Positions 1 through 64,000 of a stretch of 64,000 bases of DNA are shown piece after piece. The DNA is from Rhodohalobacter halophilus (lineage in GTDB: Bacteria; Bacteroidota; Rhodothermia; Balneolales; Balneolaceae), in contig NZ_MDWE01000022.1 in the NCBI RefSeq assembly GCF_001715195.1, positions 62,001-126,000 of the forward strand, in the 5' to 3' direction. The translations under genes and the position numbers were made by a program. How positions within the stretch are numbered: the stretch's first letter is position 1; each line of letters opens with the position of its first letter. The notes beneath the pieces were generated by a model that was not told where the DNA came from, did no database searches, and saw nothing but the letters and a program-made list of their open reading frames with translations.

Positions 1-283
1 GAATTTTTTCACCATCATAAAAAAGAAAGTTGTCTCCCCATAATTTGATGATTTTCTTTTCGAGAAGTTCTGCAGTAAACTTCTGAAATTCAGGCGATTT
101 GGCCGTGAAGTATGAAATACCGTGATCAAGCTTCAGCTGAAGATCTTTACCTGCATAACGGGTAGCCATTCTGCCGCCAAATCCACTGCTCTTCTCAATA
201 ATTGTCACTTCATGTCCCGCTTTTGAGAGAATTCGCCCGGCTGTTAATCCTGCAATTCCTGCTCCGATAATCCCAATAACCAT
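1..283 (-). CDS. Renalase-like FAD-dependent amine oxidoreductase, N-terminal part
   Basis: This is the N-terminal 94 or so residues of a flavoprotein whose remainder lies left of the window. The start codon is the ATG complementary to 281-283. The protein opens directly with a Rossmann dinucleotide-binding strand and GxGxxG motif (MVIGIIGAGIAGLTAG). It continues with the acidic residue that binds the ribose (IIEK), then GGRMATR, and later LDHGISYFTAKSPEF. The GGRMATR and DHG.xYFTA combination is characteristic of the renalase-like NAD(P)/FAD-dependent oxidoreductase group, not of the CrtI desaturases found elsewhere in this window. The substrate cannot be told. The gene is separated from the AtuA-like gene upstream by about 250 bases, which must hold its promoter. 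Confidence 0.8.
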   Translation of the reverse strand, partial: MVIGIIGAGIAGLTAGRILSKAGHEVTIIEKSSGFGGRMATRYAGKDLQLKLDHGISYFTAKSPEFQKFTAELLEKKIIKLWGDNFLFYDGEKI

Positions 284-531
284 AAAAATCCTTAATGCCA
301 GTTAGTAATTAATGATCGTAGAAAAATGTAAATCTAAAGTTAAAGAACTATTCACTCTACTTCTTGTCTAATTTTTTAAATTTTCCGGTCGAATAGTACC
401 CTGCTTTCAAAGCCCCAATCATACATTAAAATAGTTACCCCCTTTACTGCATGATGAGATGAGACCGAGTCCCTGCAGTATTAGTAAAAATTCATCAGAA
501 ATTGGAATCTCAACTTACCGTTTTCAAAACA

Positions 532-1899
532 TCAGACTTCAAAAACTGTAACCCGTGGTTCTGCAACCTCTTTATCAAGCAGAGCGGGCCAGTAGGCTAC
601 CACTTCACTTGCCTTGGGTCTACCGCCTGCAAATCCGGTCACCCCGCTCGGACCGGTTAAAATTAACGGCGCGATCTCCATTCCAAAACGATTCAGATCA
701 TCGCGGGAATCGCCATGAACCGAGATCCGGAGCTGCACTTCATTCATCTCACTTAAGTTATCATTCAGAAGGTCCGAATCTTCATTACAGGCGTTAAGTC
801 CTACATATTCTACATTTGTATCCCTGAATTTAATGCCAATTTTTTCAGCTCGCTTCAATAATATTTCTCCTGCAGCCCGGGCCTTTTTCACGGCATCCGG
901 CCAGCTATAAACCAATGTGGAAGAGAGTTTATATCCGTCTATGTAACTGGCAGATATTTTATAAGTTGGTGTGGCGGGTTTTCCGGTAATTCCCCAAACT
1001 TTCACACGATTCTTGCCCTCCTGTTTTAACCGGATTGAAGTAAAATCGGCGATACAGTCAGGAGTAATGTAGCTTGACGGATCTCCAATCTCATACAAAA
1101 GCTGCTCTTTGACGGTCTTTTCAGAAACCAGCCCGCCTGTGTTGTCGTGTTTGGTCACATAAAAGGTTCCATCCGGATGTGCTTCAATAATCGGAAACCC
1201 GATATCCACAAAATCCTCTACCTCTTCCCAGTCGGTGAAATTCCCGCCGGATACCTGTGCCCCACACTCAATGATGTGTCCGGCAATTGTACCGGTCGAC
1301 ATCAAATCATAGTCTTCAAAATTCCATCCAAATTCATACACCATGGGAGCTAAAGTTAAACCTGTATCGGTTACCCGGCCGGTAATCACAATATCTGCAC
1401 CCTCCTCAAGGGCCTGAACAATTGGGCGGCAACCGAAGTAGATATTAGCGCTGAGCAGTTCATCTTTCACTTTTGCGATGGGCTCTCCCGTCTCCATATT
1501 GTTGAGCTCATGGCCATTACCGATAATCTGATCCAGGTCGGGCAGAATATCATCGCCATCTACCACAGCCACTTTCAATCCGGATACACCTTTCTCTTTT
1601 GCCACTTTCAGGATGGCATCTTTACAGGCGTTTGGGTTTACACCGCCTGCATTTGAGATCACTTTAACACCGTCATTGCTGATCTCATCCAGTGTTCGTT
1701 CAATCACGGTTACAAAATCCCGGGCGTAGCCGAAATTTTCGTTTCTCATGCGCTGTTTCTGCATGATTGACATAGTCACCTCGGCGAGGTAATCCATCAC
1801 CAGGTAGTCAATTTCGCCTCGTTTAACCTGCTCAACAGGTGCATCGGGCAGATCACCCCAGAACCCCTGACCAGACGCAATTCGTATATACTCTTTCAA
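532..1899 (-). CDS. AtuA-like (DUF1446) acyclic terpene utilisation family protein
   Basis: A 455-residue protein of the DUF1446/AtuA family, typically a stand-alone domain of about this length. Visible family features are the N-terminal IASGQGFWGD motif, the ISNAGGVNPNACKDAI stretch around residues 81-96, and a later TGRVTDTGLTLAPM block. There is no signal peptide or membrane segment, so it is cytosolic. In Pseudomonas, AtuA is encoded in the acyclic terpene (citronellol/geraniol) degradation cluster, but its reaction has not been settled. Here it follows the carboxyltransferase gene by about 100 bases on the same strand, and that pairing supports a role in CoA-thioester catabolism of a branched or prenyl-type substrate. 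The specific substrate is inference and may differ from terpenes. Confidence 0.85.
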   Translation of the reverse strand: MKEYIRIASGQGFWGDLPDAPVEQVKRGEIDYLVMDYLAEVTMSIMQKQRMRNENFGYARDFVTVIERTLDEISNDGVKVISNAGGVNPNACKDAILKVAKEKGVSGLKVAVVDGDDILPDLDQIIGNGHELNNMETGEPIAKVKDELLSANIYFGCRPIVQALEEGADIVITGRVTDTGLTLAPMVYEFGWNFEDYDLMSTGTIAGHIIECGAQVSGGNFTDWEEVEDFVDIGFPIIEAHPDGTFYVTKHDNTGGLVSEKTVKEQLLYEIGDPSSYITPDCIADFTSIRLKQEGKNRVKVWGITGKPATPTYKISASYIDGYKLSSTLVYSWPDAVKKARAAGEILLKRAEKIGIKFRDTNVEYVGLNACNEDSDLLNDNLSEMNEVQLRISVHGDSRDDLNRFGMEIAPLILTGPSGVTGFAGGRPKASEVVAYWPALLDKEVAEPRVTVFEV

Positions 1900-1998
1900 A
1901 ATAGCTCCATTTTTTATTTAGACATCGTAGTAAAATATCGGAATTTTCCCCAAAGTTGCGAAACGGGAATTGAATTAGATCAAGTCCGGTAAACGCTT

Positions 1999-3606
1999 CT
2001 ATACCTGTATAACACCGGTTTTAAACTCAGGTAATTCCGGATTATGATCCGCGCACTCAATGGCGTGTGAAATTCGTTTTCGGGTATCACCGGGGGGAAT
2101 AATTTCGTCCACCCAAAGTCGTGCCGCGGCATAACGCACATCGGTCTGCCTATCGTAACGGCTTTTTATCCGTTGAAGAATTTCTGCTTTATCGTCCTCC
2201 GAAAGTTCCTCACCTCGTTTTTCTAACGAAGAAACCTGTATTTGTGTAAGAACTTTAGCAGCCTGAGTCCCCCCCATCACAGCTATCTGAGCCGTTGGCC
2301 ATGCGTAAATAAATCGGGGATCGTACGCTTTTCCACACATTGCGTAATTGCCTGCCCCATAGCTGTTACCAACTATAACCGTGATTTTTGGAACGGTTGA
2401 ATTTGCAACGGCATTCACCATTTTTGCCCCATCTTTGATAATCCCCCCGTGTTCACTCCGCTTGCCAATCATAAAGCCGGTTACATCCTGTAAAAATACT
2501 ATTGGAATTTTTTTCTGGTTGCAGTTCATGATAAATCGAGCGGCTTTGTCGGCACTGTCGGAGTAGATTACACCACCAATCTGCATCTCACCCTGTTTGT
2601 TTTTCACGATTTTTCGCTGGTTGGCTACAATCCCCACACTCCAACCATCAATTCGCGCGTATCCGGTAATTAATGTATTTCCATATCCTTTCTTAAATTC
2701 TGTAAACGAATCCGCATCTATCATGCTGCCAATCACTTTGTGCATATCATACGGTTTGGTTCTATCTGCAGGAAATTCTTCGAGCATCTCTTCAATAGAA
2801 ATTTCCGGCTTTACAGACTCTTTCCTATTGAAACCGGCCCGTTGCTGCGGTCCCAGTTTATCTACAAGATCTCGGATGGTTAACAAACATTCGGAATCAT
2901 CTTCCATCTTGTAATCGGTAACTCCGCTGATTTCCGTATGCGTGGTAGCCCCGCCCAGTGTTTCATTATCAACATCCTCACCTATTGCTGCTTTCACAAG
3001 ATAGCTTCCGGCCAGAAAAACACTGCCTGTTCCGTCAACTATCAGAGCCTCATCACTCATAATCGGCAGATAGGCGCCTCCGGCAACACAACTTCCCATA
3101 ATTGCCGCTATTTGAGGAATTCCTTTTGCACTGATCACCGCATTGTTTCTGAAAATGCGTCCAAAGTGCTCTTTATCGGGAAAAATTTCATCCTGCATAG
3201 GCAGATAAACTCCTGCAGAATCCACGAGGTAGATAATGGGTAAATGGTTTTCAATCGCAATCTCCTGGGCTCGAAGGTTTTTCTTTGCCGTCATAGGGAA
3301 CCAGGCTCCCGCTTTTACCGTCGCGTCATTTGCAACAATCATACATGTCTTTCCACTGACTTTCCCGGTTCCTATCACAACACCGGCAGCCGGGCACCCG
3401 CCTTCATCTTCATACATCTCATAGGCTGCCCAGAGGCCCATTTCATTGAGCTCTTCACCCTCATCCAACAGCAACTCAATGCGTTCGCGAGCTGTGAGTT
3501 TTCCTTTTTTGTGCTCTTTTTCTATGCGTCTCTTTCCTCCGCCTTGTTTTATCTTCTCTTCTTCCGAATTCAATTCGTCAAGTAACTCTTTTAGCCAGTC
3601 ATTCAT
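1999..3606 (-). CDS. Acyl-CoA carboxylase carboxyltransferase (beta) subunit, methylcrotonyl/geranyl-CoA type
   Basis: A 535-residue biotin-dependent carboxyltransferase subunit. It transfers the carboxyl group from carboxybiotin to an acyl-CoA. The N-terminal half contains GKLTARERIELLLDEG and the CoA-binding crotonase-like core with AGVYLPMQDEIFPDKEHFGR and GSCVAGGAYLPIMSDEA. The C-terminal half contains the second oxyanion-hole region NSYGAGNYAMCGKAYDPRF and AQIAVMGGTQAAKVL. The QDEIFPD and NSYGAGNYxMCGxAY patterns favour the 3-methylcrotonyl-CoA/geranyl-CoA carboxylase beta group over propionyl-CoA carboxylase, though substrate assignment from sequence alone is uncertain. No biotin carboxylase or carrier subunit is encoded nearby, so it must pair with one made elsewhere. 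It probably forms a two-gene unit with the AtuA-like gene downstream. Confidence 0.9.
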   Translation of the reverse strand: MNDWLKELLDELNSEEEKIKQGGGKRRIEKEHKKGKLTARERIELLLDEGEELNEMGLWAAYEMYEDEGGCPAAGVVIGTGKVSGKTCMIVANDATVKAGAWFPMTAKKNLRAQEIAIENHLPIIYLVDSAGVYLPMQDEIFPDKEHFGRIFRNNAVISAKGIPQIAAIMGSCVAGGAYLPIMSDEALIVDGTGSVFLAGSYLVKAAIGEDVDNETLGGATTHTEISGVTDYKMEDDSECLLTIRDLVDKLGPQQRAGFNRKESVKPEISIEEMLEEFPADRTKPYDMHKVIGSMIDADSFTEFKKGYGNTLITGYARIDGWSVGIVANQRKIVKNKQGEMQIGGVIYSDSADKAARFIMNCNQKKIPIVFLQDVTGFMIGKRSEHGGIIKDGAKMVNAVANSTVPKITVIVGNSYGAGNYAMCGKAYDPRFIYAWPTAQIAVMGGTQAAKVLTQIQVSSLEKRGEELSEDDKAEILQRIKSRYDRQTDVRYAAARLWVDEIIPPGDTRKRISHAIECADHNPELPEFKTGVIQV

Positions 3607-3726
3607 CTTATGGTAGATTTAAATGTTATTTTTTTCGGATTGATAATACTGATTGTAACGTTCACGTTCCAAATGTGACGATGTTTTCGTACGTTCAATC
3701 ATAAAATTTTCTGAGACCCCGTTAAA

Positions 3727-5118
3727 ATGCAAAGAATCGCACTGTTTCTCATTACTATTTTGCTGTTCACCTTTTTTGATGCAGATGCCCAGCGGCGCGG
3801 CGGCACAACATACGAATCTCTTCTTCGCCAATCTGATCAACCTTCTGGCTACAGCGATCACATCATCATTCCGCAGCAGGATGGCACTTCGTCTGTCAGT
3901 GTCATTTTCAGGCTTGAGCATGATTTCATACCGTTTTTGAGAAAGCGTCCCAATATGGACGCTCCTGATAACACGTATGAGTATTTCTCCCCCGTGCGTA
4001 TGGGGCTCGAAATTTATGAGGGAGAAGCGCGACAGGGACGCAGATCCAACACGCCTTCCGGCATCTCAATTTTCAGAGATACCTGGAGTGATACCGTTTG
4101 GGTTGAAACATTTGAAGATACCCGATCACGATTTAATCATGTTCAGGGTTTTATGAACACTGAGCTACAGCCTGGTACCTACCACTATCAACTGCAGCTT
4201 GCACGTGGAGGATCTGAACGTGAACGCCCCTCTCAAGTCAGAACTATTGTTATTCCTGAAGTGGGATCAACCGAAAAGACAGAAATTTTACTGTTAAATG
4301 AGCTGACATCGGGCTCCAACCATGCAGAAGCTACTCTGTTGAATTACGGAAGTAATGTTCTCTATGGACAAAACTACACACTACTCGTTCGGCTGCCACA
4401 GAATGCAAATGGTACACCGAACCGATATAAGGTAAACATTCAAAAAAGCGGTGAAACTCAATCGGATAGTGCCCCCGTTTTTTCTGAATCCATCTCTACT
4501 GATCAGATCATAACTGCCGGATCTTCAGAGTTATTTCAACAGAATGATGAGATAAAACTCAGACTCAATCCGGGAGATAACGGTACTCAGTATGCGTTTA
4601 TTCGGGTACCTAATTCAGAATTTGAGAACTCCGGTTATAAAATCTCGTTTGTAGATACAGAATCTGATTCAACGTTTGCTGAGAGAACTGTACAATCTCG
4701 CTGGATAGACATGCCGGTATCACTCTACAGTCTGGACGTCTCTATCAACATGCTCCGCTTTATTTTGAGTGACAGGGAGCTTCGGGAAATGAACAGCGGT
4801 TCACAGGCTGAGCGCGAGCGAAAGTTCAGAGAGTTTTGGGCCCAAAGAGATCCAACACCAGATACGGAATACAATGAATTAATGGCGGAGTACTATCGTC
4901 GAATAGATTTTTCATTCCAAAATTTTTCATCTCTGCAAACACCCGGGTATGATACGGATCGAGGCAAAGCCTACATACTGTACGGTCCGCCCGTGAGTAT
5001 AGATCGCAGACTGCTGCCTAACCAGCCAACACGGGAAATTTGGGAATATCCAAACCGGGAACTCATCTTTGAAGCGGTGAGCGGATTGGGAGATTTCCGC
5101 CTAATTTCAAATTCTTGA
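3727..5118 (+). CDS. GWxTD domain-containing secreted protein
   Basis: A 463-residue protein with a clear signal peptide (MQRIALFLITILLFTFFDADAQ), so it is exported to the periplasm or outer membrane. The middle is a beta-rich region without a family I recognise. The C-terminal roughly 120 residues form a GWxTD-type domain: REFWAQRDPTPDTEYNELMAEYYRRIDF, then DRGKAYILYGPP and REIWEYPNRELIF. The domain is widespread in Bacteroidota/Balneolota and Acidobacteria and has no established biochemical function. The gene is divergent from the carboxyltransferase gene, sharing about 120 bases of promoter space. It is followed by pdxA after about 40 bases, so it likely heads that transcription unit. Confidence 0.82.
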   Translation: MQRIALFLITILLFTFFDADAQRRGGTTYESLLRQSDQPSGYSDHIIIPQQDGTSSVSVIFRLEHDFIPFLRKRPNMDAPDNTYEYFSPVRMGLEIYEGEARQGRRSNTPSGISIFRDTWSDTVWVETFEDTRSRFNHVQGFMNTELQPGTYHYQLQLARGGSERERPSQVRTIVIPEVGSTEKTEILLLNELTSGSNHAEATLLNYGSNVLYGQNYTLLVRLPQNANGTPNRYKVNIQKSGETQSDSAPVFSESISTDQIITAGSSELFQQNDEIKLRLNPGDNGTQYAFIRVPNSEFENSGYKISFVDTESDSTFAERTVQSRWIDMPVSLYSLDVSINMLRFILSDRELREMNSGSQAERERKFREFWAQRDPTPDTEYNELMAEYYRRIDFSFQNFSSLQTPGYDTDRGKAYILYGPPVSIDRRLLPNQPTREIWEYPNRELIFEAVSGLGDFRLISNS

Positions 5119-5159
5119 TTGCATTTTTATATGAAGCATAACCATTGCTATCTTCCGGT

Positions 5160-6170
5160 ATGAAACCAATTATTGCAATAAGTATGGGAGATTTCAATGG
5201 AATCGGACCTGAAGTGGTCCTGAAATATCTCTCACAGACAGATCTAAACAAATCCACTCCGTTGATATTGGGTTCACAATCTGTTTTTGATGTTTACCAA
5301 AACAAATATCAAACAAATTTAACCATCCGGAGAATTTCAAAAAGTAACGATGTTCAGCCAGGCAAAATCAATCTGCTTGAAGTTGACTCTGTAGCAGAAA
5401 CGGATGTTCAGCCAGGCCAAATCACCAAAAAAGGTGGCCAGGCAGCTATGAGGGCAGTCGAATATGGAATTAACAGCTGCATGGCAGGTACAACCCACGC
5501 GCTTGTTACTGCACCAATTTCAAAAGAAGCAATTCATAAAGCGGGATACAGTTACCCCGGCCATACTGAATTTCTGGCCGAAAAAACCAATACCGAACGC
5601 TATATGATGATTCTCGCTTCGGGTGGACTGCGTGTGGGATTACTGACCGGTCATATCCCTTTAAAAATTGTTTCCAAATCGATTTCTGTAGATTTGATTC
5701 TTCAGAAATTAGTCATTTTGAATCACAGCCTGATGAATAATTTTGGTATTGAACAACCTAAAATTGCAATGCTTGGACTCAATCCCCACGCCGGTGATGG
5801 AGGCGTGTTGGGAGATGAGGAGGATAAGTTGATAAAACCGGCATTGATTGAAGCAAAAGCTAGAAACATAGAGGTTGACGGCCCCTTCCCTGCCGATGGT
5901 TTTTTTGGAAGCCAAAAACAGAATCAATACGATGCAATTTTAGCTACCTACCATGACCAGGGCTTGATCCCGTTTAAATCCCTCAGCTTCGGAAAGGGTG
6001 TTAATTTTACGGCCGGCCTGCCAATTATTCGAACATCACCCGATCACGGAACTGCATACGATATTGCCGGTGAAAATAGAGCGAACTCCGACTCATTCCA
6101 GGCAGCCTACACCCTGGCTGTTGAAATGGCCCGGAACAAGTTTAAGGAGGTTAGTCAGCATGCAACATAA
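5160..6170 (+). CDS. pdxA: 4-hydroxythreonine-4-phosphate dehydrogenase
   Basis: A 336-residue PdxA homologue. The enzyme oxidises and decarboxylates 4-phosphohydroxy-L-threonine in the DXP-dependent pyridoxal 5'-phosphate pathway, using NAD and a divalent metal. Diagnostic stretches are the start KPIIAISMGDFNGIGPEV, the metal-site histidines in GYSYPGHTEFLAE and LLTGHIPL, GLNPHAGDGG with GxLGxEE-like spacing, YDAILATYHDQGLIPFK, and the C-terminal TSPDHGTAYDIAG. An in-frame TTG lies five codons upstream at 5145, but the ATG at 5160 matches the family N terminus. No good Shine-Dalgarno sequence precedes it. The last 11 bases overlap the methyltransferase gene. Confidence 0.93.
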   Translation: MKPIIAISMGDFNGIGPEVVLKYLSQTDLNKSTPLILGSQSVFDVYQNKYQTNLTIRRISKSNDVQPGKINLLEVDSVAETDVQPGQITKKGGQAAMRAVEYGINSCMAGTTHALVTAPISKEAIHKAGYSYPGHTEFLAEKTNTERYMMILASGGLRVGLLTGHIPLKIVSKSISVDLILQKLVILNHSLMNNFGIEQPKIAMLGLNPHAGDGGVLGDEEDKLIKPALIEAKARNIEVDGPFPADGFFGSQKQNQYDAILATYHDQGLIPFKSLSFGKGVNFTAGLPIIRTSPDHGTAYDIAGENRANSDSFQAAYTLAVEMARNKFKEVSQHAT

Positions 6171-6939
6171 GAAAGAGCAGCTTAATCGAGCCTACTCTGT
6201 CCTGGCAGATATTTATGATGATGTGATGGTTGAAGTGGATTATGAGACCTGGACGGATTACATCGATGAGATTATCTACCAATTTCACCCTGATGCCGAA
6301 ACTGTTCTGGAGCTTGCGTGCGGCACCGGAACCATGGCCCTTTCCCTTGAAGAGTTGGCAGATTACAGAATAACGGCAACGGACGGTTCGGTTGAGATGA
6401 TTGAAGTAGCAAAACGAAAAGCAGATGCCACATTTTCCAACGTTCAATTCCTTTCCCGAAACTTTCTCGATCTCCGGCTCGATCAAACATTTGACGTAGT
6501 TTTTATGGTGTTTGACAGCCTAAACTATCTGCATGATGAAAATGATATTCTGAAACTTCATGATGAGGTGCGTAAAGTTCTCAACCCCGGTGGAATCTTT
6601 ATCTACGATTTTACAACGCCTCGGAATTCACGTATTGCCATCAAATATCTGAACAATGAAAAGCGGCGTGTAAACAATCTCTATCGATATCACCGAGAGA
6701 GTCGTTATGATGCCGAAAACCGGATTCATACCAACAGATTTACAATAGATAAACTGGACAATGAGAATGGAAACGTACAGGAAACATTCCGGGAAGAGCA
6801 TCGTCAGCATATCTATACACTGCCGGAAATAGAAAGCATCATAAAGAAGACAGATTTTTCTATTTTAGATTCATTTGATGGCTTTGAACTGAAGCCTGCT
6901 CACAGAAAAAGTTTAAGAATAACAATGGTACTACAATGA
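6160..6939 (+). CDS. Class I SAM-dependent methyltransferase
   Basis: A 259-residue methyltransferase. The start at 6160 is chosen because it is preceded by an AAGGAGG ribosome-binding site at 6144-6150, 9 bases from the ATG, and because the protein then opens with NRAYSVLADIYDDVM, the usual beginning of this family. Motif I is VLELACGTGTMAL (SAM binding). It is followed by ITATDGSVEMIEVAKRKA (ribose-binding acidic position) and DVVFMVFDSLNYL (motif IV), with LNPGGIFIYDF after that. The substrate is unknown; homologues are annotated only as generic methyltransferases. The gene overlaps pdxA at its start, and its stop overlaps the ftsE start in an ATGA arrangement, so translation of the three is probably coupled. 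Confidence 0.85.
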   Translation: MQHKKEQLNRAYSVLADIYDDVMVEVDYETWTDYIDEIIYQFHPDAETVLELACGTGTMALSLEELADYRITATDGSVEMIEVAKRKADATFSNVQFLSRNFLDLRLDQTFDVVFMVFDSLNYLHDENDILKLHDEVRKVLNPGGIFIYDFTTPRNSRIAIKYLNNEKRRVNNLYRYHRESRYDAENRIHTNRFTIDKLDNENGNVQETFREEHRQHIYTLPEIESIIKKTDFSILDSFDGFELKPAHRKSLRITMVLQ

Positions 6940-7613
6940 GTGAAAGTGATGTAATTGAGATGCATGATGTTACGGTTGCGTATGATCGTACACCGGTGCT
7001 GGATAGTGTAAACTTTACTCTCGGGGTAGGTGAATTCTGTTATGTAATTGGGAAGACAGGAGCCGGAAAAAGTTCATTTTTGAAACTTCTTTATAGTGAT
7101 ATTCGCCCCAACCACGGAATGATCCGGGTTGGAGATTACAGTGTAAGCAGCTTGCCCGACAAAAAAGTACCGATGCTTCGCCGCCAAATTGGAATAGTAT
7201 TCCAGGACTTTCAGTTATTACCGGATCGGAATGTATTTGAAAATGTAGCGTTTGCGCTTCGCGTTACGGGCCACAATAAGCGGTTTATCAAACATCGTGT
7301 TCTTGAAGTCTTGGGACTGGTAGGTTTGAGCCATAAGCGCAAAGCTATGCCGAAAGATCTGTCCGGCGGAGAGCAGCAGCGGGTGGTAATCGCCCGGGCA
7401 CTTGCCAACGAGCCGAGACTTCTGCTTGCCGATGAGCCTACGGGTAATTTAGACCCGGGAGCCAGCAGTTCTATCATGGAGCTTTTACAACAAATTAATA
7501 ATCGCGGAATGGCAGTTCTGATGGTCACACATGATTACGACATGGTGAGAAAATATCCGCATCGTACGGTTCAAATTAGAGATGGCGGCTTACACAAAAT
7601 TCACGTGCTGTAA
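6936..7613 (+). CDS. ftsE: FtsE-type ABC transporter ATP-binding protein
   Basis: A 225-residue ABC ATPase of the FtsE/LolD class. The Walker A motif is GKTGAGKS (residues 39-46), Q90 forms the Q-loop (VFQDF), LSGGEQQR is at 142-149, Walker B is LLLADE (162-167), and H199 forms the H-loop. FtsE works with the membrane protein FtsX to couple divisome assembly to septal peptidoglycan hydrolases. The 'RRQIGIVFQDFQLLPDRNVFENVAFALRV' style of sequence (quoted here only as its key parts RRQIG, FQDFQLL and NVFENV) is typical of FtsE. No ftsX lies next to it, which is common in this phylum. The related lipoprotein exporter ATPase LolD is the main alternative. Confidence 0.85.
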   Translation: MSESDVIEMHDVTVAYDRTPVLDSVNFTLGVGEFCYVIGKTGAGKSSFLKLLYSDIRPNHGMIRVGDYSVSSLPDKKVPMLRRQIGIVFQDFQLLPDRNVFENVAFALRVTGHNKRFIKHRVLEVLGLVGLSHKRKAMPKDLSGGEQQRVVIARALANEPRLLLADEPTGNLDPGASSSIMELLQQINNRGMAVLMVTHDYDMVRKYPHRTVQIRDGGLHKIHVL

Positions 7614-7652
7614 CCAAAACACGAAGGCAGTGTATTGATGATTCCGGTATGA

Positions 7653-8366
7653 TTACTCCTCATCACATTGAAACATAAATCCTTTTTTACGGACCGTCTC
7701 AATGTAGTCAAACTCCGTGTGATCTCTCATCTTTTTACGCAGATAGCTGATATAAACGTTGATGTAGTTCGTTTGAGTGTCGAAGTGAATATCCCAAACG
7801 TTGCTTGCCAGTTCTTCCTGAGAAATAATTCGTCCCTTATTTCGAACAAAATAGACCAACAGGTTGAATTCGTTATTCGTTAGGTCAACCTCATTTTCAT
7901 TGATGATCATTTTTCTGGAGATCAGGTCAACTGTCAAACTTCCGCAGGTAAGTTCTTTTTCAGAATCTTTGTTGTTGCTACGGCGTGCAATGGCATCCAA
8001 ACGTGCCATAAGTTCATCACTGTTAAACGGTTTTGTAAGATAGTCATCTGCCCCAACATTTAGCACTTTTACTTTTACATCTGTTTCGTGCTCGGCCGAA
8101 AGAACAAGAACCGGCGTGGTCACCCCTTCATCGCGGATCTTTGCGCAAACGTCGTAACCATTCCCGTCAGGAAGGCGTAAGTCGAGGATAATCATGTCGA
8201 ACTTTGTGTTCAACGCCTTATCTTCTCCTTCTCCTGCCGTTTCAGCAACGGCAACGTCGTTTCCCCTGTGTTCAAGAACTGCCTTTACGAGAGTTCTAAC
8301 CGTTGGGTCATCCTCTACGACCAATATTTTCATCTTCTTTTTTGTATCCGTCGATGCTGTAGACAT
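7653..8366 (-). CDS. OmpR/PhoB-family response regulator
   Basis: A 237-residue two-component response regulator. The receiver domain (about residues 12-130) has the acidic pair E18/D19/D20, phospho-acceptor D62 in ILDLRLPDG, and the conserved lysine in DDYLTKPF. The C-terminal winged-helix domain ends with VYISYLRKKMRD and IETVRKKGFMF, the typical DNA-recognition and wing region. A second in-frame ATG at codon 12 is a plausible start because the preceding 11 residues are polar and unconserved. There is no histidine kinase next to it, so it is an orphan here. It converges on ftsE with a 39-base gap in which I see no clear terminator. Confidence 0.9.
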   Translation of the reverse strand: MSTASTDTKKKMKILVVEDDPTVRTLVKAVLEHRGNDVAVAETAGEGEDKALNTKFDMIILDLRLPDGNGYDVCAKIRDEGVTTPVLVLSAEHETDVKVKVLNVGADDYLTKPFNSDELMARLDAIARRSNNKDSEKELTCGSLTVDLISRKMIINENEVDLTNNEFNLLVYFVRNKGRIISQEELASNVWDIHFDTQTNYINVYISYLRKKMRDHTEFDYIETVRKKGFMFQCDEE

Positions 8367-8590
8367 AATGATATCGTTTCAATGAATGGTATAATAAAGA
8401 TGAATCTGCTAAAGGTTACAAATTTATTTTATTCAAAGTACAATTTTTTAAAGCTTTACCTGATAAAATAAATCAGATACTTCAGTCTGCCAGTAACAAT
8501 ATGATGAATATTGCTTCCGCTAACTACTGTTTTGTTTTAAAGGTTTACAAAAAAATTACACTATTCCCAATTAGCAAATTCAATATTCCA

Positions 8591-9307
8591 TCAATTTTTG
8601 GAATAACCTAATCGAATAAACCAGTTTAGAATCTCTGTCAAATACTTCTCACTAAATGAATGATTTTCATTCAATAAATTCAACTCTGCCTGCACACCTT
8701 TTTCTTTTAGCCGTTCAATCTCTTTTGCTTGTGGTTCAGCTAAAACCTGATCATCTTTCTTTCCATGAAATGCTGCAATATTAATATGTTGAATATTTTG
8801 CCAATTATTATTTAGCACTTCCGTTTTTATCCTCGCTCCCACCACTGCCAAATCATTTACATGTTTCCAGCGAGTTAACGCAAAATATCCGGCCAGGTAC
8901 CCTCCCATCGAATAGCCCAGAACTCCTATTCTGCTAACATTCTCTTCAATCATGGGTAACAATTTATCAATCACCTCCTGAACAAATTCTGAAGCCAGCT
9001 CCAGTGATTTGATAAACTGCCCCCTGTTTCCATCATAGAGGTACCAAGCTCTCCCCCAATCCGTAACGTTCTTCTTTCGATTTCGATCATAAATTGGATA
9101 GGGCCCTTGAATGAAAAGATGATAAGCCTTGAGACTCATTAAATGATCACATTTTTGCATGAAAGTCTTCATATTTTGTCCAAAACCGTGCAGATAGACA
9201 ATCAGTGGTTTCTTTTCACCTTTTGCTCCGGTTTCAATCAAAGTATACGGTACCTCAACCTTAAAAGAGGTTTTTCCCGAAATCAGTACATCTCTATCCT
9301 GCATCAT
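8591..9307 (-). CDS. Alpha/beta hydrolase (esterase/phospholipase type)
   Basis: A 238-residue serine hydrolase of the carboxylesterase/phospholipase class. An oxyanion-hole motif YLHGFGQN lies near residue 40. The nucleophile elbow GYSMGG has Ser at 133. A likely acid residue sits in FHGKKDDQV (about 187) and a His in NENHSFS (about 216), so the triad appears intact. No signal peptide is visible, so it should be cytoplasmic. The substrate cannot be deduced. The protein begins with two methionines and either may be used. It stands alone, with AT-rich spacers on both sides and no co-transcribed partner of obvious related function. Confidence 0.8.
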   Translation of the reverse strand: MMQDRDVLISGKTSFKVEVPYTLIETGAKGEKKPLIVYLHGFGQNMKTFMQKCDHLMSLKAYHLFIQGPYPIYDRNRKKNVTDWGRAWYLYDGNRGQFIKSLELASEFVQEVIDKLLPMIEENVSRIGVLGYSMGGYLAGYFALTRWKHVNDLAVVGARIKTEVLNNNWQNIQHINIAAFHGKKDDQVLAEPQAKEIERLKEKGVQAELNLLNENHSFSEKYLTEILNWFIRLGYSKN

Positions 9308-9385
9308 TCATTCTACTCAATATTTTTTGTCTGTTAATTCCAATGGCTGATAATAGCCAATTTATGACATGATATCTGACAAATC

Positions 9386-10090
9386 TTACAAGTCTTCCAC
9401 TATCGATTTCAGTCTGCCGGTTACTTTTTCACCAAAAATTTCAAATGGAACCCGGTTGTCAACTACTTCTTTCACCTTACTGTCTTCAATTACCTGCTGA
9501 TAGGTCTGATAGCAATCGAGTGCCTGATAAAACTTTTCCATATCCTCATCACTGCACACTTCCACAAACCCAATTTCATCATCAGACGAAGCTTCCAGAC
9601 GAAACTTCCCATCTGTTTTCACTTCACCCATTCTCGTAAACAGAGCCAAACGTTTTGGAAATTTCTCGTTTTCAGATCTCATTTTACAAAATACCCGTTT
9701 AACAACGGCATGTGTTACGAGGTGATCATGAAAACCACTGACCCCGTGCACCGCATATGTTACTAAAACATCCGGTTTAATATGACGAATATGATCTTCT
9801 ATCGTGTTTTCAATCTCAATGGGGTCCATCTGTTTTAACTCATTGTCCGGAAGATCTAAAACCGTCATCCCGGTCAATCCCAGTGTTTGTTCTACACACT
9901 TCATCTCCTTAAAACGAATCTCCCCCATCTCCTTCTTATCCACACCGAGCCTAAATCGCTGCTTGGTGGCTTCACCTTTGGTGAGAGTCAACAGAAATAC
10001 TTCGTGGCCCTGCCTGAGTTGCGCATGCATAGCCGGAGCCGGGCCGAACGACTCATCATCGGGATGGGGAAAGATGTATAGAATTTTCAT
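9386..10090 (-). CDS. PIG-L family N-acetylglucosaminyl deacetylase-like protein
   Basis: A 234-residue zinc-dependent deacetylase of the PIG-L/LmbE family. The metal and catalytic motif HPDDE is at residues 9-13, immediately after the first strand. The second metal region is TYAVHGVSGFHDHLVTHAVV (His-x2-His context), which fits the family's HGVSGHPDH-type signature. Members remove acetyl groups from N-acetylglucosamine-linked substrates, including BshB in bacillithiol synthesis and MshB in mycothiol synthesis. Bacillithiol does occur in this part of the bacterial tree, but no bshA or bshC is nearby, so a BshB role is only a possibility. The protein looks cytosolic and is transcribed away from the DUF2795 gene. 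Confidence 0.85.
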   Translation of the reverse strand: MKILYIFPHPDDESFGPAPAMHAQLRQGHEVFLLTLTKGEATKQRFRLGVDKKEMGEIRFKEMKCVEQTLGLTGMTVLDLPDNELKQMDPIEIENTIEDHIRHIKPDVLVTYAVHGVSGFHDHLVTHAVVKRVFCKMRSENEKFPKRLALFTRMGEVKTDGKFRLEASSDDEIGFVEVCSDEDMEKFYQALDCYQTYQQVIEDSKVKEVVDNRVPFEIFGEKVTGRLKSIVEDL

Positions 10091-10402
10091 AATCGATATT
10101 ACTTCATGAGTTCAATAATTAACAGGTTTCAGTAAAAAGAAAATTTCAATCAGTTCAAACAATCAGACCGGTATTTTTTGATTTACGGAACATTTTGATC
10201 GTTGTGTTACTTCTAAAGTTCATCTTCTTGATGATCTACGGTCAGATTGAAAAATGAAAACCGGATGCAAGTAAACAATATTAAGAATTTTATTTTTTTT
10301 ATCGATTATCACCGAAATAATTTGCATTTCTCATCAGGAAACGTTTTATAGAATTCGACAACAGGCAAGAAATTTTAAAATTAACCCTACTGATATAACA
10401 CT
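10091..10402. other. Divergent intergenic spacer (312 bases)
   Basis: AT-rich region between the PIG-L gene (minus) and the DUF2795 gene (plus). It must contain both promoters. I see no convincing RNA, repeat or protein-coding stretch in it, only a small TCATC/GATGA hairpin near 10220. Confidence 0.5.
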
Positions 10403-10657
10403 ATGATTTGGACTGTAGAATTAGCCGCTGCACTTGATGATGCTCCTTTTCCGGCAACAAGAGAAGAATTAATCGAATGGGCGGAGCGTAACGGCTTACC
10501 ACAACAGGCGATTGATAATTTGTACGAACTAGACGAAATTGAAGAGGGAGAAGAAACCATTTATGAAGGTATTGAAGATATCTGGCCGGATTATATTCGC
10601 AAGGAAGATTTCTTCCACGGTGAAGAAGATGAAGGTTTTGATTACGATGATGTATGA
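10403..10657 (+). CDS. Small acidic DUF2795 family protein
   Basis: An 84-residue, very acidic protein. The N-terminal part (AAALDDAPFPATREELIEWAERNGLPQQAIDNLYEL) matches the DUF2795 domain, a small helical fold that usually covers 50-70 residues. The C-terminal half is dominated by Glu and Asp and ends in DEGFDYDDV. Its function is not known, and I would not assign one. It has its own divergent promoter region and a strong rho-independent terminator just downstream (10687-10719). This indicates a single-gene, probably well-expressed transcript. Confidence 0.82.
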   Translation: MIWTVELAAALDDAPFPATREELIEWAERNGLPQQAIDNLYELDEIEEGEETIYEGIEDIWPDYIRKEDFFHGEEDEGFDYDDV

Positions 10658-10686
10658 TAAATTGATAATTTCCCGATTATTAATAA

Positions 10687-10719
10687 CGCGGACCTTTTAC
10701 GAGGCTCCGCGTTTTTTTA
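10687..10719 (+). terminator. Rho-independent terminator after the DUF2795 gene
   Basis: CGCGGA at 10687-10692 pairs with TCCGCG at 10706-10711 around a short loop, followed directly by seven T residues (10712-10718). It sits 29 bases after the stop codon. Confidence 0.85.
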
Positions 10720-10904
10720 TTTCTGCTTTTCCGGGCAACATATCAACATATTTTCGTTACATATTCAAGAATAATCCTAACCTGCTACAGAAAAAAGAAC
10801 CCATTTTATTGATTTACAATCACACAGGATTGCTCCTTATTATTTCCCTGAAAAGTCCTATTTTCAGGATCAATATATACTCTAATCTGTAACTTCGATC
10901 CTGC

Positions 10905-13307
10905 GTGCGCTACTCCATTCTGGCGACTTTCTTACTGGTGTTTTGCATAACTGCCGCCGAGATATCTGTGGCGCAGTCCGGGCAGAATCAAAATGACAGT
11001 TCCAATTCTGAAGAAGTTCAGGAGAGTTCGGATCAAGTTGTACGATTGGTTCGTTTTACCGGAAACGACAATGTGAGTAATCGATCCCTGAGTACACTGG
11101 TTCGTACCCGTAACAACCGAGAGTTTTTAGGTATTCCCCGTTTTACACCGTGGTATTACATTCATCAATTGGTGGGAGTTGGAGAATCCCCAACGCTACT
11201 CGATCGAGAAACTGTAGCAAGCGACATGGAGAGAATTCGGCTCTACTATGAAAATATGGGCTATTTCGACACCCGTGTTGATACCACGATCATTGAATAC
11301 CGCCCCAATCGTTTTGAAGTCTCCTTCATTATTGAGGAGGGCCGTCCGTCCCGTCTACGCTCTGTTTCCTACACAGGACTTCCTGATTTTAGAACAGAAG
11401 AGAATTTGAAAGAGGATTTTTTCTCTGAAAGTCTCTACTCCGGAAATTCCGAGAATGATTCCACTTTTTCCGTCAATGAACAGTATAATGCCCAAAAACT
11501 TCGTCAGGAACAGAGTCGAATTATTGATTTCTTAAAGAATCACGGGTTTGCTGCGGCACAGCGGGATTCTGTCCGGGCTCTTATCAAACGTGACGAGGAT
11601 GACACCTACACAATGGATGTCCTGTACTCTATACGTCCGGGGGATTTTTACACTTTTGGTGATGTGCACATTAAGCTGGCCGGACCTGATGGAAATGGCA
11701 TGTACGAAGAAAGTCTCACAGAAATTGACCCTCAATTTGTAAAGGAGGGATTCTCTGTTAACATGGAGAAACAGATAAACGCCAATACAAAATTCGACCT
11801 GTTAACGGAACAGTTACAATTCAGAGCCGGCGACACGTTCGATCAATCGGCTTATCTGAGGAGTGTAAACTCCTACCAAAACCTCGGTATGCTACTTATT
11901 AATCGGTTTGGTCTTAGTGCAGATGGATCTCTGCCCGACTACAGCCAAGAACAAATTCCCGTTTATTTTGATCTTCAAACCCTTCCCAAACACTCAATCC
12001 GAACAGAAATTTTTGGGATGAGACGGTACGGTTTTGGTACGGGAATCGGGCTTAATTACAATAACAACAACCTGCTGGGAAGAGCCGAGAATTTAACGGT
12101 GGCTCTAAATACAAATCTGGAATTTGTTACCTCCAACACGTTAAACGAAATTTCTCCCCGGGACGAAGATGGCAATCGAACAACCACAGGTTCAGCGATT
12201 TTCCAAAGTTATGAATTCAGGGTAGAGTACGCCCTTCCCCGTTTAAATTGGCCGCTATCACCTTTAAGCGATGCAGCTTGGATAGAAAGTGCCAGAACCC
12301 GATACTCACTCAGCTATAGCCAGAGCAACCAATTATTCTTTGATATCAACTCTGATGTTCGGTTTAACCTCCGGTATGAACTTCGCCACTCACGCCGATT
12401 TCAAAGCTTGATCGATATGTTTGAACTGGATGTGGTTGATACCGATCCATCCTCTCAGTTCCGGCAAAATCTGATTAATGAATTTGGAGAAAATTCAATC
12501 GAACTTCTGCGAATTGAAGAGGATTTCAGACCGCAGTTTTCATCCGTCATTCGGTATACATTTCGAGCACAAAATACCAATATCATAAAACGGAATTACG
12601 GCTATTTCAGTGAATATTCTGTGGCTTTAGGGGGTAATATTCCCTACTTAATTGACCGCTATCTGGTTACACCCGGGGATATTGAGGGTACCCTTCCATC
12701 CCCTTTAAATATCTCATCTAACTCCCTGGCTTACAGTCGATTCTTTAAACTCTCAGCAGATTATCGCCGCTACATCAGTCTGTCGCCCGATGCCGTAGCT
12801 GCCTTCAGGTTGTTCGGCGGATATGCCCATCCAATCGGACAAAGTGATAATATTCCGCTCAACCGCCGTTTTTTTGCCGGTGGCAGTAACGATATCCGCG
12901 GCTGGAGTCCGTTTCGTTTAGGGCCGGGAAGTATTCCACCTGACGAAGTGACCATTCCGGGCGGAGAAGTTAAACTGGCTGCATTTACGGAAATTCGTCA
13001 GACATTTATGAAAAATGTTTTAAGCGCAGATTGGTATCTTGCCTGGCATACTGACGCCGGAAATGTTTGGTACGGACCCGGCAATACATTTATTGATGAA
13101 CAGGATACCGATTTACTTCGGGACGGCCGATTTCGGCTTAATGAATTTTACAACCAGGTTGCTGTTGGATCCGGTTTAGGAATTCGTTTAGACTGGGAGT
13201 TTATCGTGGCACGATTCGACTTTACCTTCAGAGCCCACGATCTGGAACAGGGCTGGTTCAACAACCGACAAATGTATTTCAGTTTTGGCATCGGACATTC
13301 ATTCTAA
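10905..13307 (+). CDS. Omp85/BamA-TamA family outer-membrane assembly protein
   Basis: An 800-residue outer-membrane protein. The start is GTG at 10905, giving a good signal peptide (RYSILATFLLVFCITAAEISVAQS). The N-terminal half carries POTRA-like domains (for example the YYENMGYFDTRVDTTI and SFIIEEGRPSRLRSVSYTG pieces). The C-terminal half, from about residue 360, is a 16-strand-type Omp85 barrel with RRFFAGGSNDIRGW, the family L6/GxRGW region, and a terminal aromatic residue (FGIGHSF). Omp85 proteins insert or translocate proteins across the outer membrane. BamA proper is usually found near skp, lpxD or hlpA, which are absent here, so a TamA-like paralogue is more likely. The next gene begins 11 bases downstream. 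Confidence 0.88.
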   Translation: MRYSILATFLLVFCITAAEISVAQSGQNQNDSSNSEEVQESSDQVVRLVRFTGNDNVSNRSLSTLVRTRNNREFLGIPRFTPWYYIHQLVGVGESPTLLDRETVASDMERIRLYYENMGYFDTRVDTTIIEYRPNRFEVSFIIEEGRPSRLRSVSYTGLPDFRTEENLKEDFFSESLYSGNSENDSTFSVNEQYNAQKLRQEQSRIIDFLKNHGFAAAQRDSVRALIKRDEDDTYTMDVLYSIRPGDFYTFGDVHIKLAGPDGNGMYEESLTEIDPQFVKEGFSVNMEKQINANTKFDLLTEQLQFRAGDTFDQSAYLRSVNSYQNLGMLLINRFGLSADGSLPDYSQEQIPVYFDLQTLPKHSIRTEIFGMRRYGFGTGIGLNYNNNNLLGRAENLTVALNTNLEFVTSNTLNEISPRDEDGNRTTTGSAIFQSYEFRVEYALPRLNWPLSPLSDAAWIESARTRYSLSYSQSNQLFFDINSDVRFNLRYELRHSRRFQSLIDMFELDVVDTDPSSQFRQNLINEFGENSIELLRIEEDFRPQFSSVIRYTFRAQNTNIIKRNYGYFSEYSVALGGNIPYLIDRYLVTPGDIEGTLPSPLNISSNSLAYSRFFKLSADYRRYISLSPDAVAAFRLFGGYAHPIGQSDNIPLNRRFFAGGSNDIRGWSPFRLGPGSIPPDEVTIPGGEVKLAAFTEIRQTFMKNVLSADWYLAWHTDAGNVWYGPGNTFIDEQDTDLLRDGRFRLNEFYNQVAVGSGLGIRLDWEFIVARFDFTFRAHDLEQGWFNNRQMYFSFGIGHSF

Positions 13308-13318
13308 ATCAATCGATT

Positions 13319-13879
13319 ATGTTTGGAAATAATAGCAAACTCCAAAAAATGAAACAGCAAAGTAACATTGTTAAAAATTCAGATCTTCTGAAAAATCTCT
13401 CCCCAACCGAGCGTTACGAACTGCTGCAACTTTGCCATAGACGAACCTATAAGAGCGGAGAGTATGTTTATTATCAAAACGATCCCGCCAGCGGGCTCTA
13501 TTTTATTGAAGAGGGGCAGATTCAGCTGCAGGTAAAAAATCAAGGTGGCATCCCAAATTCTGAAAATGAAGAAACTCATACCATTACCGTAGAATCTCCT
13601 CAGGAAATAGGACTCGTATCCATTGGATATGAAACGCGACGACTCTCCTCTGCTCAGTGCCTTACGGATTGCACTCTTCTAGGTTTTTTTACACCGGACT
13701 TTGAAACACTGAAAAAACGAAACCCTCAAACCGCTGTTAAATTTCTCGAAGCATCTTCAAACCGAATCATGAAACAGCTCGATCTCTCGATGCAAAAGAT
13801 TATTGAACTCTCTGATGTTAAAACTGCATTTCAGATTCAGTTTGAAACCCAGTACAAATCAAAAGCTGAAAGCGATTAA
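13319..13879 (+). CDS. Cyclic nucleotide-binding domain protein without DNA-binding domain
   Basis: A 186-residue protein with a Crp/Fnr-type cyclic-nucleotide-binding beta-barrel at about residues 20-150. Visible pieces are NLSPTERYELLQLCHRRTYK, GEYVYYQNDPASGLYFIEEG and the later EIGLVSIGYETRR loop. The phosphate-binding cassette lacks the usual RAAT-like arginine pattern, so ligand binding is uncertain. After a short C-terminal helix the protein ends at KSKAESD, where a Crp regulator would have its HTH domain. It is therefore not a classical transcription factor. It lies 11 bases after the Omp85 gene and is probably co-transcribed with it. Confidence 0.75.
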   Translation: MFGNNSKLQKMKQQSNIVKNSDLLKNLSPTERYELLQLCHRRTYKSGEYVYYQNDPASGLYFIEEGQIQLQVKNQGGIPNSENEETHTITVESPQEIGLVSIGYETRRLSSAQCLTDCTLLGFFTPDFETLKKRNPQTAVKFLEASSNRIMKQLDLSMQKIIELSDVKTAFQIQFETQYKSKAESD

Positions 13880-13960
13880 CAACATCAATCTACTTTCAAA
13901 AGCAATATCTGCTGATCGTATAGGACTCAATTTTAATTCTCACAGAGGAAAAATTTTTAC

Positions 13961-15367
13961 ATGTCGTTAAAAAAAGGAACAGAAGTTGAATTAGAAATTG
14001 AATCTACTGCGTTTAAGGGCAAGGGAGTCGCAAAAAAAGATGGTATAGCAGTATTTGTTTCAGGTACTGCTCCCGGCGATGTTGTGAAAGCACGAATCAT
14101 CAAAAAAAAGAAAACCTGGAGAGAGGCTAAACTGCTTGAAATTCTGAAGCCTTCACCCGATCGGATTGAGCCCAAATGCCGCCACGCTAATGTTTGTGGA
14201 GGCTGTACCTGGCAGCATCTGCCCTACTCCGAGCAGATTAAGCATAAAGAGCAGCACGTGCGGGATCACATAGAACGGATTGCCCATCTCGATCCGGGCC
14301 TTGTAAAGCCTATTTTAGCATGCGAGAACGACTTTTATTACCGAAACAAGATGGAGTACAGCTTCGGAACCAAACGATGGCTGACCGAGGAAGAGATCAA
14401 CAGGGATGAATATGTTGATGACACCGCATTTACCGCCGGTATGCATGCTCCCGGAAGATTTGACAAACTGCTGAACCTTCAAGAGTGCCATTTACAGGAT
14501 CCCATATCGTTTAACATTCTCGATTTTGTACGTAATTACTGTATCAAAAATGAGATTCCTGCTTTTGACATTTTTAAAAAAGAGGGATTTATCAGACACC
14601 TGGTCATTCGAAACAGCCACTTTACCGAAGATCTGATGGTGAACATCGTAACGTTTGAAGATCGTCCAGAGCTCATCAATTCATTGAAAGATGCACTCTT
14701 GGAGGAATTTCTATCCATCACAACTGTTGTCAACAACATCAATGACCAGTACAACCCGACGGCAGTGGGACGATACGAGAATGTTCTCCATGGCCCGGGT
14801 TTCATTGTTGACAAAATAGGCAACCACTCGTTTAAGATTCATGCCAATGCATTCTTCCAAACAAATACGCGCCAGGCAGAAAAACTCTACTCCGTGGCGA
14901 GGGATTTTGCAGAGTTAGACAACGGCGGACATCTGTTTGATCTCTACTGCGGAGTTGGAACGCTCTCACTTTTTATGGCTGATAAAGCTGATAAAGTTAC
15001 CGGAATTGAAATTGTGGACGTCGCAATTGAGAATGCGAAATTTAACGCAAAAGAGAATGGCGTCGAAAATGTGGAATTTGTTTTGGGGGATATGAAAGAC
15101 ACATTCAATGACGAATTCTTGGAGAAAAATGGACGGCCGGATTGTATTATTACGGATCCCCCCCGATCCGGAATGCATCCGGATGTAGTGGATCAGCTTT
15201 GCAAACTGGATGTAAATCGACTCGTATATGTGAGCTGTAATCCATCTACCATGGCCCGCGATCTGAAAATATTGAAGGAGTTCTACCATGTAGAGTCTGT
15301 ACAGCCTGTTGATATGTTCCCTCAAACATATCATATTGAAGCCGTAGCCAAACTGACTAGAAAGTAA
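13961..15367 (+). CDS. rlmD: 23S rRNA (uracil-5-)-methyltransferase RlmD/RumA family
   Basis: A 468-residue RNA m5U methyltransferase. An N-terminal TRAM domain (about residues 1-62) precedes a 4Fe-4S cluster site with C73, C79 and C82 (CRHANVCGGC) and a fourth Cys near 172 (LQECHL). The catalytic domain contains FFQTNT and the SAM-binding FDLYCGVGTLSLFMA. It also has TDPPRSGMHPDVV, the catalytic Cys in YVSCNPSTMARD, and the C-terminal general-base Glu in TYHIEAVA. The cluster supports RlmD-like enzymes (U1939 in E. coli 23S rRNA), although the related RlmCD and TrmA-like enzymes differ only in target. The preceding 80 bases separate it from the CNBD gene. Confidence 0.92.
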   Translation: MSLKKGTEVELEIESTAFKGKGVAKKDGIAVFVSGTAPGDVVKARIIKKKKTWREAKLLEILKPSPDRIEPKCRHANVCGGCTWQHLPYSEQIKHKEQHVRDHIERIAHLDPGLVKPILACENDFYYRNKMEYSFGTKRWLTEEEINRDEYVDDTAFTAGMHAPGRFDKLLNLQECHLQDPISFNILDFVRNYCIKNEIPAFDIFKKEGFIRHLVIRNSHFTEDLMVNIVTFEDRPELINSLKDALLEEFLSITTVVNNINDQYNPTAVGRYENVLHGPGFIVDKIGNHSFKIHANAFFQTNTRQAEKLYSVARDFAELDNGGHLFDLYCGVGTLSLFMADKADKVTGIEIVDVAIENAKFNAKENGVENVEFVLGDMKDTFNDEFLEKNGRPDCIITDPPRSGMHPDVVDQLCKLDVNRLVYVSCNPSTMARDLKILKEFYHVESVQPVDMFPQTYHIEAVAKLTRK

Positions 15368-15447
15368 ATTCAGGTTCAGTATTCATGTAATTAAACGAGA
15401 TCGATCTCTCTAAAGGTTACAGAATCTGATTCAGTTTCTGCAAAACA

Positions 15448-16929
15448 TCAAATATTACTGCGTTCGATTAACTTCATTGCATTAAACGCACTCTGAACAA
15501 CAAGCGGAATTCCACCCCCGGGGTGAGTGCTCCCTCCTACCAAAAACAGATTATCAATTCCCCGTAATTTGTTTCTCGGCCTGACAAATGCGGAAAAAAG
15601 ATTGTTGGATGATGTACCGTATATACTCCCCTTGTTTGAGCCATAAAGCTTCAGAAACGTTTTCGGTGTGATAACTTTTTGAAATGAAACAGCCTCTTTG
15701 AGACCGGTAAGAGAACGGCGTTCAAGTTCATCAATAAGAAAAGTAGAATATGAATCTGACAGTTTCTCCCAGTTTTGATCGTTCGTTACATACGGTGAGT
15801 TAACCAGAACAAACAGATTGGAACACCCTTCAGGAGCATGAGAGCTATCTGTGAACGACGTATTCGTTACATAGATGGTCGGATCATCAGGCAACACCTT
15901 CTCTTCAAAGATCTGTTTAAACTCTTTTTGATAATCCTCCGAAAAGAAGATGTTGTGATGCCGGAGGTGTGTCCACGTCTTTTCAACTCCCAGCATCAAA
16001 ACAAATCCTGAGCAGGATGGCTCAATTCTCTTTTGTCGATTACGTTTTCGGTTCGATATCGCTTTTTTATCTAAGAGATTCAGGAGTGTATCTGTTGCAT
16101 CACTGTTTGCGATAAACAGATCGGCATCCACTTGTTCACCCGACGCCGTTATGATTCCCGTTACTTTTGAACCGTCTGCCTGAATGGATTGAACCGCGCA
16201 ACCCATTTTGAATGACACTCCCTGTTTGATGGCCAAATGATACATTGCCCTGGCTATGTTATACATTCCGCCGTTCACATAATACCCGCCTTGATTCAGC
16301 TCTACATGTGGTATTACGTTCAACGTTGCCGGAGCCTGGTATGGCGAAGAGCCGTTATATGTTGTGAATCGTTTAAAAAACTTCCTTAAGTAGGATGATT
16401 CAAAATAGTCATCCACCTTATCTGAAACTGTTGAAAATGCGTCAATACCCATGAAATCAGTCAGTTTCAAACCCTTCAGATCGGACAGATCATATAACGG
16501 ATTAAATAGAAATGCATCAGCGGTTTGATCATATAACTTCTCAGATCGGTCTAAAAATTCTGAATATCGTTTTACTTCTTGCGGAGCAAATTTTTCAATC
16601 TCAGCAAAATTCTTTTCTCTGTCAGAATAGTTATCAAATACTGTCTCATCCGAGTAGAAGTACCGACAGATCGGGCTCAGTTCTTCATATGTCAAATAAT
16701 CCTGCAGAGATTCACCGCACAGCTCAAAGAGGTTTTCAAGAATAAATGGCATCGTGAACAGACTGGGCCCGGTATCAAACCGAAATCCATCCTTTTTAAA
16801 CTCCTGCATCTTCCCACCTACTGTATCGTTTTTTTCAAATACAGTAACTCTTAAACCCCGACTGGCAAGTAGTGATGCAGCTGCAAGCCCTCCAAGTCCG
16901 GCTCCAATAACAACCGCTTTTTTACGCAT
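15448..16929 (-). CDS. CrtI-family carotenoid desaturase, CrtD-like
   Basis: A 493-residue FAD-dependent desaturase. The N-terminal dinucleotide-binding motif is VIGAGLGGLAAASLLASRG, followed by VFEKNDTVGGKMQEF. The pattern FDTGPSLFTMPFILENLFEL is typical of the hydroxycarotenoid 3,4-desaturase (CrtD) group of Bacteroidota; phytoene desaturases there usually read GPSWYWMP at this point. The C-terminal signature LFLVGGSTHPGGGIPLVVQSA is the CrtI family FAD-binding end. The likely role is introducing double bonds during synthesis of a carotenoid such as a saproxanthin or salinixanthin-type pigment, acting at the membrane. No crtB or crtI is adjacent, so the exact step is inferred. It is convergent with rlmD. 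Confidence 0.85.
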   Translation of the reverse strand: MRKKAVVIGAGLGGLAAASLLASRGLRVTVFEKNDTVGGKMQEFKKDGFRFDTGPSLFTMPFILENLFELCGESLQDYLTYEELSPICRYFYSDETVFDNYSDREKNFAEIEKFAPQEVKRYSEFLDRSEKLYDQTADAFLFNPLYDLSDLKGLKLTDFMGIDAFSTVSDKVDDYFESSYLRKFFKRFTTYNGSSPYQAPATLNVIPHVELNQGGYYVNGGMYNIARAMYHLAIKQGVSFKMGCAVQSIQADGSKVTGIITASGEQVDADLFIANSDATDTLLNLLDKKAISNRKRNRQKRIEPSCSGFVLMLGVEKTWTHLRHHNIFFSEDYQKEFKQIFEEKVLPDDPTIYVTNTSFTDSSHAPEGCSNLFVLVNSPYVTNDQNWEKLSDSYSTFLIDELERRSLTGLKEAVSFQKVITPKTFLKLYGSNKGSIYGTSSNNLFSAFVRPRNKLRGIDNLFLVGGSTHPGGGIPLVVQSAFNAMKLIERSNI

Positions 16930-17060
16930 TATTTCAGGTTATAAAAGTCTCTATCTATCATGCAATGAAAACTGAAATTGAGGCCAAATTGTTCATCGCA
17001 TGAATTCGCTCAAAGAGATTCTAAAGGTTCTGCTGAAGAAAAATTGAATACTAAACCAAT

Positions 17061-17564
17061 CTAGTCTCCCAGTTTCCCAAGGTTTATCACTTCCACATCG
17101 TGTACTTTTCCTTCATCGATAGTTAATCGAACCATTGTCCGATGCACCTGGAATCCTTGCTTTCCTGCTGCCCCAGGATTTATATAGAGCATTTTACCAA
17201 GTGTTTGGTCCCGTGCAATTTTCAAAATATGGGAATGTCCGCAAATAAACAGATCGGGAGTATTCTTTTCGATCTCTTCGCGGATAGGGATACAGTATCT
17301 TCCGGGAATTCCGCCAATGTGAGTCATCCATACATCCACGCCATCACGGGTAAATCTCTGATGCAGAGGATATTGCTTCCGAATATCTTGTCCGTCAATA
17401 TTTCCATAGACCCCCACAAGCGGAGCAATCTTTTTTAATTTTTCAGCTATTTCGATCGTTCCAAAATCACCGGCGTGCCATATCTCGTCCCTGTCTGAAA
17501 AGTACTCCTCGATTTGAGGGTCAAAATAGTTATGTGTGTCGGATATTAATCCTATCTTTGTCAT
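17061..17564 (-). CDS. YfcE/MJ0936-type metallophosphoesterase
   Basis: A 167-residue calcineurin-like phosphoesterase. I place the start at 17564 (MTKIGLISDTHN) because the family begins right at this strand. An upstream in-frame ATG would add 24 unconserved basic residues. All metal motifs are present: SDTHN, WHAGDFG, VYGNIDG, THIGG and CGHSHI. The protein closely fits small bacterial phosphodiesterases of the YfcE group, which act on cyclic or linear nucleotide phosphodiesters in vitro; the physiological substrate is unknown. It is cytosolic. The gene is divergent from the glycosyltransferase, with a spacer of about 95 bases. Confidence 0.88.
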   Translation of the reverse strand: MTKIGLISDTHNYFDPQIEEYFSDRDEIWHAGDFGTIEIAEKLKKIAPLVGVYGNIDGQDIRKQYPLHQRFTRDGVDVWMTHIGGIPGRYCIPIREEIEKNTPDLFICGHSHILKIARDQTLGKMLYINPGAAGKQGFQVHRTMVRLTIDEGKVHDVEVINLGKLGD

Positions 17565-17658
17565 GCCGTCATCAATGATCTTTTTCTGAGTATATGAACT
17601 CTTCGTTTTAGCGCAAAATCTTTTATCGGAAATCATAAATTAAACCGGCTAACCTGAC

Positions 17659-18696
17659 GTGACCAAAACCAAACACAGACCATTTTTCAGCATCATCATC
17701 GTTACATGGAATGCACTGCATCATCTGAAACGCTTTTTACCACAAGTTGCAAAAACTGATTATCCAAACTTTGAAATTATCATTGCCGATAACGCTTCGG
17801 ATGATGGTTCGGTCGAGTGGGTAAAACAACAGTTCCCTGAAGTCAGAGTTGCTACTTTTGACCGGAATTACGGGTATTGTGGAGGAAATAACAGGGCGTC
17901 TAAAGAGGCAAAGGGTGACATTCTTATTTTTTTAAACAATGATGCTTACCCTGATCCTCACTGGTTAGCAGGGTTAGAAAGCATTTTTCAGAAAAAAGAA
18001 GTTGGAGTCGTTCAGCCCAAAATTCTATCGGTGGAACAACCCGACTACTTTGAATACGCCGGAGCAGCCGGTGGATTCCTGGACAAGATGGGCTATCCTT
18101 TCTGCAGAGGTAGAATTTTTGATTATGTTGAAAAAGATGAAGGGCAGTACAACACACCTTCTGAAATATTCTGGGCATCGGGTGCAGCTTTAGCCATTCG
18201 AAAAACTCTTTTTGAGCGTTTAGGCGGCTTTGATGAAGACTTTGAATTTCATATGGAAGAGATTGATCTCTGCTGGCAGGTTCACAAATCGGGGTATACG
18301 GTTATGTATCAACCCGAAAGTATTGTGTACCATCTTGGGGGTGGCTCATTGCCGATGGGAAATCCGCGGAAAGTCTATTATAACTACCGCAACAATCTTT
18401 TGATGCTGACTAAAAACCTCGACGGCAACCCGTTTTTTAGAATTTTTGGACGGCTCGTCCTTGATGGGGTTGCCGGTATCAAAGCCATTTTATCTGGAAA
18501 TCTTAAAGATACATGGGCTATTATTCGCGCTCATTTCGCTTTATACGGCTCGTTAACCCTTACCCTAAATAAACGCCGGGAATTAAAAGCCAAACTTACT
18601 GCTACTACTCCAACTCACCTGGTCTATCAGAAAAGTATCGTCGCTGATTACTTTTTAAAAGGCAAAAAGAGGTTTTCAGAGCTGAAATTTCGGTAA
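17659..18696 (+). CDS. Family 2 glycosyltransferase (rhamnosyl-type)
   Basis: A 345-residue GT2 enzyme starting at GTG 17659. The GT-A fold shows SIIIVTWNALHHL, IIADNASDDGS, the metal-binding FLNNDAYPD and FHMEEIDLCWQVH, which corresponds to the ED(x)DLxxR acceptor region. The layout matches dTDP-rhamnosyl or galactofuranosyl transferases that build surface polysaccharides at the cytoplasmic face. There is a hydrophobic stretch around 275-300 but no clear transmembrane anchor. It is convergent with the SLBB export gene across a perfect hairpin terminator, and no other polysaccharide genes lie nearby. Donor and acceptor cannot be assigned. Confidence 0.87.
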   Translation: MTKTKHRPFFSIIIVTWNALHHLKRFLPQVAKTDYPNFEIIIADNASDDGSVEWVKQQFPEVRVATFDRNYGYCGGNNRASKEAKGDILIFLNNDAYPDPHWLAGLESIFQKKEVGVVQPKILSVEQPDYFEYAGAAGGFLDKMGYPFCRGRIFDYVEKDEGQYNTPSEIFWASGAALAIRKTLFERLGGFDEDFEFHMEEIDLCWQVHKSGYTVMYQPESIVYHLGGGSLPMGNPRKVYYNYRNNLLMLTKNLDGNPFFRIFGRLVLDGVAGIKAILSGNLKDTWAIIRAHFALYGSLTLTLNKRRELKAKLTATTPTHLVYQKSIVADYFLKGKKRFSELKFR

Positions 18697-18745
18697 CCTT
18701 ATTTCAAAAGTGTTTGTGAAATTTCAAAGTATCCATTTATCAAGA

Positions 18746-18775
18746 TTCAACGGGTCAGCGACCCGTTGAACTTTT
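18746..18775. terminator. Bidirectional hairpin terminator
   Basis: TTCAACGGGTC (18746-18756) pairs perfectly with GACCCGTTGAA (18760-18770) around a three-base AGC loop, followed by CTTTT. It lies between the convergent glycosyltransferase and SLBB genes and can serve both. Confidence 0.85.
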
Positions 18776-18781
18776 AAATTA

Positions 18782-21223
18782 CTAATTACTCAATCGATCG
18801 ATCATCAGTGCAATCGTTGCGGCTGTAGATGCAAGCGTTGCCGTAATACTGATTCTTTCCTGAACCGTTAATTCACGTTTTTCAGGTTTCCGCGGAATAA
18901 TGATTGTAGCACCCGGTTCAACCGAGGGGTTATTTCTAAAAAAGAGAAACCGTTTGGTTCGGTCTACTTCTCCGTTTGCATATACAATATATGCTCGGCT
19001 TCCTTTAGCATTATCTGTAACACCACCGGCCGCATTTATATAAGATTTAAATGATCTACCGGAGTCGAAGCGTACACTGGTTGGATTGAGAACCTCCCCT
19101 TCAATTCTTACCGTCATCAACTCTTTAGGTACACTGACAACATCTCCTGCTTCTAAAATTAGATCCACAGCTGAATTCGGTCTCTGCAAAGCATCCTGCA
19201 AACGAATTCCAACAGATGTGGTATTTGCTGACCCTAAACTTTCTGATCTTTCATCTTCTGCTAAAAACTCCAGGTCTTCTTCCAGTTCGTCATTTAATCT
19301 TCTTTCAAGAGACGCACCTGTAGGATAGGCGAAATCTGACAGTCCGCCCGCCATCTCAATTAAATCAGACAATCTCATATTGCGACTGCTCAAAACATAT
19401 GTTCCTGGAAACTGGACTTCACCTTCAATTCGTACTGTCTGCTGGGTTTGATAGTTTGGCTTGGTTCGAACATAGACCTGATCAAATGGCTTGAGCTCAA
19501 AATCTTCATCCTGATCGTCAAATCCAAGGTTTTCGGCAACATCAAATCGAAATGTTTCTGCCGTTTGCATTTGACGGGTCTGGCCGCCATCCGTAACTCG
19601 TCTTGCAACATCAATTCTGTAAGCGGCGGCATTATCCCTGAAACCATCCGCTCTTAAGATGGCATCCTTCAGAGTAATTCCCTCCCTAAACTGGAAGGAA
19701 CCTGAGCTGTTTACCGCACCCCGAACTGCAATTGTGTACTCTTCCTGAAGGTCAAAAATACTAGAAACTCTAATAACGTCATCCGGCTGAAGCGGTATAT
19801 CATATGCAGCGGGATCGTTCATTACTCTCTCAACATTGAATGAAAGCGATATTGGCTCTCTTCTTTCATTAATTCTTTCAATAACTCCCCGCTCAAGAAA
19901 TGCATCCTCTTTCAGGCCATCTGCTTGCTCAATAATATCATAAAGGGTAAGACCATCTTCGTATTCGTAGGTGCCGGGTCTAAAGAAAGCACCTCTAACC
20001 GTAATGCGATTTTCGTACCTGTCTAAAATTTTACCAACGCGAAGTTTATCACCATTCTTAATTTCAACATCCTGTTCTTCAGGGTACATCAAAGATGTTA
20101 CTCTTCGCATTGTCGGCGTCATACCTTCGAGTGTGACTCTTCGGGTGTATGCCTCATCCGTAAAACCGGCGGCAAAATTCACGAGGTCTTCAAGTGTTTC
20201 ACCTTCCAGGGTTTCAAAAAAACCGTTTCGTTTGGTTTCTCCCCAAACATGGACTCTGTTTACATACGGATCCACCTTAATAACGTCCTGATCCCGAAGT
20301 CTGATATTACTTTCCTGGTTTCCATCAATCAAAAAATCATAGATATCGAGAACTGTGTGAACTTTCTTATCCCGAATAATCTGAATATTTCTAAAGGTTC
20401 CATTACGATTCGGTCCACCTGCTGCATATAGAGCATTAAATGCAGTTGCAAGTGAAGAAATGGAGTAAGTTCCGGGCTGACTTACCTCTCCCAAAACCGT
20501 TACTTTTATGCTTCTGACGTCACCCAATGTTACCTGGGCAAATGTATTGCCATCTTCCGGGTTGTTTGGACGTAATCCCGAATAGATGTCGGTTAACCTG
20601 TTAAGTATACGCGATTCCGCCTCCGCCATTTGAAGCCCATTAACGTGGATGGGTCCCAAATTTGGAATACGAATATTCCCCTCAGGAGAGACAGAGAGTC
20701 TATAAGTCTGTTCTGCTGCACCCCAAATATCGATAATAATCTCATCACCGGATCCAAGTGTGTAATCTATCGGAGTGGGAACATTAAATGAAGGCTCAAA
20801 ACTCAGTGATGTTCTCCTAAATAAATCTATACCGAAAACTTTCAGAGAATCGGAAATCTCCTCACGGCTTGAGGTTCGTTCCTGAACCTGTTGAAAGTTC
20901 AAGGTATCATCAGTTACGGCCGATCGTTCGGTATCTGAACTCACCCCTTCAGATTGTGGAGATTGATTTCGAATCTGCCGGATTCTTGAGATTAGCTGAC
21001 TTACCTGAGCCTGAGATGCCCCCTGTGCCACAGCCAGCTGTTGAAATTCGCTTAAACTTAAACCTCTGTCTCTAATCTCTCTGTCCGCCTGACGAATTTG
21101 CTCTTCACTGAGTTCATTAACATTTACTCCACTCAAGTTTGATGGGTTAAAACTCTGAGCATATAGGTTAGAAGCGGCTAAACTAATTAACAGGCTTGTC
21201 AATAATATGATGAAATATCTCAT
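18782..21223 (-). CDS. SLBB-domain polysaccharide export (Wza-like) outer-membrane protein
   Basis: An 813-residue exported protein with a signal peptide (MRYFIILLTSLLISLAASNLYAQ). A poly-export domain starts near residue 150 (PIDYTLGSGDEIIIDIWG, RIPNLGPIHVNGL). It is followed by a long series of SLBB beta-grasp repeats, each recognisable by a phrase like VRGAFFRPGTYEYEDGLTL, VRGAVNSSGSFQF or IEGEVQFPGTYVL, at least five in all. A C-terminal hydrophobic helix (ISITATLASTAATIALMID) may anchor it. Wza has two or three SLBB repeats and about 380 residues, so this is a long version, as is common in the FCB group. It likely forms the outer-membrane exit channel for an extracellular polysaccharide. 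No Wzc-like kinase gene is adjacent. Confidence 0.9.
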   Translation of the reverse strand: MRYFIILLTSLLISLAASNLYAQSFNPSNLSGVNVNELSEEQIRQADREIRDRGLSLSEFQQLAVAQGASQAQVSQLISRIRQIRNQSPQSEGVSSDTERSAVTDDTLNFQQVQERTSSREEISDSLKVFGIDLFRRTSLSFEPSFNVPTPIDYTLGSGDEIIIDIWGAAEQTYRLSVSPEGNIRIPNLGPIHVNGLQMAEAESRILNRLTDIYSGLRPNNPEDGNTFAQVTLGDVRSIKVTVLGEVSQPGTYSISSLATAFNALYAAGGPNRNGTFRNIQIIRDKKVHTVLDIYDFLIDGNQESNIRLRDQDVIKVDPYVNRVHVWGETKRNGFFETLEGETLEDLVNFAAGFTDEAYTRRVTLEGMTPTMRRVTSLMYPEEQDVEIKNGDKLRVGKILDRYENRITVRGAFFRPGTYEYEDGLTLYDIIEQADGLKEDAFLERGVIERINERREPISLSFNVERVMNDPAAYDIPLQPDDVIRVSSIFDLQEEYTIAVRGAVNSSGSFQFREGITLKDAILRADGFRDNAAAYRIDVARRVTDGGQTRQMQTAETFRFDVAENLGFDDQDEDFELKPFDQVYVRTKPNYQTQQTVRIEGEVQFPGTYVLSSRNMRLSDLIEMAGGLSDFAYPTGASLERRLNDELEEDLEFLAEDERSESLGSANTTSVGIRLQDALQRPNSAVDLILEAGDVVSVPKELMTVRIEGEVLNPTSVRFDSGRSFKSYINAAGGVTDNAKGSRAYIVYANGEVDRTKRFLFFRNNPSVEPGATIIIPRKPEKRELTVQERISITATLASTAATIALMIDRLSN

Positions 21224-21447
21224 ATCTGTAGGTATAATCTCCGGATATATTTACACAATTTTTTGAGGGATCGTATCCCGTATTTTTTGAAGCGGGAAAA
21301 ATACATAAAATTATGGTACTCTGACAGCCCAAATTCTGAACCTTGCGGCTACTGCGTCCGGAAATGAAGCCCGACTTATATGATTCCGCAACCGGGAAAT
21401 CAGATTAATTATTTCTGGATAATCTCTGCAGGCTGCAGGAATTCTTA

Positions 21448-24036
21448 TCACTTCACCAGCATCATCTTCTCAGTCACTTCTGTCCCATCACCGAACCGTA
21501 TCCGGTAGATGTAGACACCGCTCGAGAGACCCGCTGCAACAAAACTGATCTCGTGATCACCTTCCGCAAAAGTCTGCGCTCTTACCGGTGAGGCCACTTT
21601 TCTGCCTAAAATATCAAACACGTCCAAGCTAACTTCCGTTGACTCAGGCAGGGTAAATGGAATGATCGTTGATGGGTTGAACGGGTTTGGATAGTTCGGT
21701 TCTACTACAATTTCATTTGGAAGCTCCACGGCCTCGCCTGTAAACTGAAATCGTGTCCAAACGGGAGCATGATCAGATGTGGTATTGAAAAAGTCATCAA
21801 CATACGAAACTGATTCAACTCGCTGTGCCCCATCGATATGGTACTCTGCCATTAGCTCATTAATAGTTATATGATCCAAAAAACTCCGGTTTGAACTTCC
21901 AACATAACTAACAAACCCCTGCTCTTCCAGCTGCAGCGTTAACACTTTGTAGAATTCATCTTCAAGAAATACCCGATAGGGAGATGAATCTGCACCTTCG
22001 TAGGTTGATTTCGTGAGCTCGTCATTGTAGTCACCCAGAAATATGACACGATCATTCATTCGCTCATCATCAAGGTATGCCTTGAGTGAATTGGCTGCAC
22101 TTAAGCGCCTGTTGTAGGAAGGCTGATCTCCAAATGCTTTTGCATGAATATTATAAAGAAATATCTGCCTGGTTCTTCCATCCACAGTAACTTCTACTTC
22201 AAAATAGAGAGGCAAACGGCCTGCCCAATCGAAACTATCTTGCCCGTCGAAGAGCAATCCGGAGTCGAGAGAGTCAACCACAGTAGGTTTAAACAGATAA
22301 GCTGTTTGCTGCGTCTGTCCGTAAGTTGATGTAAAACCTCTGTACAATTCCAAACTGTCAACCAGAGAGTAGAATTCTGTTTGGCTCGCAATCTCCTGAA
22401 AAGCATAAACATCCGCATCAATTTCTTCAATTATCCGAATTACGTTGTTCATTTGAAGATCATTATTAGCGGGGCCGTTTCCGTCCGAGCCAAACCATTC
22501 AATATTCCACGTAACCACATCAAAAGTAAGATCTTTATCGATATCTTCACCTTCAGGGGTAAAGGATTCTGCCTTTAGGTCTTGGTTATCCCTCGGTTTA
22601 ATCTGATAAACTCCATTAAACCGATCCACAACCCCGGTTATATCAATGGGGTCACCGGGAATCAGAGCATCAATTAAAGATTCCACATTTCCGTCAATTC
22701 GGAGCTGAGCAGTACCGGTATCATCCTCAATTGTGTAGCTGGTATCTCCGGAAAAAAGACCTCGTTCTTCTATAGAAACCCCTTCCAGTCGAACGAGCTT
22801 ACTTTCGTACATTCCGGAATTCAAATCCGCTATGGATATATTTTCTGGATGAGGGTTAACACGATCGACATCGAAAATTTCGAAAAGAATCTTATTGTCG
22901 TCATCTGTAGGAGCAATTTGTCTCAGAAATGTGCCCGGAGTTCCATTAATGGGATTGAATTCCGTTACAGGACCCGAAACTCGAATCGAATCGCCTCGAA
23001 CAATCTGACTTGTCAATTCGGATTCAAATACAGCAAATCCCCCGGTTTGATCCTGAAAATGAGCAGGGCCGCCAAATTCATCCCCCGCGGAAACACGTCC
23101 GGCAATCGATACCCGGGTACCAAAACGAACGTCGTATGCTTTTTTAATGGGGATGATTGAATTTTCATCAATTGACTCAGCAGATAACATTAACCTGTAT
23201 TCAGGCTGATCAGGATCATTACTATTGAATGTAATTTCTGCAGAAAACTCCCCAGCCTCAGAAGGATGAAACTGTAAACTGCCCAACACGCTTTCACCTC
23301 CCTCAATTACCCCTTCTAATGATGAAGACAGAGTGAAAGCTGAATGATCTGAACCGCTAAGAATAATTTCAGATACATTCAGGTCAGGCTCCCCTCCATT
23401 TCTGATTCGTAAATCCAACTTAGAACTTTGATTCGGATTCACAATTGGTAAATCCAGGAGATCCCCAGGACTTAAACTCGAGCCTGAGACGGTAATTTCT
23501 AACAGTGGTTGATTTGCAAGCTCTTGGAACGGTGTGATAAAAAAGTCATCAATATTGATACGCCCACCTGCCTCCTTCGCAATACGAAACCGAACCGGCT
23601 GTGATATATTGACTGAAATGGAATACGGCTCAAGCTGATCGGTCATTTCGGTATTATTTCCTGCCTGCTGCCACGTATCTCCCTCATCTGTAGAGTAGTG
23701 AAGGCTTATGACTCCTCCGGTATCATTTGTAAATCCCGAATTTGATGCAACAAAACTCACCTCATCGGCTCCGTCATCAAAATCAAATAACATCTCCAGC
23801 TTGCCATCTCTCAACCTTACTGATTGTTCACCGTTTTTACGATCTCCATCCAGATTTCCGAGTAGAGCGTCATCCAGCATCCACTCACCGGTTTTAAGCT
23901 CTACCGTACCCGTTGCATAACCGGCTTTCGAACCCGACTCAAAATCTTCGGCCATTTGGGCAAACAGTGTTACTGAAGTGAATAATGTAAAAAAGATTGT
24001 GAGTAAGGATATTTTGAAACGGTTAGATGGCAACAT
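21448..24036 (-). CDS. Secreted endonuclease/exonuclease/phosphatase-family nuclease with C-terminal sorting domain
   Basis: An 862-residue multidomain secreted protein. After a signal peptide (residues 1-27) come a beta-sandwich anchor-type domain (to about 170), a Hydin/choice-of-anchor-like Ig domain (about 180-290), and two OB-fold stretches similar to those in secreted nucleases (about 300-490). The endonuclease/exonuclease/phosphatase domain follows (about 500-760) and shows TWNIEWFG, the metal Glu in AFQEIA, NIHAKAFG, GDYNDE, FLDH and SDHAPVW, so all catalytic motifs are present. The end is a Por-type sorting domain (NYPNPFNPST, LGRKVAS, GVYIYRIRF). It is probably released to the surface or medium by a type IX-like route and degrades nucleic acid. 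It is divergent from the thymidine kinase gene. Confidence 0.87.
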   Translation of the reverse strand: MLPSNRFKISLLTIFFTLFTSVTLFAQMAEDFESGSKAGYATGTVELKTGEWMLDDALLGNLDGDRKNGEQSVRLRDGKLEMLFDFDDGADEVSFVASNSGFTNDTGGVISLHYSTDEGDTWQQAGNNTEMTDQLEPYSISVNISQPVRFRIAKEAGGRINIDDFFITPFQELANQPLLEITVSGSSLSPGDLLDLPIVNPNQSSKLDLRIRNGGEPDLNVSEIILSGSDHSAFTLSSSLEGVIEGGESVLGSLQFHPSEAGEFSAEITFNSNDPDQPEYRLMLSAESIDENSIIPIKKAYDVRFGTRVSIAGRVSAGDEFGGPAHFQDQTGGFAVFESELTSQIVRGDSIRVSGPVTEFNPINGTPGTFLRQIAPTDDDNKILFEIFDVDRVNPHPENISIADLNSGMYESKLVRLEGVSIEERGLFSGDTSYTIEDDTGTAQLRIDGNVESLIDALIPGDPIDITGVVDRFNGVYQIKPRDNQDLKAESFTPEGEDIDKDLTFDVVTWNIEWFGSDGNGPANNDLQMNNVIRIIEEIDADVYAFQEIASQTEFYSLVDSLELYRGFTSTYGQTQQTAYLFKPTVVDSLDSGLLFDGQDSFDWAGRLPLYFEVEVTVDGRTRQIFLYNIHAKAFGDQPSYNRRLSAANSLKAYLDDERMNDRVIFLGDYNDELTKSTYEGADSSPYRVFLEDEFYKVLTLQLEEQGFVSYVGSSNRSFLDHITINELMAEYHIDGAQRVESVSYVDDFFNTTSDHAPVWTRFQFTGEAVELPNEIVVEPNYPNPFNPSTIIPFTLPESTEVSLDVFDILGRKVASPVRAQTFAEGDHEISFVAAGLSSGVYIYRIRFGDGTEVTEKMMLVK

Positions 24037-24229
24037 TTTGAATAGTCAGTCTGATGTATATGATTTTTATAATAAGTGAACTTCTTCCCGATAATGGATT
24101 AAAAGGTAGCAATTTATTCACAAAACGACTGAACGGATTGAAGGGTAAAACCCGATGAAAAGAAAACTTTTGTCTTTATCCCTACAAGGATATATTCCAC
24201 GCAGTAATTTGCACGACTAATCGAAAAAA

Positions 24230-24865
24230 ATGATAAACGAACCCGGTTTTGTCTCAGATCAGGTTGGATGGATAGAAGTGATCTGCGGCGGGATGTTTAG
24301 TGGAAAAACCGAAGAACTGATTCGAAGAGCCAAACGCGCTCATATAGCCGGTCAGCGTGTTGTGGTTGTAAAACCGGCCATTGACAACCGATATAGCGAC
24401 ACAGAAGTGGTTTCGCATAACGAAAATGCTCTCCCCGGAATCCAGGTTGATACGGCTGATCAAATTATCCTACTTACCTCTACGGCAAAAGTTGTTTGTA
24501 TAGACGAAGCTCAGTTTTTTGATGACCGGATCGTAGATGTGGCCAATACCCTGGCGAATGACGGTAAACGGGTCATAATTGCCGGTTTAGATATGGATTT
24601 TGAGGGAAAACCTTTTGAGCCGATGCCACAACTGCTGGCTGTTGCTGAATTCGTAACCAAGCTTCATGCTATCTGTTCGGAGAGTGGAATGATTGCCAAC
24701 TTTTCGCAACGAGTGGTGGAAAATCAGGATAAAGTTTTAGTTGGTGAAAAAGATGCCTACGAACCCCGTGCACGCCACTGCTTTCGTCCGCCGGTCGATC
24801 AAAAACGTGGGAAACCGATTCCCCGCATGAATCCAGTTGAATCAACAGAAGAACCTAACGAGTAA
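24230..24865 (+). CDS. tdk: Thymidine kinase (type II)
   Basis: A 211-residue cytosolic kinase that phosphorylates thymidine to dTMP for salvage. The P-loop GGMFSGKTEE is at residues 20-29, the Walker-B-like region is VVCIDEAQFFDD near 88-99, and the substrate lasso contains GLDMDFEGKPFEPMP. The zinc-binding ribbon is unusual: the first pair reads C149-S-E-S152 instead of CxxC, and the second reads A181-R-H-C184 instead of CxxC. Two of the four usual ligands are therefore missing. The nucleoside permease gene begins 5 bases downstream, so the two form a salvage operon. Confidence 0.92.
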   Translation: MINEPGFVSDQVGWIEVICGGMFSGKTEELIRRAKRAHIAGQRVVVVKPAIDNRYSDTEVVSHNENALPGIQVDTADQIILLTSTAKVVCIDEAQFFDDRIVDVANTLANDGKRVIIAGLDMDFEGKPFEPMPQLLAVAEFVTKLHAICSESGMIANFSQRVVENQDKVLVGEKDAYEPRARHCFRPPVDQKRGKPIPRMNPVESTEEPNE

Positions 24866-24870
24866 ATCGC

Positions 24871-26202
24871 ATGAACATACTTCGTGGAATTATTGGAATG
24901 GCTGTCATCATCGGAATCGCACTGATGCTGAGCAAAAACCGTAAGGCGATTAACTGGAAACTGGTTGCTACCGGACTGGCCATTCAGTTTGGTCTGGCGA
25001 TCTTCATCCTCAAAGGTTCGGACATGGCAGAAGTTTGGACACCACTCGGCTGGCCTAAAGACTTCTTCAGTTGGGTATCCAGCTTTTTCGTCGTTGTTCT
25101 GGATTTTACCACCGCCGGGGCTGAATTCATATTTGGAGACCTGGCTAAAAGTCCGGGAATGGAAGGTAGTTTGGGTAACTTTTTTGCCTTTCAGGTTTTG
25201 CCGACCATTGTCTTTTTCGCCTCTTTAACAGCGATACTATACCACTATGGCATCCTACAAAAAATTGTGAGTTTAATGTCGAAAGGGATGCAAAAATTAA
25301 TGGGTACATCCGGTGCGGAGTCCCTCTCTGTTGTTGCGAATATTTTTGTGGGTCAGACCGAGTCTCCCCTCGTTATTAAACCATACATTAGTAAAATGAC
25401 GCTGTCGGAGCTTCTGACAGTTATGACCGGCGGTATGGCTACAATTGCCGGCGGTGTGATGGCCGCCTATGTTCAAATGCTTGGCAATTCATACGCACTT
25501 GCCAACAATGTGCCTCTTGATGTGGGACGGCTGTTATTTGCTGAACAACTTTTAGGAGCCAGTTTGATGGCGGCTCCCGCAGCACTCGTTATTGCAAAAA
25601 TTCTCTATCCGGAAACATCTGAACCTGCCACCAAGGGGGATGTTAAAATGAGTGTGGAAAAAACTGATGCCAACGGTATTGATGCCGCCGCAACCGGAGC
25701 CGGTGTTGGGTTAAAGTTGGCCGCAAATGTGGGGGCTATGCTCTTGGCATTTATTGCACTGCTGGCCATGGCTAACTACTTTCTGTTTGAAATTGGAGAA
25801 CTCACCGGGTTCAACTCTCTTTTTCCGGAATTTGACCTGACTATTGAGACCCTGCTCGGCTGGTTACTTGCACCTATCGCTTTCTTAATGGGAGTACCCT
25901 GGGAGGATGCTGTAAACCTGGGCTCCCTACTGGGTACAAAAGTGGTGTTGAATGAGTTTGTTGCCTATCTGCAGATGGCCGATATGGTTTCTGAAGGTAT
26001 GCTTTCGCCTAAAACCATTACCATGGCTACATTTGCACTTTGTGGATTTGCCAATTTCTCATCTATTGCCATTCAAATAGGCGGAATTGGAGGATTAGCT
26101 CCCAATCGAAAATCAGATTTGGCCCGGTTTGGGCTGATGGCAGTTTTGGCAGGTACTATGGCCAATATGATGACTGCAACAATTGCAGGGATTCTTTTCT
26201 AA
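24871..26202 (+). CDS. Concentrative nucleoside transporter (NupC/CNT family)
   Basis: A 443-residue inner-membrane permease of the CNT family, which imports nucleosides by cation symport. It has about nine to ten hydrophobic segments. Family-diagnostic sequence includes NIFVGQTESPLVIKPYI, MTGGMATIAGGVMAAYV, GTKVVLNEFVAYL and the C-terminal CGFANFSSIAIQIGGIGGLAPNR. The length is somewhat above that of E. coli NupC (400) because of a cytoplasmic loop around residues 255-275 (KGDVKMSVEKTDANGID). Its tight coupling to tdk points to thymidine and other pyrimidine or mixed nucleosides as substrates. Confidence 0.93.
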   Translation: MNILRGIIGMAVIIGIALMLSKNRKAINWKLVATGLAIQFGLAIFILKGSDMAEVWTPLGWPKDFFSWVSSFFVVVLDFTTAGAEFIFGDLAKSPGMEGSLGNFFAFQVLPTIVFFASLTAILYHYGILQKIVSLMSKGMQKLMGTSGAESLSVVANIFVGQTESPLVIKPYISKMTLSELLTVMTGGMATIAGGVMAAYVQMLGNSYALANNVPLDVGRLLFAEQLLGASLMAAPAALVIAKILYPETSEPATKGDVKMSVEKTDANGIDAAATGAGVGLKLAANVGAMLLAFIALLAMANYFLFEIGELTGFNSLFPEFDLTIETLLGWLLAPIAFLMGVPWEDAVNLGSLLGTKVVLNEFVAYLQMADMVSEGMLSPKTITMATFALCGFANFSSIAIQIGGIGGLAPNRKSDLARFGLMAVLAGTMANMMTATIAGILF

Positions 26203-26308
26203 ACAGGCTGTTCATTTTATTGTTTTCTAATACCTCTATTAAATGGTATTTTGATGCTCATATCACAGTTTTCAGTATAAAAAAAGCTGAGTAACTGAAA
26301 TTGGTATT

Positions 26309-27202
26309 ATGCTCATGAATAAATTCTTACTTACAACTCTCGCCCTGTTGATGCTCCTCATATCAGCTTGCAGCATCGGGCAGGAAAGTGATGACACTCC
26401 GGTGCTGGCCAGAGCCGGTGGGCAGTCTCTCACTCTTCAAATGGCTCTGAATGAAATACCTCAATCTGTGTTGCAGCAAGACAGCATCGAAGCGATCTCA
26501 AACTATGTTGATCAGTGGATTAACCAAGCCGTAACGGTTCAGCATGCCGAGCATATCGGGCTGGACCGAACCGATGAGTTCAACAGGCGTTTGCAGCGGC
26601 AAAAAAACCAACTACTGGAACAGACTTTGAAAGATTATCTGATTGAACAAAATTTGAATCAGATAGAAGTCTCTACCGAAGAAGCGCAGACCTATTACCA
26701 GACTTACAAAGACCAGTTTACCCTGAATGAGAAGTTTGTAAGGTACCGCCATATCACTACAAATACACGAACAGATGCCGACAATGCAAACCGTGCGTTG
26801 ATGCGTGGTGAAGATTGGAGAGATATTGTAAATGAATACAGCATAAATCCGGATCTGCAATTTCGTCAGTCCCAGCAATTCTGGCCAATTTCACTTGCCG
26901 GTGGAGATATTCCCATCATCCGCCGATACCTGAACAGAATGGGGCTCTCGGAACGATCCCCAATCTTTATTCATGGCGGACAGTATCATTTAATACAGCT
27001 TATGGAAGAGAGACCTGCAGGCGACAATCCAAATCTCGATTGGCTAATCCCTCAAATAGAGCAGTGGCTTAAACTGGAGAAAGCCCGAAGAATCACCAAC
27101 AGTTACGTACGAAATCTGTATCTTGAGGCTTCCTCAAATAATGAAATAGAGCGTGCTAACGTTAGCGATATCGAAAACATACTATCCGGCAACCGAAATT
27201 GA
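26309..27202 (+). CDS. Periplasmic peptidyl-prolyl isomerase-like lipoprotein (SurA/PpiC type)
   Basis: A 297-residue lipoprotein. The signal sequence ends in a lipobox (LISACS) with the lipidated Cys near residue 21. A second in-frame ATG two codons in is equally possible as start. The rest is helical with a SurA N-terminal-like chaperone region (SNYVDQWINQAVTVQHAEHIGL) and a degenerate PpiC-like middle (KFVRYRHITTNTRTDADNANRALMRGEDW). A clear parvulin active-site core is not visible, so it may act as a chaperone only. It precedes the SurA homologue by about 30 bases, and the two very probably cooperate in outer-membrane protein biogenesis. Confidence 0.8.
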   Translation: MLMNKFLLTTLALLMLLISACSIGQESDDTPVLARAGGQSLTLQMALNEIPQSVLQQDSIEAISNYVDQWINQAVTVQHAEHIGLDRTDEFNRRLQRQKNQLLEQTLKDYLIEQNLNQIEVSTEEAQTYYQTYKDQFTLNEKFVRYRHITTNTRTDADNANRALMRGEDWRDIVNEYSINPDLQFRQSQQFWPISLAGGDIPIIRRYLNRMGLSERSPIFIHGGQYHLIQLMEERPAGDNPNLDWLIPQIEQWLKLEKARRITNSYVRNLYLEASSNNEIERANVSDIENILSGNRN

Positions 27203-27231
27203 ATTCAATAAGTTAATATTAAAAGGAAGTA

Positions 27232-28653
27232 ATGACACATTTTTTAAAATCACTCCTCTTTTTAACGGCTATCATCACAATTCTCGCCTCCTCTCTTTTC
27301 GCCAGACAGGGACAAGTTGCAGACCGGATTGTGGCTGTTGTAAACGACCGAATTATACTGAAATCCGATGTTGATGATGAAGTTCGAAACTATATGAATC
27401 AATCGCAGGCTCAGGGGCAAAACGTAGAGTTCTCTGAAGACCTTTGGTATAGTGCCCTTCAGAGCATGGTCGATAACTATGTAATGCTTGAGCAGGCCGA
27501 AGTTGACTCCATCACCGTTTCAGATGAGATGGTGAATCGACAGATGGACATTAGGATAAATGAACTTGTACGCCAGGCAGGTGGTGAACGAGCACTCGAA
27601 GAGGCTTTTGGAAAAAGTATTATTCAGCTAAGAGCAGATTTCCGTGACCAGTTTCGTGAACAGATGGTCGTTCAGCGCGTTCAGCAACAGAAAATGGGAG
27701 AAATCACCATTACCCGGCCTGAAGTAATTGAATTTTTCAACAGCATTCCCGACAACGAACTTCCCATGATCCCGGAACAGGTTGGTATTTCACAAATTGT
27801 GATCATCCCCCAACCCCTCGAGGATGCACAAAACCAGGCATTTCGAAAAGCTGAAGCGCTCCGGGATTCAATTCTGAACCATGGTGCAGAGTTTGAAGCT
27901 ATTGCCAGACGACATAGTGAAGACGTTTCCGCTCAGCGTGGCGGCTCTCTCCCACTCATGCCGATAAATGACCTGGTAGCAAACTACTCTGCAGCGGCAA
28001 CCGCACTCAATCCCGGTGAAGTTTCTGAAATTGTGCGAACAGAGTTTGGTTATCACATTATTCGGCTTGATGAACGAAGAGGGGATCAAATTGCAACAAG
28101 TCACGTTCTGATAAAAATTGACGATACTCAGGTTGACGAAGATTCGGCAATTGAGAAGCTGGAAGCTATCAGAGACAGCGTACTCAACCATGGAAAGACA
28201 TTCAGTGATATGGCACGAGCACATTCTGAAGATCCGCGTACTAAAGATTTGGGCGGAAGGATTTCTAATCCACAGACCGGTGAGCGCCTCATACCGATCA
28301 ACCAGCTGGAACCCTCACTCTACCGAATTGTGCTTTTACTTGAAGAAGAAGGGCAAATTTCTGAACCCCGCTCTTTCAATCCACCCCAGCAGAATGTAAA
28401 CCGGGCATTTAGAATTGTTCGGCTCGACCGGCATGTTCCCGAGCATAAAGCAAACCTGGAACAGGATTATGAAAGACTCAGAGCTATTGCTCTGCAACAG
28501 AAACAGATGCAGGAGTTTTCCACCTGGCTTGAAAATCTTCGGGATCAATTTTTCATCGAATTTAAAATCCCAATGCCGGATGTAGATGCACTCCAAGACC
28601 CGCTTATGGACACACCGGTAGAGACAGAAGCTGAGATGGAGATTCAGCAATGA
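27232..28653 (+). CDS. surA: SurA-like periplasmic peptidyl-prolyl cis-trans isomerase
   Basis: A 473-residue periplasmic chaperone with a signal peptide (FLKSLLFLTAIITILASSLFA). The SurA N-terminal domain starts with VADRIVAVVNDRIILKSDVDDE. Two PpiC (parvulin) domains follow at about 180-285 and 290-400. They are marked by EAIARRHSEDVSAQRGGSLP with EIVRTEFGYHIIRLDERRGD, and by SHVLIKIDD with DMARAHSEDPRTKDLGGRI. The length and order match E. coli SurA (428 residues). It helps fold and deliver outer-membrane beta-barrels. An AAGGAAG Shine-Dalgarno-like stretch precedes the start, and the stop overlaps the moxR start by 4 bases. Confidence 0.9.
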   Translation: MTHFLKSLLFLTAIITILASSLFARQGQVADRIVAVVNDRIILKSDVDDEVRNYMNQSQAQGQNVEFSEDLWYSALQSMVDNYVMLEQAEVDSITVSDEMVNRQMDIRINELVRQAGGERALEEAFGKSIIQLRADFRDQFREQMVVQRVQQQKMGEITITRPEVIEFFNSIPDNELPMIPEQVGISQIVIIPQPLEDAQNQAFRKAEALRDSILNHGAEFEAIARRHSEDVSAQRGGSLPLMPINDLVANYSAAATALNPGEVSEIVRTEFGYHIIRLDERRGDQIATSHVLIKIDDTQVDEDSAIEKLEAIRDSVLNHGKTFSDMARAHSEDPRTKDLGGRISNPQTGERLIPINQLEPSLYRIVLLLEEEGQISEPRSFNPPQQNVNRAFRIVRLDRHVPEHKANLEQDYERLRAIALQQKQMQEFSTWLENLRDQFFIEFKIPMPDVDALQDPLMDTPVETEAEMEIQQ

Positions 28654-29645
28654 GTTCACTCCAGTCAGAAGAACCGGAAGTGATTGCGGATACATTCAGC
28701 CAGTCATTTTCCGATATCAAACGTGAAATATCAAAAGTAGTTGTTGGTCAAGCCGATGTAGTTGATCAGCTGCTAATTTCACTTTTTTCAGGGGGTCACT
28801 GCGTGCTTGTAGGAGTACCCGGACTGGCTAAAACTCTTCTGATTCACACCGTTGCTGAAACCTTAAATCTAAGTTTTAGCCGAATTCAATTTACACCTGA
28901 CCTGATGCCGGGTGATATTACCGGAACCGAGGTCATAGAGGATGACAAAGAAACCGGCAAAAAACATTTTAAGTTTATTCAAGGGCCAATTTTTGCCAAT
29001 ATTGTATTGGCAGATGAGATCAATCGTACCCCGCCAAAAACACAGGCAGCTCTACTCGAAGGAATGCAGGAGCATAAGGTTACAGCTTCCGGACAGACTT
29101 TTAAATTAGACGATCCGTTTTTTGTTCTGGCTACACAGAATCCGATTGAACAAGAGGGGACCTATCCTCTACCGGAGGCTCAGCTCGACCGGTTCATGTT
29201 CCAGATTCATTTAAATTATCCCAATCCGGATGAAGAGAAACAGATAGTTAAACAGACTACATCTGCCCGAAAGGCGGAAGTAAATGCTGTACTTGAAAAA
29301 GAACAAATACTGGAATTCCAAAAACTGATCCGTGAAGTTCCGGTACCGGAGCATGTACTCGATCAGACCATCAAGCTTGTTACACAAACCCGCCCAAATA
29401 CAGAAATATCCAAAGAATGGGTTAACTCCTATCTAAGCTGGGGAGCCGGGCCAAGAGCATCACAATATTTGATTTTAGGAGCCAAAACTCGCGCGCTCTC
29501 CCAAGGCCGGATGAATGTGGAGATACAGGACATCGAAGCATTGGCTGTACCGGTGTTACGTCATCGTATTGTAACAAACTACGCAGCCGAAGCGGATGGG
29601 TTTACCACAGAAGGTGTTATCCTAAAGCTGCTTAAAGAGCTGTAA
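28650..29645 (+). CDS. MoxR-family AAA+ ATPase
   Basis: A 331-residue AAA+ ATPase. Walker A is GVPGLAKTLL near residue 60, and Walker B is VLADEINRTPPKTQAALLEGMQE near 110-130. Sensor 1 and the MoxR signature are TQNPIEQEGTYPLPEAQLDRF. MoxR proteins act as chaperones that mature or regulate partner complexes, usually together with VWA-domain proteins. In the common gene order moxR is followed by a DUF58 gene and then VWA genes. Here a VWA-type membrane protein follows after 39 bases and DUF58 is missing. The start overlaps the surA stop (ATGA). Confidence 0.93.
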   Translation: MSSLQSEEPEVIADTFSQSFSDIKREISKVVVGQADVVDQLLISLFSGGHCVLVGVPGLAKTLLIHTVAETLNLSFSRIQFTPDLMPGDITGTEVIEDDKETGKKHFKFIQGPIFANIVLADEINRTPPKTQAALLEGMQEHKVTASGQTFKLDDPFFVLATQNPIEQEGTYPLPEAQLDRFMFQIHLNYPNPDEEKQIVKQTTSARKAEVNAVLEKEQILEFQKLIREVPVPEHVLDQTIKLVTQTRPNTEISKEWVNSYLSWGAGPRASQYLILGAKTRALSQGRMNVEIQDIEALAVPVLRHRIVTNYAAEADGFTTEGVILKLLKEL

Positions 29646-29684
29646 AATTCAATTTAGTGCGATTCACATCAGTAATCCGTATGT

Positions 29685-31811
29685 ATGAATTTCGCAATAT
29701 TTAATGGTTTAAATCCGGTTCTGCCCGTTCTCTTGCTTCTTGTTGGAGCCCTATTATCTATTGCCGTTGCCTACTACAGCTACAGTTCTCTCGACAAGGC
29801 CGGAACGTTAAAAAAGTGGACGCTGATTACTCTTCGATCCCTCTCCCTTCTGATTCTTCTCCTGCTGCTGTTTAATCCATACCTCACCGTTGAACAGACT
29901 GAAGTTAGTCGGGCAAAAATTGCCGTCTACCTTGATAATTCCCAAAGTGTAGCCATTGAAAAAGGTACGTACAGAGGATTGGAAGAGTACCAATTGCTGC
30001 TGGATGAATTTAAGCAAAGCAGGGATGATCGTGCCCGGTACATTTATCATACATTTGATTCTGAAGTGGTTTCAGGTGATACAATTAACGGAACCGGTGC
30101 AGATACCCGCTTGAATGAAGTTTTTACACATCTTCTGGAGAATGAGTATCAGTTTAGTGCTGCAGTGCTGTTCAGCGATGGAATCAACACTAGCGGACGA
30201 AATCCACTTTTTGCCTCAACGGAACTCTCTACTCCAGTAATAACGTATCCACTCGGCGATACAACTACAGTCAGAGATATTGCCATCTCCGATGTTCGTT
30301 ATAACTCACCAGTTTATACGAATACGATTAACCGAATAACTGCAGAGATACAGCACAGACAGGTTGAGGGAGAAGAGACAGAATTTCGACTCATCAGAGA
30401 CGGTGAAATCGTAGAGACAGTTCCAATCACTTTTCAATCCGCTTCCGGTTCTCAAATCGTTGAATTTTCGAGTGAATTTGAGGATCCCGGGTTTTACAAT
30501 GTAACTCTTGAAGCTATTCCGCTGACCGATGAATTTTCTGAAGAGAATAACCGATATACCTACACCGTTGAGGTTCTTGACGACAAAACTGACATCCTTT
30601 CTATCGCGTTTGAAATTCATCCCGATGTAGCAGCGATCCGTAATCATATAGCTACAGATATCCAAAATGAGTTAACACAGACCAATTGGTTGGGAGGAAC
30701 CCGATTCTCAGGCTACAATATACTGGAGTCGGATGAGCAAATTGATGAGATTGACCTGGTAATTCTGCATGGACTGCCGCCAAACAATTCGGAAATTCTG
30801 AACAGAATCGAAGAGTTGATATCAGATACCCCTCTGTTACTATTTTCACTGCCCGTCTCTTTCGCAAATGGTAACCTTCAAACCGTGAGGCCCGTCATAC
30901 CCGAAAACCTTGAATCGTCAATTGAGGTCAGACCGGTACTGCAATCTGATAACAGATCTCACTCCCTGCTCGAGCTAAATATTCCCTCAGAAAGAACACT
31001 CCCTGCACTTCATACGTACTCTGGCACGTATTCAACCACTGCTTCGGCAGAAATTTTATTACGTTCTAACTTTCAGGGTGCTCCAACAGATATTCCACTT
31101 CTGGTGGTTGATGAGACCCGATCCAACCGTATTGCCGCTGTCAATGCTTTTGGGTGGTATCGATACAAATTAAACCGGCAAGAATCGACACAAGGGTTTT
31201 ATGATGATTTAATCACTAACCTTGTATCGTGGACATCAACAGCACCAGATGAACGAAATTTAATCCTATCCCCTGCAAAAGATCAGTTTACCGAAAATGA
31301 GAATATCCGGGTTCGGGCAGTTTTAAACAATGAACGCAGCGAACCGGAAACGAATGCAATCATACAACTTGAGGTTGAAGGTCTGGATCAAACGGGTGAA
31401 GGTCGTTCGTACAGAATGAGACACAGCCGTGGCGGAAACTACACTTCCGACCTTGGACGGCTGCCTGAAGGAGTTTACGAAGTTAAGGGCACCGCAGAAG
31501 TTGGAGGTCGAATGATCGGCCGGGATGAGATTAGAATTACTGTTGGTCGATCAAATATTGAGCTTGTAAACACTCAGCGAAATGATGTACTGTTACGTGC
31601 ACTGGCAGAAAATAGCGGTGGTATTTTTCTCTCCGATCGCGACTTTACAAAACTCGACGTTTTTTTAAATGATCGAGATCTATTAGAAGCTGATGAGAGT
31701 GTCAACCGACAAAATTCTTACATACGGGACTTTGAGTTGATTTGGTTTTTACTGGTTCTTGGTCTGCTAACTGCAGAGTGGATTCTTCGCAGATCTCTTT
31801 CACTTCTATAG
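29685..31811 (+). CDS. VWA/glutamine-amidotransferase-like inner-membrane protein
   Basis: A 708-residue membrane protein with the layout found downstream of moxR genes. Two N-terminal transmembrane helices (LPVLLLLVGALLSIAVAYY and a second around 45-65) are followed by a VWA-like domain with an apparently intact MIDAS: DNSQS (about residue 86-90), a Thr in GADTR, and FSDGINTSG. Next comes a region like class I glutamine-amidotransferase-related domains (DLVILHGLPPNNSEIL, TPLLLFSLP), then beta-rich repeats. The C-terminal helix is FELIWFLLVLGLLTAEWIL. The soluble part faces the periplasm. It is presumably the client or partner of the MoxR ATPase; its function is not established. Confidence 0.8.
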   Translation: MNFAIFNGLNPVLPVLLLLVGALLSIAVAYYSYSSLDKAGTLKKWTLITLRSLSLLILLLLLFNPYLTVEQTEVSRAKIAVYLDNSQSVAIEKGTYRGLEEYQLLLDEFKQSRDDRARYIYHTFDSEVVSGDTINGTGADTRLNEVFTHLLENEYQFSAAVLFSDGINTSGRNPLFASTELSTPVITYPLGDTTTVRDIAISDVRYNSPVYTNTINRITAEIQHRQVEGEETEFRLIRDGEIVETVPITFQSASGSQIVEFSSEFEDPGFYNVTLEAIPLTDEFSEENNRYTYTVEVLDDKTDILSIAFEIHPDVAAIRNHIATDIQNELTQTNWLGGTRFSGYNILESDEQIDEIDLVILHGLPPNNSEILNRIEELISDTPLLLFSLPVSFANGNLQTVRPVIPENLESSIEVRPVLQSDNRSHSLLELNIPSERTLPALHTYSGTYSTTASAEILLRSNFQGAPTDIPLLVVDETRSNRIAAVNAFGWYRYKLNRQESTQGFYDDLITNLVSWTSTAPDERNLILSPAKDQFTENENIRVRAVLNNERSEPETNAIIQLEVEGLDQTGEGRSYRMRHSRGGNYTSDLGRLPEGVYEVKGTAEVGGRMIGRDEIRITVGRSNIELVNTQRNDVLLRALAENSGGIFLSDRDFTKLDVFLNDRDLLEADESVNRQNSYIRDFELIWFLLVLGLLTAEWILRRSLSLL

Positions 31812-31820
31812 CGGGGAATA

Positions 31821-31853
31821 AAAAAACCGGCCTTAACTCAGACCGGTTTTATA
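31821..31853. terminator. Bidirectional terminator between convergent genes
   Basis: AAAACCGG (31823-31830) pairs with CCGGTTTT (31843-31850), with an extra A run on the left and T run on the right. It lies between the VWA gene (plus) and the DUF4168 gene (minus). Confidence 0.85.
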
Positions 31854-31875
31854 CATCATTTAATGTTAAGATTCC

Positions 31876-32442
31876 TTAGAATCCTTCACCTTGCGGAGCT
31901 GCTCCCTGCTCTTCCATCTGGGATTGCATCATCATCTCTTGTACTCTTTGTTGCATTTCAGGATCTTGCTGAAGTGCCATATTCAACTCCATAAATCGCT
32001 CCATTTCCATCCCTTCGGCTTCAATGGCTTCGGTCATTTGTGCATCTAGCTCCTGCTCAAGTTCACTAACCGCTTCCGAAGCAGATTCAAACTTTTCAAT
32101 ATCCTCCTGATTTACATCCAAATCTTCATCAGATTGTCCGTTAAATCTGGCTTCTGCAATCAAATTGTAGGTTTCCACATCCAGTCCTTCTTCTTCAACA
32201 ACTGCAATCATCTCTGATTGGGCGCCCATCTGAATTTCCTGTGCAACCATGGAAACATCAACAAATTCACGTAATTCCTCATCTGATACATCGACTGCTG
32301 TTGCCGGTTGTTGCTGTTGAAACTGTTCCTGCATTTGGTCTTGTTGCTGTGCCTGCTGATCCATCGACATTTCTTCCGAATCCGGCTGACAAGCCAGCAT
32401 TGTAAGTGGCACGATGATCATGGATAAAACTGATGTCTTCAT
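31876..32442 (-). CDS. DUF4168 domain lipoprotein
   Basis: A 188-residue exported protein. The N terminus (MKTSVLSMIIVPLTMLACQPD) is a lipoprotein signal with Cys near residue 18. A Gln-rich linker (about 28-48) leads to a helical, strongly acidic DUF4168-type domain (SDEELREFVDVSMVAQEIQ, YNLIAEARFNGQSDEDLD, LQQDPEMQQRVQEMM). The C terminus is Met/Gln-rich. DUF4168 proteins are periplasmic or surface proteins of unknown function common in Bacteroidota and cyanobacteria. It appears to be a single-gene unit ending at the bidirectional terminator. Confidence 0.8.
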   Translation of the reverse strand: MKTSVLSMIIVPLTMLACQPDSEEMSMDQQAQQQDQMQEQFQQQQPATAVDVSDEELREFVDVSMVAQEIQMGAQSEMIAVVEEEGLDVETYNLIAEARFNGQSDEDLDVNQEDIEKFESASEAVSELEQELDAQMTEAIEAEGMEMERFMELNMALQQDPEMQQRVQEMMMQSQMEEQGAAPQGEGF

Positions 32443-32566
32443 TCTGTAGAGTTTTTTTATTTATTAGATCAATTGTATAGTGTTAACAGAATAAACCATC
32501 TACTGTTTCCTCTTTTATAGGATTTAAATCAAATTTACCTCGATTTACGAAGCGGATATCGGCTAT

Positions 32567-32839
32567 TCATCTTTTCGACAGCAGATCCTGAGCTTTTCTC
32601 TCACCTTTCACAGTCAGCTCTAAATGTCCATATAAGAATGGTCCTCCAATCGTAGGTAAATTAATGAAATCCTTGTCACTTAGGTACTCAAGGTAATTTT
32701 TAAGTTCCGTTTTGTCGAACGATAACTCTTTGTTAAGATCTTCAACGGGTAATCGATTACATGAACGCTGAACAGTAAGTTTATAAGTTGTAAGAATGAT
32801 GTGCTCTAACTTCTTATTAAATGATGAACCGATTAACAT
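32567..32839 (-). CDS. Small hypothetical protein, possibly winged-helix
   Basis: A 90-residue protein from the ATG at 32839; a GTG at 32881 would give 104 residues. No family is recognised with certainty. The pattern LPVEDLNKELSFDKTELKNY (helix-turn-helix-like), then YLSDKDFINLPTIGG and LELTVKGERKAQDLL resembles a small winged-helix domain with a hydrophobic wing. No signal peptide or membrane segment is present. It lies between truA and the DUF4168 gene, downstream of a long minus-strand run. The coding potential is supported mainly by this domain-like pattern and by the lack of any other gene in the gap. Confidence 0.5.
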   Translation of the reverse strand: MLIGSSFNKKLEHIILTTYKLTVQRSCNRLPVEDLNKELSFDKTELKNYLEYLSDKDFINLPTIGGPFLYGHLELTVKGERKAQDLLSKR

Positions 32840-32915
32840 GCGATAAGGTTTATTTGAGTTTACAAAAGAAACCAAATACACCTTATCAAAAGGTTACCTA
32901 AACATTAATTCATTG

Positions 32916-33662
32916 TTACTCGACGTTGCCCGGATAGCGAACGTCATCTAAAATAAGCCCGGTTGGAGGTGCTGCAAAAGCTTTCTCATCCACCTCCTCC
33001 TCGTTCAACAACCGGGTAAATTGTTCAAATGTAAGACGACCTGAGGCTACCTGCATCATACTTCCAACAAGGCGCCTTACCATATGCCTCAAAAATCGGT
33101 TACCCTCAATTTTGTAAATAAGCAAATCTTCATACTCTTCCCATTCACTCCGGATAATGTTGCATTGTGTTGTGCCAAAATCTTCGTTGTTGGGAATACA
33201 GAAATTGATAAAATCATGCTCCCCAAAAATTAATTTGGAACATCTCTGAAGTAAATCCCGGTCTGGTTCAACATTATTAAACCAAACCGTATTCCTCTGC
33301 AGCGGTATTGGCTTTGTTGATATTCTATACTGGTAGGATCGACTGGTTGCATGAAAACGAGCGTGGAAATCAGATGATACTTCTTGCATATCAATCAATG
33401 CAACATCATGAGGCAGAAGTCCCCGCATTGCATAAATTACTCTCTGAGTCGTATATCTATCCGGAAGGTCAACATGAGCCGTTTGTCGTTTTGCGTGCAC
33501 ACCGGCATCGGTACGTCCCTGCCCAATAATATTCACATCCTGTTGATACATTTGGGACAAGGCATTTTCGATTACCCCCTCCACCGTTCTGCCCTCCGGC
33601 TGACGCTGCCATCCGTTAAAATCCGTTCCATCAAACTCAAATGTTAATAGATATCGCTGCAT
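32916..33662 (-). CDS. truA: tRNA pseudouridine(38-40) synthase
   Basis: A 248-residue TruA enzyme that converts uridines 38-40 in the anticodon stem of tRNAs to pseudouridine. The opening YLLTFEFDGTDFNGWQRQP, the catalytic Asp in GRTDAGVHAKRQTAH, FHARFHATSRSYQYRI and the C-terminal EGNRFLRHMVRRLVGSMMQV with APPTGLILDDVRYP are all canonical. The length matches the family. It starts 8 bases after the DUF5683-like gene and is probably co-transcribed with it and folD. Confidence 0.95.
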   Translation of the reverse strand: MQRYLLTFEFDGTDFNGWQRQPEGRTVEGVIENALSQMYQQDVNIIGQGRTDAGVHAKRQTAHVDLPDRYTTQRVIYAMRGLLPHDVALIDMQEVSSDFHARFHATSRSYQYRISTKPIPLQRNTVWFNNVEPDRDLLQRCSKLIFGEHDFINFCIPNNEDFGTTQCNIIRSEWEEYEDLLIYKIEGNRFLRHMVRRLVGSMMQVASGRLTFEQFTRLLNEEEVDEKAFAAPPTGLILDDVRYPGNVE

Positions 33663-33670
33663 GGACTATG

Positions 33671-34474
33671 CTAATTGAAATAGAGATTGAGCTGAGCAGT
33701 CACGCCCGAAATTGCGGTGCTATTTGAGTTGATACCACGAACAGTAACAGGCTGAAATGAGAGGTTCACCCGATTCGATTCCAGATCTTTTCGGACTCTG
33801 TTATAGGCACTGATTCCGCTAACAATCCGGTTCACGACCATCAAGCCGGCCAGGGCAGGAAGCTGATTTCGAATACTCTCAGCCTCTGATCTCATATCTA
33901 CGTATCGCCCCCTCTCTTCAGTTGAATTCCAAAACCATCGATTTTCGGGAATATCATCAATCAGCCGGTTCCAGTTACGGCTTCTAAGCTGATAATCGTT
34001 ATGCTCTTCCAATGAGTTAAAGTCAGCCACAGCCAGCCGGAACGATCGGCTTCTGGATGAGATATCCACTCCGGCATTTAGGCTCACATACGTTTCAAAA
34101 TCGTTCTCTATGCGATTAGCTTTGAGGTTAAAACCAAAAATCGCACCAAGTAAGGTGAGGTCTGAGCCGGTGTGAATATAACCTCGATTACGGTGAGCTT
34201 CACCTGCATAGAAATGTCCCCAGCCGGGCACCAGCATCGATCGAAGAAATGCTCCGGAGGGTGATTTAACTGTTACGCTACTGCTATTTTGAACCTGTGC
34301 TGTTGACCCTGTTTCATAAAGATTTTGCGCTGTTAAACCTTCCAAATTGAGAAGAAAAACAGTTAGGATTGCAAGGCTCCACCGGACGGCACAAATAGTT
34401 ATTGGTGATTCTCGGCAAACCTGATTCCGCTTTTTCTCTCTGTTATTCCAATCAGCGATTTTGCAATTTGCCAT
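33671..34474 (-). CDS. DUF5683-like exported membrane-associated protein
   Basis: A 267-residue protein from the ATG at 34474. The frame is open for another 39 codons to an ATG at 34591, but those residues look unconserved and would put 65 residues ahead of the hydrophobic signal segment (SLAILTVFLLNLEGLTAQ). The recognisable part is SPSGAFLRSMLVPGWGHFYAGE, which matches the P-G-W-G/Q-x-Y repeat of DUF5683 and related small membrane proteins of Bacteroidota. The C-terminal VNLSFQPVTVRG and GVTAQLNLYFN suggest beta strands like those of outer-membrane proteins. The function is unknown. Confidence 0.65.
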   Translation of the reverse strand: MANCKIADWNNREKKRNQVCRESPITICAVRWSLAILTVFLLNLEGLTAQNLYETGSTAQVQNSSSVTVKSPSGAFLRSMLVPGWGHFYAGEAHRNRGYIHTGSDLTLLGAIFGFNLKANRIENDFETYVSLNAGVDISSRSRSFRLAVADFNSLEEHNDYQLRSRNWNRLIDDIPENRWFWNSTEERGRYVDMRSEAESIRNQLPALAGLMVVNRIVSGISAYNRVRKDLESNRVNLSFQPVTVRGINSNSTAISGVTAQLNLYFN

Positions 34475-34600
34475 TCGTTTCAGAGGTTTGCACAATGTAT
34501 CGGATGAACTGTCAAAGCTGTATGGGTTTGAAACCATCCCAAAACTGTCGGGATGTTCACTTTTATCCGCCGATGTACAGGCTCTTCTCATAAATCGGGA

Positions 34601-35491
34601 TTAATCAGGATAGATCGATTTTTTAGCGGCCAGCAGTGTATTTTTCATCAACATGGTTACCGTCATCGGCCCGACACCCCCAGGCACCGGCGTGATCCAG
34701 CTCACTTTCTCCTTTAGGCTTTCGTAATCACAATCTCCGGTGAGTTTATACCCCTTCTCAGAGGTTTCATCTGCAACACGATTAATTCCAACATCAATCA
34801 CCACAGCTCCCTCTTTCACCATCTCCGCTTTTATCAAATTTGGCTGACCGGCAGCCACAACCAGAATGTCTGCAGAAATTGTGTGCTGTGTAATATCTTT
34901 CGTGAATTTATGGCAAATGGTAGTGGTTGCCTTCCCGGATGAGTTCTCTCGTGAGAGCATAATTGCCATTGGTGTTCCCACAATATTGCTTGCTCCCACC
35001 ACCACAGCGTGTTTGCCCTTTGTAGGAATGCTATAGTATTTGAAAAGCTCAAAAATTCCGGCCGGTGTGCACGACTTAAACGTTGGCTGATCGACCGACA
35101 GGCGCCCCACATTCATCGGGTGAAAACCATCCACATCTTTTCGATGATCGATACTTTCGATGACAGCGTGGGCGGAAAGATGGGACGGCAACGGAAGCTG
35201 AACCAAAATTCCATCGATGGAGTCATCTTCATTAAAACTCTGTATCACATTTTTCAGCTCTTTTGCCGAAACCGTATCGGGCAGATGAGTGGTATCCGTG
35301 TCAATGCCAACCTCTTTGCAGGCGCGTGTTTTTGCGGCAATATAGGTTGAGGAAGCCGGATCGTTCCCAACCTGAAGAACTTTCAAAAACGGCCGTCGAT
35401 GTCCCGCTTCCACCCAGTTTTCAACATCTTCGCGGATTTGAACCTTCAATTCCGATGCCACCTTTTTCCCATCTATCAATTTTGCTGCCAT
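34601..35491 (-). CDS. folD: Bifunctional methylenetetrahydrofolate dehydrogenase/cyclohydrolase
   Basis: A 296-residue FolD enzyme, which interconverts 5,10-methylene-, methenyl- and 10-formyl-tetrahydrofolate using NADP. Signature stretches are YIAAKTRACKEVGI with the catalytic Lys, DGILVQLPLPSHL, KDVDGFHPMNVGRL, VVGASNIVGTPMAIML and WITPVPGGVGPMTVTMLM. Length and order match the family. It lies in a minus-strand run between the NtrC-type regulator and the DUF5683-like gene. Confidence 0.96.
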   Translation of the reverse strand: MAAKLIDGKKVASELKVQIREDVENWVEAGHRRPFLKVLQVGNDPASSTYIAAKTRACKEVGIDTDTTHLPDTVSAKELKNVIQSFNEDDSIDGILVQLPLPSHLSAHAVIESIDHRKDVDGFHPMNVGRLSVDQPTFKSCTPAGIFELFKYYSIPTKGKHAVVVGASNIVGTPMAIMLSRENSSGKATTTICHKFTKDITQHTISADILVVAAGQPNLIKAEMVKEGAVVIDVGINRVADETSEKGYKLTGDCDYESLKEKVSWITPVPGGVGPMTVTMLMKNTLLAAKKSIYPD

Positions 35492-35538
35492 GCCAGTCTT
35501 ACGTATTTATAAATATTGATATCTGCCTTCATCAGGCA

Positions 35539-36909
35539 TTACCGTTCAATATCGTACTTTTTCATTTTGTTGTAGATATGACTTCTGCGAATCTCAATCG
35601 CCTCCGCGGTTGCTGAAATATTCCAGTCATACTTTTCCAATTTCTTTACCAAAAACATCCGTTCGGCCTGTTCTTTAAACTCCTGAAAACTATCCATATC
35701 CTCAATCAGCTCCGAAACAACTTTCTTAGAACTCCGGTTACCCACAACAAGCCGGCTCACGTCCTCACCGGTAATTTCATCCTCCGGGGCAAGTATTGCC
35801 AATCGTTCAATCACATTCTGAAGTTCCCGAATATTACCCGTCCACTGTTGACTTTTCAAAACCTCTATGGCTTCTCCCGAAAATGATTTTCCGGAATAGA
35901 GTATTTCTTCTTCCCCAAGTTTTTCAAGGAAAAACTTAGCAAGCAGTGGAATATCCTCTTTTCTGTCTCGAAGCGATGGGATGTGGATCGGTATCACACT
36001 CAATCTGTGGTAAAGGTCTTCACGAAATTCTCCATTTTCAATTGCCTGCTGCAGATCCTTATTTGTAGCCGATATCACCCGTACATCTACCTCAATATTC
36101 TCAGAACCGCCAACGCGGGTAATTTTATTCTCCTGAAGTGCACGAAGAACTTTTGCCTGGGCATCCGGACTCATATCACCGATTTCATCCAAGAAGAGTG
36201 TGCCCCCGTCTGCCTGTTCAAATTTCCCAATTCGCTGACTCACCGCCCCGGTAAACGCTCCTTTTTCATGGCCAAAAAGTTCGCTCTCCAGCAAATCGGC
36301 AGGTATTGCCGCACAATTTACATCTACAAAAGGTTTGGAAGCACGTCGACTTTGATTGTGGATGGAACGGGCAACTAGCTCTTTTCCTGTTCCGTTTTCA
36401 CCGGTTATCAATACACGGGATGAGGTTGCAGAAATCTTCGATATGGTGTCCTTAATCTTTTGAATTGCAGGACTTTCACCAATAATCTCAGATGCGCCAT
36501 GAAGCTTCGTACGCATCTGTTTATTTTCTCGGACCAGTTCACTGCTATTCAGTGCATTACGAACCGTTACCAACAGTCGATTCAAATCCGGCGGTTTCTC
36601 CAGAAAGTCAAATGCTCCTTTTTTGGTAGCATCTACTGCAATTTTAATGGTGCCGTGACCGGATATCATGATGACCGGCAACTCCGGTTTCATCTCTTTA
36701 ATTCTCTCGAGGGTTTCAATCCCGTCCATCCCCTTCATTTTGATGTCCAGGATAACAAGATCGATCTCCTCTTTCTCGATCTGTTTTAGTGCGTCTGCCC
36801 CGCTCTCTGCTTCAAAAACACCGTAAGACTCATACTCAAGAATATCCCGCAAAATATTCCGAATGCTCTTCTCATCATCTGTAATCAATATCTGCGGTTT
36901 CTTGCTCAT
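35539..36909 (-). CDS. NtrC-family sigma-54-dependent response regulator
   Basis: A 456-residue activator with a receiver domain (acidic pocket D11/D12, phospho-acceptor D55 in [10 protein letters not shown], Lys in FLEKPP). The AAA+ domain has Walker A GENGTGKE at 170-177, the sigma-54 contact loop GAFTGA at 217-222 and Walker [13 protein letters not shown] near 235-246. The C-terminal Fis-type HTH is [20 protein letters not shown]. The GAFTGA loop is intact, so activation of sigma-54 promoters is expected. No histidine kinase is adjacent. It is followed by folD after about 45 bases, and dacB lies just upstream on the same strand. Confidence 0.95.
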
Positions 36910-36917
36910 GCTGCGTA

Positions 36918-38390
36918 TTAATAATTTTTGTAGAGAAATTCGAGAATCTGCTCATGCACCCAGTCCACATGCGATGTGGAGGTCGTGTAGTTGTTGGTGG
37001 CTATGGTTACCGTTAACTGACTGTCTGATTCTGTTGTTAAATATCCGCTAAGTGTACGAACTCCGGCCATAAACCCGGATTTTCCAAAAAAGCGCTGATT
37101 GACCGAACTGTTGCGAAACCGGTGACCCAGCGTTCCGTTTAACCCACTGACAGAAAGAGACTCAACCATCGAATCGTACCACGGTTTTCCCTTCACAAAT
37201 TGAAGATAGTGATTTAAATCGGAAGCCCGAATCAGGTTTGCCGGAGCCATTCCGGACGCATCCCTCATCCGCACCACCGATGTGTCAATTCCAGCAGTGT
37301 GCATGTGCTCTTTAATCACTTGAAGCCCAAGCTCCGTTGTACCCTGTGTATTATACTTTTTCTGAGCCACTTTCTTAGCCAACATTTCCGCAAAAAGATT
37401 ATCACTTTCGCGATTCATCCAGTAAATCAGTTCATAAAGCGGCGGTGATTGATGTGTGGCAAACAGTTCCAAATTATCGGTACTCCAGGTGTAAAAGTCA
37501 CTCTCTGTGATCAATTGACCGCGAACACGAATGCCGCTCTGTTCAAGATAGCGTGCAAATGTATCAATAAAGTAATCGGTTGGAGACATAACCGACAACG
37601 GTTCGGTTTCATAATAACCCTGGGGAAGTGTACTTCTGAGAATGATTGTATTGGTACCAAGCACTCTTCTGTACGATTCATTAAACTTTGTGCCGGGCGG
37701 GGTGATGGTCTGCTCATTGACAAATTCTACATATGGCGTATTAAACGGAAACCACCGGATCGTTGGTTTGCTACCAATATTCCCATCCGCTACCACTTCC
37801 AGATCCACCACATTAAAATTAAATGAGAGTGCACTTATTTCCGGTGCGTAATAGTAGGAAAGATCATCCCACTCCCACCCTTTTGGATAGGGAACATCAT
37901 CAAAAAGACCGTCATATCCGATAATGCTGCCGTCAATCTGATCGATACCCAATGAATCGAGAAGTTGATACCACTCTTCAAATAGGAATAGCGGATCTTC
38001 GTAAAATTCTCCGTTAATTGATGGATCACCGCTGCCTTCAATAATCAGATCACCAACCCAACGATTTTCAACCTTTTTTCCGCGGCCGTACAGTTTCGTC
38101 TCAAATCGGTAATCTTTTCCAAGTTCATCGAGGTATGCACCGGAACTGATCAATTTCAGGTTAGAGGCTGGACGTATCAGTTTGTCTCCATTCAGGCTTT
38201 CAATCACTTTGCCGGTGCTGTCGGTAACCTGAATGGCCCAAAAAGCGTCGTTTGCCCGGCTTCGGTCAATCAAAAAATCGATCTCAGCAGCAATCTGTCC
38301 GGTTGCCGTAAAAGGTAAGTAAAAGCAGAAAATTCCGGCAAAGAGTAAACCGATCAACCATTTAAATTTCTGCATAGGCGTTTTGCTCAC
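36918..38390 (-). CDS. dacB: D-alanyl-D-alanine carboxypeptidase/endopeptidase (PBP4 type)
   Basis: A 490-residue periplasmic penicillin-binding protein of class C low-molecular-mass type. A signal anchor (WLIGLLFAGIFCFYLPFTATG) precedes the catalytic domain. The three active-site motifs are SxxK as S76-N-L-K79, SDN in RESDNLFAEM, and K-S-G in FGKSGFMAGV. The large insertion between motifs 1 and 2 typical of DacB is present. It trims peptidoglycan stem peptides and cleaves cross-links. The start overlaps the stop of the PtsN-like gene by 4 bases, so translation is coupled. Confidence 0.92.
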   Translation of the reverse strand: MSKTPMQKFKWLIGLLFAGIFCFYLPFTATGQIAAEIDFLIDRSRANDAFWAIQVTDSTGKVIESLNGDKLIRPASNLKLISSGAYLDELGKDYRFETKLYGRGKKVENRWVGDLIIEGSGDPSINGEFYEDPLFLFEEWYQLLDSLGIDQIDGSIIGYDGLFDDVPYPKGWEWDDLSYYYAPEISALSFNFNVVDLEVVADGNIGSKPTIRWFPFNTPYVEFVNEQTITPPGTKFNESYRRVLGTNTIILRSTLPQGYYETEPLSVMSPTDYFIDTFARYLEQSGIRVRGQLITESDFYTWSTDNLELFATHQSPPLYELIYWMNRESDNLFAEMLAKKVAQKKYNTQGTTELGLQVIKEHMHTAGIDTSVVRMRDASGMAPANLIRASDLNHYLQFVKGKPWYDSMVESLSVSGLNGTLGHRFRNSSVNQRFFGKSGFMAGVRTLSGYLTTESDSQLTVTIATNNYTTSTSHVDWVHEQILEFLYKNY

Positions 38391-38857
38391 GTTGCAAAAT
38401 AGCGTTGTTCTTCCTGTAAAAATGCTTCGTAAATATCCTCCGGATTGTCGCAGTCGTTCAGCAATTCACGGAATGAAACGCTGTTCATCAATCGGGAAAT
38501 TCTGCTCAGCAATTTAATATGAACGGTGTGCTTTGATTCCGGCCCGACGAGCAGAAACACCATCTGCACAGGTTCACCGTCAATAGAATTGTATTCGATC
38601 GGATGTTTAAGCTTTGCAAAACTGGCAAGATTTTCATCAATCGACTTAACTTTTCCGTGCGGAATTGCAAGGCTTTTCCCCACCCCGGTTGACATGATCT
38701 CCTCACGTTCAAAAACCGCTGTCCGAATATCTTCAAGCTGTTCACTACTTACCCGGCCGGATAAAACTTCAATCATCTCATCGAGCAGTTCTTTTTTAGA
38801 TGATACGTCCAGATTGGCCAAAATAGTTGACTTATCGAGTAGTGAATAGATATTCAT
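38387..38857 (-). CDS. PTS EIIA (PtsN/fructose-type) domain protein
   Basis: A 156-residue single-domain EIIA of the mannitol/fructose/Ntr class. The phosphorylatable histidine is H67 in GKSLAIPHGKV, and the flanking sequence EREEIMSTGVG and PVQMVFLLVGPES is typical. A stand-alone form is normally regulatory (PtsN-like), receiving phosphate through HPr and EI to modulate transport or stress responses; neither is encoded here. It is the first gene of the minus-strand run with dacB. It is divergent from ccmB across roughly 200 bases. Confidence 0.87.
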   Translation of the reverse strand: MNIYSLLDKSTILANLDVSSKKELLDEMIEVLSGRVSSEQLEDIRTAVFEREEIMSTGVGKSLAIPHGKVKSIDENLASFAKLKHPIEYNSIDGEPVQMVFLLVGPESKHTVHIKLLSRISRLMNSVSFRELLNDCDNPEDIYEAFLQEEQRYFAT

Positions 38858-39062
38858 AAAATTAATTCAAGCTCAGCGATTTTTTGTACGTCGGAATATA
38901 GGGAGCATATCGCATACTCTTCAAAAATATTCCCGGTACCTGTAAGAATAATTTTTTGATTGAAAAATGTGGTCAATAGAGGTGTTAACTGTCCGAAGAT
39001 TTCCCTCTTTCCCACACGTAAATTTTTGTACCTTTCATGCGTTCAATCATCACCACTGTTTT

Positions 39063-39725
39063 ATGATCAGTTCATCGCTCACAATACTAAAAAAAGAGAT
39101 CACGCAGGAGCTCCGAACCAAGTACGCAATCAACACGCTGCTTGCTTTTACCGGTGCTGCTTTGCTGCTCATTCTCTTCACCCTGAGCGCTCAACAGCTC
39201 GACCCGACCCCAAAAAGCGGGTTGGTCTGGATTGTCATTCTTTTTGCAGCCATGACCGGAATGATGCGATCGTTTGTGCACGAAACGGAAAAGAAAACGT
39301 GGGAACTGTTACGCCTCAATTCCGAAGCAACAGAAGTGTATGTTGGTAAACTGATCTACAATTTTCTTTTTCTTTTGATTCTCCATCTGTTCACATTTTT
39401 CTTCTACATTGTAATGATGAACATGAGCATTGTGAGTCCGCTCTATCTGATGGCTTCCATCCTGTTTGGGGCTGCGGGGCTTTCGAGCGTAACCACTCTC
39501 GTTTCTGCAATGATTGCCAAGGCAGATCGAAAGGGTGCTGTTTTTTCCGTTTTATGTATTCCGCTTCTGGTCCCCCTACTGCTGATTTTGACCCGAACCA
39601 CAACCATGGCACTGGTAAATGGACCGGATGGATCAGAATTAAACGATCTGGCAGCATTGATAGGCTATTGTGGAACAACCATAGCCGCCGGAGTGATGCT
39701 TTTTGACTACATCTGGGATGAATAA
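39063..39725 (+). CDS. ccmB: Haem exporter permease CcmB
   Basis: A 220-residue inner-membrane protein with six predicted helices, typical of CcmB, the permease of the cytochrome c maturation ABC complex. I start it at 39063 (MISSSLTILKKEITQELRTKY) because 32 extra upstream codons are unconserved. Family marks are KKEITQELRTK, GMMRSFVHETEKKTWELLRL, LYLMASILFGAAGLSSVTTLV and CIPLLVPLLLI. The ATPase CcmA and the CcmC/CcsA proteins are not adjacent in this window. It is followed by the polymerase gene after 19 bases. Confidence 0.9.
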   Translation: MISSSLTILKKEITQELRTKYAINTLLAFTGAALLLILFTLSAQQLDPTPKSGLVWIVILFAAMTGMMRSFVHETEKKTWELLRLNSEATEVYVGKLIYNFLFLLILHLFTFFFYIVMMNMSIVSPLYLMASILFGAAGLSSVTTLVSAMIAKADRKGAVFSVLCIPLLVPLLLILTRTTTMALVNGPDGSELNDLAALIGYCGTTIAAGVMLFDYIWDE

Positions 39726-39744
39726 ATTAGGTTTGATGTAACAC

Positions 39745-40944
39745 ATGAGTTTTATCGAAGACCACATATCATTTGGTGACCGCAGAATTGTTGGGCAAAG
39801 CGACGCACGACACAAAGCTGAAAAAATTCTGAAGAGCAACAGGCTGAGTCACGCTTATCTGATCACCGGACCGTCCGGAGTCGGTAAAACGGCGTTTGCC
39901 CTTGCCATGGCAGAAGCCATAAACGGAATCGATAATCTAACAGACCTTAAGGGTACGGGCGTATCCAAAAAATCGAGCTGGTTTGCACACCCCGATATTC
40001 ATCTGTTTATACCGTTTCCATCCAAGGGTGAGAATGAAATCCAGCCACGCATTGAGATGCTGGCACAAGATCCCTACGAAATTGTTGATTTTGCTGTACG
40101 TCCTGCTCTGAACAGCGATAAAGTCTCCAAAAACAGACGGGCGTTTTACCCGATAGATTACTACCGCTCAGACATTCAGCCATTGATGAAGTATAACCCG
40201 AATGAGGGCCGCCGTACGGTTGTTGTCATTACAGAGATCGATACTATGCGAAAAGAAGCTGCAAACGCATTTTTGAAGTTTCTGGAAGAACCATCCTCCC
40301 GTCTGGTATTCGTTCTGACCGCCACAAAAACAGATCAGCTACTGCCAACCATCATCTCACGATGTCAACAGATTCGGCTGAATCCATTAGAAGAAGATGA
40401 AATCCGAGACGCCCTGGTCCGGTATGATCATAAGTCAGAAACGGATGCATCGTTCCTGGCACGAATGGCGGATGGTAACTACTCACTCTCCCGTTTTTTT
40501 GATGTAGAAACATTGAAACGAACCCGGGAGGAGATCATCGATTTTTTACGATATTCGTACACTCAGGATGTACCGGCACTGCTTACCTTAATCAATGAGT
40601 GGAACAAAAAACTGAATACCGAAAACCAGATTGCTGTCTGTAACTCCCTGGAACAGCTACTTAGAGATATTCTGGTTTACAGAGAGCGGCAGGATTCTGA
40701 ACTGGTCACCAATGTGGATCAGATTGACGTAATCAAAAAATTTACCGCTTCAATGCAGAATGCCCGAATTATAGATATGATTGAGCACCTGCAAAACCTG
40801 AAGCAGCTACTCTACCAAAACGTACAATTAAAGTATATTTTTTCCGTCTTGTCCATGCGGTTTAGCAGCCTGATGCGTGGAGTTGAACCCGTAATCCCCG
40901 AAGATGAGAGCTGGAAACACCTTCCGGCCTTTTCAGAAATGTAG
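39745..40944 (+). CDS. holB: DNA polymerase III delta' subunit-like ATPase
   Basis: A 399-residue clamp-loader-type AAA+ protein. It begins with DRRIVGQSDARHKAEKILKS and RLSHAYLITGPSGVGKTAFA (P-loop), and continues with RRTVVVITEIDTMRKEAANAF (delta' box analogous to DExx), LKFLEEPSSRLVFVLTA and TIISRCQQIRL, the arginine-finger SRC motif. It lacks the zinc-binding cysteines of DnaX, which favours delta' over gamma/tau. It loads the sliding clamp at replication forks. The dapF gene follows after 6 bases, a common neighbour order in this phylum. Confidence 0.87.
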   Translation: MSFIEDHISFGDRRIVGQSDARHKAEKILKSNRLSHAYLITGPSGVGKTAFALAMAEAINGIDNLTDLKGTGVSKKSSWFAHPDIHLFIPFPSKGENEIQPRIEMLAQDPYEIVDFAVRPALNSDKVSKNRRAFYPIDYYRSDIQPLMKYNPNEGRRTVVVITEIDTMRKEAANAFLKFLEEPSSRLVFVLTATKTDQLLPTIISRCQQIRLNPLEEDEIRDALVRYDHKSETDASFLARMADGNYSLSRFFDVETLKRTREEIIDFLRYSYTQDVPALLTLINEWNKKLNTENQIAVCNSLEQLLRDILVYRERQDSELVTNVDQIDVIKKFTASMQNARIIDMIEHLQNLKQLLYQNVQLKYIFSVLSMRFSSLMRGVEPVIPEDESWKHLPAFSEM

Positions 40945-40950
40945 ATCTAT

Positions 40951-41781
40951 ATGAATCAGAACAGTTTACATTTTATCAAAATGCAGGGTGCGGGAAACGA
41001 TTTTATCCTGATTGATAACCGCACATTGAAACTATCGGATGATGAGCTGTCAAAAATAGCTCCTGCACTCTGCGACCGAAAGTTTGGTATTGGCAGTGAC
41101 GGGCTCATTGCTCTCTGTTATGACACATCCAAAAAAGCTGATCTTGTAATGAACTACAAAAACCCGGATGGCAGCGATGCCGGTATGTGCGGTAACGGAG
41201 CACGATGTTTTGCTGCTTACGCCGTCACACTCGGTTCACCACGTCAGTTTAGTTTTCGTGTACACGACAACGTGTACCGGGCCGATGTAGGTGAAGAACT
41301 GGTTAGTATCCGCTTTCCCCTCGAAACAGAAGTAAAAGAGGAGAAAGTTGGATCTGAAGCAGTTTTAAACGTGTACACTAACACCGAGCATATTGTCTGT
41401 CCGGTTCAGCGCGAACAGCTTGAAGATGAGAAGCAGCTGATAACTGACGGACGCTATCTGCGCTACCACGATTACTATCAACCGGGTGGAACCAATGTTA
41501 ATTTCATTTCAGGTGTTGAATCGAACGAACTGTGCCTGCAAACCTACGAGCGAGGTGTAGAGAACCTAACCCTTGCCTGCGGAACCGGTGCTATAGCATC
41601 GGCCATCTCCTGGCACTACCTGCAGCAGGCCGGAAACGGAGAGTTTGATTACTCTGTGAAGGTTCGGGGAGGGACACTTCAGGTACTGTTTACCTATAAC
41701 TCTTCAAATAAATTATACTCCGGCATCGAACTGAAAGGACCTGCTGTTTTTGTATTTGAAGGCCAATACTATTTACACTGA
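40951..41781 (+). CDS. dapF: Diaminopimelate epimerase
   Basis: A 276-residue DapF that converts LL- to meso-diaminopimelate for lysine and peptidoglycan synthesis. The two catalytic cysteines are C80 in GMCGNGARCF and C210 in LACGTGAIASA. The start FIKMQGAGNDFILIDNR and GGTNVNFIS are also canonical. The length matches the family. Its end overlaps the beginning of the DUF5103 gene if the upstream TTG start there is used. Confidence 0.96.
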   Translation: MNQNSLHFIKMQGAGNDFILIDNRTLKLSDDELSKIAPALCDRKFGIGSDGLIALCYDTSKKADLVMNYKNPDGSDAGMCGNGARCFAAYAVTLGSPRQFSFRVHDNVYRADVGEELVSIRFPLETEVKEEKVGSEAVLNVYTNTEHIVCPVQREQLEDEKQLITDGRYLRYHDYYQPGGTNVNFISGVESNELCLQTYERGVENLTLACGTGAIASAISWHYLQQAGNGEFDYSVKVRGGTLQVLFTYNSSNKLYSGIELKGPAVFVFEGQYYLH

Positions 41782-43069
41782 CGATTTGAATCTATCCCTA
41801 TTTAGCCTCATTCCCATTTTTATTCTGATTGCCACGGGCTGCGGTACCACTCAATCATCATCTCAACCTGATCGAATCAGCACATCATACCAACCTCAAA
41901 ATTCATTTCTATTCTCCAACACTGTAACTCCGGCTCATCCGGTCTATTCTGTTCAGCTCTATCCATCAGGACACCAAAACCGCGCACCGATTATTGAACA
42001 CAATAGCTCTGATCGCCTGGAGCTTATTTTTGAAACTCTTGGATTTGAGTCGCGATCCTTTCGATACCGATTTACTCATCACAACCCCGATGGTACAGAA
42101 TCCGGCCTCTCTCCTGATCAATTCCTGGAGGGTTTTTCTTCAACATTTATCACAGGCGGCGAAGTCAGCCGAAGCAGCCATCCATATTACCGGCAGTTTA
42201 AGGTTCAGATTCCAAACCAAAATGTACAATTCCGCGTTAGCGGATTTTACATGATTCACCTTGAAAACAGCGATACAGGTGAAACCATTTTTTCACTGCC
42301 CTTCTTTGTGCATGAGAACAGAGGGGTCATCCGTTCCTCCGTAGAAGTAACCCGGGCTTTCAGGCAGGATTTGAGGATTCTTCATCGACCCGTCAACAGA
42401 TACGAACTTCCCGATTTTGTTGATCAGCCTCAGTTCGATCTCTCTTTCTATATCACTCAAAACCGATTCTGGAGCAGAAGCAGAAAGGCAACCGAGCTCG
42501 ACTTTTCTGACCCTGCAGAAGTTCGTTTCGAAACCGACTCACATGATCGTTTTATTGGGGATTACGAGTTCAGAGTTTTAAATCTGACAAACCTGTCTGA
42601 CACCCGGAGTAACACCTTGAATGTGATTGAGACCGACAGTATCACTCAAATTACTCTTTTTGATGATGCGGAAGGATTTACAGCCACCTCTTCAGTTCCA
42701 GAGAATACTAACGGTCCGTCTGAATCACTCAACAACCGCTATCTTAACGTTGAATTCAGATTTGATTCGGATATTACCCCGGATAGTGACAGCGCTATCT
42801 ATCTTGTAGGAGATTTCAATCACTGGGCGATTCATGAAAATAATCGGTTAAAGTTTGATTCATCAACAAGCAGATGGAGAACAGAGACAATCATGAAAGA
42901 AGGCACGTACCGATATAAATATGTGTTGGTGGAGAACGGTGAAATAGATGATCTCTGGTTTGATACCCTATTTAGGGAAATTAGGCAGGAGTATCACTCT
43001 TTTGTTTACTTTCAGGACGTCAGAGAGTTCTACACTCGGTTACTTCAGGTCAACACATTCTATCGTTAA
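41750..43069 (+). CDS. DUF5103 domain lipoprotein with C-terminal glycogen-binding-like domain
   Basis: A 439-residue exported protein. There is no ATG near the start. TTG at 41750 (overlapping dapF by 32 bases) or TTG at 41786 (4 bases after the dapF stop) would both lead into a lipoprotein signal (FSLIPIFILIATGC). The body matches DUF5103: VYSVQLYPSGHQNRAPIIEH, LSPDQFLEGFSS and FYMIHLENSDTGETIFSLPF. The C terminus holds an AMPK-beta/CBM48-like E-set domain (YLVGDFNHWAIH, GTYRYKYVLVENG). DUF5103 proteins are found almost only in the FCB group and have no known function; a link to cell-envelope or type IX secretion has been suggested by co-occurrence. Confidence 0.82.
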   Translation: MYLKANTIYTDDLNLSLFSLIPIFILIATGCGTTQSSSQPDRISTSYQPQNSFLFSNTVTPAHPVYSVQLYPSGHQNRAPIIEHNSSDRLELIFETLGFESRSFRYRFTHHNPDGTESGLSPDQFLEGFSSTFITGGEVSRSSHPYYRQFKVQIPNQNVQFRVSGFYMIHLENSDTGETIFSLPFFVHENRGVIRSSVEVTRAFRQDLRILHRPVNRYELPDFVDQPQFDLSFYITQNRFWSRSRKATELDFSDPAEVRFETDSHDRFIGDYEFRVLNLTNLSDTRSNTLNVIETDSITQITLFDDAEGFTATSSVPENTNGPSESLNNRYLNVEFRFDSDITPDSDSAIYLVGDFNHWAIHENNRLKFDSSTSRWRTETIMKEGTYRYKYVLVENGEIDDLWFDTLFREIRQEYHSFVYFQDVREFYTRLLQVNTFYR

Positions 43070-43097
43070 TAATGCTCAGTTTTATAAAGAATCTGAT

Positions 43098-44315
43098 ATG
43101 AAAATAGTTAAGTTTATTCTGGCATTTGTGGGTACCGGAATTGTACTGTTTGCTTTGGTCATCGGTTGGAATTGGAAGTCATTCGAAATATTCCTGAATA
43201 ACAGGGAAGCGTTTGAAGAGGGCTCCGAATGGGTTCCAAAAACACAGTCTCTTCGCGGATTAACTGAATATATTGATGAAAATTCTGACAAGGTTTCCGT
43301 TGCAAGTATCGTTTTGGAGCACCCTGACTCTACCCTTTTCATCAAAGAAGAAACACCCCGTACTCTGGGCACAATCTCCAATCTCTTTCTGCTCACTGCT
43401 TACGCAATAGAGATGGATGATGGTCGCTTTGATCCGAACGAACGCATTCAAGTTGATGAAATTGAAAATTATCAGCTGCCACAGATCAATCGAACGCTTC
43501 ATACCGACGGGTTGCGCTTTGCCTCAAACAGAGGCTGGCTGAATGGTGACGGAATCCCTCTTCATCGGGCACTTGAACTGTTGGTTCACTTCAACGATCC
43601 CGCACTGGCCGATTATTTATGGATGAAACTTCAGCCCTTTAATTGGAATGATTTCAAGAAACGACATAATCTTGTAAAAACCGAGATGCCACTGCCCTTT
43701 TCAGGTTTATACATATATCTCTCTGCACACGAAGAAAACCGGGACATTGCAGATTTGATTGATGAACGGAATAATCTTTCTGAGGATAATTACAGGCAGT
43801 TGATTTTTGAAAAAGCTGAACGGTTTCAAGCCGACTCAATTTTCAGAAATGAAATCATCAATCGTTTTGAAGATGACAGGCTTGGCCGTTCCTTCATCCA
43901 AGAGCGCGACGCTCTCAACCTCTTTCCACGGGGTACTGCCAAAGAGCTTGCCTACTTTTTGCAGGATCTCTGGAATCGCGAAAAAATTTCAGATGCAGCT
44001 GCAAAACAGATTTTTGACTGGCTTCAATCTCCTTACATCGGCAGATCAGAAATTGAGCGAGATTTTACACGCTATGGAGCACTATTCGATAACCGGATCG
44101 GCTTGCTAAACGGCATCGATTTCGGAACACTGATTTACACCGGTGAAACCAAATTCCAGGCTATCATTTTTGATCAGCTACCGGTTGGCTTCTGGTTTCA
44201 TATGTCGGGTAATCATATGCATCAGGATTTTCAACAGCGACTCATTTATGACCCCGCACTCATTGAACTGATGGAAAAAGTCGCGGATAACCACCCCAAT
44301 TCAGATTCGAATTAA
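43098..44315 (+). CDS. Beta-lactamase-like (class A fold) protein lacking catalytic motifs
   Basis: A 405-residue protein with an N-terminal membrane anchor (VKFILAFVGTGIVLFALVIGW). The start at 43098 places that anchor right at the N terminus; a longer frame from 42948 overlaps the DUF5103 gene. The body aligns in layout with serine hydrolases of the class A beta-lactamase type: TLGTISNLFLLTAYAIEMDDGRFDPNERI, then ALELLVHFNDPALADYLW, and DNRIGLLNGIDFGTLIY. The expected SxxK reads SNLF, SDN reads FND and KTG reads RIG. Hydrolysis by the classical mechanism is therefore unlikely, and it may be a structural or binding protein in the periplasm. The family assignment itself is moderately sure. 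Confidence 0.65.
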   Translation: MKIVKFILAFVGTGIVLFALVIGWNWKSFEIFLNNREAFEEGSEWVPKTQSLRGLTEYIDENSDKVSVASIVLEHPDSTLFIKEETPRTLGTISNLFLLTAYAIEMDDGRFDPNERIQVDEIENYQLPQINRTLHTDGLRFASNRGWLNGDGIPLHRALELLVHFNDPALADYLWMKLQPFNWNDFKKRHNLVKTEMPLPFSGLYIYLSAHEENRDIADLIDERNNLSEDNYRQLIFEKAERFQADSIFRNEIINRFEDDRLGRSFIQERDALNLFPRGTAKELAYFLQDLWNREKISDAAAKQIFDWLQSPYIGRSEIERDFTRYGALFDNRIGLLNGIDFGTLIYTGETKFQAIIFDQLPVGFWFHMSGNHMHQDFQQRLIYDPALIELMEKVADNHPNSDSN

Positions 44316-44326
44316 GCACTTATATT

Positions 44327-44827
44327 ATGACAAAATATCGATTTATCTATCTCATATGGCTTTTGCCGGCCTACTTTCTCTATCAAATTGGCTATCAATC
44401 TGTAACCTATTTGGGGCTGCAGGATACGTTCGAAAACGGTGACAGCTACATATCTGAAGTTACCGACTTTGACGTGAAGCAGATTGCAGCTCAAACCAAC
44501 GGTTATGTTGTAATTAAGTTCACAACCAATTCGAATGAAATCATCGAAGAGCAGCTGGCTCTTCCGGTCCAGATGGCACAGGTTCTCATGGAGTCTGAGT
44601 TGATACCTGTCCGCTTCAAGGCTGATTCATTCAAACCCATCGTACTGATGCCCGTTTATGAACTTCAGCAAAGTGTCATTAAAGTGAACCTTGGCGTCAC
44701 CGGTATTGGATTGATTGTAACCATTATCATCGCACTTTATGGTTCACGATATGCCGGCCGTAAACTGCGGGATGGAGAAGAGGTGATTGAAATTGAACGA
44801 TTAGATCCGGAGACAGACAATGAGTAA
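44327..44827 (+). CDS. Small two-helix membrane protein of unknown function
   Basis: A 166-residue protein with one transmembrane helix at the N terminus (FIYLIWLLPAYFLYQIGYQ) and one near residues 125-145 (VNLGVTGIGLIVTIIIALY). A periplasmic beta-rich domain lies between them and a short basic-acidic cytosolic tail follows (YAGRKLRDGEEVIEIERL). I do not recognise a family. It sits 11 bases after the beta-lactamase-like gene and overlaps the RsmI-like gene by 8 bases, so it belongs to this operon. Homologues in related genomes would be needed to judge function. Confidence 0.65.
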   Translation: MTKYRFIYLIWLLPAYFLYQIGYQSVTYLGLQDTFENGDSYISEVTDFDVKQIAAQTNGYVVIKFTTNSNEIIEEQLALPVQMAQVLMESELIPVRFKADSFKPIVLMPVYELQQSVIKVNLGVTGIGLIVTIIIALYGSRYAGRKLRDGEEVIEIERLDPETDNE

Positions 44828-45533
44828 GCATACGCTCTACCTGATACCCACACCCATCAGCAAGCGAAAAGAGAATATCTCCCTGCCCGAACACACGCTG
44901 AATATCATTAAAAAGATCCGCTGTTTTGTGGTTGAAAAACCGCAGACATCTCAAAGTTTTCTTCAATGGATTGAGCATCCAACCCCGCCATATGAAATGA
45001 CAATGCGGGTTCTCAACAAAAAAACTCCCGACCAGGAGATCTATAGCTTTTTGAAGCTACTCAAAGAACAGGATGTTGGACTAATGTCTGAAGCGGGAGC
45101 TCCCGGCGTTGCAGATCCGGGTGCAAAACTGGTGAGACTTGCCCACGACAACAATATTGATGTTGTGCCGCTTGTGGGTCCCTCATCTATTCTGATGGCT
45201 CTGATGGCTTCGGGAATGAACGGCCAATCCTTCACATTTCACGGGTATCTATCCATCAACGAAGGGAAACGAGTCCGGGAGATTTCAGAACTCGAGCAGG
45301 AGTCATCTCAAAAAAACCGTACTCAGATATTCATGGAAACGCCTCACAGAAACGAACAACTATTCGACCTTCTGTTGAAAAAACTTCGGCCGGCAACCCG
45401 ACTCTGCGTAGCATCCAATATCACCCAGAAAGATGAGTTTATTCAGACAAAAACGGTTCATCATTGGAATAAATCAGAGAAGCCAGATCTGCAGAAAAAA
45501 CCGTGCCTTTTTTTGATTTACACTGGAAACTGA
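44820..45533 (+). CDS. RsmI-type SAM-dependent methyltransferase
   Basis: A 237-residue tetrapyrrole-methylase-fold protein of the RsmI group. It shows LYLIPTPIS, the loop GLMSEAGAPGVADPGAKLV, VVPLVGPSSILMALMASGM, QSFTFHGYL, and IFMETPHRNEQLFDLLL. RsmI 2'-O-methylates C1402 of 16S rRNA. Bacteroidota commonly carry two such genes, a longer canonical RsmI (about 280 residues with a C-terminal helical domain) and a shorter form like this one. This short form may have another target, so I leave the symbol blank. It is the last gene of the plus-strand run. Confidence 0.85.
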   Translation: MSKHTLYLIPTPISKRKENISLPEHTLNIIKKIRCFVVEKPQTSQSFLQWIEHPTPPYEMTMRVLNKKTPDQEIYSFLKLLKEQDVGLMSEAGAPGVADPGAKLVRLAHDNNIDVVPLVGPSSILMALMASGMNGQSFTFHGYLSINEGKRVREISELEQESSQKNRTQIFMETPHRNEQLFDLLLKKLRPATRLCVASNITQKDEFIQTKTVHHWNKSEKPDLQKKPCLFLIYTGN

Positions 45534-45606
45534 TTCTCAATGGGTTAACTGCTTGTCGAGAAAAATGTATCGGTTGATGGACAAATCTATCAGAACCTTG
45601 GAATAC

Positions 45607-46635
45607 TCAACGTTGCAGTGTCATATCACCATGCCGGATCAAACCTTTTTTTCTTAAATACTCGGAAATTGGCCAGCTGATCACCGCAGGACCTATGAAA
45701 TGAAGGACCAATACCTTAAGAAGAACATCTGTTTCAAATCCCATTGAAGTAAAGGTAAAAATCTGACCTACAAAACCACTTGTTCCCATTCCGGCACCTT
45801 CCGGTATATTTACCATGTAAAACAGAAGCGTTGATACCGGAGCAAGTAGAGCACCGGCAATAATTGGCGGCAGAATAATCATCGGTCTTTTAATGACATT
45901 GGCAATCTGAAGCATGGATGTACCGATTCCCTGGGCGATCAGCCCACCCACGCCATTCTCTCTGTAACTGCTTACTGCAAATCCCACCATTTGAGCTGAG
46001 CATCCAACCGTTGCGGCACCTGCTGCCAATCCATCCAGCCCCAGCATGATTGCAATGGCTGCGCTGGAAATAGGTGCCGTAAGCGCAAGTCCCATTAAAG
46101 ATGCAACAAGAATTCCCATCACAAATGGATGTTGGTCAACCGACCAGTTGATTAACTCGCCGAATGCCAGCATCCCCTGGTTGATAAATACCCCTACATA
46201 TTCGGCAGCAAAGTATCCAACAAATATCGTAACCAAAGGGGTGGCAATAATATCTACCCTGGTTGAACCTGAAATCAGTTTACCAAACTCAACAGCCAGT
46301 AAAGATGCGATATAGGCTCCCGCAGGACCTCCGGCAGATGCGCCAAAAGCCCCGGCAATTGCCGAAGAAAACATAACCAGTGCAGGTGCTTTCAATCCAA
46401 AGGCAATAGCAACCCCAATTGCCGGCCCCATCAGATCCATTGCCATCTGGCCAATATCAATCAAAAACTTCAGTTCAAACTGTTGCCCCGCAGTTCGGAT
46501 AATTAAACCAATGATGAGTGAAGAGAACAAGCCCAGCGCCATGTAGGATAATGCAGTTATGACGTACGTCTTCAGCGATAAGTCAATCCCCTTCTGTTTC
46601 AAAAATTTCATTCTGTTTGGATCAGGTTTGTGCAT
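45607..46635 (-). CDS. PTS EIIC-like membrane permease (PTS_EIIC_2 type)
   Basis: A 342-residue inner-membrane protein with eight to ten hydrophobic segments. The sequence MAMDLMGPAIGVAIAFGLKAP, ASAGGPAGAYIASLLAVEFGKLISG, LTAPISSAAIAIMLGLDGLAAGAATVGC and GTSMLQIANVIKRPMIILPPII matches the EIIC-2 permease family. No EIIB, EIIA domain or phosphocarrier is encoded with it. It may be an orphan transporter whose substrate is unknown and that may not work by phosphotransfer. The gene is transcribed away from susC and is convergent with the RsmI-like gene. Confidence 0.85.
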   Translation of the reverse strand: MHKPDPNRMKFLKQKGIDLSLKTYVITALSYMALGLFSSLIIGLIIRTAGQQFELKFLIDIGQMAMDLMGPAIGVAIAFGLKAPALVMFSSAIAGAFGASAGGPAGAYIASLLAVEFGKLISGSTRVDIIATPLVTIFVGYFAAEYVGVFINQGMLAFGELINWSVDQHPFVMGILVASLMGLALTAPISSAAIAIMLGLDGLAAGAATVGCSAQMVGFAVSSYRENGVGGLIAQGIGTSMLQIANVIKRPMIILPPIIAGALLAPVSTLLFYMVNIPEGAGMGTSGFVGQIFTFTSMGFETDVLLKVLVLHFIGPAVISWPISEYLRKKGLIRHGDMTLQR

Positions 46636-47015
46636 TCAAGTTTGTGGATCATCCTGAAGAAATTTACTTCCTTCACTTTCCGAAATTTCACACCATCTTA
46701 CAGGGTATTTGTTGAGGCATGCAAATATACCGTTATCGATCCAGTCTGCACAGTCATAATTTCGCGCGCAAATATTTTATATCCATTTACATCGATTATA
46801 TCTCACCGCACCCGGGAACAATTCTGAGAAGTAAAAATTGCTTTCATTACCTCTTCTGTAACTTTATCAGTAACAGTAATTAAGAGTATTTTAGCCAAAT
46901 ATCGAATTTCAATTCAACCGATGACTTTAACCTCATTGTTTTACGATAGTTAGCATTATTTGTAAATACTCTTTAAGGATTCTTCACAAAAAATTATTAG
47001 TTTAATAACAGATGA

Positions 47016-47029
47016 TGTAAGCGTTTTCA
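47016..47029. promoter_or_regulatory. Candidate LacI-family operator upstream of susC
   Basis: TGTAAGCGTTTTCA fits the TGNAANCGNTTNCA consensus of LacI/CcpA-type operators and lies about 150 bases upstream of the susC start. The LacI gene is at the other end of the same locus. Confidence 0.6.
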
Positions 47030-47115
47030 TAAGTTCATCGAATTGACGTTCATTTAACACATTTTTTATTGGCTTGGAAAAGTCATCACAAATAGAAAAA
47101 GGATAATTACGGGAA

Positions 47116-47130
47116 TTGAAGCGCTTTCAA
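47116..47130. promoter_or_regulatory. Second LacI-like palindrome near the susC start
   Basis: TTGAAGCGCTTTCAA has the AGCGCT core and dyad arms of a LacI operator, one base short of full symmetry. It lies about 50 bases upstream of the susC start, where a repressor would block transcription. Confidence 0.5.
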
Positions 47131-47181
47131 GAACATCAAAATTTTAATCTATTCCATTAATTAAAAAAACAGGTAGATTTT

Positions 47182-50172
47182 ATGAAGGTAAAACAGCTAC
47201 TCAGCCTGCTTTTGATCCTGTTCTTTTGTTCATACGCTCTGCCGGCGCATGCACAATCTGAACTTACGGTCAGTGGTACGGTTACAGAATTAGAAACGGG
47301 TGAACCTTTACCCGGTGTGAACATCACCGTAAAGGGATCGCCGGATCGGGGTACAACAACAAACCTCGATGGTGAATACTCACTTAGAGTGGGAGCCGAT
47401 GAAGTATTGGTCTTTTCATATATAGGTTTCGTAACTCGCGAAATACCGGTTGACGGTCGGGAACAAATTGATGTTCAAATGAGCACGGATGTTCAAGCAC
47501 TGTCAGAACTGGTTGTTATCGGTTATGGTGTTCAGGAACGTGGTGATAATACCGGTTCCGTACGGGTAGTTAGCTCCAGAGACTTTAATCAGGGCGCTAT
47601 CACCTCTCCGGAAGAACTATTCCAGGGTCGTGCAGCCGGTGTTCAGGTTACAACAAACAGCGGTGCACCCGGTGCCGGAGCAACGATCCGTATTCGCGGT
47701 GGCTCTTCCCTCTCAGCCAGTAACGACCCTCTCTACGTTGTAGACGGCATTCCTCTGGATGACGGCGGCATTTCCGGTATGAGAAGTCCTTTGAACTCCA
47801 TTAACCCGAACGACATTGAGTCAATCACCGTACTGAAGGATGCTTCTGCAACCGCCATTTACGGTTCTCGTGCGTCAAACGGTGTGATTATCATTACCAC
47901 CAAGAGAGGACAAACCGGACAGGATATTCAAGTGAATTACACCGGACGGTACTCATATCAGACAAACTCTGATCGAATTGATGCACTAAGTGCTGAAAGG
48001 TTCCGGCAGTTTGTAGAAATTGGTGTTAATAACGGCAATATTCCATCAGGTGCTCTGAACACATTGGGCAACAGCCAAACTGATTGGCAGGATGAAATTT
48101 TCCGAAACACTTTCAGCCAGGATCATAACATTAGTGTAAGTGGTGCAGTCGGAGATCTTCCTTATCGTGCATCTTTAGGATTTTCAGGAAATCAAGGTGT
48201 ACTTAAAACCTCTTATAATGATCGATTAACAGGATCCATTGCATTGAATCCGACTCTGTTTGATGACCAATTCTCCATCGAACTGAACGCCAGAGGAACA
48301 CGAGTTGACAACAGATTTGCTGATCAGGGTGCCATTAACACTGCTATCAACTACGACCCGACTCAACCTGTAATGTCCGGTAACAGCCAGTATGGCGGGT
48401 ATACCGCTTGGTTAGACGGTGATGGAAATCCAATTCCAATTGCACCGGCCAATCCGGTTGCACTGATTGACCAGCGCAGAGATGAGTCTACTGTTTACCG
48501 ATTAATCGGTAACGTGAAACTGGATTACAATCCTTCTTTCTTTGAAGATCTGACAGCAACTCTTAACCTTGGAATGGACTACTCTGATGTTGGAGATGGG
48601 AAAGTATTGGTAAGTGATGAAGCAGCCTATGCTTTTGACGGACAAGGACTTTCCGGTGTTCAGACCGATTATGATCAGAAAAAGGAGAATGAACTTCTCG
48701 ACTTTTACCTGAACTACAATACAGATCTGCCTTCCATTGAAAGTCGTCTGGATTTAACGGCCGGTTATTCATGGGAACACCACTATGAGGAGGGTTCAAA
48801 CTACTCAACAAACTTCGACCGCTCCCAGGCTGTACGTGTAGACTCAGATACTCAATACAAAACTGAGTACTACATCACATCATTCTTTGGTCGTGCCAAC
48901 TACACGCTGATGGACAAGTATCTGTTTACAGGTACGTTGCGTTATGATGGTACCTCACGTTTTTCTGAAGATAATCGCTGGGGACTCTTCCCATCTTTTG
49001 CATTTGCATGGCAGATGCATAAAGAGAGCTTTTTGGAGCAGTATGACAACCTGAGTGAATTGAAATTACGATTAGGTTACGGTGTTACCGGTCAGCAGCG
49101 AATTGGACAGGGTAACTACCCTTACCTGCCGCAGTACACATACGGACAGAATACTGCTCGCTATCCTTTTGGCACTGAATTTATTACAACACTGCGACCA
49201 GAAGGATACAATTCTGAGCTGAAGTGGGAGGAGACAACCACATACAACGTAGCTCTTGATTACAGTTTCAACAACGAGCAGGTTTTCGGTTCTATTGAGT
49301 ACTACCTCCGTGAAACAGATGATCTGCTTAACGTGATTCCTGTACCTGCAGGTACAAACTTTACGAACCGAATTCTTTCAAACGTAGGTTCACTTGAGGT
49401 ACAGGGTTTGGAGTTTGACATTACAACTAGACTGTTATCAACCGAGAACACCTTCTGGCAGGTAACGTTCAACACATCTTATACAATTGATGAGATCACC
49501 AAGCTTACAACAGCTGACGATCCAACATATGTGGGTGTGGAAGTTGGTGGAATTGCCGGCGGTACCGGTAACATGGTACAGGTACACAGTGTAGGCTATC
49601 CAAGAAATTCATTCTTCGTTTATGAGCAGGTATATGATCAAACAGGTGCTCCAATTGAAGGGCTGTATGTAGATAGAAACGGAGACGGCGTTATTGATGA
49701 AGCAGACAAATATCGATACAAGAGCCCTAATCCGGACTTAACATTTGGCCTCTCCTCCCGTTTTGAATACAAGCAGTGGGATGCATCTTTTTCTGCACGA
49801 GCAAACGTTGGGAACTACGTTTATAACAATGTAGCGTCTGACCGAGGCTTCTACAATTCAGTGTATAACACTGCAGGATACACGATGAATCCTACTGAGT
49901 ACATTTATGAAACAGGGTTCAGAACGGCTCAATACAGATCCGACCACTATGTTGAAAATGCATCTTTTGTAAAACTGGACAACGTTTCAGTAGGATACAC
50001 ATTTGACAGTCTGTTTGATCTGGTTTCTTCAATGAGAGTATCTGCTACGGTACAAAATGTATTTACAATTACGGAGTACAGCGGGCAGGATCCGGAGGTA
50101 TTTGGTGGAATTGACTTCAACCTCTATCCACGGCCACGCACCTTTTTGTTGGGACTCAATCTCAACTTTTAA
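47182..50172 (+). CDS. SusC/RagA-family TonB-linked outer-membrane transporter
   Basis: A 996-residue TonB-dependent transporter of the SusC class. The signal peptide ends near AHAQS (residue 25). A carboxypeptidase-regulatory-like domain follows (VSGTVTELETGEPLPGVNIT to about residue 105), then the plug with GYGVQERGDNTGSV, IRIRGGSSLSASNDPLYVVDG and ILKD-like VLKDASATAIYGSRASNGVI. A 22-strand-type barrel ends in PRPRTFLLGLNLNF. It imports oligosaccharides across the outer membrane together with the SusD lid. The neighbouring GH13 amylase, SusE and LacI genes point to starch or maltodextrin. It heads a plus-strand operon with susD and susE. Confidence 0.95.
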   Translation: MKVKQLLSLLLILFFCSYALPAHAQSELTVSGTVTELETGEPLPGVNITVKGSPDRGTTTNLDGEYSLRVGADEVLVFSYIGFVTREIPVDGREQIDVQMSTDVQALSELVVIGYGVQERGDNTGSVRVVSSRDFNQGAITSPEELFQGRAAGVQVTTNSGAPGAGATIRIRGGSSLSASNDPLYVVDGIPLDDGGISGMRSPLNSINPNDIESITVLKDASATAIYGSRASNGVIIITTKRGQTGQDIQVNYTGRYSYQTNSDRIDALSAERFRQFVEIGVNNGNIPSGALNTLGNSQTDWQDEIFRNTFSQDHNISVSGAVGDLPYRASLGFSGNQGVLKTSYNDRLTGSIALNPTLFDDQFSIELNARGTRVDNRFADQGAINTAINYDPTQPVMSGNSQYGGYTAWLDGDGNPIPIAPANPVALIDQRRDESTVYRLIGNVKLDYNPSFFEDLTATLNLGMDYSDVGDGKVLVSDEAAYAFDGQGLSGVQTDYDQKKENELLDFYLNYNTDLPSIESRLDLTAGYSWEHHYEEGSNYSTNFDRSQAVRVDSDTQYKTEYYITSFFGRANYTLMDKYLFTGTLRYDGTSRFSEDNRWGLFPSFAFAWQMHKESFLEQYDNLSELKLRLGYGVTGQQRIGQGNYPYLPQYTYGQNTARYPFGTEFITTLRPEGYNSELKWEETTTYNVALDYSFNNEQVFGSIEYYLRETDDLLNVIPVPAGTNFTNRILSNVGSLEVQGLEFDITTRLLSTENTFWQVTFNTSYTIDEITKLTTADDPTYVGVEVGGIAGGTGNMVQVHSVGYPRNSFFVYEQVYDQTGAPIEGLYVDRNGDGVIDEADKYRYKSPNPDLTFGLSSRFEYKQWDASFSARANVGNYVYNNVASDRGFYNSVYNTAGYTMNPTEYIYETGFRTAQYRSDHYVENASFVKLDNVSVGYTFDSLFDLVSSMRVSATVQNVFTITEYSGQDPEVFGGIDFNLYPRPRTFLLGLNLNF

Positions 50173-50197
50173 TTGAAACACCTTAATCTTGACGATT

Positions 50198-52117
50198 ATG
50201 TTGATTAACAAATTTAGATTCTTAATACTCGCACTTGTCGGGCTAACGGTTGCGTTCGCCACGTCATGTGTAAACGATCTGAACACATCGCCGATTGACG
50301 ACAATGTTGTCACATCTGCTAATGTGTATGATACTCCTGACGATTTCCGCCAGGTTTTAGCAAAACTATATGCAGGGTTTGCAGCTACCGGCCAAGAAGG
50401 ACCGGCCGGTAATGCCGATATCCAGGGAATTGACGAAGGTTTCTCAAGTTACATTCGTCAGCTTTGGGTCCACCAAACCATTACAACTGATGAAGCAGTT
50501 GTTGGCTGGAATGATGAAGGTTTACCGGAATTCAATTACCACACCTGGACCCCCTCCAACGACTTCGTGATGGGAATGTACTCTCGTATTTTTTACGAAG
50601 TAACTCTTACCAACGAGTTTATAAGGGAAGCACAACAACGTGATGAGAATATCATCAAAGAGATGGAAGCTGAAGCTCGCTTCCTTCGTGCACTCAGTTA
50701 CTGGCATGCTCTGGATCTCTTTGGCGGCAATGTTCCGTTTGTAACAGAAGAAGATCCGATTGGAGCTTACATGCCTGAACCAACCAATTCACAGGATCTA
50801 TTCAACTATATTGAAAGTGAGTTGCTTGAAATTCAGGATGAACTTGCAGCACCCGGCCAGAATGAGTATGGTCGTGCCGATCGCGGTGCTGCCTGGACAC
50901 TTCTTGCAAAACTCTACTTAAACGCTGAAGTTTATATAGGCCAGGATCGCAACAGTGATGCCCTCACCTATGCCGAAAGAGTCATAAATGAAGGCGGCTA
51001 CGAATTAGCTGACAATTATGAGCATCTCTTTCTTGCTGACAACGATACAAATCAGGGAACAAATGAAATCATCTTCCCTATCCGTTTTGATGGAGATAAC
51101 CTTCAGACTTTCGGTGGAACAAACTTCATTATCCACGCAGCGATTGGTGGTAATATGAGTGCATCTGCTTTTGGTATGGACGGTGGTTGGGCCGGTCACA
51201 GAGTAACTCCTGAATTTGTGTCACTCTTTGATGATTCAGACCTTTTTGAAGGTACTCAAACAGAGAATACCGGAGGATACCCTGAAATCTATGTTCCGGG
51301 TGGCTACCAGGCTGCCAGTGGTTATGGAGGTGATTGGTCACCTGGAGATGCACCGGCTCTGATTTCTGAAAACAGCAATGATGTTTACACCGGTTTGGTT
51401 TATTTTGCAAACCCCGGTTCTGAATTCAAGTTCACCCCATCTCCTTCTTGGGACGATGGTGATTATGGTGGATCAAATGGAACCTTAACGAACGGTGGTG
51501 ACAATATAACCGTAAGTGAGGCCGGCCTATATGAAATCACTGTTGATCTTAACAACATGACGTACCAACTCGAGATATCCGCTTCAGAAGGACGTGCTAT
51601 GTTCTACACAGATGGGCAGTCACTTGAAATTGATGAACTCGGTGAATTTACCAATGGTTACGCAGTAACCAAGTGGAAGAACATCACTTCTACCGGACAA
51701 CCGGGTAAGCGTCTTGAATTTGCCGACACCGATTTTCCAATGTTCCGTTTAGCTGATGTGTATTTGATCTACGCAGAAGCAACTGTACGCGGTGCATCAG
51801 GCGGAAGTTCAACAACTGCAGCTAACTACATTAATGAACTGCGTGAAAGAGCTTACGGAAGTGATATTGCAAACATCACGTCATCCGATCTCGATCTGGA
51901 CCTGATTTTTCAAGAACGTACCAGAGAGCTCTATTGGGAAGCACACAGACGTACGGACCTCAGACGATTCGGTCTATACACAGGCAGCGATTATGTGTGG
52001 TCATGGAAAGGTTCATCTCAGGAAGGAAGTGGAACTAGCAACCACTACGAAATATTCCCGATTCCATCTTCAGATATCAACTCAAATCTGAACCTGACCC
52101 AGAATCCGGGTTACTAA
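50198..52117 (+). CDS. SusD/RagB-family lipoprotein with an inserted SusE/F-like domain
   Basis: A 639-residue surface lipoprotein (lipobox ATSC near residue 25). ATG 50198 is preferred over an in-frame TTG three codons upstream. The N-terminal TPR part (YDTPDDFRQVLAKLYAGFA, EAEARFLRALSYWHALDLFGG) and C-terminal part (FPMFRLADVYLIYAEA, RTRELYWEAHRRTDLRRFG) are normal SusD, where glycan is bound at the SusC lid. At about residues 358-465 an extra beta-sandwich is inserted, beginning YPEIYVPGGYQAASGYGGDW. It is nearly the same as the first SusF-type domain of the downstream SusE protein. Most SusD proteins are 500-580 residues, which fits an insertion of about 100. The insert probably adds a carbohydrate-binding surface. 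Confidence 0.92.
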   Translation: MLINKFRFLILALVGLTVAFATSCVNDLNTSPIDDNVVTSANVYDTPDDFRQVLAKLYAGFAATGQEGPAGNADIQGIDEGFSSYIRQLWVHQTITTDEAVVGWNDEGLPEFNYHTWTPSNDFVMGMYSRIFYEVTLTNEFIREAQQRDENIIKEMEAEARFLRALSYWHALDLFGGNVPFVTEEDPIGAYMPEPTNSQDLFNYIESELLEIQDELAAPGQNEYGRADRGAAWTLLAKLYLNAEVYIGQDRNSDALTYAERVINEGGYELADNYEHLFLADNDTNQGTNEIIFPIRFDGDNLQTFGGTNFIIHAAIGGNMSASAFGMDGGWAGHRVTPEFVSLFDDSDLFEGTQTENTGGYPEIYVPGGYQAASGYGGDWSPGDAPALISENSNDVYTGLVYFANPGSEFKFTPSPSWDDGDYGGSNGTLTNGGDNITVSEAGLYEITVDLNNMTYQLEISASEGRAMFYTDGQSLEIDELGEFTNGYAVTKWKNITSTGQPGKRLEFADTDFPMFRLADVYLIYAEATVRGASGGSSTTAANYINELRERAYGSDIANITSSDLDLDLIFQERTRELYWEAHRRTDLRRFGLYTGSDYVWSWKGSSQEGSGTSNHYEIFPIPSSDINSNLNLTQNPGY

Positions 52118-52147
52118 TCGTAACAAACATTTTAAAGTATTATAGTC

Positions 52148-53203
52148 ATGAAAAAATCAATTATATCGTTATTAGCGATTTTCGGACTGCTGGTCTTCAC
52201 CTCGTGTGAAGATACAGCGGGACCGGTGATGGAAGGGGCTCCCGAAGCACCCGAAATTACTGAGCCAACTTCCGGTTCTTCCTTTGTATTAAACGAAGAG
52301 GACATGGACGTAGAAATGGACATGATGGAGTGGTCAGCAGCAGATTTTGGATTTAGTGCTGCTGTTGAATACACCATCCAAATGGACATGGAAGGAAATT
52401 CATTTGAAGAGCCTGTTGAAATTGCCAAAGTACGAGGGAACAAATACTCTCCTACTGTTGGAGATTTGAATACCAAGTTACTGGCAGCAGGTCTTCCGTT
52501 TGGAACAGAGTCTTTAGTTCATTTTCGAATCAAAGCAGAAGTGAGCAGCAATGTACGTGCAGTATACTCACAGCCGGTTCAAGTGGGAATTACTCCCTAT
52601 GAATTTGAAGTAACTTATCCCGAAATTTATGTACCGGGTGGATACCAGTCGGCGAGCGGTTACGGAAATGATTGGACTCCTGAAGACGCACCTGCCCTTT
52701 ACTCTATCAATAGCAATGACCGCTATGAGGGATATGTCTACTATGCTAATGATAACCAAGAGTTCAAATTCACAGCAGACAGATCCTGGGATCTGAACTG
52801 GGGTGATGACGGTGCCGATGGTACTCTGCAAGAAAACGGCGCGAATATCGTAATGGAAAATGCAGGATACTATAAGGTTAATGTAGACCTCAACAACTTC
52901 ACTTATACTCTGCTTTCTACTGATTGGGGAATTATCGGTGATGCAACTCCGGGTGGCTGGGATGCTGATACAGATATGACCTATGATGTAGACGATAAGG
53001 TCTGGAGAATAACCATTAACCTTAACGAAGGTGAAATGAAGTTCCGAGCAAATGATGCCTGGGATCTGAATTATGGTTCTGACGACGCAAATGGCACACT
53101 GCAACCGGGCGGTGGAAACATTCCTGTTGAAACTGCAGGAAACTATACAATTGAGCTTGATCTTACAGGTCCAATTTACAGATACTCGTTAGAACTTAAC
53201 TGA
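52148..53203 (+). CDS. SusE/SusF-type outer-membrane starch-binding lipoprotein
   Basis: A 351-residue lipoprotein with lipobox FTSC near residue 20. The N-terminal SusE domain (about 25-150; PEAPEITEPTSGSSFVLNE) is followed by two SusF-type binding domains. The first (about 153-255) begins YPEIYVPGGYQSASGYGNDW, and the second (about 256-351) begins WGIIGDATPGGWDADTDM. Each repeats a W-D-L-N-x-G-x-D-x-x-x-G-T-L motif, the usual ligand-side loop in SusE/F domains. It binds alpha-glucan at the cell surface to feed the SusC/SusD transporter. It is the last gene of the operon, followed by a strong terminator. Confidence 0.92.
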   Translation: MKKSIISLLAIFGLLVFTSCEDTAGPVMEGAPEAPEITEPTSGSSFVLNEEDMDVEMDMMEWSAADFGFSAAVEYTIQMDMEGNSFEEPVEIAKVRGNKYSPTVGDLNTKLLAAGLPFGTESLVHFRIKAEVSSNVRAVYSQPVQVGITPYEFEVTYPEIYVPGGYQSASGYGNDWTPEDAPALYSINSNDRYEGYVYYANDNQEFKFTADRSWDLNWGDDGADGTLQENGANIVMENAGYYKVNVDLNNFTYTLLSTDWGIIGDATPGGWDADTDMTYDVDDKVWRITINLNEGEMKFRANDAWDLNYGSDDANGTLQPGGGNIPVETAGNYTIELDLTGPIYRYSLELN

Positions 53204-53230
53204 GTAGTGTAGTTAAGTAATGATACCTGA

Positions 53231-53267
53231 AAGCCCGTCCGGCGAAAGCTGGACGGGCTTTTTTTTA
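53231..53267 (+). terminator. Strong rho-independent terminator of the sus operon
   Basis: AAGCCCGTCC (53231-53240) pairs with GGACGGGCTT (53251-53260) around GGCGAAAGCT, itself closed by GC-GAAA-GC. A run of T follows. It lies 27 bases after the susE stop. Confidence 0.95.
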
Positions 53268-53268
53268 C

Positions 53269-53342
53269 CACTCGTGGCAAGCCTTAGAGTCGTGCCACGA
53301 GTATTCTGTGTAATCCTTAAATCTGATAAATCCGCGTATCTC
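53269..53342. repeat. Direct repeat, left copy
   Basis: CACTCGTGGCA...CGTGCCACGAG...ATAAATCCGCGT; the first part is an internal palindrome (CTCGTGGCA/TGCCACGAG). A second copy, roughly 80 percent alike by eye, begins at 53684. Confidence 0.8.
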
Positions 53343-53391
53343 TTCGCAATTCAATAATTTATCTTTTGAGCTTATCCATTGAACAATCAAA

Positions 53392-53573
53392 CCTACTCAG
53401 TAGGAGTAAACTGTTTGTAGTATTTTTACCCAGCCAAGTAAATGATGGCTCCGTAGGAGCCTCCTGTTTGAAGAATAACAGAGAGCCATCAACACCAAAG
53501 CACCGTTAGATACTTCCATCCGAATGTTGATGTTTAAAACAAATACAGAATTACAGGGCGCTCCGATGGAGCG
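53392..53573. repeat. Cluster of three short palindromes between the direct repeats
   Basis: CCTAC-TCA-GTAGG (53392-53404), GGCTCC-GTA-GGAGCC (53447-53461) and CGCTCC-GAT-GGAGCG (53559-53573). The first two are followed by CTGTTTGnAG, so they look like members of one small repeat family. No protein-coding stretch is supported here. Confidence 0.7.
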
Positions 53574-53683
53574 GTTGAATTGATTGGGTGTACATTTTCT
53601 AAAGACAGGGTTTTCCTACGGAATATGGGATAAATCGAATCATTACATTGATGCTCAAAATTTAAGAAAACTATGTTCTAAAA

Positions 53684-53756
53684 CACTCGTGGCACGGCTG
53701 GCAGACGTGCCACGAGGAGTCTGCGTAATCCATAAATCCGATAAATCCGCGTCTCT
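53684..53756. repeat. Direct repeat, right copy
   Basis: Second copy of the 53269 repeat with the same inner palindrome and the ending ATAAATCCGCGT. Its last bases reach into the stop codon of the amylase gene on the minus strand. Confidence 0.8.
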
Positions 53757-56640
53757 ACTTGATAAGTGTCATCTTTTCCGACACTACCTGACCGCCTTGC
53801 TTCAAGCGTGCGATGTAAACCCCACTGCTCAATCCGGAGGCATCAAACTCTTCCGTAAACACTCCCCTTGGATGATTGTCTTCCTGAACCAGCGTTGTTA
53901 CACGTCGTCCCAAAACATCATACACTTCCAATGTAACAGATCCGGCTTCCGGCACTTCATATTTGATCTGTGTTGAAGGATTAAACGGATTCGGATAGTT
54001 CGAGTCAATCGAAAGCTCCCGAATCAACTGGCCGAAATCGTTCTCTCCTACCTGGAAAAAGACATTCTCTTCAGCAGGCTCTACAAAATCACTTGTATAG
54101 ATTCGAACTTCGCCCGGTGCCAGATTAAACGTTTGACGAACATTTCCTACGTCAAGACTATTTCCGGTTACAAACTCATGCCACTCTCCCTGCTGTGTAA
54201 AGTCAACGGTTGCATCACGGAAGAGCACACTGAAATTTCCGACAATCACTGCGTCCATATCTTCATGTTGTAGACGTATCCACTTGATTCCGCTGCCAAG
54301 TGATGCTTCAAATTCTGTTTCCGCACTGCTGAATACCGGACTTGAGTGGCGAAGCCTCAATAGTTCAGACCATGTTCTGTACAGTCGGAATCTGTTCTCT
54401 TCATTATAATAGCTCCAGCGCACTGGTTTTACATCCGTACGTCCAGGATCAGAACCCATACACGCTCCGTCTGATCCGTCACCCGGTTTCAGGCACTCAC
54501 CGGGACCACCTCCGTAACCCAACTCTCCAAATTGCCAGAGCATCTTGGGGCCCGGAATGGTAAAGAAAAACGATCCGGCAAGTTTCTGACGATTCAATGC
54601 TACATCAAGGTCGGTTACATTGTGATTATCATTAAGATCATTCCCAAAATTGAGATTTCTGAACATCATCCACTGCTCATCATGGCTTTCCATATATCCA
54701 ATCAAATATGGATTATTCCAGCCTCGGTTTTGGTAGAAAACTCTTGAGAAATCAGACTCTTCAGTAAAACCCATCGAAGCCTGATTGTAGCTGTGATTCT
54801 GATTTCCCCATAGCAGCATACCATAATCGGATAGTTCTATCTCTTCAGAATCCGCACCCAGGTGCTCCAGAATTATATATGCGTCCGGATCTACGGCCCA
54901 CATCTCGTCCGCCATTCTCTTCAGGTTAGCAATGCGTTCGGCATTGTACCCATCCAGTAATGACCGGTTATCAACGTTAGATGCAAAACCTTTGGAGAGG
55001 TCAAACCGGTATCCATCAACGTTGTACTCTTCGAGCCAGTAACGGTTCATCCGATCGAGCCAGTACTGTATATAGGGATGATCGTGATTGAGGTGATTAA
55101 ACACGTTATATGCGTGTTCCGGCCCAATCAATGGGTTTGAATTCCGATCTGAACCGTAAATTCGAATCAATGGAGAGTTATCTTCGGCATGGTTGTAAAC
55201 AACATCAAGCAGTACGGCAATTCCCCTGGAGTGAGCTTCATCGACAAATCGCTTGAAAGAATCTTTTGAACCATACGCTTTGTCCAGCGCTCCGTGAAAT
55301 ACAGGATTATATCCCCAGCTCAGATTACCGCTAAATTCGGAGACCGGCATTAGCTCGATGGCATTCACTCCCAGATTTTCCAGGTAGTCAAGCGTGTCGG
55401 CAAGCACGTCAAATGAGCTCTCTTCGACAAAATCTCGGAGAAGCAATTTGTAAACAACCAGTTCCTCTTTCTCCGGCCGCTCGAAATCAGGGATTTGCCA
55501 TTCGTACTCCTCCCTCCCCGGTTCGATAACGGTAACGGCATGCTCAGTCAGTCCGCGGGGGTATTCGGGCATGTCCGGGTAGATCGATTCATCAATAAAT
55601 GGATCGTTGTGCCTGTCGAGTACCAATTCTGAAAAGAGATCCGCAACGCGTATTTCACCGTCTATAAAATATTGCAGGCGATAAATCTCACCGGGAGTCA
55701 GATCATTCAGCGTAATCCAGAAACGGTTTCCGGTTGGATCGGAATCATCCAGATTCATGAAATATTCTTCACTGATTTCCCAGTCCGTCATATCCCCAAT
55801 CAGATAGGCAAACTCCTGGTCCGGTGCGTAAAATGAAAAAGTTACAGTTGAGGGATCTTCGTGGTAGTGAATCCCGTCTTCAATTCCGGACGGCCTTGCC
55901 TGTACATTCACCTCCGGATTCACCATAATGTAGAGCGAGTCTCCTTCAACATTCCCCTGATCGTCTTCTACTTCAACATAAAAATCCGTTCGTCCGGAAT
56001 CGGTTACCTCGTAATCATACTCTAGTGTTGTTTCAGTTGTTGTAACCAGTTCTGCATCTCCTTCATACAGCGTGAAGGATTGTATGGGATTGGTGGATGA
56101 TGCTTCTGCCTGCAGGTTAACCGTTTCGCCCACTTCAGCAAAATACGGATTTAATGCAGATACATCCGGCCTGGTAAACCGAACCAGCAGCTCTTCTTCG
56201 TAGAGGTCGATAAAGAGATCATCTGTTTGGGAATTACCATTCGAACTTCGAATAACCATTGCTATTTGGTATATCTTCTCGACCGATTCCGGGATGTCAT
56301 AAAAATCACGGATATTGTCAATCTCAAGCTCCCACCGATCATTACCCAAACTTGTGAACTGAGGCTGAACATTATTATCCCCCCATGTACCAATCACATA
56401 CTCCCAAGAACCGGAATCCTGATCTTCTTCAGAAATAATCACACCTGTATGTGCATATAGATTTCCTGTATATCCTTCCAAATCACCGCGGGGATCTTCT
56501 GATGCATCATAGATTATTCTAAGCGGTTGATCTTCAGTTGGAAATATCGGTTCTGTCGTGATCATCTGCCCGATAAGCGACTGGGAAGACAGAAACAGGA
56601 TGATGAATAGGAAAATGGTTTTTAAAAATCGTGTTTTCAT
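53755..56640 (-). CDS. Secreted GH13 alpha-amylase with C-terminal sorting domain
   Basis: A 961-residue secreted glucanase. After a signal peptide (1-25) there are a beta domain (about 28-150), an Ig-like domain (about 155-242) and a CBM48-like E-set domain (about 245-345; FAYLIGDMTDWEIS). The GH13 barrel then follows (about 390-830). Conserved regions are DVVYNHAE (I), GYRFDLSKGF with nucleophile D547 (II), IILEHLG with acid/base E592 (III) and ESHDEQ with D654 (IV). A Por-type sorting domain ends the protein (NYPNPFNPSTQ, LGRRVTTLV, GVYIARLKQ). It likely degrades starch-type alpha-glucan outside the cell or at its surface. The start overlaps the lacI stop by 4 bases. Confidence 0.92.
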   Translation of the reverse strand: MKTRFLKTIFLFIILFLSSQSLIGQMITTEPIFPTEDQPLRIIYDASEDPRGDLEGYTGNLYAHTGVIISEEDQDSGSWEYVIGTWGDNNVQPQFTSLGNDRWELEIDNIRDFYDIPESVEKIYQIAMVIRSSNGNSQTDDLFIDLYEEELLVRFTRPDVSALNPYFAEVGETVNLQAEASSTNPIQSFTLYEGDAELVTTTETTLEYDYEVTDSGRTDFYVEVEDDQGNVEGDSLYIMVNPEVNVQARPSGIEDGIHYHEDPSTVTFSFYAPDQEFAYLIGDMTDWEISEEYFMNLDDSDPTGNRFWITLNDLTPGEIYRLQYFIDGEIRVADLFSELVLDRHNDPFIDESIYPDMPEYPRGLTEHAVTVIEPGREEYEWQIPDFERPEKEELVVYKLLLRDFVEESSFDVLADTLDYLENLGVNAIELMPVSEFSGNLSWGYNPVFHGALDKAYGSKDSFKRFVDEAHSRGIAVLLDVVYNHAEDNSPLIRIYGSDRNSNPLIGPEHAYNVFNHLNHDHPYIQYWLDRMNRYWLEEYNVDGYRFDLSKGFASNVDNRSLLDGYNAERIANLKRMADEMWAVDPDAYIILEHLGADSEEIELSDYGMLLWGNQNHSYNQASMGFTEESDFSRVFYQNRGWNNPYLIGYMESHDEQWMMFRNLNFGNDLNDNHNVTDLDVALNRQKLAGSFFFTIPGPKMLWQFGELGYGGGPGECLKPGDGSDGACMGSDPGRTDVKPVRWSYYNEENRFRLYRTWSELLRLRHSSPVFSSAETEFEASLGSGIKWIRLQHEDMDAVIVGNFSVLFRDATVDFTQQGEWHEFVTGNSLDVGNVRQTFNLAPGEVRIYTSDFVEPAEENVFFQVGENDFGQLIRELSIDSNYPNPFNPSTQIKYEVPEAGSVTLEVYDVLGRRVTTLVQEDNHPRGVFTEEFDASGLSSGVYIARLKQGGQVVSEKMTLIK

Positions 56641-57647
56641 GTTGTTACTTCATTTACATTCTCTGTGGATGAGCGTATGACTAATTCCGGGTGGTGAACC
56701 TCATTGCTGATTCGCAGATCAGGGTTGTGCAATCGTTGAATTAGTTTATTGGTTGCTCGGAAACCCATGTCATACATCGGCTGATTTACAGTAGAAAGGC
56801 CGATATATTCTGAAATAGTCAAATTATCAAAGCTGATAAGCGGAAGATCCACCTTGTGCTCTTTAAGTGCTTTTTGGGCCCCGACTGCTTTTGTATCCGA
56901 TGTACAAAAAACCGCATCCGACAATGGATCCATCGCCAAAATTTTGTTCATTGCCTCGTAGCCGCTCAGTTCTGTGAAACCGTCCCGGGCCATGTCATCA
57001 CCGGTTACCACAAGGCTCTCGGAAAACTCAATTCCATGCTCATCAAGTGCCCTTTTATACCCCTTTAATCGATCACGAATAGGGATAGAATCTGCCTTAG
57101 CAGACAAAATTGCGATGCGCTTAAAACCTTTCTCAATCAAATATTCAGTCGCCAGGTAAGCTCCCTCCTCGTTGTTGAAGCTAACAGAGTCAAATATTGT
57201 GCTGAAATCATCCACAAGGCAAACAGGCACATTAAACTTCTGAAGTGCTTTAAGCTCCTTCTCAGAAAAGTGAAGGGACACCAACAAATACCCTTCGGCC
57301 CAGCGTTTTTTCAGCGTTTCTGCCACTTGATTATAGGCATCCTTTTTATGGCCAATATTTACAATATTCAGCTCATAATTCTCTTCAGCCAAACTATCCT
57401 GAATCCCTTTCAACACCTCAGTAAAAAAGTAATTCGACATGACCGGAGCCAGCATTACAATCCGATTCTTTTTTTTACTAGCCAGCCCCTGAGCATAAAC
57501 GTGAGGGTGATACCCCATCTCATCAACTACCTTTAACACTTTTTCTCGCGTTTCCGGCTTTACGCTTTCAGCTTGGTTAAATACCCTGGAAACAGTTGCG
57601 ATACTAACACCGGCCGCTTTGGCTATATCATAGATTGTTTTTGACAA
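56637..57647 (-). CDS. LacI-family transcriptional regulator
   Basis: A 336-residue repressor. The N-terminal HTH is TIYDIAKAAGVSIATVSRVFNQ, with the hinge GYHPHVYAQGLASKK. The C-terminal periplasmic-binding-protein-like domain carries VMLAPVMSNYFFTEVLKGI, LVDDF and LPLISFDNLTISEY. It is encoded with the amylase in one minus-strand unit. A perfect operator-like palindrome lies 68 bases upstream of its start, and related sites precede susC, so autoregulation and control of the whole locus by a sugar are likely. The ligand, probably maltose or a maltodextrin, is inferred from context. Confidence 0.93.
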   Translation of the reverse strand: MSKTIYDIAKAAGVSIATVSRVFNQAESVKPETREKVLKVVDEMGYHPHVYAQGLASKKKNRIVMLAPVMSNYFFTEVLKGIQDSLAEENYELNIVNIGHKKDAYNQVAETLKKRWAEGYLLVSLHFSEKELKALQKFNVPVCLVDDFSTIFDSVSFNNEEGAYLATEYLIEKGFKRIAILSAKADSIPIRDRLKGYKRALDEHGIEFSESLVVTGDDMARDGFTELSGYEAMNKILAMDPLSDAVFCTSDTKAVGAQKALKEHKVDLPLISFDNLTISEYIGLSTVNQPMYDMGFRATNKLIQRLHNPDLRISNEVHHPELVIRSSTENVNEVTT

Positions 57648-57963
57648 ATGGCACCTCTGATTTTAAGTAAAAATGTTTGCAGCGAATCGTGCCGTCCACA
57701 CACCTCTTATAAAGTGTAAGCGCTTACATTAAAATCCGCAATTTACCGGTTAAATTCAACAGTTCAGGGTGGGTTTGTCGCATTTTTACTCAAACGCTAT
57801 ATGAGCGAAATATCAACGTTGTAGCCTGATTATGACAGTTTTTAGAAAGGTTGGCAGTAAACTAAAGAGAGTATCCTCTCCGATTCTTGGAGAATGATGT
57901 AAGTCAGTCATTTTACTTGCCCACATTGCAATGGTACTCTTGATATCAATAAGGCGATATTAC
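57648..57963. other. Spacer between lacI and ispG (316 bases)
   Basis: Contains the lacI promoter and operator (57715-57728). The rest shows no open frame, RNA gene or repeat that I can support. Confidence 0.6.
57715..57728. promoter_or_regulatory. Perfect LacI-type operator upstream of lacI
   Basis: TGTAAGCGCTTACA is a 14-base perfect palindrome with the central CG typical of LacI-family operators. It is followed on the minus strand by a TTTATAA stretch that could be the -10 region of the lacI-amylase unit. Confidence 0.8.
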
Positions 57964-59184
57964 TTACGAATTGCTATAGTTTTTGACTACATAATCATCC
58001 AGAATTTTCCTGAACTCTGCACCGATTCCATCTCCCTTCAATGTTGTAAAGTGATCGCCATCAACATATACAGGAGCCTTGGGTTCTTCGAATGTGCCGG
58101 GCAGTGAGATTCCAATATTTGCATGACGGGATTCGCCCGGACCATTCACCACACACCCCATAACCGCCACATCCATCTCCTCTACTCCGGGATAGATTTC
58201 GCGCCAAACCGGCATCGACTCCACGATGTAGCTTTGAATTTCATCAGCCAGCTCTTGAAAGTATGTGCTTTTTGTTCGTCCACATCCCGGGCAGGATGTA
58301 ACTTGCGGGATAAAACTTCTGATTCCTAGTGACTGCAGAATCTGCTGACAAATACGCACTTCCTCGGCACGGTCGGCTCCCGGCATCGGAGTCAATGAAA
58401 CCCGTATAGTATCACCGATTCCCTCCTGCAGAAGAACGCCCAATGCCACCGAACTCGCAACGGTTCCCTTCATCCCCATTCCGGCTTCGGTAAGCCCAAG
58501 GTGTAACGGATATTTCAGATCCTTCGCGATTCTTCTGTAGACATTAATCAAATCCTGCACACCGCTCATTTTGCAACTAACAATAATTTTATCTGAGGCC
58601 AGTCCAACATCTTCGGCAAGCGCGGTTGATCTGCGTGCACTCTCCACCATCGTATCGAGCATCACCTCTTTGGATGATTTTGGCTCTTTTCTGTTGTTAT
58701 TTTCATCCATGTACTGTACCAGCAGCTGCTGATCGAGAGAGCCCCAGTTGACTCCAATTCGTACCGGTTTGTCATATTTGATCGCCTGCTCCACAATGGT
58801 GCAAAAATTCTCATCGCGTGTTTTGGTGCCCGTGTTTCCCGGATTGATCCGAAATTTTGCCAGCGCCTCTGCCATATCCGGATAATTGGTCAGAAGTTTA
58901 TGCCCGTTATAGTGAAAATCGCCCACAATAGGCACTGTCACACCCCTGTTCAGTAACTTCTCTTTAATATGAGGAACCGCCTTCGCAGCAGCATCATTAT
59001 TTACCGTAATCCGCACAATCTCAGATCCGGCTTTATGCAGATGATCAACCTGATCCACGGTCTCATCAATATCAGCTGTATCGGTATTGGTCATCGACTG
59101 CACCACAATTGGGTGCCCACCCCCAACTGGAATATCTCCAACCATTACCGTGATTGATTTTCTGCGCTTGATTGGACTACTCAT
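57964..59184 (-). CDS. ispG: 4-hydroxy-3-methylbut-2-enyl diphosphate synthase
   Basis: A 406-residue IspG, the [4Fe-4S] enzyme that makes HMBPP in the MEP isoprenoid pathway. The start at 59184 ([16 protein letters not shown]) is chosen over one 15 codons upstream. The family begins with [12 protein letters not shown], seen here as [20 protein letters not shown]. Cluster cysteines are in [11 protein letters not shown] and [13 protein letters not shown]. Further support comes from [34 protein letters not shown] and [11 protein letters not shown]. The bacterial short form fits the length. Isoprenoids feed the carotenoid enzymes elsewhere in this window, but no functional grouping is implied by position. 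Confidence 0.95.
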
Positions 59185-59220
59185 GATACACTCTTTAATT
59201 TCTAATCTATTCTCTGCAAT

Positions 59221-59246
59221 AGTTGGCAATTTGCAATTGGCAGTTC
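59221..59246. repeat. Inverted low-complexity tract, left of the four-helix-bundle gene
   Basis: AGTTGGCAATTTGCAATTGG followed by CAGTTC; its reverse complement (AACTGCCAATTGC...) resembles the tract at 59715-59751 in inverted orientation. Confidence 0.65.
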
Positions 59247-59269
59247 GCTAATACTATCTACAATTGTAA

Positions 59270-59647
59270 TTAATTCGTTCCTCTGCCTTGATACTTTTCA
59301 GGAAAAGTCATCATGTGATACAGCATTTTCCCAACTTCTTCTGACAGAGACTGAAGTTTACTGTTTACTTCTTCGGAAATGTATCCGCAACTGTGAGCAA
59401 AATCCAGGGAAACCTGAGTCTCTGAGTTTTCCATATCGGCATCACTTATTTTACTGATGAAGTGATTGGGATATCTTCTCTTCCGATAACCCTCAGCAAT
59501 TGCTCTTGAAACGGATCGAGATGATCTTCGAATCTGACCGGTTAGTGCATATTTCTCTTCACTTGGAAATGACTTTGTGATAAAAAATATCTCCATCGCC
59601 AGGTTGTATGATTTTTTATAAACCTTCAGATCTTTAAAATCTCCCAT
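59270..59647 (-). CDS. Four-helix-bundle protein (23S rRNA intervening-sequence type)
   Basis: A 125-residue helical protein of the PF05635 group. Typical sequence is DLKVYKKSYNLAMEIFFITKSFP, EKYALTGQIRRSSRSVSRAIAEGY, FISKISDADMENSETQVSLDFA and LSEEVGKMLYHMM. Relatives are encoded inside intervening sequences of some 23S rRNA genes and, as Avd, in diversity-generating retroelements. Most copies, like this one, are stand-alone and of unknown function. No 23S rRNA or reverse transcriptase is in this window. It is flanked on both sides by inverted AACTGCCAA-like tracts. Confidence 0.9.
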   Translation of the reverse strand: MGDFKDLKVYKKSYNLAMEIFFITKSFPSEEKYALTGQIRRSSRSVSRAIAEGYRKRRYPNHFISKISDADMENSETQVSLDFAHSCGYISEEVNSKLQSLSEEVGKMLYHMMTFPEKYQGRGTN

Positions 59648-59714
59648 AACCCACTGAATTAGTAAAATTTTAAATCAAGATATCAAATATCAACAAAAAC
59701 AGAACACCTACTAT

Positions 59715-59751
59715 TGTTAATTGCTAACTGCAAACTACCAACTGTCAACTG
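59715..59751. repeat. Low-complexity tract, right of the four-helix-bundle gene
   Basis: TTGTTAATTGCTAACTGC, continuing with AAACTACCAACTGTCAACTG. Repeated AACTGxxAACT units, matching the inverted tract at 59221-59246. Confidence 0.65.
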
Positions 59752-59754
59752 AAT

Positions 59755-60648
59755 TCAGTTTCTCTTACTTAAATCAAACAGCCTCTTCTTCTCCTCTGTT
59801 GTTAGGCCATCGTACCCATGCTTGGAAATTTTTTCGAGGATATCATCCAAATCAGAAACCTCCTCTTCATCTAAGATTTCCACGTCACTGACTGAGTACA
59901 TATTCTTATTTTTCTTCCGCTTGCTCTTTTTTTTCTTCGAGGATGAACTTGCAAGCTCCGGATTCCAGATTCGTTCAATCGGGCGTACAAACTTTGACAG
60001 GTCCGTTCCGTTATAATGCGCTCTCACGAGTAAATAACCAATTCCGGCACCCCCAAGGTGAACCAATCGCGCTACATTATCACCCGCTCCAATGAATAAC
60101 ACATCAAAAACAATCAACCCGGCCACCACATAACGTGCCTGAATAGGTGGCAGCAGAAAGAGCATAATGGGCATGGTTGGATACATATAGGCAAAGGCGA
60201 CCATCACACCAAATACGGCTCCGGACGCGCCAATCACCATGCTGGTTCCATAGAGGAAGGACAAGGCGATATGAAAAACTGCCCCACCGATACCGGCACC
60301 GAAAAAGATGACGGCAAACGTTCTGGGGCCTAACCCCTCCTCTACCGCTCTCCCCATCCACCATAGCCAGAGCATATTAAATAACAGATGAAATCCACCG
60401 CCATGCAGAAACATGTAGGTAACAAATCGCCATGGTTGCGTAATGGCTGTGCCAAGGTTTGGGTTAAAACCGAGCCAGTCGACAATGTACCGGTTCAACG
60501 ATTGTCCGCTAATTTGGATTCCGCCAAAAAAGGCTTGGAAAACAAAAATAATTACATTGATTGCAATAAGCGTACGGATGACTGCCGGCATTCGCAGAAA
60601 TCCGCGTTTAAAAGAGTTCCAGAATGAGTCTTGTTGATACATATTCAA
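59755..60648 (-). CDS. Rhomboid-family intramembrane serine protease with C-terminal tail
   Basis: A 297-residue rhomboid. Six or so helices carry HGGGFHLLFNMLWLWWMG, the nucleophile in GASGAVFG and the catalytic His in RLVHLGGAGIGYL, so the Ser-His dyad is intact. After the last helix a basic linker (SSSSKKKKSKRKKNK) leads to an acidic tail with ILEKISKHGYDGLTTEEKKRLFDLS. This tail is common in rhomboids of the FCB group (DUF6576-like). The tail faces the cytoplasm and may bind a partner or substrate. A second rhomboid gene lies 27 bases upstream on the same strand, so the pair is probably co-transcribed. Confidence 0.93.
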   Translation of the reverse strand: MNMYQQDSFWNSFKRGFLRMPAVIRTLIAINVIIFVFQAFFGGIQISGQSLNRYIVDWLGFNPNLGTAITQPWRFVTYMFLHGGGFHLLFNMLWLWWMGRAVEEGLGPRTFAVIFFGAGIGGAVFHIALSFLYGTSMVIGASGAVFGVMVAFAYMYPTMPIMLFLLPPIQARYVVAGLIVFDVLFIGAGDNVARLVHLGGAGIGYLLVRAHYNGTDLSKFVRPIERIWNPELASSSSKKKKSKRKKNKNMYSVSDVEILDEEEVSDLDDILEKISKHGYDGLTTEEKKRLFDLSKRN

Positions 60649-60675
60649 CTATAATCAATCAAACTTTAAGTTCAT

Positions 60676-61299
60676 TTAGCTGTAACGCTCTCCTTTGAGT
60701 CCCCAGAACCGGATCAGAATATAACCGACAACCATTCCGCCAAGGTGTGCAAAATGGGCAATTCCGCTATCGGGTCGCATCAATCCAGACATCAGCTCAA
60801 TTGCACCGAATATGGCTACAAAGTACTTGGCTTTAATAGGTATTGGCGGAATCAACAGCATGATGTAACGATCGGGAAACATCATCCCGAAAGCCAGAAG
60901 AATTCCATACACCGCGCCGGATGCCCCTACTGTGGGTGCCCCGCTGCCGCCGATCCACATGTGAATAAGTGCTGCACCGATCCCCGTTAAAAAGTAGTAG
61001 ATCGCAAACCGTTTTGTTCCCCAAAAATTTTCAATTCCCTGTCCAAAAATCCACAAGGCAAAGAGGTTGAAAATGATGTGTCCGAATCCTGCATGAATAA
61101 ACATGTAGCTAACAAGCTGCCATGGAGCAAAATTACCGGAACCAATGGGCCATAACGCCCCAAAGACCATCAAATATTGCTGCAGCATTGGGTTCATCAA
61201 GGCAACAAACACAAGCAAGTTAACAATAATGAGATGTTTAACCGCAGGTGGAAAAATCGAAAATTGTGTAGTGGGTGAATAGTTATTGTCGTAATTCAA
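60676..61299 (-). CDS. Rhomboid-family intramembrane serine protease
   Basis: A 207-residue rhomboid without a C-terminal tail. HAGFGHIIFNLFALWIFGQG, GASGAVYGILLAFG with the catalytic Ser, and AHFAHLGGMVVGYILIRFWG with the catalytic His are present. It clearly is a paralogue of the gene downstream, suggesting an old tandem duplication. Intramembrane cleavage of type I membrane proteins is the family role; substrates are unknown. The start overlaps the upstream oxidoreductase gene by 17 bases. Confidence 0.93.
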   Translation of the reverse strand: MNYDNNYSPTTQFSIFPPAVKHLIIVNLLVFVALMNPMLQQYLMVFGALWPIGSGNFAPWQLVSYMFIHAGFGHIIFNLFALWIFGQGIENFWGTKRFAIYYFLTGIGAALIHMWIGGSGAPTVGASGAVYGILLAFGMMFPDRYIMLLIPPIPIKAKYFVAIFGAIELMSGLMRPDSGIAHFAHLGGMVVGYILIRFWGLKGERYS

Positions 61300-62794
61300 G
61301 GAAACTGTTGTTTTTTAAATTATCCTGAACTCTGTAATATACGTGAAATCCGCTTAAAGTTACGCCCGAAATTCCCTGACCCGGAAACACGGTGTCGCCA
61401 CACAAATAGAGACCGTCGAATGGAGTTTGATTGGGCGTCCAGTCGAGCAGTGATCGACTCATGCTTTGCGGTATACCTCCTACTCTCCCCTTTTTTCGAT
61501 ATACCCAGTTCTCCCAGCTGACAGGTGTTGCACTAAAGGCCAGTTTTATTTCGGCTTTATTGAAATGCGGAAGTTTGTCTTTCAACAATTTCAATACCTC
61601 CCTCTCTACGCGCTCCTTTACAGAGTCATACCGCCCATTTAACTGAAACCAGTTTTCCGTTTTGGTATGAGTGGAAATATTTAACACTCGAGTTCCATCT
61701 TTAGACCTTTCCGGATCATCCGGATGGGAAAAAGAGACAAAAACAGACTTTGAGTCAACCCCATCAATTGGCTGTTCCAGATGGATTTGATGGTGAAGCG
61801 ACATCTCAACAGGATAGACATCCGTTGTGACCACTCCCATGGTGAACGCCCCCCACGCCTCAGTATATTTACTTGATTCCTTTCTGAAGTACTCCGCTAT
61901 CCCTCCTGATGTTATCTCTTCCATATTCCAAACCGGAATGTTTGATATCACTTGCCTTGCCAAATATGTTTTGTTCTTAGAAGTTTTAACTTCAAATGAA
62001 AAGTCCTGTTGGGATAGCGATAATACTTTCTCTTTGGTTTTCACTTCTCCCCCATACTTTGTGATAACATCACGTAACGTTTCGGCCATTATCACAAACC
62101 CTCCCGGAACCGAATAGTTCGAGCAGTTTGTGTAAGTAATAGCTGGAGCACCAAAAAGAAACGGTGTATCGCTGGATGTAGATTGTGCGGATATCAACAA
62201 TTGTTCATCCAGAAACGTAAAAAAATCAGGATTGGAAATTCCACAATCCCTGGCAAAATCCTTTACCGATGTAATGGCAAATGGCAACACCCGGACATCA
62301 CGCGGGTCGTTTTTAAACAGCCTGAACCAATCCCTGATCCCTTGAGGTGGAAAATGAGTATTCTGTTCAGAAACTTTCCACACAGTATCAGCAACCCGGT
62401 ATGAGGTACGCCAAAACTTCTCCTGAGATTTCTCTTCACCGAAATGTCTGATTGCTTCTTTCAGCCAATCAGATCTATCCTCAAATCTGATGATTTTTCG
62501 ACCATTCATGTGAATCGCCATGGAGGGATTCAACTTCACCTTTGGAATTGAGATCCCCAGGGTTTTCTCAAGTTTTTTTAGCGGTTGATGTTCATCAAAG
62601 CCGATCAGTGTCGTTGCGCCCGACTCAAAAATGTATCCTTTCCGGTAATATGAAGAACTGCAGCCACCGATTGCGAGGGCCGCTTCAAGAACTAAAACTG
62701 AATATCCGTCATTTGCCAAAAGAGAAGCCGCCGTCAGTCCGCCCATTCCCGAGCCGATCACAATAAAATCGAAAATATCGTCTGTATGATTCAT
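61283..62794 (-). CDS. CrtI/CRTISO-type FAD-dependent oxidoreductase
   Basis: A 503-residue flavoprotein. The dinucleotide-binding motif is VIGSGMGGLTAASLLANDGY, followed by VLEAALAIGGCSSSY. The C-terminal FAD site is LYLCGDTVFPGQGISGVTLSG, characteristic of the carotenoid isomerase and CrtO-like branch and different from the CrtD-like protein at 15.4-16.9 kb. The substrate is probably a carotenoid or another polyunsaturated isoprenoid, acting at the membrane. No other carotenoid gene is beside it. The two rhomboid genes follow on the same strand, with a 17-base overlap. Confidence 0.85.
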   Translation of the reverse strand: MNHTDDIFDFIVIGSGMGGLTAASLLANDGYSVLVLEAALAIGGCSSSYYRKGYIFESGATTLIGFDEHQPLKKLEKTLGISIPKVKLNPSMAIHMNGRKIIRFEDRSDWLKEAIRHFGEEKSQEKFWRTSYRVADTVWKVSEQNTHFPPQGIRDWFRLFKNDPRDVRVLPFAITSVKDFARDCGISNPDFFTFLDEQLLISAQSTSSDTPFLFGAPAITYTNCSNYSVPGGFVIMAETLRDVITKYGGEVKTKEKVLSLSQQDFSFEVKTSKNKTYLARQVISNIPVWNMEEITSGGIAEYFRKESSKYTEAWGAFTMGVVTTDVYPVEMSLHHQIHLEQPIDGVDSKSVFVSFSHPDDPERSKDGTRVLNISTHTKTENWFQLNGRYDSVKERVEREVLKLLKDKLPHFNKAEIKLAFSATPVSWENWVYRKKGRVGGIPQSMSRSLLDWTPNQTPFDGLYLCGDTVFPGQGISGVTLSGFHVYYRVQDNLKNNSFLELRQ

Positions 62795-63185
62795 GTTCGC
62801 AGAACAACAAAAACGACTGCAGAGGTTCCGATTTGATCAGAATTACAAAAACATGGTATTTCTGTAATTTCCAATTATTCTACTTGTACCTTAAACACGA
62901 TACGAGCAAAATCTCTTCATGAATCGAAATAGAAATACCATGTTTAAACCAATGCCACAAAAGCACGAGGTCACAAAGATATCACGAAGGATTTTATCCG
63001 CGAAACTCTGCGTGATAATCAGCGTAAATCAGCGAGAAACACATTCCAATTGAGTGAAAAACTCTTAACCCATTCATGGGTTATGCAAACGAGCGCGGCA
63101 TTTATCCCCGCGGCCTATGACAGAATGATCTTTGTACATTTACAGTTTAGATCTTTGTATCAGACAAAAAATTAAAAATCTCAAA
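62795..63185. other. Repeat-bearing spacer between the CrtI-type gene and nei
   Basis: Contains a 15-base perfect inverted repeat pair (62849-62863 and 62931-62945), a stretch of CACGAAGG/ATCAGCGTAAATCAGCG type sequence around 62962-63040, and two tight hairpins (TAACCCAT/ATGGGTTA at 63066-63083 and CGCGG/CCGCG near 63097). I see no coding frame with gene-like character. The nei promoter must lie near its right end. Confidence 0.65.
62849..62945. repeat. Perfect 15-base inverted repeat pair with 67-base spacer
   Basis: AAACATGGTATTTCT (62849-62863) is exactly complementary to AGAAATACCATGTTT (62931-62945). Confidence 0.85.
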
Positions 63186-64000
63186 ATGCCCGAAGGACCC
63201 GAAGTACATCGCGAAGCAGACAAAATCCGAAACGCAATCGGCAGCCAATTTCCCATTTATATCTATTTCTATCACGATCATCTCAAACCGTTCGAAAGCG
63301 ACTTGGCAGGGAAACAAGTTGAAAACGTAGAAGCTTATGGCAAAGGATTGGTGATCTCATTTGAAGATGATTTTCACGTCTATTCGCATAATCAACTTTA
63401 CGGAAAGTGGTACATCAAACCGGCCGGTGAATACCCGAAAACAAATCGCGAGCTTCGCTTGGAAATCCGGACAGATCAGAAGTCCGCACTTCTCTACAGC
63501 GCCAGCGAAATTGATGTGATGGATTCGGAATCTCTCCACGAACACCCCTATTTAACTAAATTGGGTCCAGATCTGCTGAAAGGCGTTGATCATGATACAA
63601 TTGCTAAACGGACAGTCGAAGATCAATTCCGAAGAAAGTCGTTCGCTTCTCTTCTGCTGGATCAAGGGTTTCTCAGCGGTGTAGGAAATTACCTGCGAAC
63701 CGAAATTCTATACGATGCCCGAATTCATCCTACAAAGCGTCCGATGGATCTTTCCGATCAAGAAATTGAAGCGTTTTCTAAATCGGCTTTGACCATCACA
63801 GGACGATCGTATGAAACCGGCGGATTCACCCTTCCCGAAGAGCTTTCAACCAAATTAAAATCCGAAGGAAAAAAAAGGAAAGATCTCCGATTCTTCCTAT
63901 TTGGCAGAGAGGGAAAACCGTGTCACCTCTGCGGTGAGAATATCATAAAAACACGCATGTCCGGCAGACGGATATATATTTGCGAAACGTGCCAGAAATT
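63186..64000 (+). CDS. Endonuclease VIII-like DNA glycosylase (Fpg/Nei family), truncated by the window end
   Basis: At least 271 residues, still open at base 64000. It begins with MPEGPEVHREADKI, where the N-terminal Pro after Met is the Schiff-base nucleophile and the next Glu is catalytic. A conserved Lys lies in KGLVISFEDDFHVYSHNQLYGKW. The helix-two-turn-helix region holds LLLDQGFLSGVGNYLRTEIL. The C-terminal zinc finger CHLC...CETC is complete, so only the last few residues are missing. The PEGPEVHR start and finger spacing favour Nei (endonuclease VIII) over MutM. It removes oxidised pyrimidines from DNA. Confidence 0.9.
   Translation, partial: MPEGPEVHREADKIRNAIGSQFPIYIYFYHDHLKPFESDLAGKQVENVEAYGKGLVISFEDDFHVYSHNQLYGKWYIKPAGEYPKTNRELRLEIRTDQKSALLYSASEIDVMDSESLHEHPYLTKLGPDLLKGVDHDTIAKRTVEDQFRRKSFASLLLDQGFLSGVGNYLRTEILYDARIHPTKRPMDLSDQEIEAFSKSALTITGRSYETGGFTLPEELSTKLKSEGKKRKDLRFFLFGREGKPCHLCGENIIKTRMSGRRIYICETCQK

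Follow-up and report, generated by a model that had tools for sequence, protein, structure and literature searches.

The closest described counterparts of the protein analyzed here are SusD from Bacteroides thetaiotaomicron (PDB entries 3ck7-3ckc) and a SusD-like protein from B. vulgatus (PDB entry 3jys), which share its fold throughout the core (Z 47-51) and its starch-locus context; unlike the present SusD, however, neither contains an inserted starch-binding domain. Domains of the inserted type are known from SusE and SusF of B. thetaiotaomicron (PDB entries 4fem, 4fch and 4fe9), with which the insert shares its fold (Z 9.0-11.5) and, via an alignment with Sca5, the same two-tryptophan site. 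In SusE and SusF several such domains follow an Ig-like domain on a lipoprotein distinct from SusD, whereas here one of them is built into SusD. The same fold class (Z about 10) and the tryptophans are also found in the X25 modules of Bacillus acidopullulyticus pullulanase (PDB entry 2wan), which is matched by a sequence profile of insert-type domains with an E of 5.2e-5, and of Ruminococcus bromii Sca5/Sas20 (PDB entry 7rpy); these modules, however, are attached to enzymes or scaffoldins, and Sca5 X25-2 uses two modules per site. For the alpha-glucan PULs of marine Flavobacteriia, SusD proteins of a 'looped' and an 'open' type have been described; there too a loop near the ligand site varies, but it comprises about 17 residues and not a whole binding domain (PMC11093988). 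In levan and dextran systems the surface glycan-binding protein (SGBP) sits on the lip of SusC as a protein of its own, whose mobile glycan-binding domain has been described as a 'grappling device', and in the starch utilisome one SusC probably cannot accommodate SusE, SusF and SusG together, SusEFG being scarcer than SusCD (PMC7618045). In starch uptake, the interplay of SusCD with the separate surface glycan-binding proteins is an open question.

In this study, a window of 64,000 nucleotides from Rhodohalobacter halophilus was analyzed, in which positions 47182-57647 form a starch-type (alpha-glucan) uptake locus. Its forward strand encodes a SusC/RagA TonB-linked outer membrane transporter of 996 residues (47182-50172; TIGR04056, 758 bits, and TIGR04057), a SusD-family lipoprotein with an inserted domain (50189-52117) and a SusE-type lipoprotein of 351 residues (52148-53203), the last of which consists of a PF14292 domain and two SusF_SusE/X25 domains, namely domain 1 (52616-52921), the type that the SusD insert resembles, and domain 2 (52922-53200), which is of another type. 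These are followed on the opposite strand by a secreted GH13 alpha-amylase-like enzyme with a type IX secretion sorting tail (53755-56640; PF00128 and PF18962) and an adjoining LacI-family regulator (56637-57647; PF00356 and PF13377). The susD reading frame lies directly after that of SusC and has 642 codons when counted from a TTG at 50189, although an ATG at 50198 is the likelier start; the N terminus reads ...FATSC, ending in the lipobox cysteine at residue 27. The intergenic DNA 3' of susE holds two similar copies (53270-53335 and 53685-53755) ending in 'gtgccacgag...taatcc.taaat..gataaatccgcgt', which possibly represent a dispersed repeat.

The SusD core is divided into two parts. The N-terminal part (mature residues 27-350; 50267-51238) and the C-terminal part (residues 467-642; 51587-52114) together match PF07980 with 128.9 bits against a cutoff of 23.1, and NF033071 (SusD) matches the core in two stretches with 461 bits, which is under its own cutoff of 725. 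When the PDB was searched with phmmer, residues 47-350 and 467-642 aligned with residues 5-307 and 319-499 of the insert-free 3jys, with just 11 chain residues between the two alignments; residues 351-466, about 115 in number, are therefore extra, and the insertion as a whole spans about 51239-51586. In alignments with orthologues that have no insert, residues 3-350 and 466-642 are matched and practically adjoin, the empty sites of these orthologues read like VTPEFVEKFD-LEN-DGRALFF, and the insert sits exactly in that loop. It begins with a linker (51239-51277) containing a G-x-x-T-x-N-type sequence, which is common to most Balneolaceae inserts and is not found in SusE, and continues with the SusE/SusF-type (X25-like) putative starch-binding domain itself (residues 364-464; 51278-51580). 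The original prediction of about 100 extra residues between the SusD halves is thus borne out, and the limits that it gave (51265-51595) were close to those obtained here. The alternative that this stretch is an ordinary SusD segment is ruled out by the 3jys alignment, the empty-site orthologues and the superposition of the core described below.

The segment was predicted by AlphaFold2 to be a separate beta domain outside the SusD fold, as had been proposed from the sequence, both in the full-length protein and alone. The full-length model, built on 55 aligned homologues, had a mean pLDDT of 89.4 and a pTM of 0.88, with values of about 93-97 over the inserted segment; folded alone, the insert reached a pLDDT of 96.3. 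Superposition of the core model on 3jys covered 455 residues at 1.6 A (Z 50.9), and that on B. thetaiotaomicron SusD gave a Z of about 47; since neither of these proteins has an insert, the SusD fold is complete without it. In a Foldseek search with the insert alone, the top ten matches were all starch-binding or amylase-associated (probability 0.95-1.00), the next having a probability of 0.15. The top five matches by VIA-align were SusF (Z 11.5), Sca5 X25-2 (10.4), pullulanase X25 (10.2) and SusE (9.3 and 9.0), with Z of 7.4 or lower beyond these; the two SusE structures hold maltoheptaose (Z 9.3) and alpha-cyclodextrin (Z 9.0).

The kinship of the insert with the neighbouring SusE is also evident from the sequence. 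The motif YPEIYVPGGYQAASGYGGDW begins at SusD residue 364 (51278), and its SusE copy begins at residue 157 (52616), with 18 of 20 residues shared, in agreement with the near-identical starts noted originally. Over the whole domain, the insert and SusE domain 1 are 61-64% identical, and in a search of the host genome SusE domain 1 was the second-best place for the insert, that is, the best match apart from the insert itself (64% identity, E 1.2e-34); a further match outside the locus, on contig C24, was weak (E 0.4) and was set aside. The insert matches the Pfam family SusF_SusE (PF16411) with 37.3 bits against a cutoff of 27.5, and the X25 model PF22058 with 21.0 bits, under its cutoff of 27. 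The SusE N-terminal Ig-like domain, PF14292, was matched only in the neighbouring SusE and not in SusD, so that what was inserted is a SusE-type domain and not a SusE protein. The two DNA copies are 58% identical, with a pS of 0.94 against a pN of 0.28; synonymous sites are saturated, which upholds the earlier view that the event is old and the protein sequence kept. Recent gene conversion from SusE is ruled out by this saturation and by the grouping of the inserts with one another rather than with their own SusE. Comparison of the insert with that of its nearest orthologue (pN 0.13, pS 0.83) indicates purifying selection.

Two tryptophans of the insert, W383 (codon 51335-51337) and W421 (codon 51449-51451; numbering of the 642-residue SusD), are present in all 17 Balneolaceae insert rows, which stem from 12 proteins and from duplicate records of these; 14 of the rows also retain K414. 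When a profile of the domains, rather than the single insert, was searched against the PDB, W383 and W421 aligned with two tryptophans of Sca5 X25-2 that are 41 residues apart; the equal spacing identifies this pair as W620 and W661, which have been named as belonging to a starch site that is also conserved in SusF (PMC9112005). The pair is nearly invariant in inserts from outside the Balneolaceae as well, while much of the other sequence varies. Judged by its sequence, the insert carries the two-tryptophan ligand platform, and from its fold and these conserved residues it likely binds glycan. About 17 residues separate W334 of the core from the beginning of the insert. By the phmmer alignment, W334 is the equivalent of the B. 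thetaiotaomicron SusD ligand-site tryptophan W320, which is kept, while two other aromatic ligand positions of that protein are replaced (Y296 by F308 and W96 by V105).

The distribution of the insert was surveyed in 92 Balneolaceae genomes, 20 of which hold 21 SusD orthologues. In 12 of these the insert is present, free of stops and in frame; Gracilimonas amylolytica LA399 (L100) and Fodinibius halophilus 2W32 (L108) are among the carriers. The other nine, some of them in the same genus as carriers, have a clean empty site. An assembly artefact or chimera is ruled out by the occurrence of the same in-frame insert in 12 genomes, named strains among them. In a wider genome collection the 80 best homologues were examined; this list was ranked by similarity to a carrier and so over-represents inserts. 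Twelve of its members have no insert, five (Balneolaceae) have a single domain of the SusE domain 1 (d1) type, eight (mostly Flavobacteriaceae) have a single domain 2 (d2)-like domain of the 'WGLVGSAT' type, and 55 (mostly Saprospiraceae, together with Bacteroidales, Prolixibacteraceae and others; one cut by a contig end) have d1 and d2 in tandem. All insert classes in this list occupy the same SusD site, and in both the tandem and the flavobacterial SusD proteins Pfam detects internal SusF_SusE domains, which are absent from an insert-free orthologue. In an even sample of the phylum outside the Balneolaceae, comprising 75 genomes with a SusD at E <= 1e-70, the insert was present in five genomes (three single and two tandem).

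As one or two such modules occupy this site in relatives from several bacterial families, the insertion in the SusD lid is real and is widespread rather than unique. The original prediction of a lid with an extra SusE-type domain as an undescribed architecture therefore stands as to a distinct and genuine architecture. The lid is not one of a kind, however: most homologues lack the segment, yet it is not confined to this genome. The component parts are known, and the composite lid is apparently undescribed in the open-access literature searched, in whose full texts no SusD fusion or insertion of the present kind was found; a description may stand in subscription papers or domain-architecture databases. 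In two SusD-like reading frames of 624 residues from one genus (L194 and L195), the same loop holds a different insertion of about 90 residues (...FGNPISSFDYYQTKNKN...GDKRLS...), in which a SusE-type domain was not detected. The loop thus seems to tolerate insertions generally.

The SusD of this locus is a composite lid, in which a complete core carries an X25-like module of the SusE domain 1 type in the loop after W334, and we consider that this module acts, with good probability, as an extra alpha-glucan capture site. Using W383 and W421, the module would hold an alpha-1,4-glucan at the lid or close to it, so that each transporter would gain its own capture site at a fixed 1:1 ratio, beside the SusD cleft and the separate SusE; upon closure of the lid, the held chain would be handed to the SusD cleft and then into SusC. 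Counted against this explanation are the many starch-type loci in which SusD has no insert and the faster evolution of the insert, which is 80% identical to that of genome G023 where the core is 86% identical. Fodinibius species are described as starch-hydrolysis negative (PMC9909488) although F. halophilus carries the insert, so that the ligand in nature may be a different alpha-glucan, such as glycogen or maltodextrin.

In Sca5, an X25 module on its own showed no binding, whereas the pair of modules bound (PMC9112005), so that a lone inserted module may be weak or may need a partner, either SusE or a second tandem module. This behaviour, with two X25 modules of Sca5 X25-2 on one ligand, favours an account in which the insert is half of a two-lobed clamshell site formed with a SusE domain or a tandem neighbour, and also docks SusE onto the lid; most inserts outside the Balneolaceae are moreover tandem d1 and d2, in the order found in SusE. 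SusE and SusF modules, however, bind singly (PMC9112005), and four genomes (G023, G046, G081 and G091) keep the insert beside a very diverged SusE, which argues against a tightly co-evolving pair; we regard a two-lobed site as rather unlikely. A structural spacer, or a docking piece for SusC or SusE in which glycan binding is no longer needed, would fit the unrelated insertion of L194 and L195 and the longer loop of Bacteroides SusD at this site, which indicates that bulk is tolerated there, but this role is made improbable by both platform tryptophans being kept in an otherwise largely variable domain. The high local similarity to SusE of the same operon might further suggest that SusE DNA was duplicated, neutrally or as a product of the assembly, and that the copy has no maintained role. 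Relaxed selection, however, is not seen in this comparison, in which the protein is kept at saturated synonymous sites, and the insert is in frame and stop-free in all 12 carriers, so that such a duplication is hardly credible.

A composite lid with an extra capture site would bear on the cooperation of surface glycan-binding proteins with SusCD, since a SusD with one or two built-in SusE-type modules is a natural fusion that fixes their stoichiometry and place, for which the insert-free orthologues provide matched controls. A module within the lid would also sidestep the apparent limit set by the docking surface on SusC. PUL annotation with one family name per protein overlooks composite lids.

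The inserts of the Balneolaceae form one clade (support 100/98) that adjoins Balneolaceae SusE d1 (97/87), in a tree whose deep forks are weak, as it comprises 62 rows and 101 columns. The SusD cores that carry these inserts, by contrast, fall into three groups, and their union in a single clade is rejected (AU p 0.0009). Because the inserts form one clade and their cores do not, insert loss or lateral spread is indicated, and the pattern fits a single origin of the Balneolaceae insert, after which it was either lost several times or passed laterally between susD genes; sliding identity around the insert gave no raised similarity between carriers and no sign of a transferred susD tract. In the tree of the cores, the tandem forms group as one clade; tandem inserts of the Saprospiraceae and others may descend from the same event as the Balneolaceae insert or from a parallel one. 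The inserts of flavobacteria cluster with d2-like domains and represent a different domain type. Unless the two single forms each derive from one half of an ancestral pair, this points to two captures or more.

A separate capture of SusE d1 in the Balneolaceae is to be weighed against an origin of these inserts as remnants of a tandem d1 and d2 that lost d2. The insertion site is the same, the Balneolaceae linker is by eye closer to the linker of the tandem forms (...PNPGG...) than to that of SusE, and an AU test does not reject the union of Balneolaceae inserts with those of tandem d1 in a single clade (p 0.19). The tree, however, places the Balneolaceae inserts with Balneolaceae SusE d1 and not with tandem d1, a grouping that is likewise not rejected (p 0.66), and a remnant origin is accordingly entertained here as a possibility only somewhat below even. 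We are evenly divided on a broader reading, in which SusD lids have a recurrent mobile insertion site that accepts up to two X25 modules or none, and at times inserts of other kinds, so that surface glycan binding would be wired into the lid at 1:1 with the transporter and repeatedly gained and lost, including by lateral exchange.

Further observations concern the surroundings of susD in related genomes. At five loci (L063, L064, L071, L072 and L078) SusD is very similar to the present one (85% for G023) and SusE is strongly diverged (<=42% identity, with domains at about 20-45 bits), a pattern that would arise from exchange or rapid evolution of SusE. Reading frames of about 600-635 residues near susD at L130, L142, L153, L158, L159, L160, L164, L166 (minus strand) and L157 (8482-10386) encode five tandem SusE/SusF-type domains each. 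Finally, one genome of the same genus (G007) has two insert-free susD copies on separate contigs (L017/L103 and L075/L109).

Follow-up and report, generated by a model that had tools for sequence, protein, structure and literature searches.

What a small gene for a four-helix-bundle protein is doing by itself between ispG and a rhomboid-family gene of Rhodohalobacter halophilus, and whether the low-complexity tracts on its two sides belong to it, are the questions raised by this locus. Many genomes have such proteins annotated ('S23' proteins), with no function assigned. The locus lies in a stretch of 64,000 nucleotides (hereafter, the window), and an earlier note, made from the letters of the window alone, took its layout to suggest a small cassette that moves or is copied as a unit. 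Here, I argue that it is probably (at a rough probability of 0.7) a free-standing selfish cassette of the type of the 23S rRNA intervening sequences (IVS), namely a basic four-helix-bundle gene set between inverted arrays of seven-nucleotide words. That the cassette is a mobile unit is well supported; as to the mode of its movement, I infer one further below.

The cassette in the rhomboid-ispG gap

The features of the locus are the following (coordinates are those of the window).

59218..59754, minus strand: whole cassette (tract, gene and tract), delimited by its inverted arms and by comparison of the junction with relatives; edges approximate
59270..59647, minus strand: four-helix-bundle gene (S23p / 23S rRNA IVP family), 125 aa; profiles, fold and purifying selection
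59718..59750, no strand assigned: arm 5' of the gene; G/T-rich heptads AGTTGGC in gene sense
59221..59253, no strand assigned: arm 3' of the gene; C/A-rich heptads in gene sense, complementary to the 5' arm
57964..59184, minus strand: ispG (context), right-hand neighbour in gene sense; ORF list and homologues
59755..60648, minus strand: rhomboid-family gene (context), left-hand neighbour in gene sense; synteny, with the family name given by eye and by the earlier note

The rhomboid gene, the four-helix-bundle gene and ispG are all on the minus strand. The description of the gene as bordered by rough inverted repeats was borne out: the two arms, of 33 nt each, are inverted and complementary at 24 of 33 positions (73%), a value never reached in 300 shuffles and reached once in 400 random placements within the window. 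The tracts are degenerate period-7 arrays with the consensus AGTTGGC / AATTGGC. Because this copy is degenerate, and Tandem Repeats Finder at its threshold calls no array at either tract, their heptad nature is clear from the relatives only. The right tract directly adjoins the stop codon of the rhomboid gene (59755-59757), and the ispG start that fits its homologues is the ATG at 59184, as opposed to the TTG inside the tract given in the ORF list. Between the tracts there is no ORF of at least 60 aa besides the four-helix-bundle gene, hence no transposase ORF and no Y1 transposase. In the predicted RNA of the cassette the arms pair and enclose the whole unit (MFE -137.1 kcal/mol, z -1.87), a folding that 5 of 100 shuffles equal.

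The protein

The product belongs to the S23p / 23S rRNA IVP family, matching both Pfam 23S_rRNA_IVP (PF05635; E 3.6e-31, 108 bits against a curated cut-off of 33.8) and TIGR02436, 'four helix bundle protein' (E 1.1e-26, 93.1 bits, cut-off 24). It also matches Pfam bAvd (E 1.1e-10), and with 28.7 bits it falls far under the cut-off of 80 of the Avd equivalog profile, outside that group. An AlphaFold2 model from 45 sequences, used instead of a single-sequence model (pLDDT 43), has four helices at pLDDT 94.8. With it, Foldseek retrieves 2gsc (Xcc0516; chain 2gsc_E, TMq 0.84, rmsd 1.2) and 2rld (BT_0352), and Avd (4dwl) as a weaker match (E 0.035, TM 0.77); a sequence match at 1.4e-28 agrees with the four-helix-bundle fold. 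Xcc0516 has been reported as a homopentameric ring (PMC4990558, PMC10053308). The window protein has a pI of 8.9, and the pI exceeds 8.5 in 96 of the 124 proteins of the set described below, which would fit nucleic-acid binding. The values of dN/dS, 0.063/0.738 for the gene pair of genomes G000 and G023 and 0.045/0.517 for that of G005 and G016, are low in dN relative to dS, and therefore the coding region is kept by purifying selection. No catalytic domain is seen in the protein, so a host partner for mobility must be assumed.

A large class of genes with inverted heptad flanks

PF05635 matches occur in 27 of the 28 genus genomes, commonly several in each among the matches listed. Most of the matches listed went into a set of 129 distinct instances, 127 with scorable flanks and 124 with 200 nt on both sides; these 124 genes (115 from the genus and 9 from outside) occupy 66 sites, in genomes that for the genus are mostly drafts and many of them probably MAGs, sites and clades being set by simple similarity rules. 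Inverted flanks, called at a local score of at least 30 (a cut-off picked after seeing the scores and applied equally to the controls), are present in 96 of the 124 genes and in 3 of 81 spaced controls, that is, genes separated from both neighbours by 100 nt or more and from the nearest four-helix-bundle gene by 250 nt or more. A looser control of unselected ORFs, some of which overlap four-helix-bundle genes, gives 16 of 261. As instances within one site are not independent, figures per site and by permutation are used as well: the median score is at least 30 at 54 of the 66 sites. The remaining 28 genes have no inverted-repeat score of at least 30, clades 6, 14 and 20 (five genes) being entirely without one.

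The flanks share a period and a strand bias. Autocorrelation of the upstream arm is 0.61 and 0.60 at lags 7 and 14, against 0.35 at lag 8 and about 0.25 at most other lags; of 97 cases, 88 have a G-rich 5' arm and 88 a C-rich 3' arm. At least 15 paired bases between the flanks are predicted in the RNA of 105 of 124 cassettes versus 49 of 120 controls, closed-stem folding being largely a product of arm complementarity itself. Likewise, in a wider-phylum sample, inverted flanks are found in 24 of 38 genes (9 of these 38 are also in the 124-gene set), again with period 7. Thus the other copies with matching flanks that the earlier note had advised looking for are present at many places. No title or abstract retrieved by searches of the open PMC library (subscription papers and preprints lie outside this scope) describes a heptad-flanked four-helix-bundle cassette outside rRNA.

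The arms follow the protein clade

Complementarity between the two arms of one gene scores 39.4, compared with 21.6 for arms taken from two genes, and in 124 cases a gene's own partner arm ranks first 40 times and fifth or better 94 times. Across sites, arms match better within a protein clade (26.5) than between different clades (21.1; 5000 permutations, p<=0.0002, 74 representatives), a cross-site score of at least 30 being reached by 25.3% of the comparisons within and 4.4% of those between clades. The words themselves can be read: AAAAGTG/AAACGTG and relatives over 7 sites in the LNHKKL clade, AAGGTTG/C in the FEDLEIWQ clade, AGTATTG/AGTCTTG, AGTTTTG and CTGGTTG/AGGGTGC among other clades, and AGTTGGC in the clade of the window protein.

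This pattern extends to GTDB genomes scanned for the window clade, where inverted flanks score at least 30 in 71 of the best 80 of 349 relatives. A word could be called in all but 47 of the 160 arms of these best 80, the most frequent being AGTTGGC and AGTTTGC, and the sequence-record labels name Bacteroidota, Balneolota, Chlorobiota, Ignavibacteriota, Calditrichota, Cloacimonadota and Planctomycetota (Scalindua). The unit is therefore recurrent, with arms that fit one another and keep to the word of their protein clade from site to site and from phylum to phylum. In the tree, Balneolaceae copies interleave with Bacteroidota copies inside one supported group (100/96), an arrangement that would fit transfer between phyla. 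Two records call for a remark: L296, labelled as a Chitinophagaceae bacterium, has a locus identical to that of genus member G009, so that the label looks wrong, and the locus of L299 (Rhodohalobacter sulfatireducens) is identical to that of G016, in line with a genus that belongs to Balneolaceae.

The rhomboid-ispG junction across relatives

Had all relatives carried the gene and its flanks at this place with vertical divergence only, the suggestion of a mobile cassette would have had little to stand on. The gap proves instead to be polymorphic. ispG was found in 52 of 58 genomes, and the junction is readable in 21 of the 28 genus genomes and in 27 outside the genus. The gene of the window clade has an open frame at 6 of the 21 genus junctions (G000, G023, G009, G004, G014 and G007, the last counted as apparently open, the N-terminal part or start of its gene being unclear), and is frameshifted at one (G008). 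One junction (G017) holds an internally deleted copy that keeps both tracts, and two (G005 and G016) hold only fused inverted tracts, without the gene. Five junctions are occupied by another four-helix-bundle cassette, whose inverted tracts are AAATTCCAAGCACC-like; it is open in G003, G019 and G020 and broken in G024 and G002. No cassette is detected by homology in the other six (G006, G010, G012, G013, G015 and G018), of which G012 may keep a trace of tract. Some of the absences are losses that have left scars. Outside the genus, none of the 27 junctions has a four-helix-bundle gene.

A comparison in point is that of G017 and G019, whose ispG genes are 94% identical: the flanks are near-identical and the cassettes differ, the left edge of the cassette in both lying directly after the rhomboid stop codon. 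G007 and G008 carry both kinds of tract on the left side of the junction, which, as a reading of the sequence, suggests nesting. Independent arrivals at this gap are suggested by the tree, in which the G008 copy stands apart, yet a single arrival of the window clade within the genus is not rejected by the AU test (p 0.128), and they are not claimed here.

Movement, exchange and decay

Of the 22 protein clades 13 are found at more than one site, and 8 of the 66 sites host more than one clade. L169 (genome G002) and L171 (G019) share 492 nt at 89% identity between unrelated outer flanks, the identity starting exactly at the left tract and fading within the right one. Two copies in a single Cloacimonadota MAG (L306 and L308) are 86% identical over 612 nt only, a stretch that extends somewhat past the heptads, which counts against a unit bounded by the tracts. 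Different cassettes are found between the same flanks in L181 and L214, and again in L205, L217 and L218. In two Candidatus Scalindua genomes (L307 and L321) the cassettes are 91.5% identical and the orthologous flanks 75.7%, which points either to strong selection or to a cassette recently exchanged with its site unchanged. Tract-to-tract homology cannot explain replacement, because different clades use different words at one site.

Decay is equally apparent. At the L168 site the G017 copy is internally deleted, with the tracts and the end of the gene kept. A clean empty site was sought by setting the G019 cassettes against the sister genome G017, where L206 has no match and L168 is this deleted copy; among the compared sites, no insertion with a clean empty target and target duplication was caught, the tracts being too variable for a target-site duplication to be found. 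Exchange and decay are therefore both seen, gain and loss not always being separable at single sites. As intergenic sites may have the unit, lack it, hold an internally deleted copy or have it exchanged, with edges at the tracts, the proposal that the cassette moves or is copied as a unit is upheld.

In each of two loci, L211 (G016) and L212 (G005), a gene that by eye looks thiolase-like is flanked by a pair of four-helix-bundle genes of opposite strand, separated by some 2.7 to 3.7 kb, and other cassettes lie in the corresponding gaps in other species. A composite element with cargo was considered for them and set aside, as the intervening genes look, by eye, ordinary metabolic ones.

Alternative explanations

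A first alternative is that the protein is a domesticated RNA-binding regulator, or a defence-type protein, with autoregulatory stems, the units being shuffled by ordinary recombination after gene transfer. Purifying selection, the basic proteins and the exchange between close genomes at fixed sites are all in its favour; nevertheless, the sites are scattered, decay is frequent, and over 66 sites there is no constant neighbour to regulate, which makes this alternative unlikely.

It is more improbable still that the heptad tracts are a genome-wide background of simple repeats (like cyanobacterial STRRs) among which the gene merely happens to lie, the ispG gap reflecting vertical inheritance and losses. 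Heptad tracts are not exclusive to the cassette, since solo tracts exist. In G020 contigs there are 14 intergenic loci (L247-L260) with solo (AACTGCC)n tracts in direct orientation, no four-helix-bundle gene being present in the stretches examined, and these tracts often adjoin other heptad words (AATTTGG, AGTGAAA). Moreover, a 30-nt core, TTTGATCTTTCTGTTTAGAATAAAAAAATT, occurs nine times in L067 and L068 (contigs C43 and C42 of G000), always on the same strand and in the company of small genes that by eye resemble toxin-antitoxin genes; the copies on C43 lie between (AAACAGT)n and (ACTGCTA)n arrays. The copies of these two loci are a gene-less heptad hairpin family, and as no copy of the core is present in 57 relatives, the two contigs may be foreign to the G000 draft. 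Solo tracts in both genomes thus fit a repeat background, and vertical inheritance with losses can draw on the internal deletions and scars and on the single arrival that the AU test leaves standing. Against the former are the excess of inverted flanks over spaced controls (96/124 vs 3/81) and the match of the arms to each other and to the protein clade, across sites and phyla; against the latter, other cassettes occupy the same site.

Two movers acting in trans have even less in their favour. The protein fold, its weak profile similarity to Avd and the long RNA stem would suit a retroelement, with an Avd-like protein whose RNA is copied by reverse transcriptase in trans; RVT_1, though, is found in only 9 of the 28 genus genomes and in none of the cassette carriers G000, G023, G003, G008, G014 and G015, a pattern to be read with the incompleteness of drafts (G000 is 97.8% complete) and the chance of loss after transfer in mind, and this is a very improbable reading. 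Just as doubtful is mobilisation of the cassette in trans by the hairpin-acting Y1 (REP-associated) transposases: inverted repeats are used by both systems and Y1_Tnp is present in 25 of 28 genus genomes, but the pairing flanks of Y1 genes (20 loci, 19 scored) are palindromes such as GTCCCTGACGGGAC, not heptad arrays, and the drafts G006, G011 and G026 have four-helix-bundle matches and no Y1 match. Both candidates are weakened by these RVT_1 absences and palindromic flanks, which argue that the protein would work with housekeeping enzymes. The Y1 genes in question (L376-L395), with REP-like palindromic flanks and up to 17 matches per genome, are a separate REP/RAYT-like system.

Relation to known systems

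The closest likeness to the free-standing cassette is with the 23S rRNA IVS of Coxiella and Leptospira, which share a PF05635 protein, an ORF within an inverted-repeat stem, a sporadic distribution and suspected horizontal transfer (PMC4990558). In the 428-nt Coxiella IVS, RNase III cleaves a terminal stem of 28 bp, and tandem copies of the heptad GACAGAT lie close upstream of the S23p ORF (PMC4990558); heptads beside the ORF, reported for Coxiella only, are degenerate in the window copy and clear in its relatives. In the view of the Coxiella authors it is the RNA, more than the protein, that matters, and they describe the functionality and origin of rRNA IVS as unclear (PMC4990558). Unlike these IVS, which reside in rRNA helices and are excised by RNase III, the window cassette lies between two protein genes, and its arms are built of heptads whose word tracks the protein clade. 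Its location thus keeps it out of the rRNA IVS proper, whose build it shares in protein, stem and heptads.

PF05635 has been noted to resemble Avd (PMC10053308). The cassette protein has the fold of Avd of diversity-generating retroelements (4dwl) and a weak profile similarity to it, and lies outside these retroelements, no reverse transcriptase (RVT_1) match being found in the 97.8% complete draft G000.

In outline, the cassette works like the REP/REPIN-RAYT systems: short inverted repeats that are clade-cognate enclose the gene of a small protein, and hairpin derivatives without the gene occur as well. Unlike those systems, the cassette has no Y1 nuclease in its protein, and the repeats are tandem arrays of 7 nt, not single palindromes. 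The derivatives with fused arms and no gene, or with an internal deletion (G005, G016 and G017), recall MITEs, from which the cassette differs in having no known parent transposase.

Finally, heptamer direct repeats are known from Beggiatoaceae (TAACTGA), with related heptamers in Cyanobacteria and Bacteroidetes (PMC4679880). They have in common with the tracts the period of 7, the intergenic position, similar words and a patchy distribution; they are mostly direct, and the available text of that paper links none to four-helix-bundle or 23S genes.

A proposed mode of movement and its significance

For the IVS-type selfish cassette favoured here, the following steps may be envisaged. The arms would pair as a stem in the transcript, and possibly in single-stranded DNA as a hairpin; the protein, whose solved relative is a pentameric ring, would bind its own heptad stem (a putative binding), protecting or presenting it; and intergenic gaps that tolerate the unit, often already or formerly occupied by another cassette, would receive it through copying or insertion by host enzymes. 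Processing of the stem by an RNase III-type activity would keep the neighbouring transcripts functional, as in the 23S rRNA IVS, which might themselves be members of the cassette class that landed in rRNA. The widest form of this proposal, that rRNA IVS are the rRNA-landed part of a widespread superfamily without transposases, in which a four-helix-bundle ring protein would recognise its own 7-nt word, repeated in inverted arrays at both ends, and need nothing beyond host enzymes to move or copy the unit, is tentative, and I would give it slightly less than an even chance.

The cassette resembles insertions known until now mainly within ribosomal RNA genes, here intergenic and in many bacteria, and three loose ends are thereby linked, namely orphan S23 genes, intergenic heptamer repeats and rRNA IVS. 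As the protein clade predicts the heptad word, natural cognate and non-cognate pairs are at hand for a direct binding test. If it is true that such units move without a transposase or a reverse transcriptase, they would represent a new route of gene mobility.
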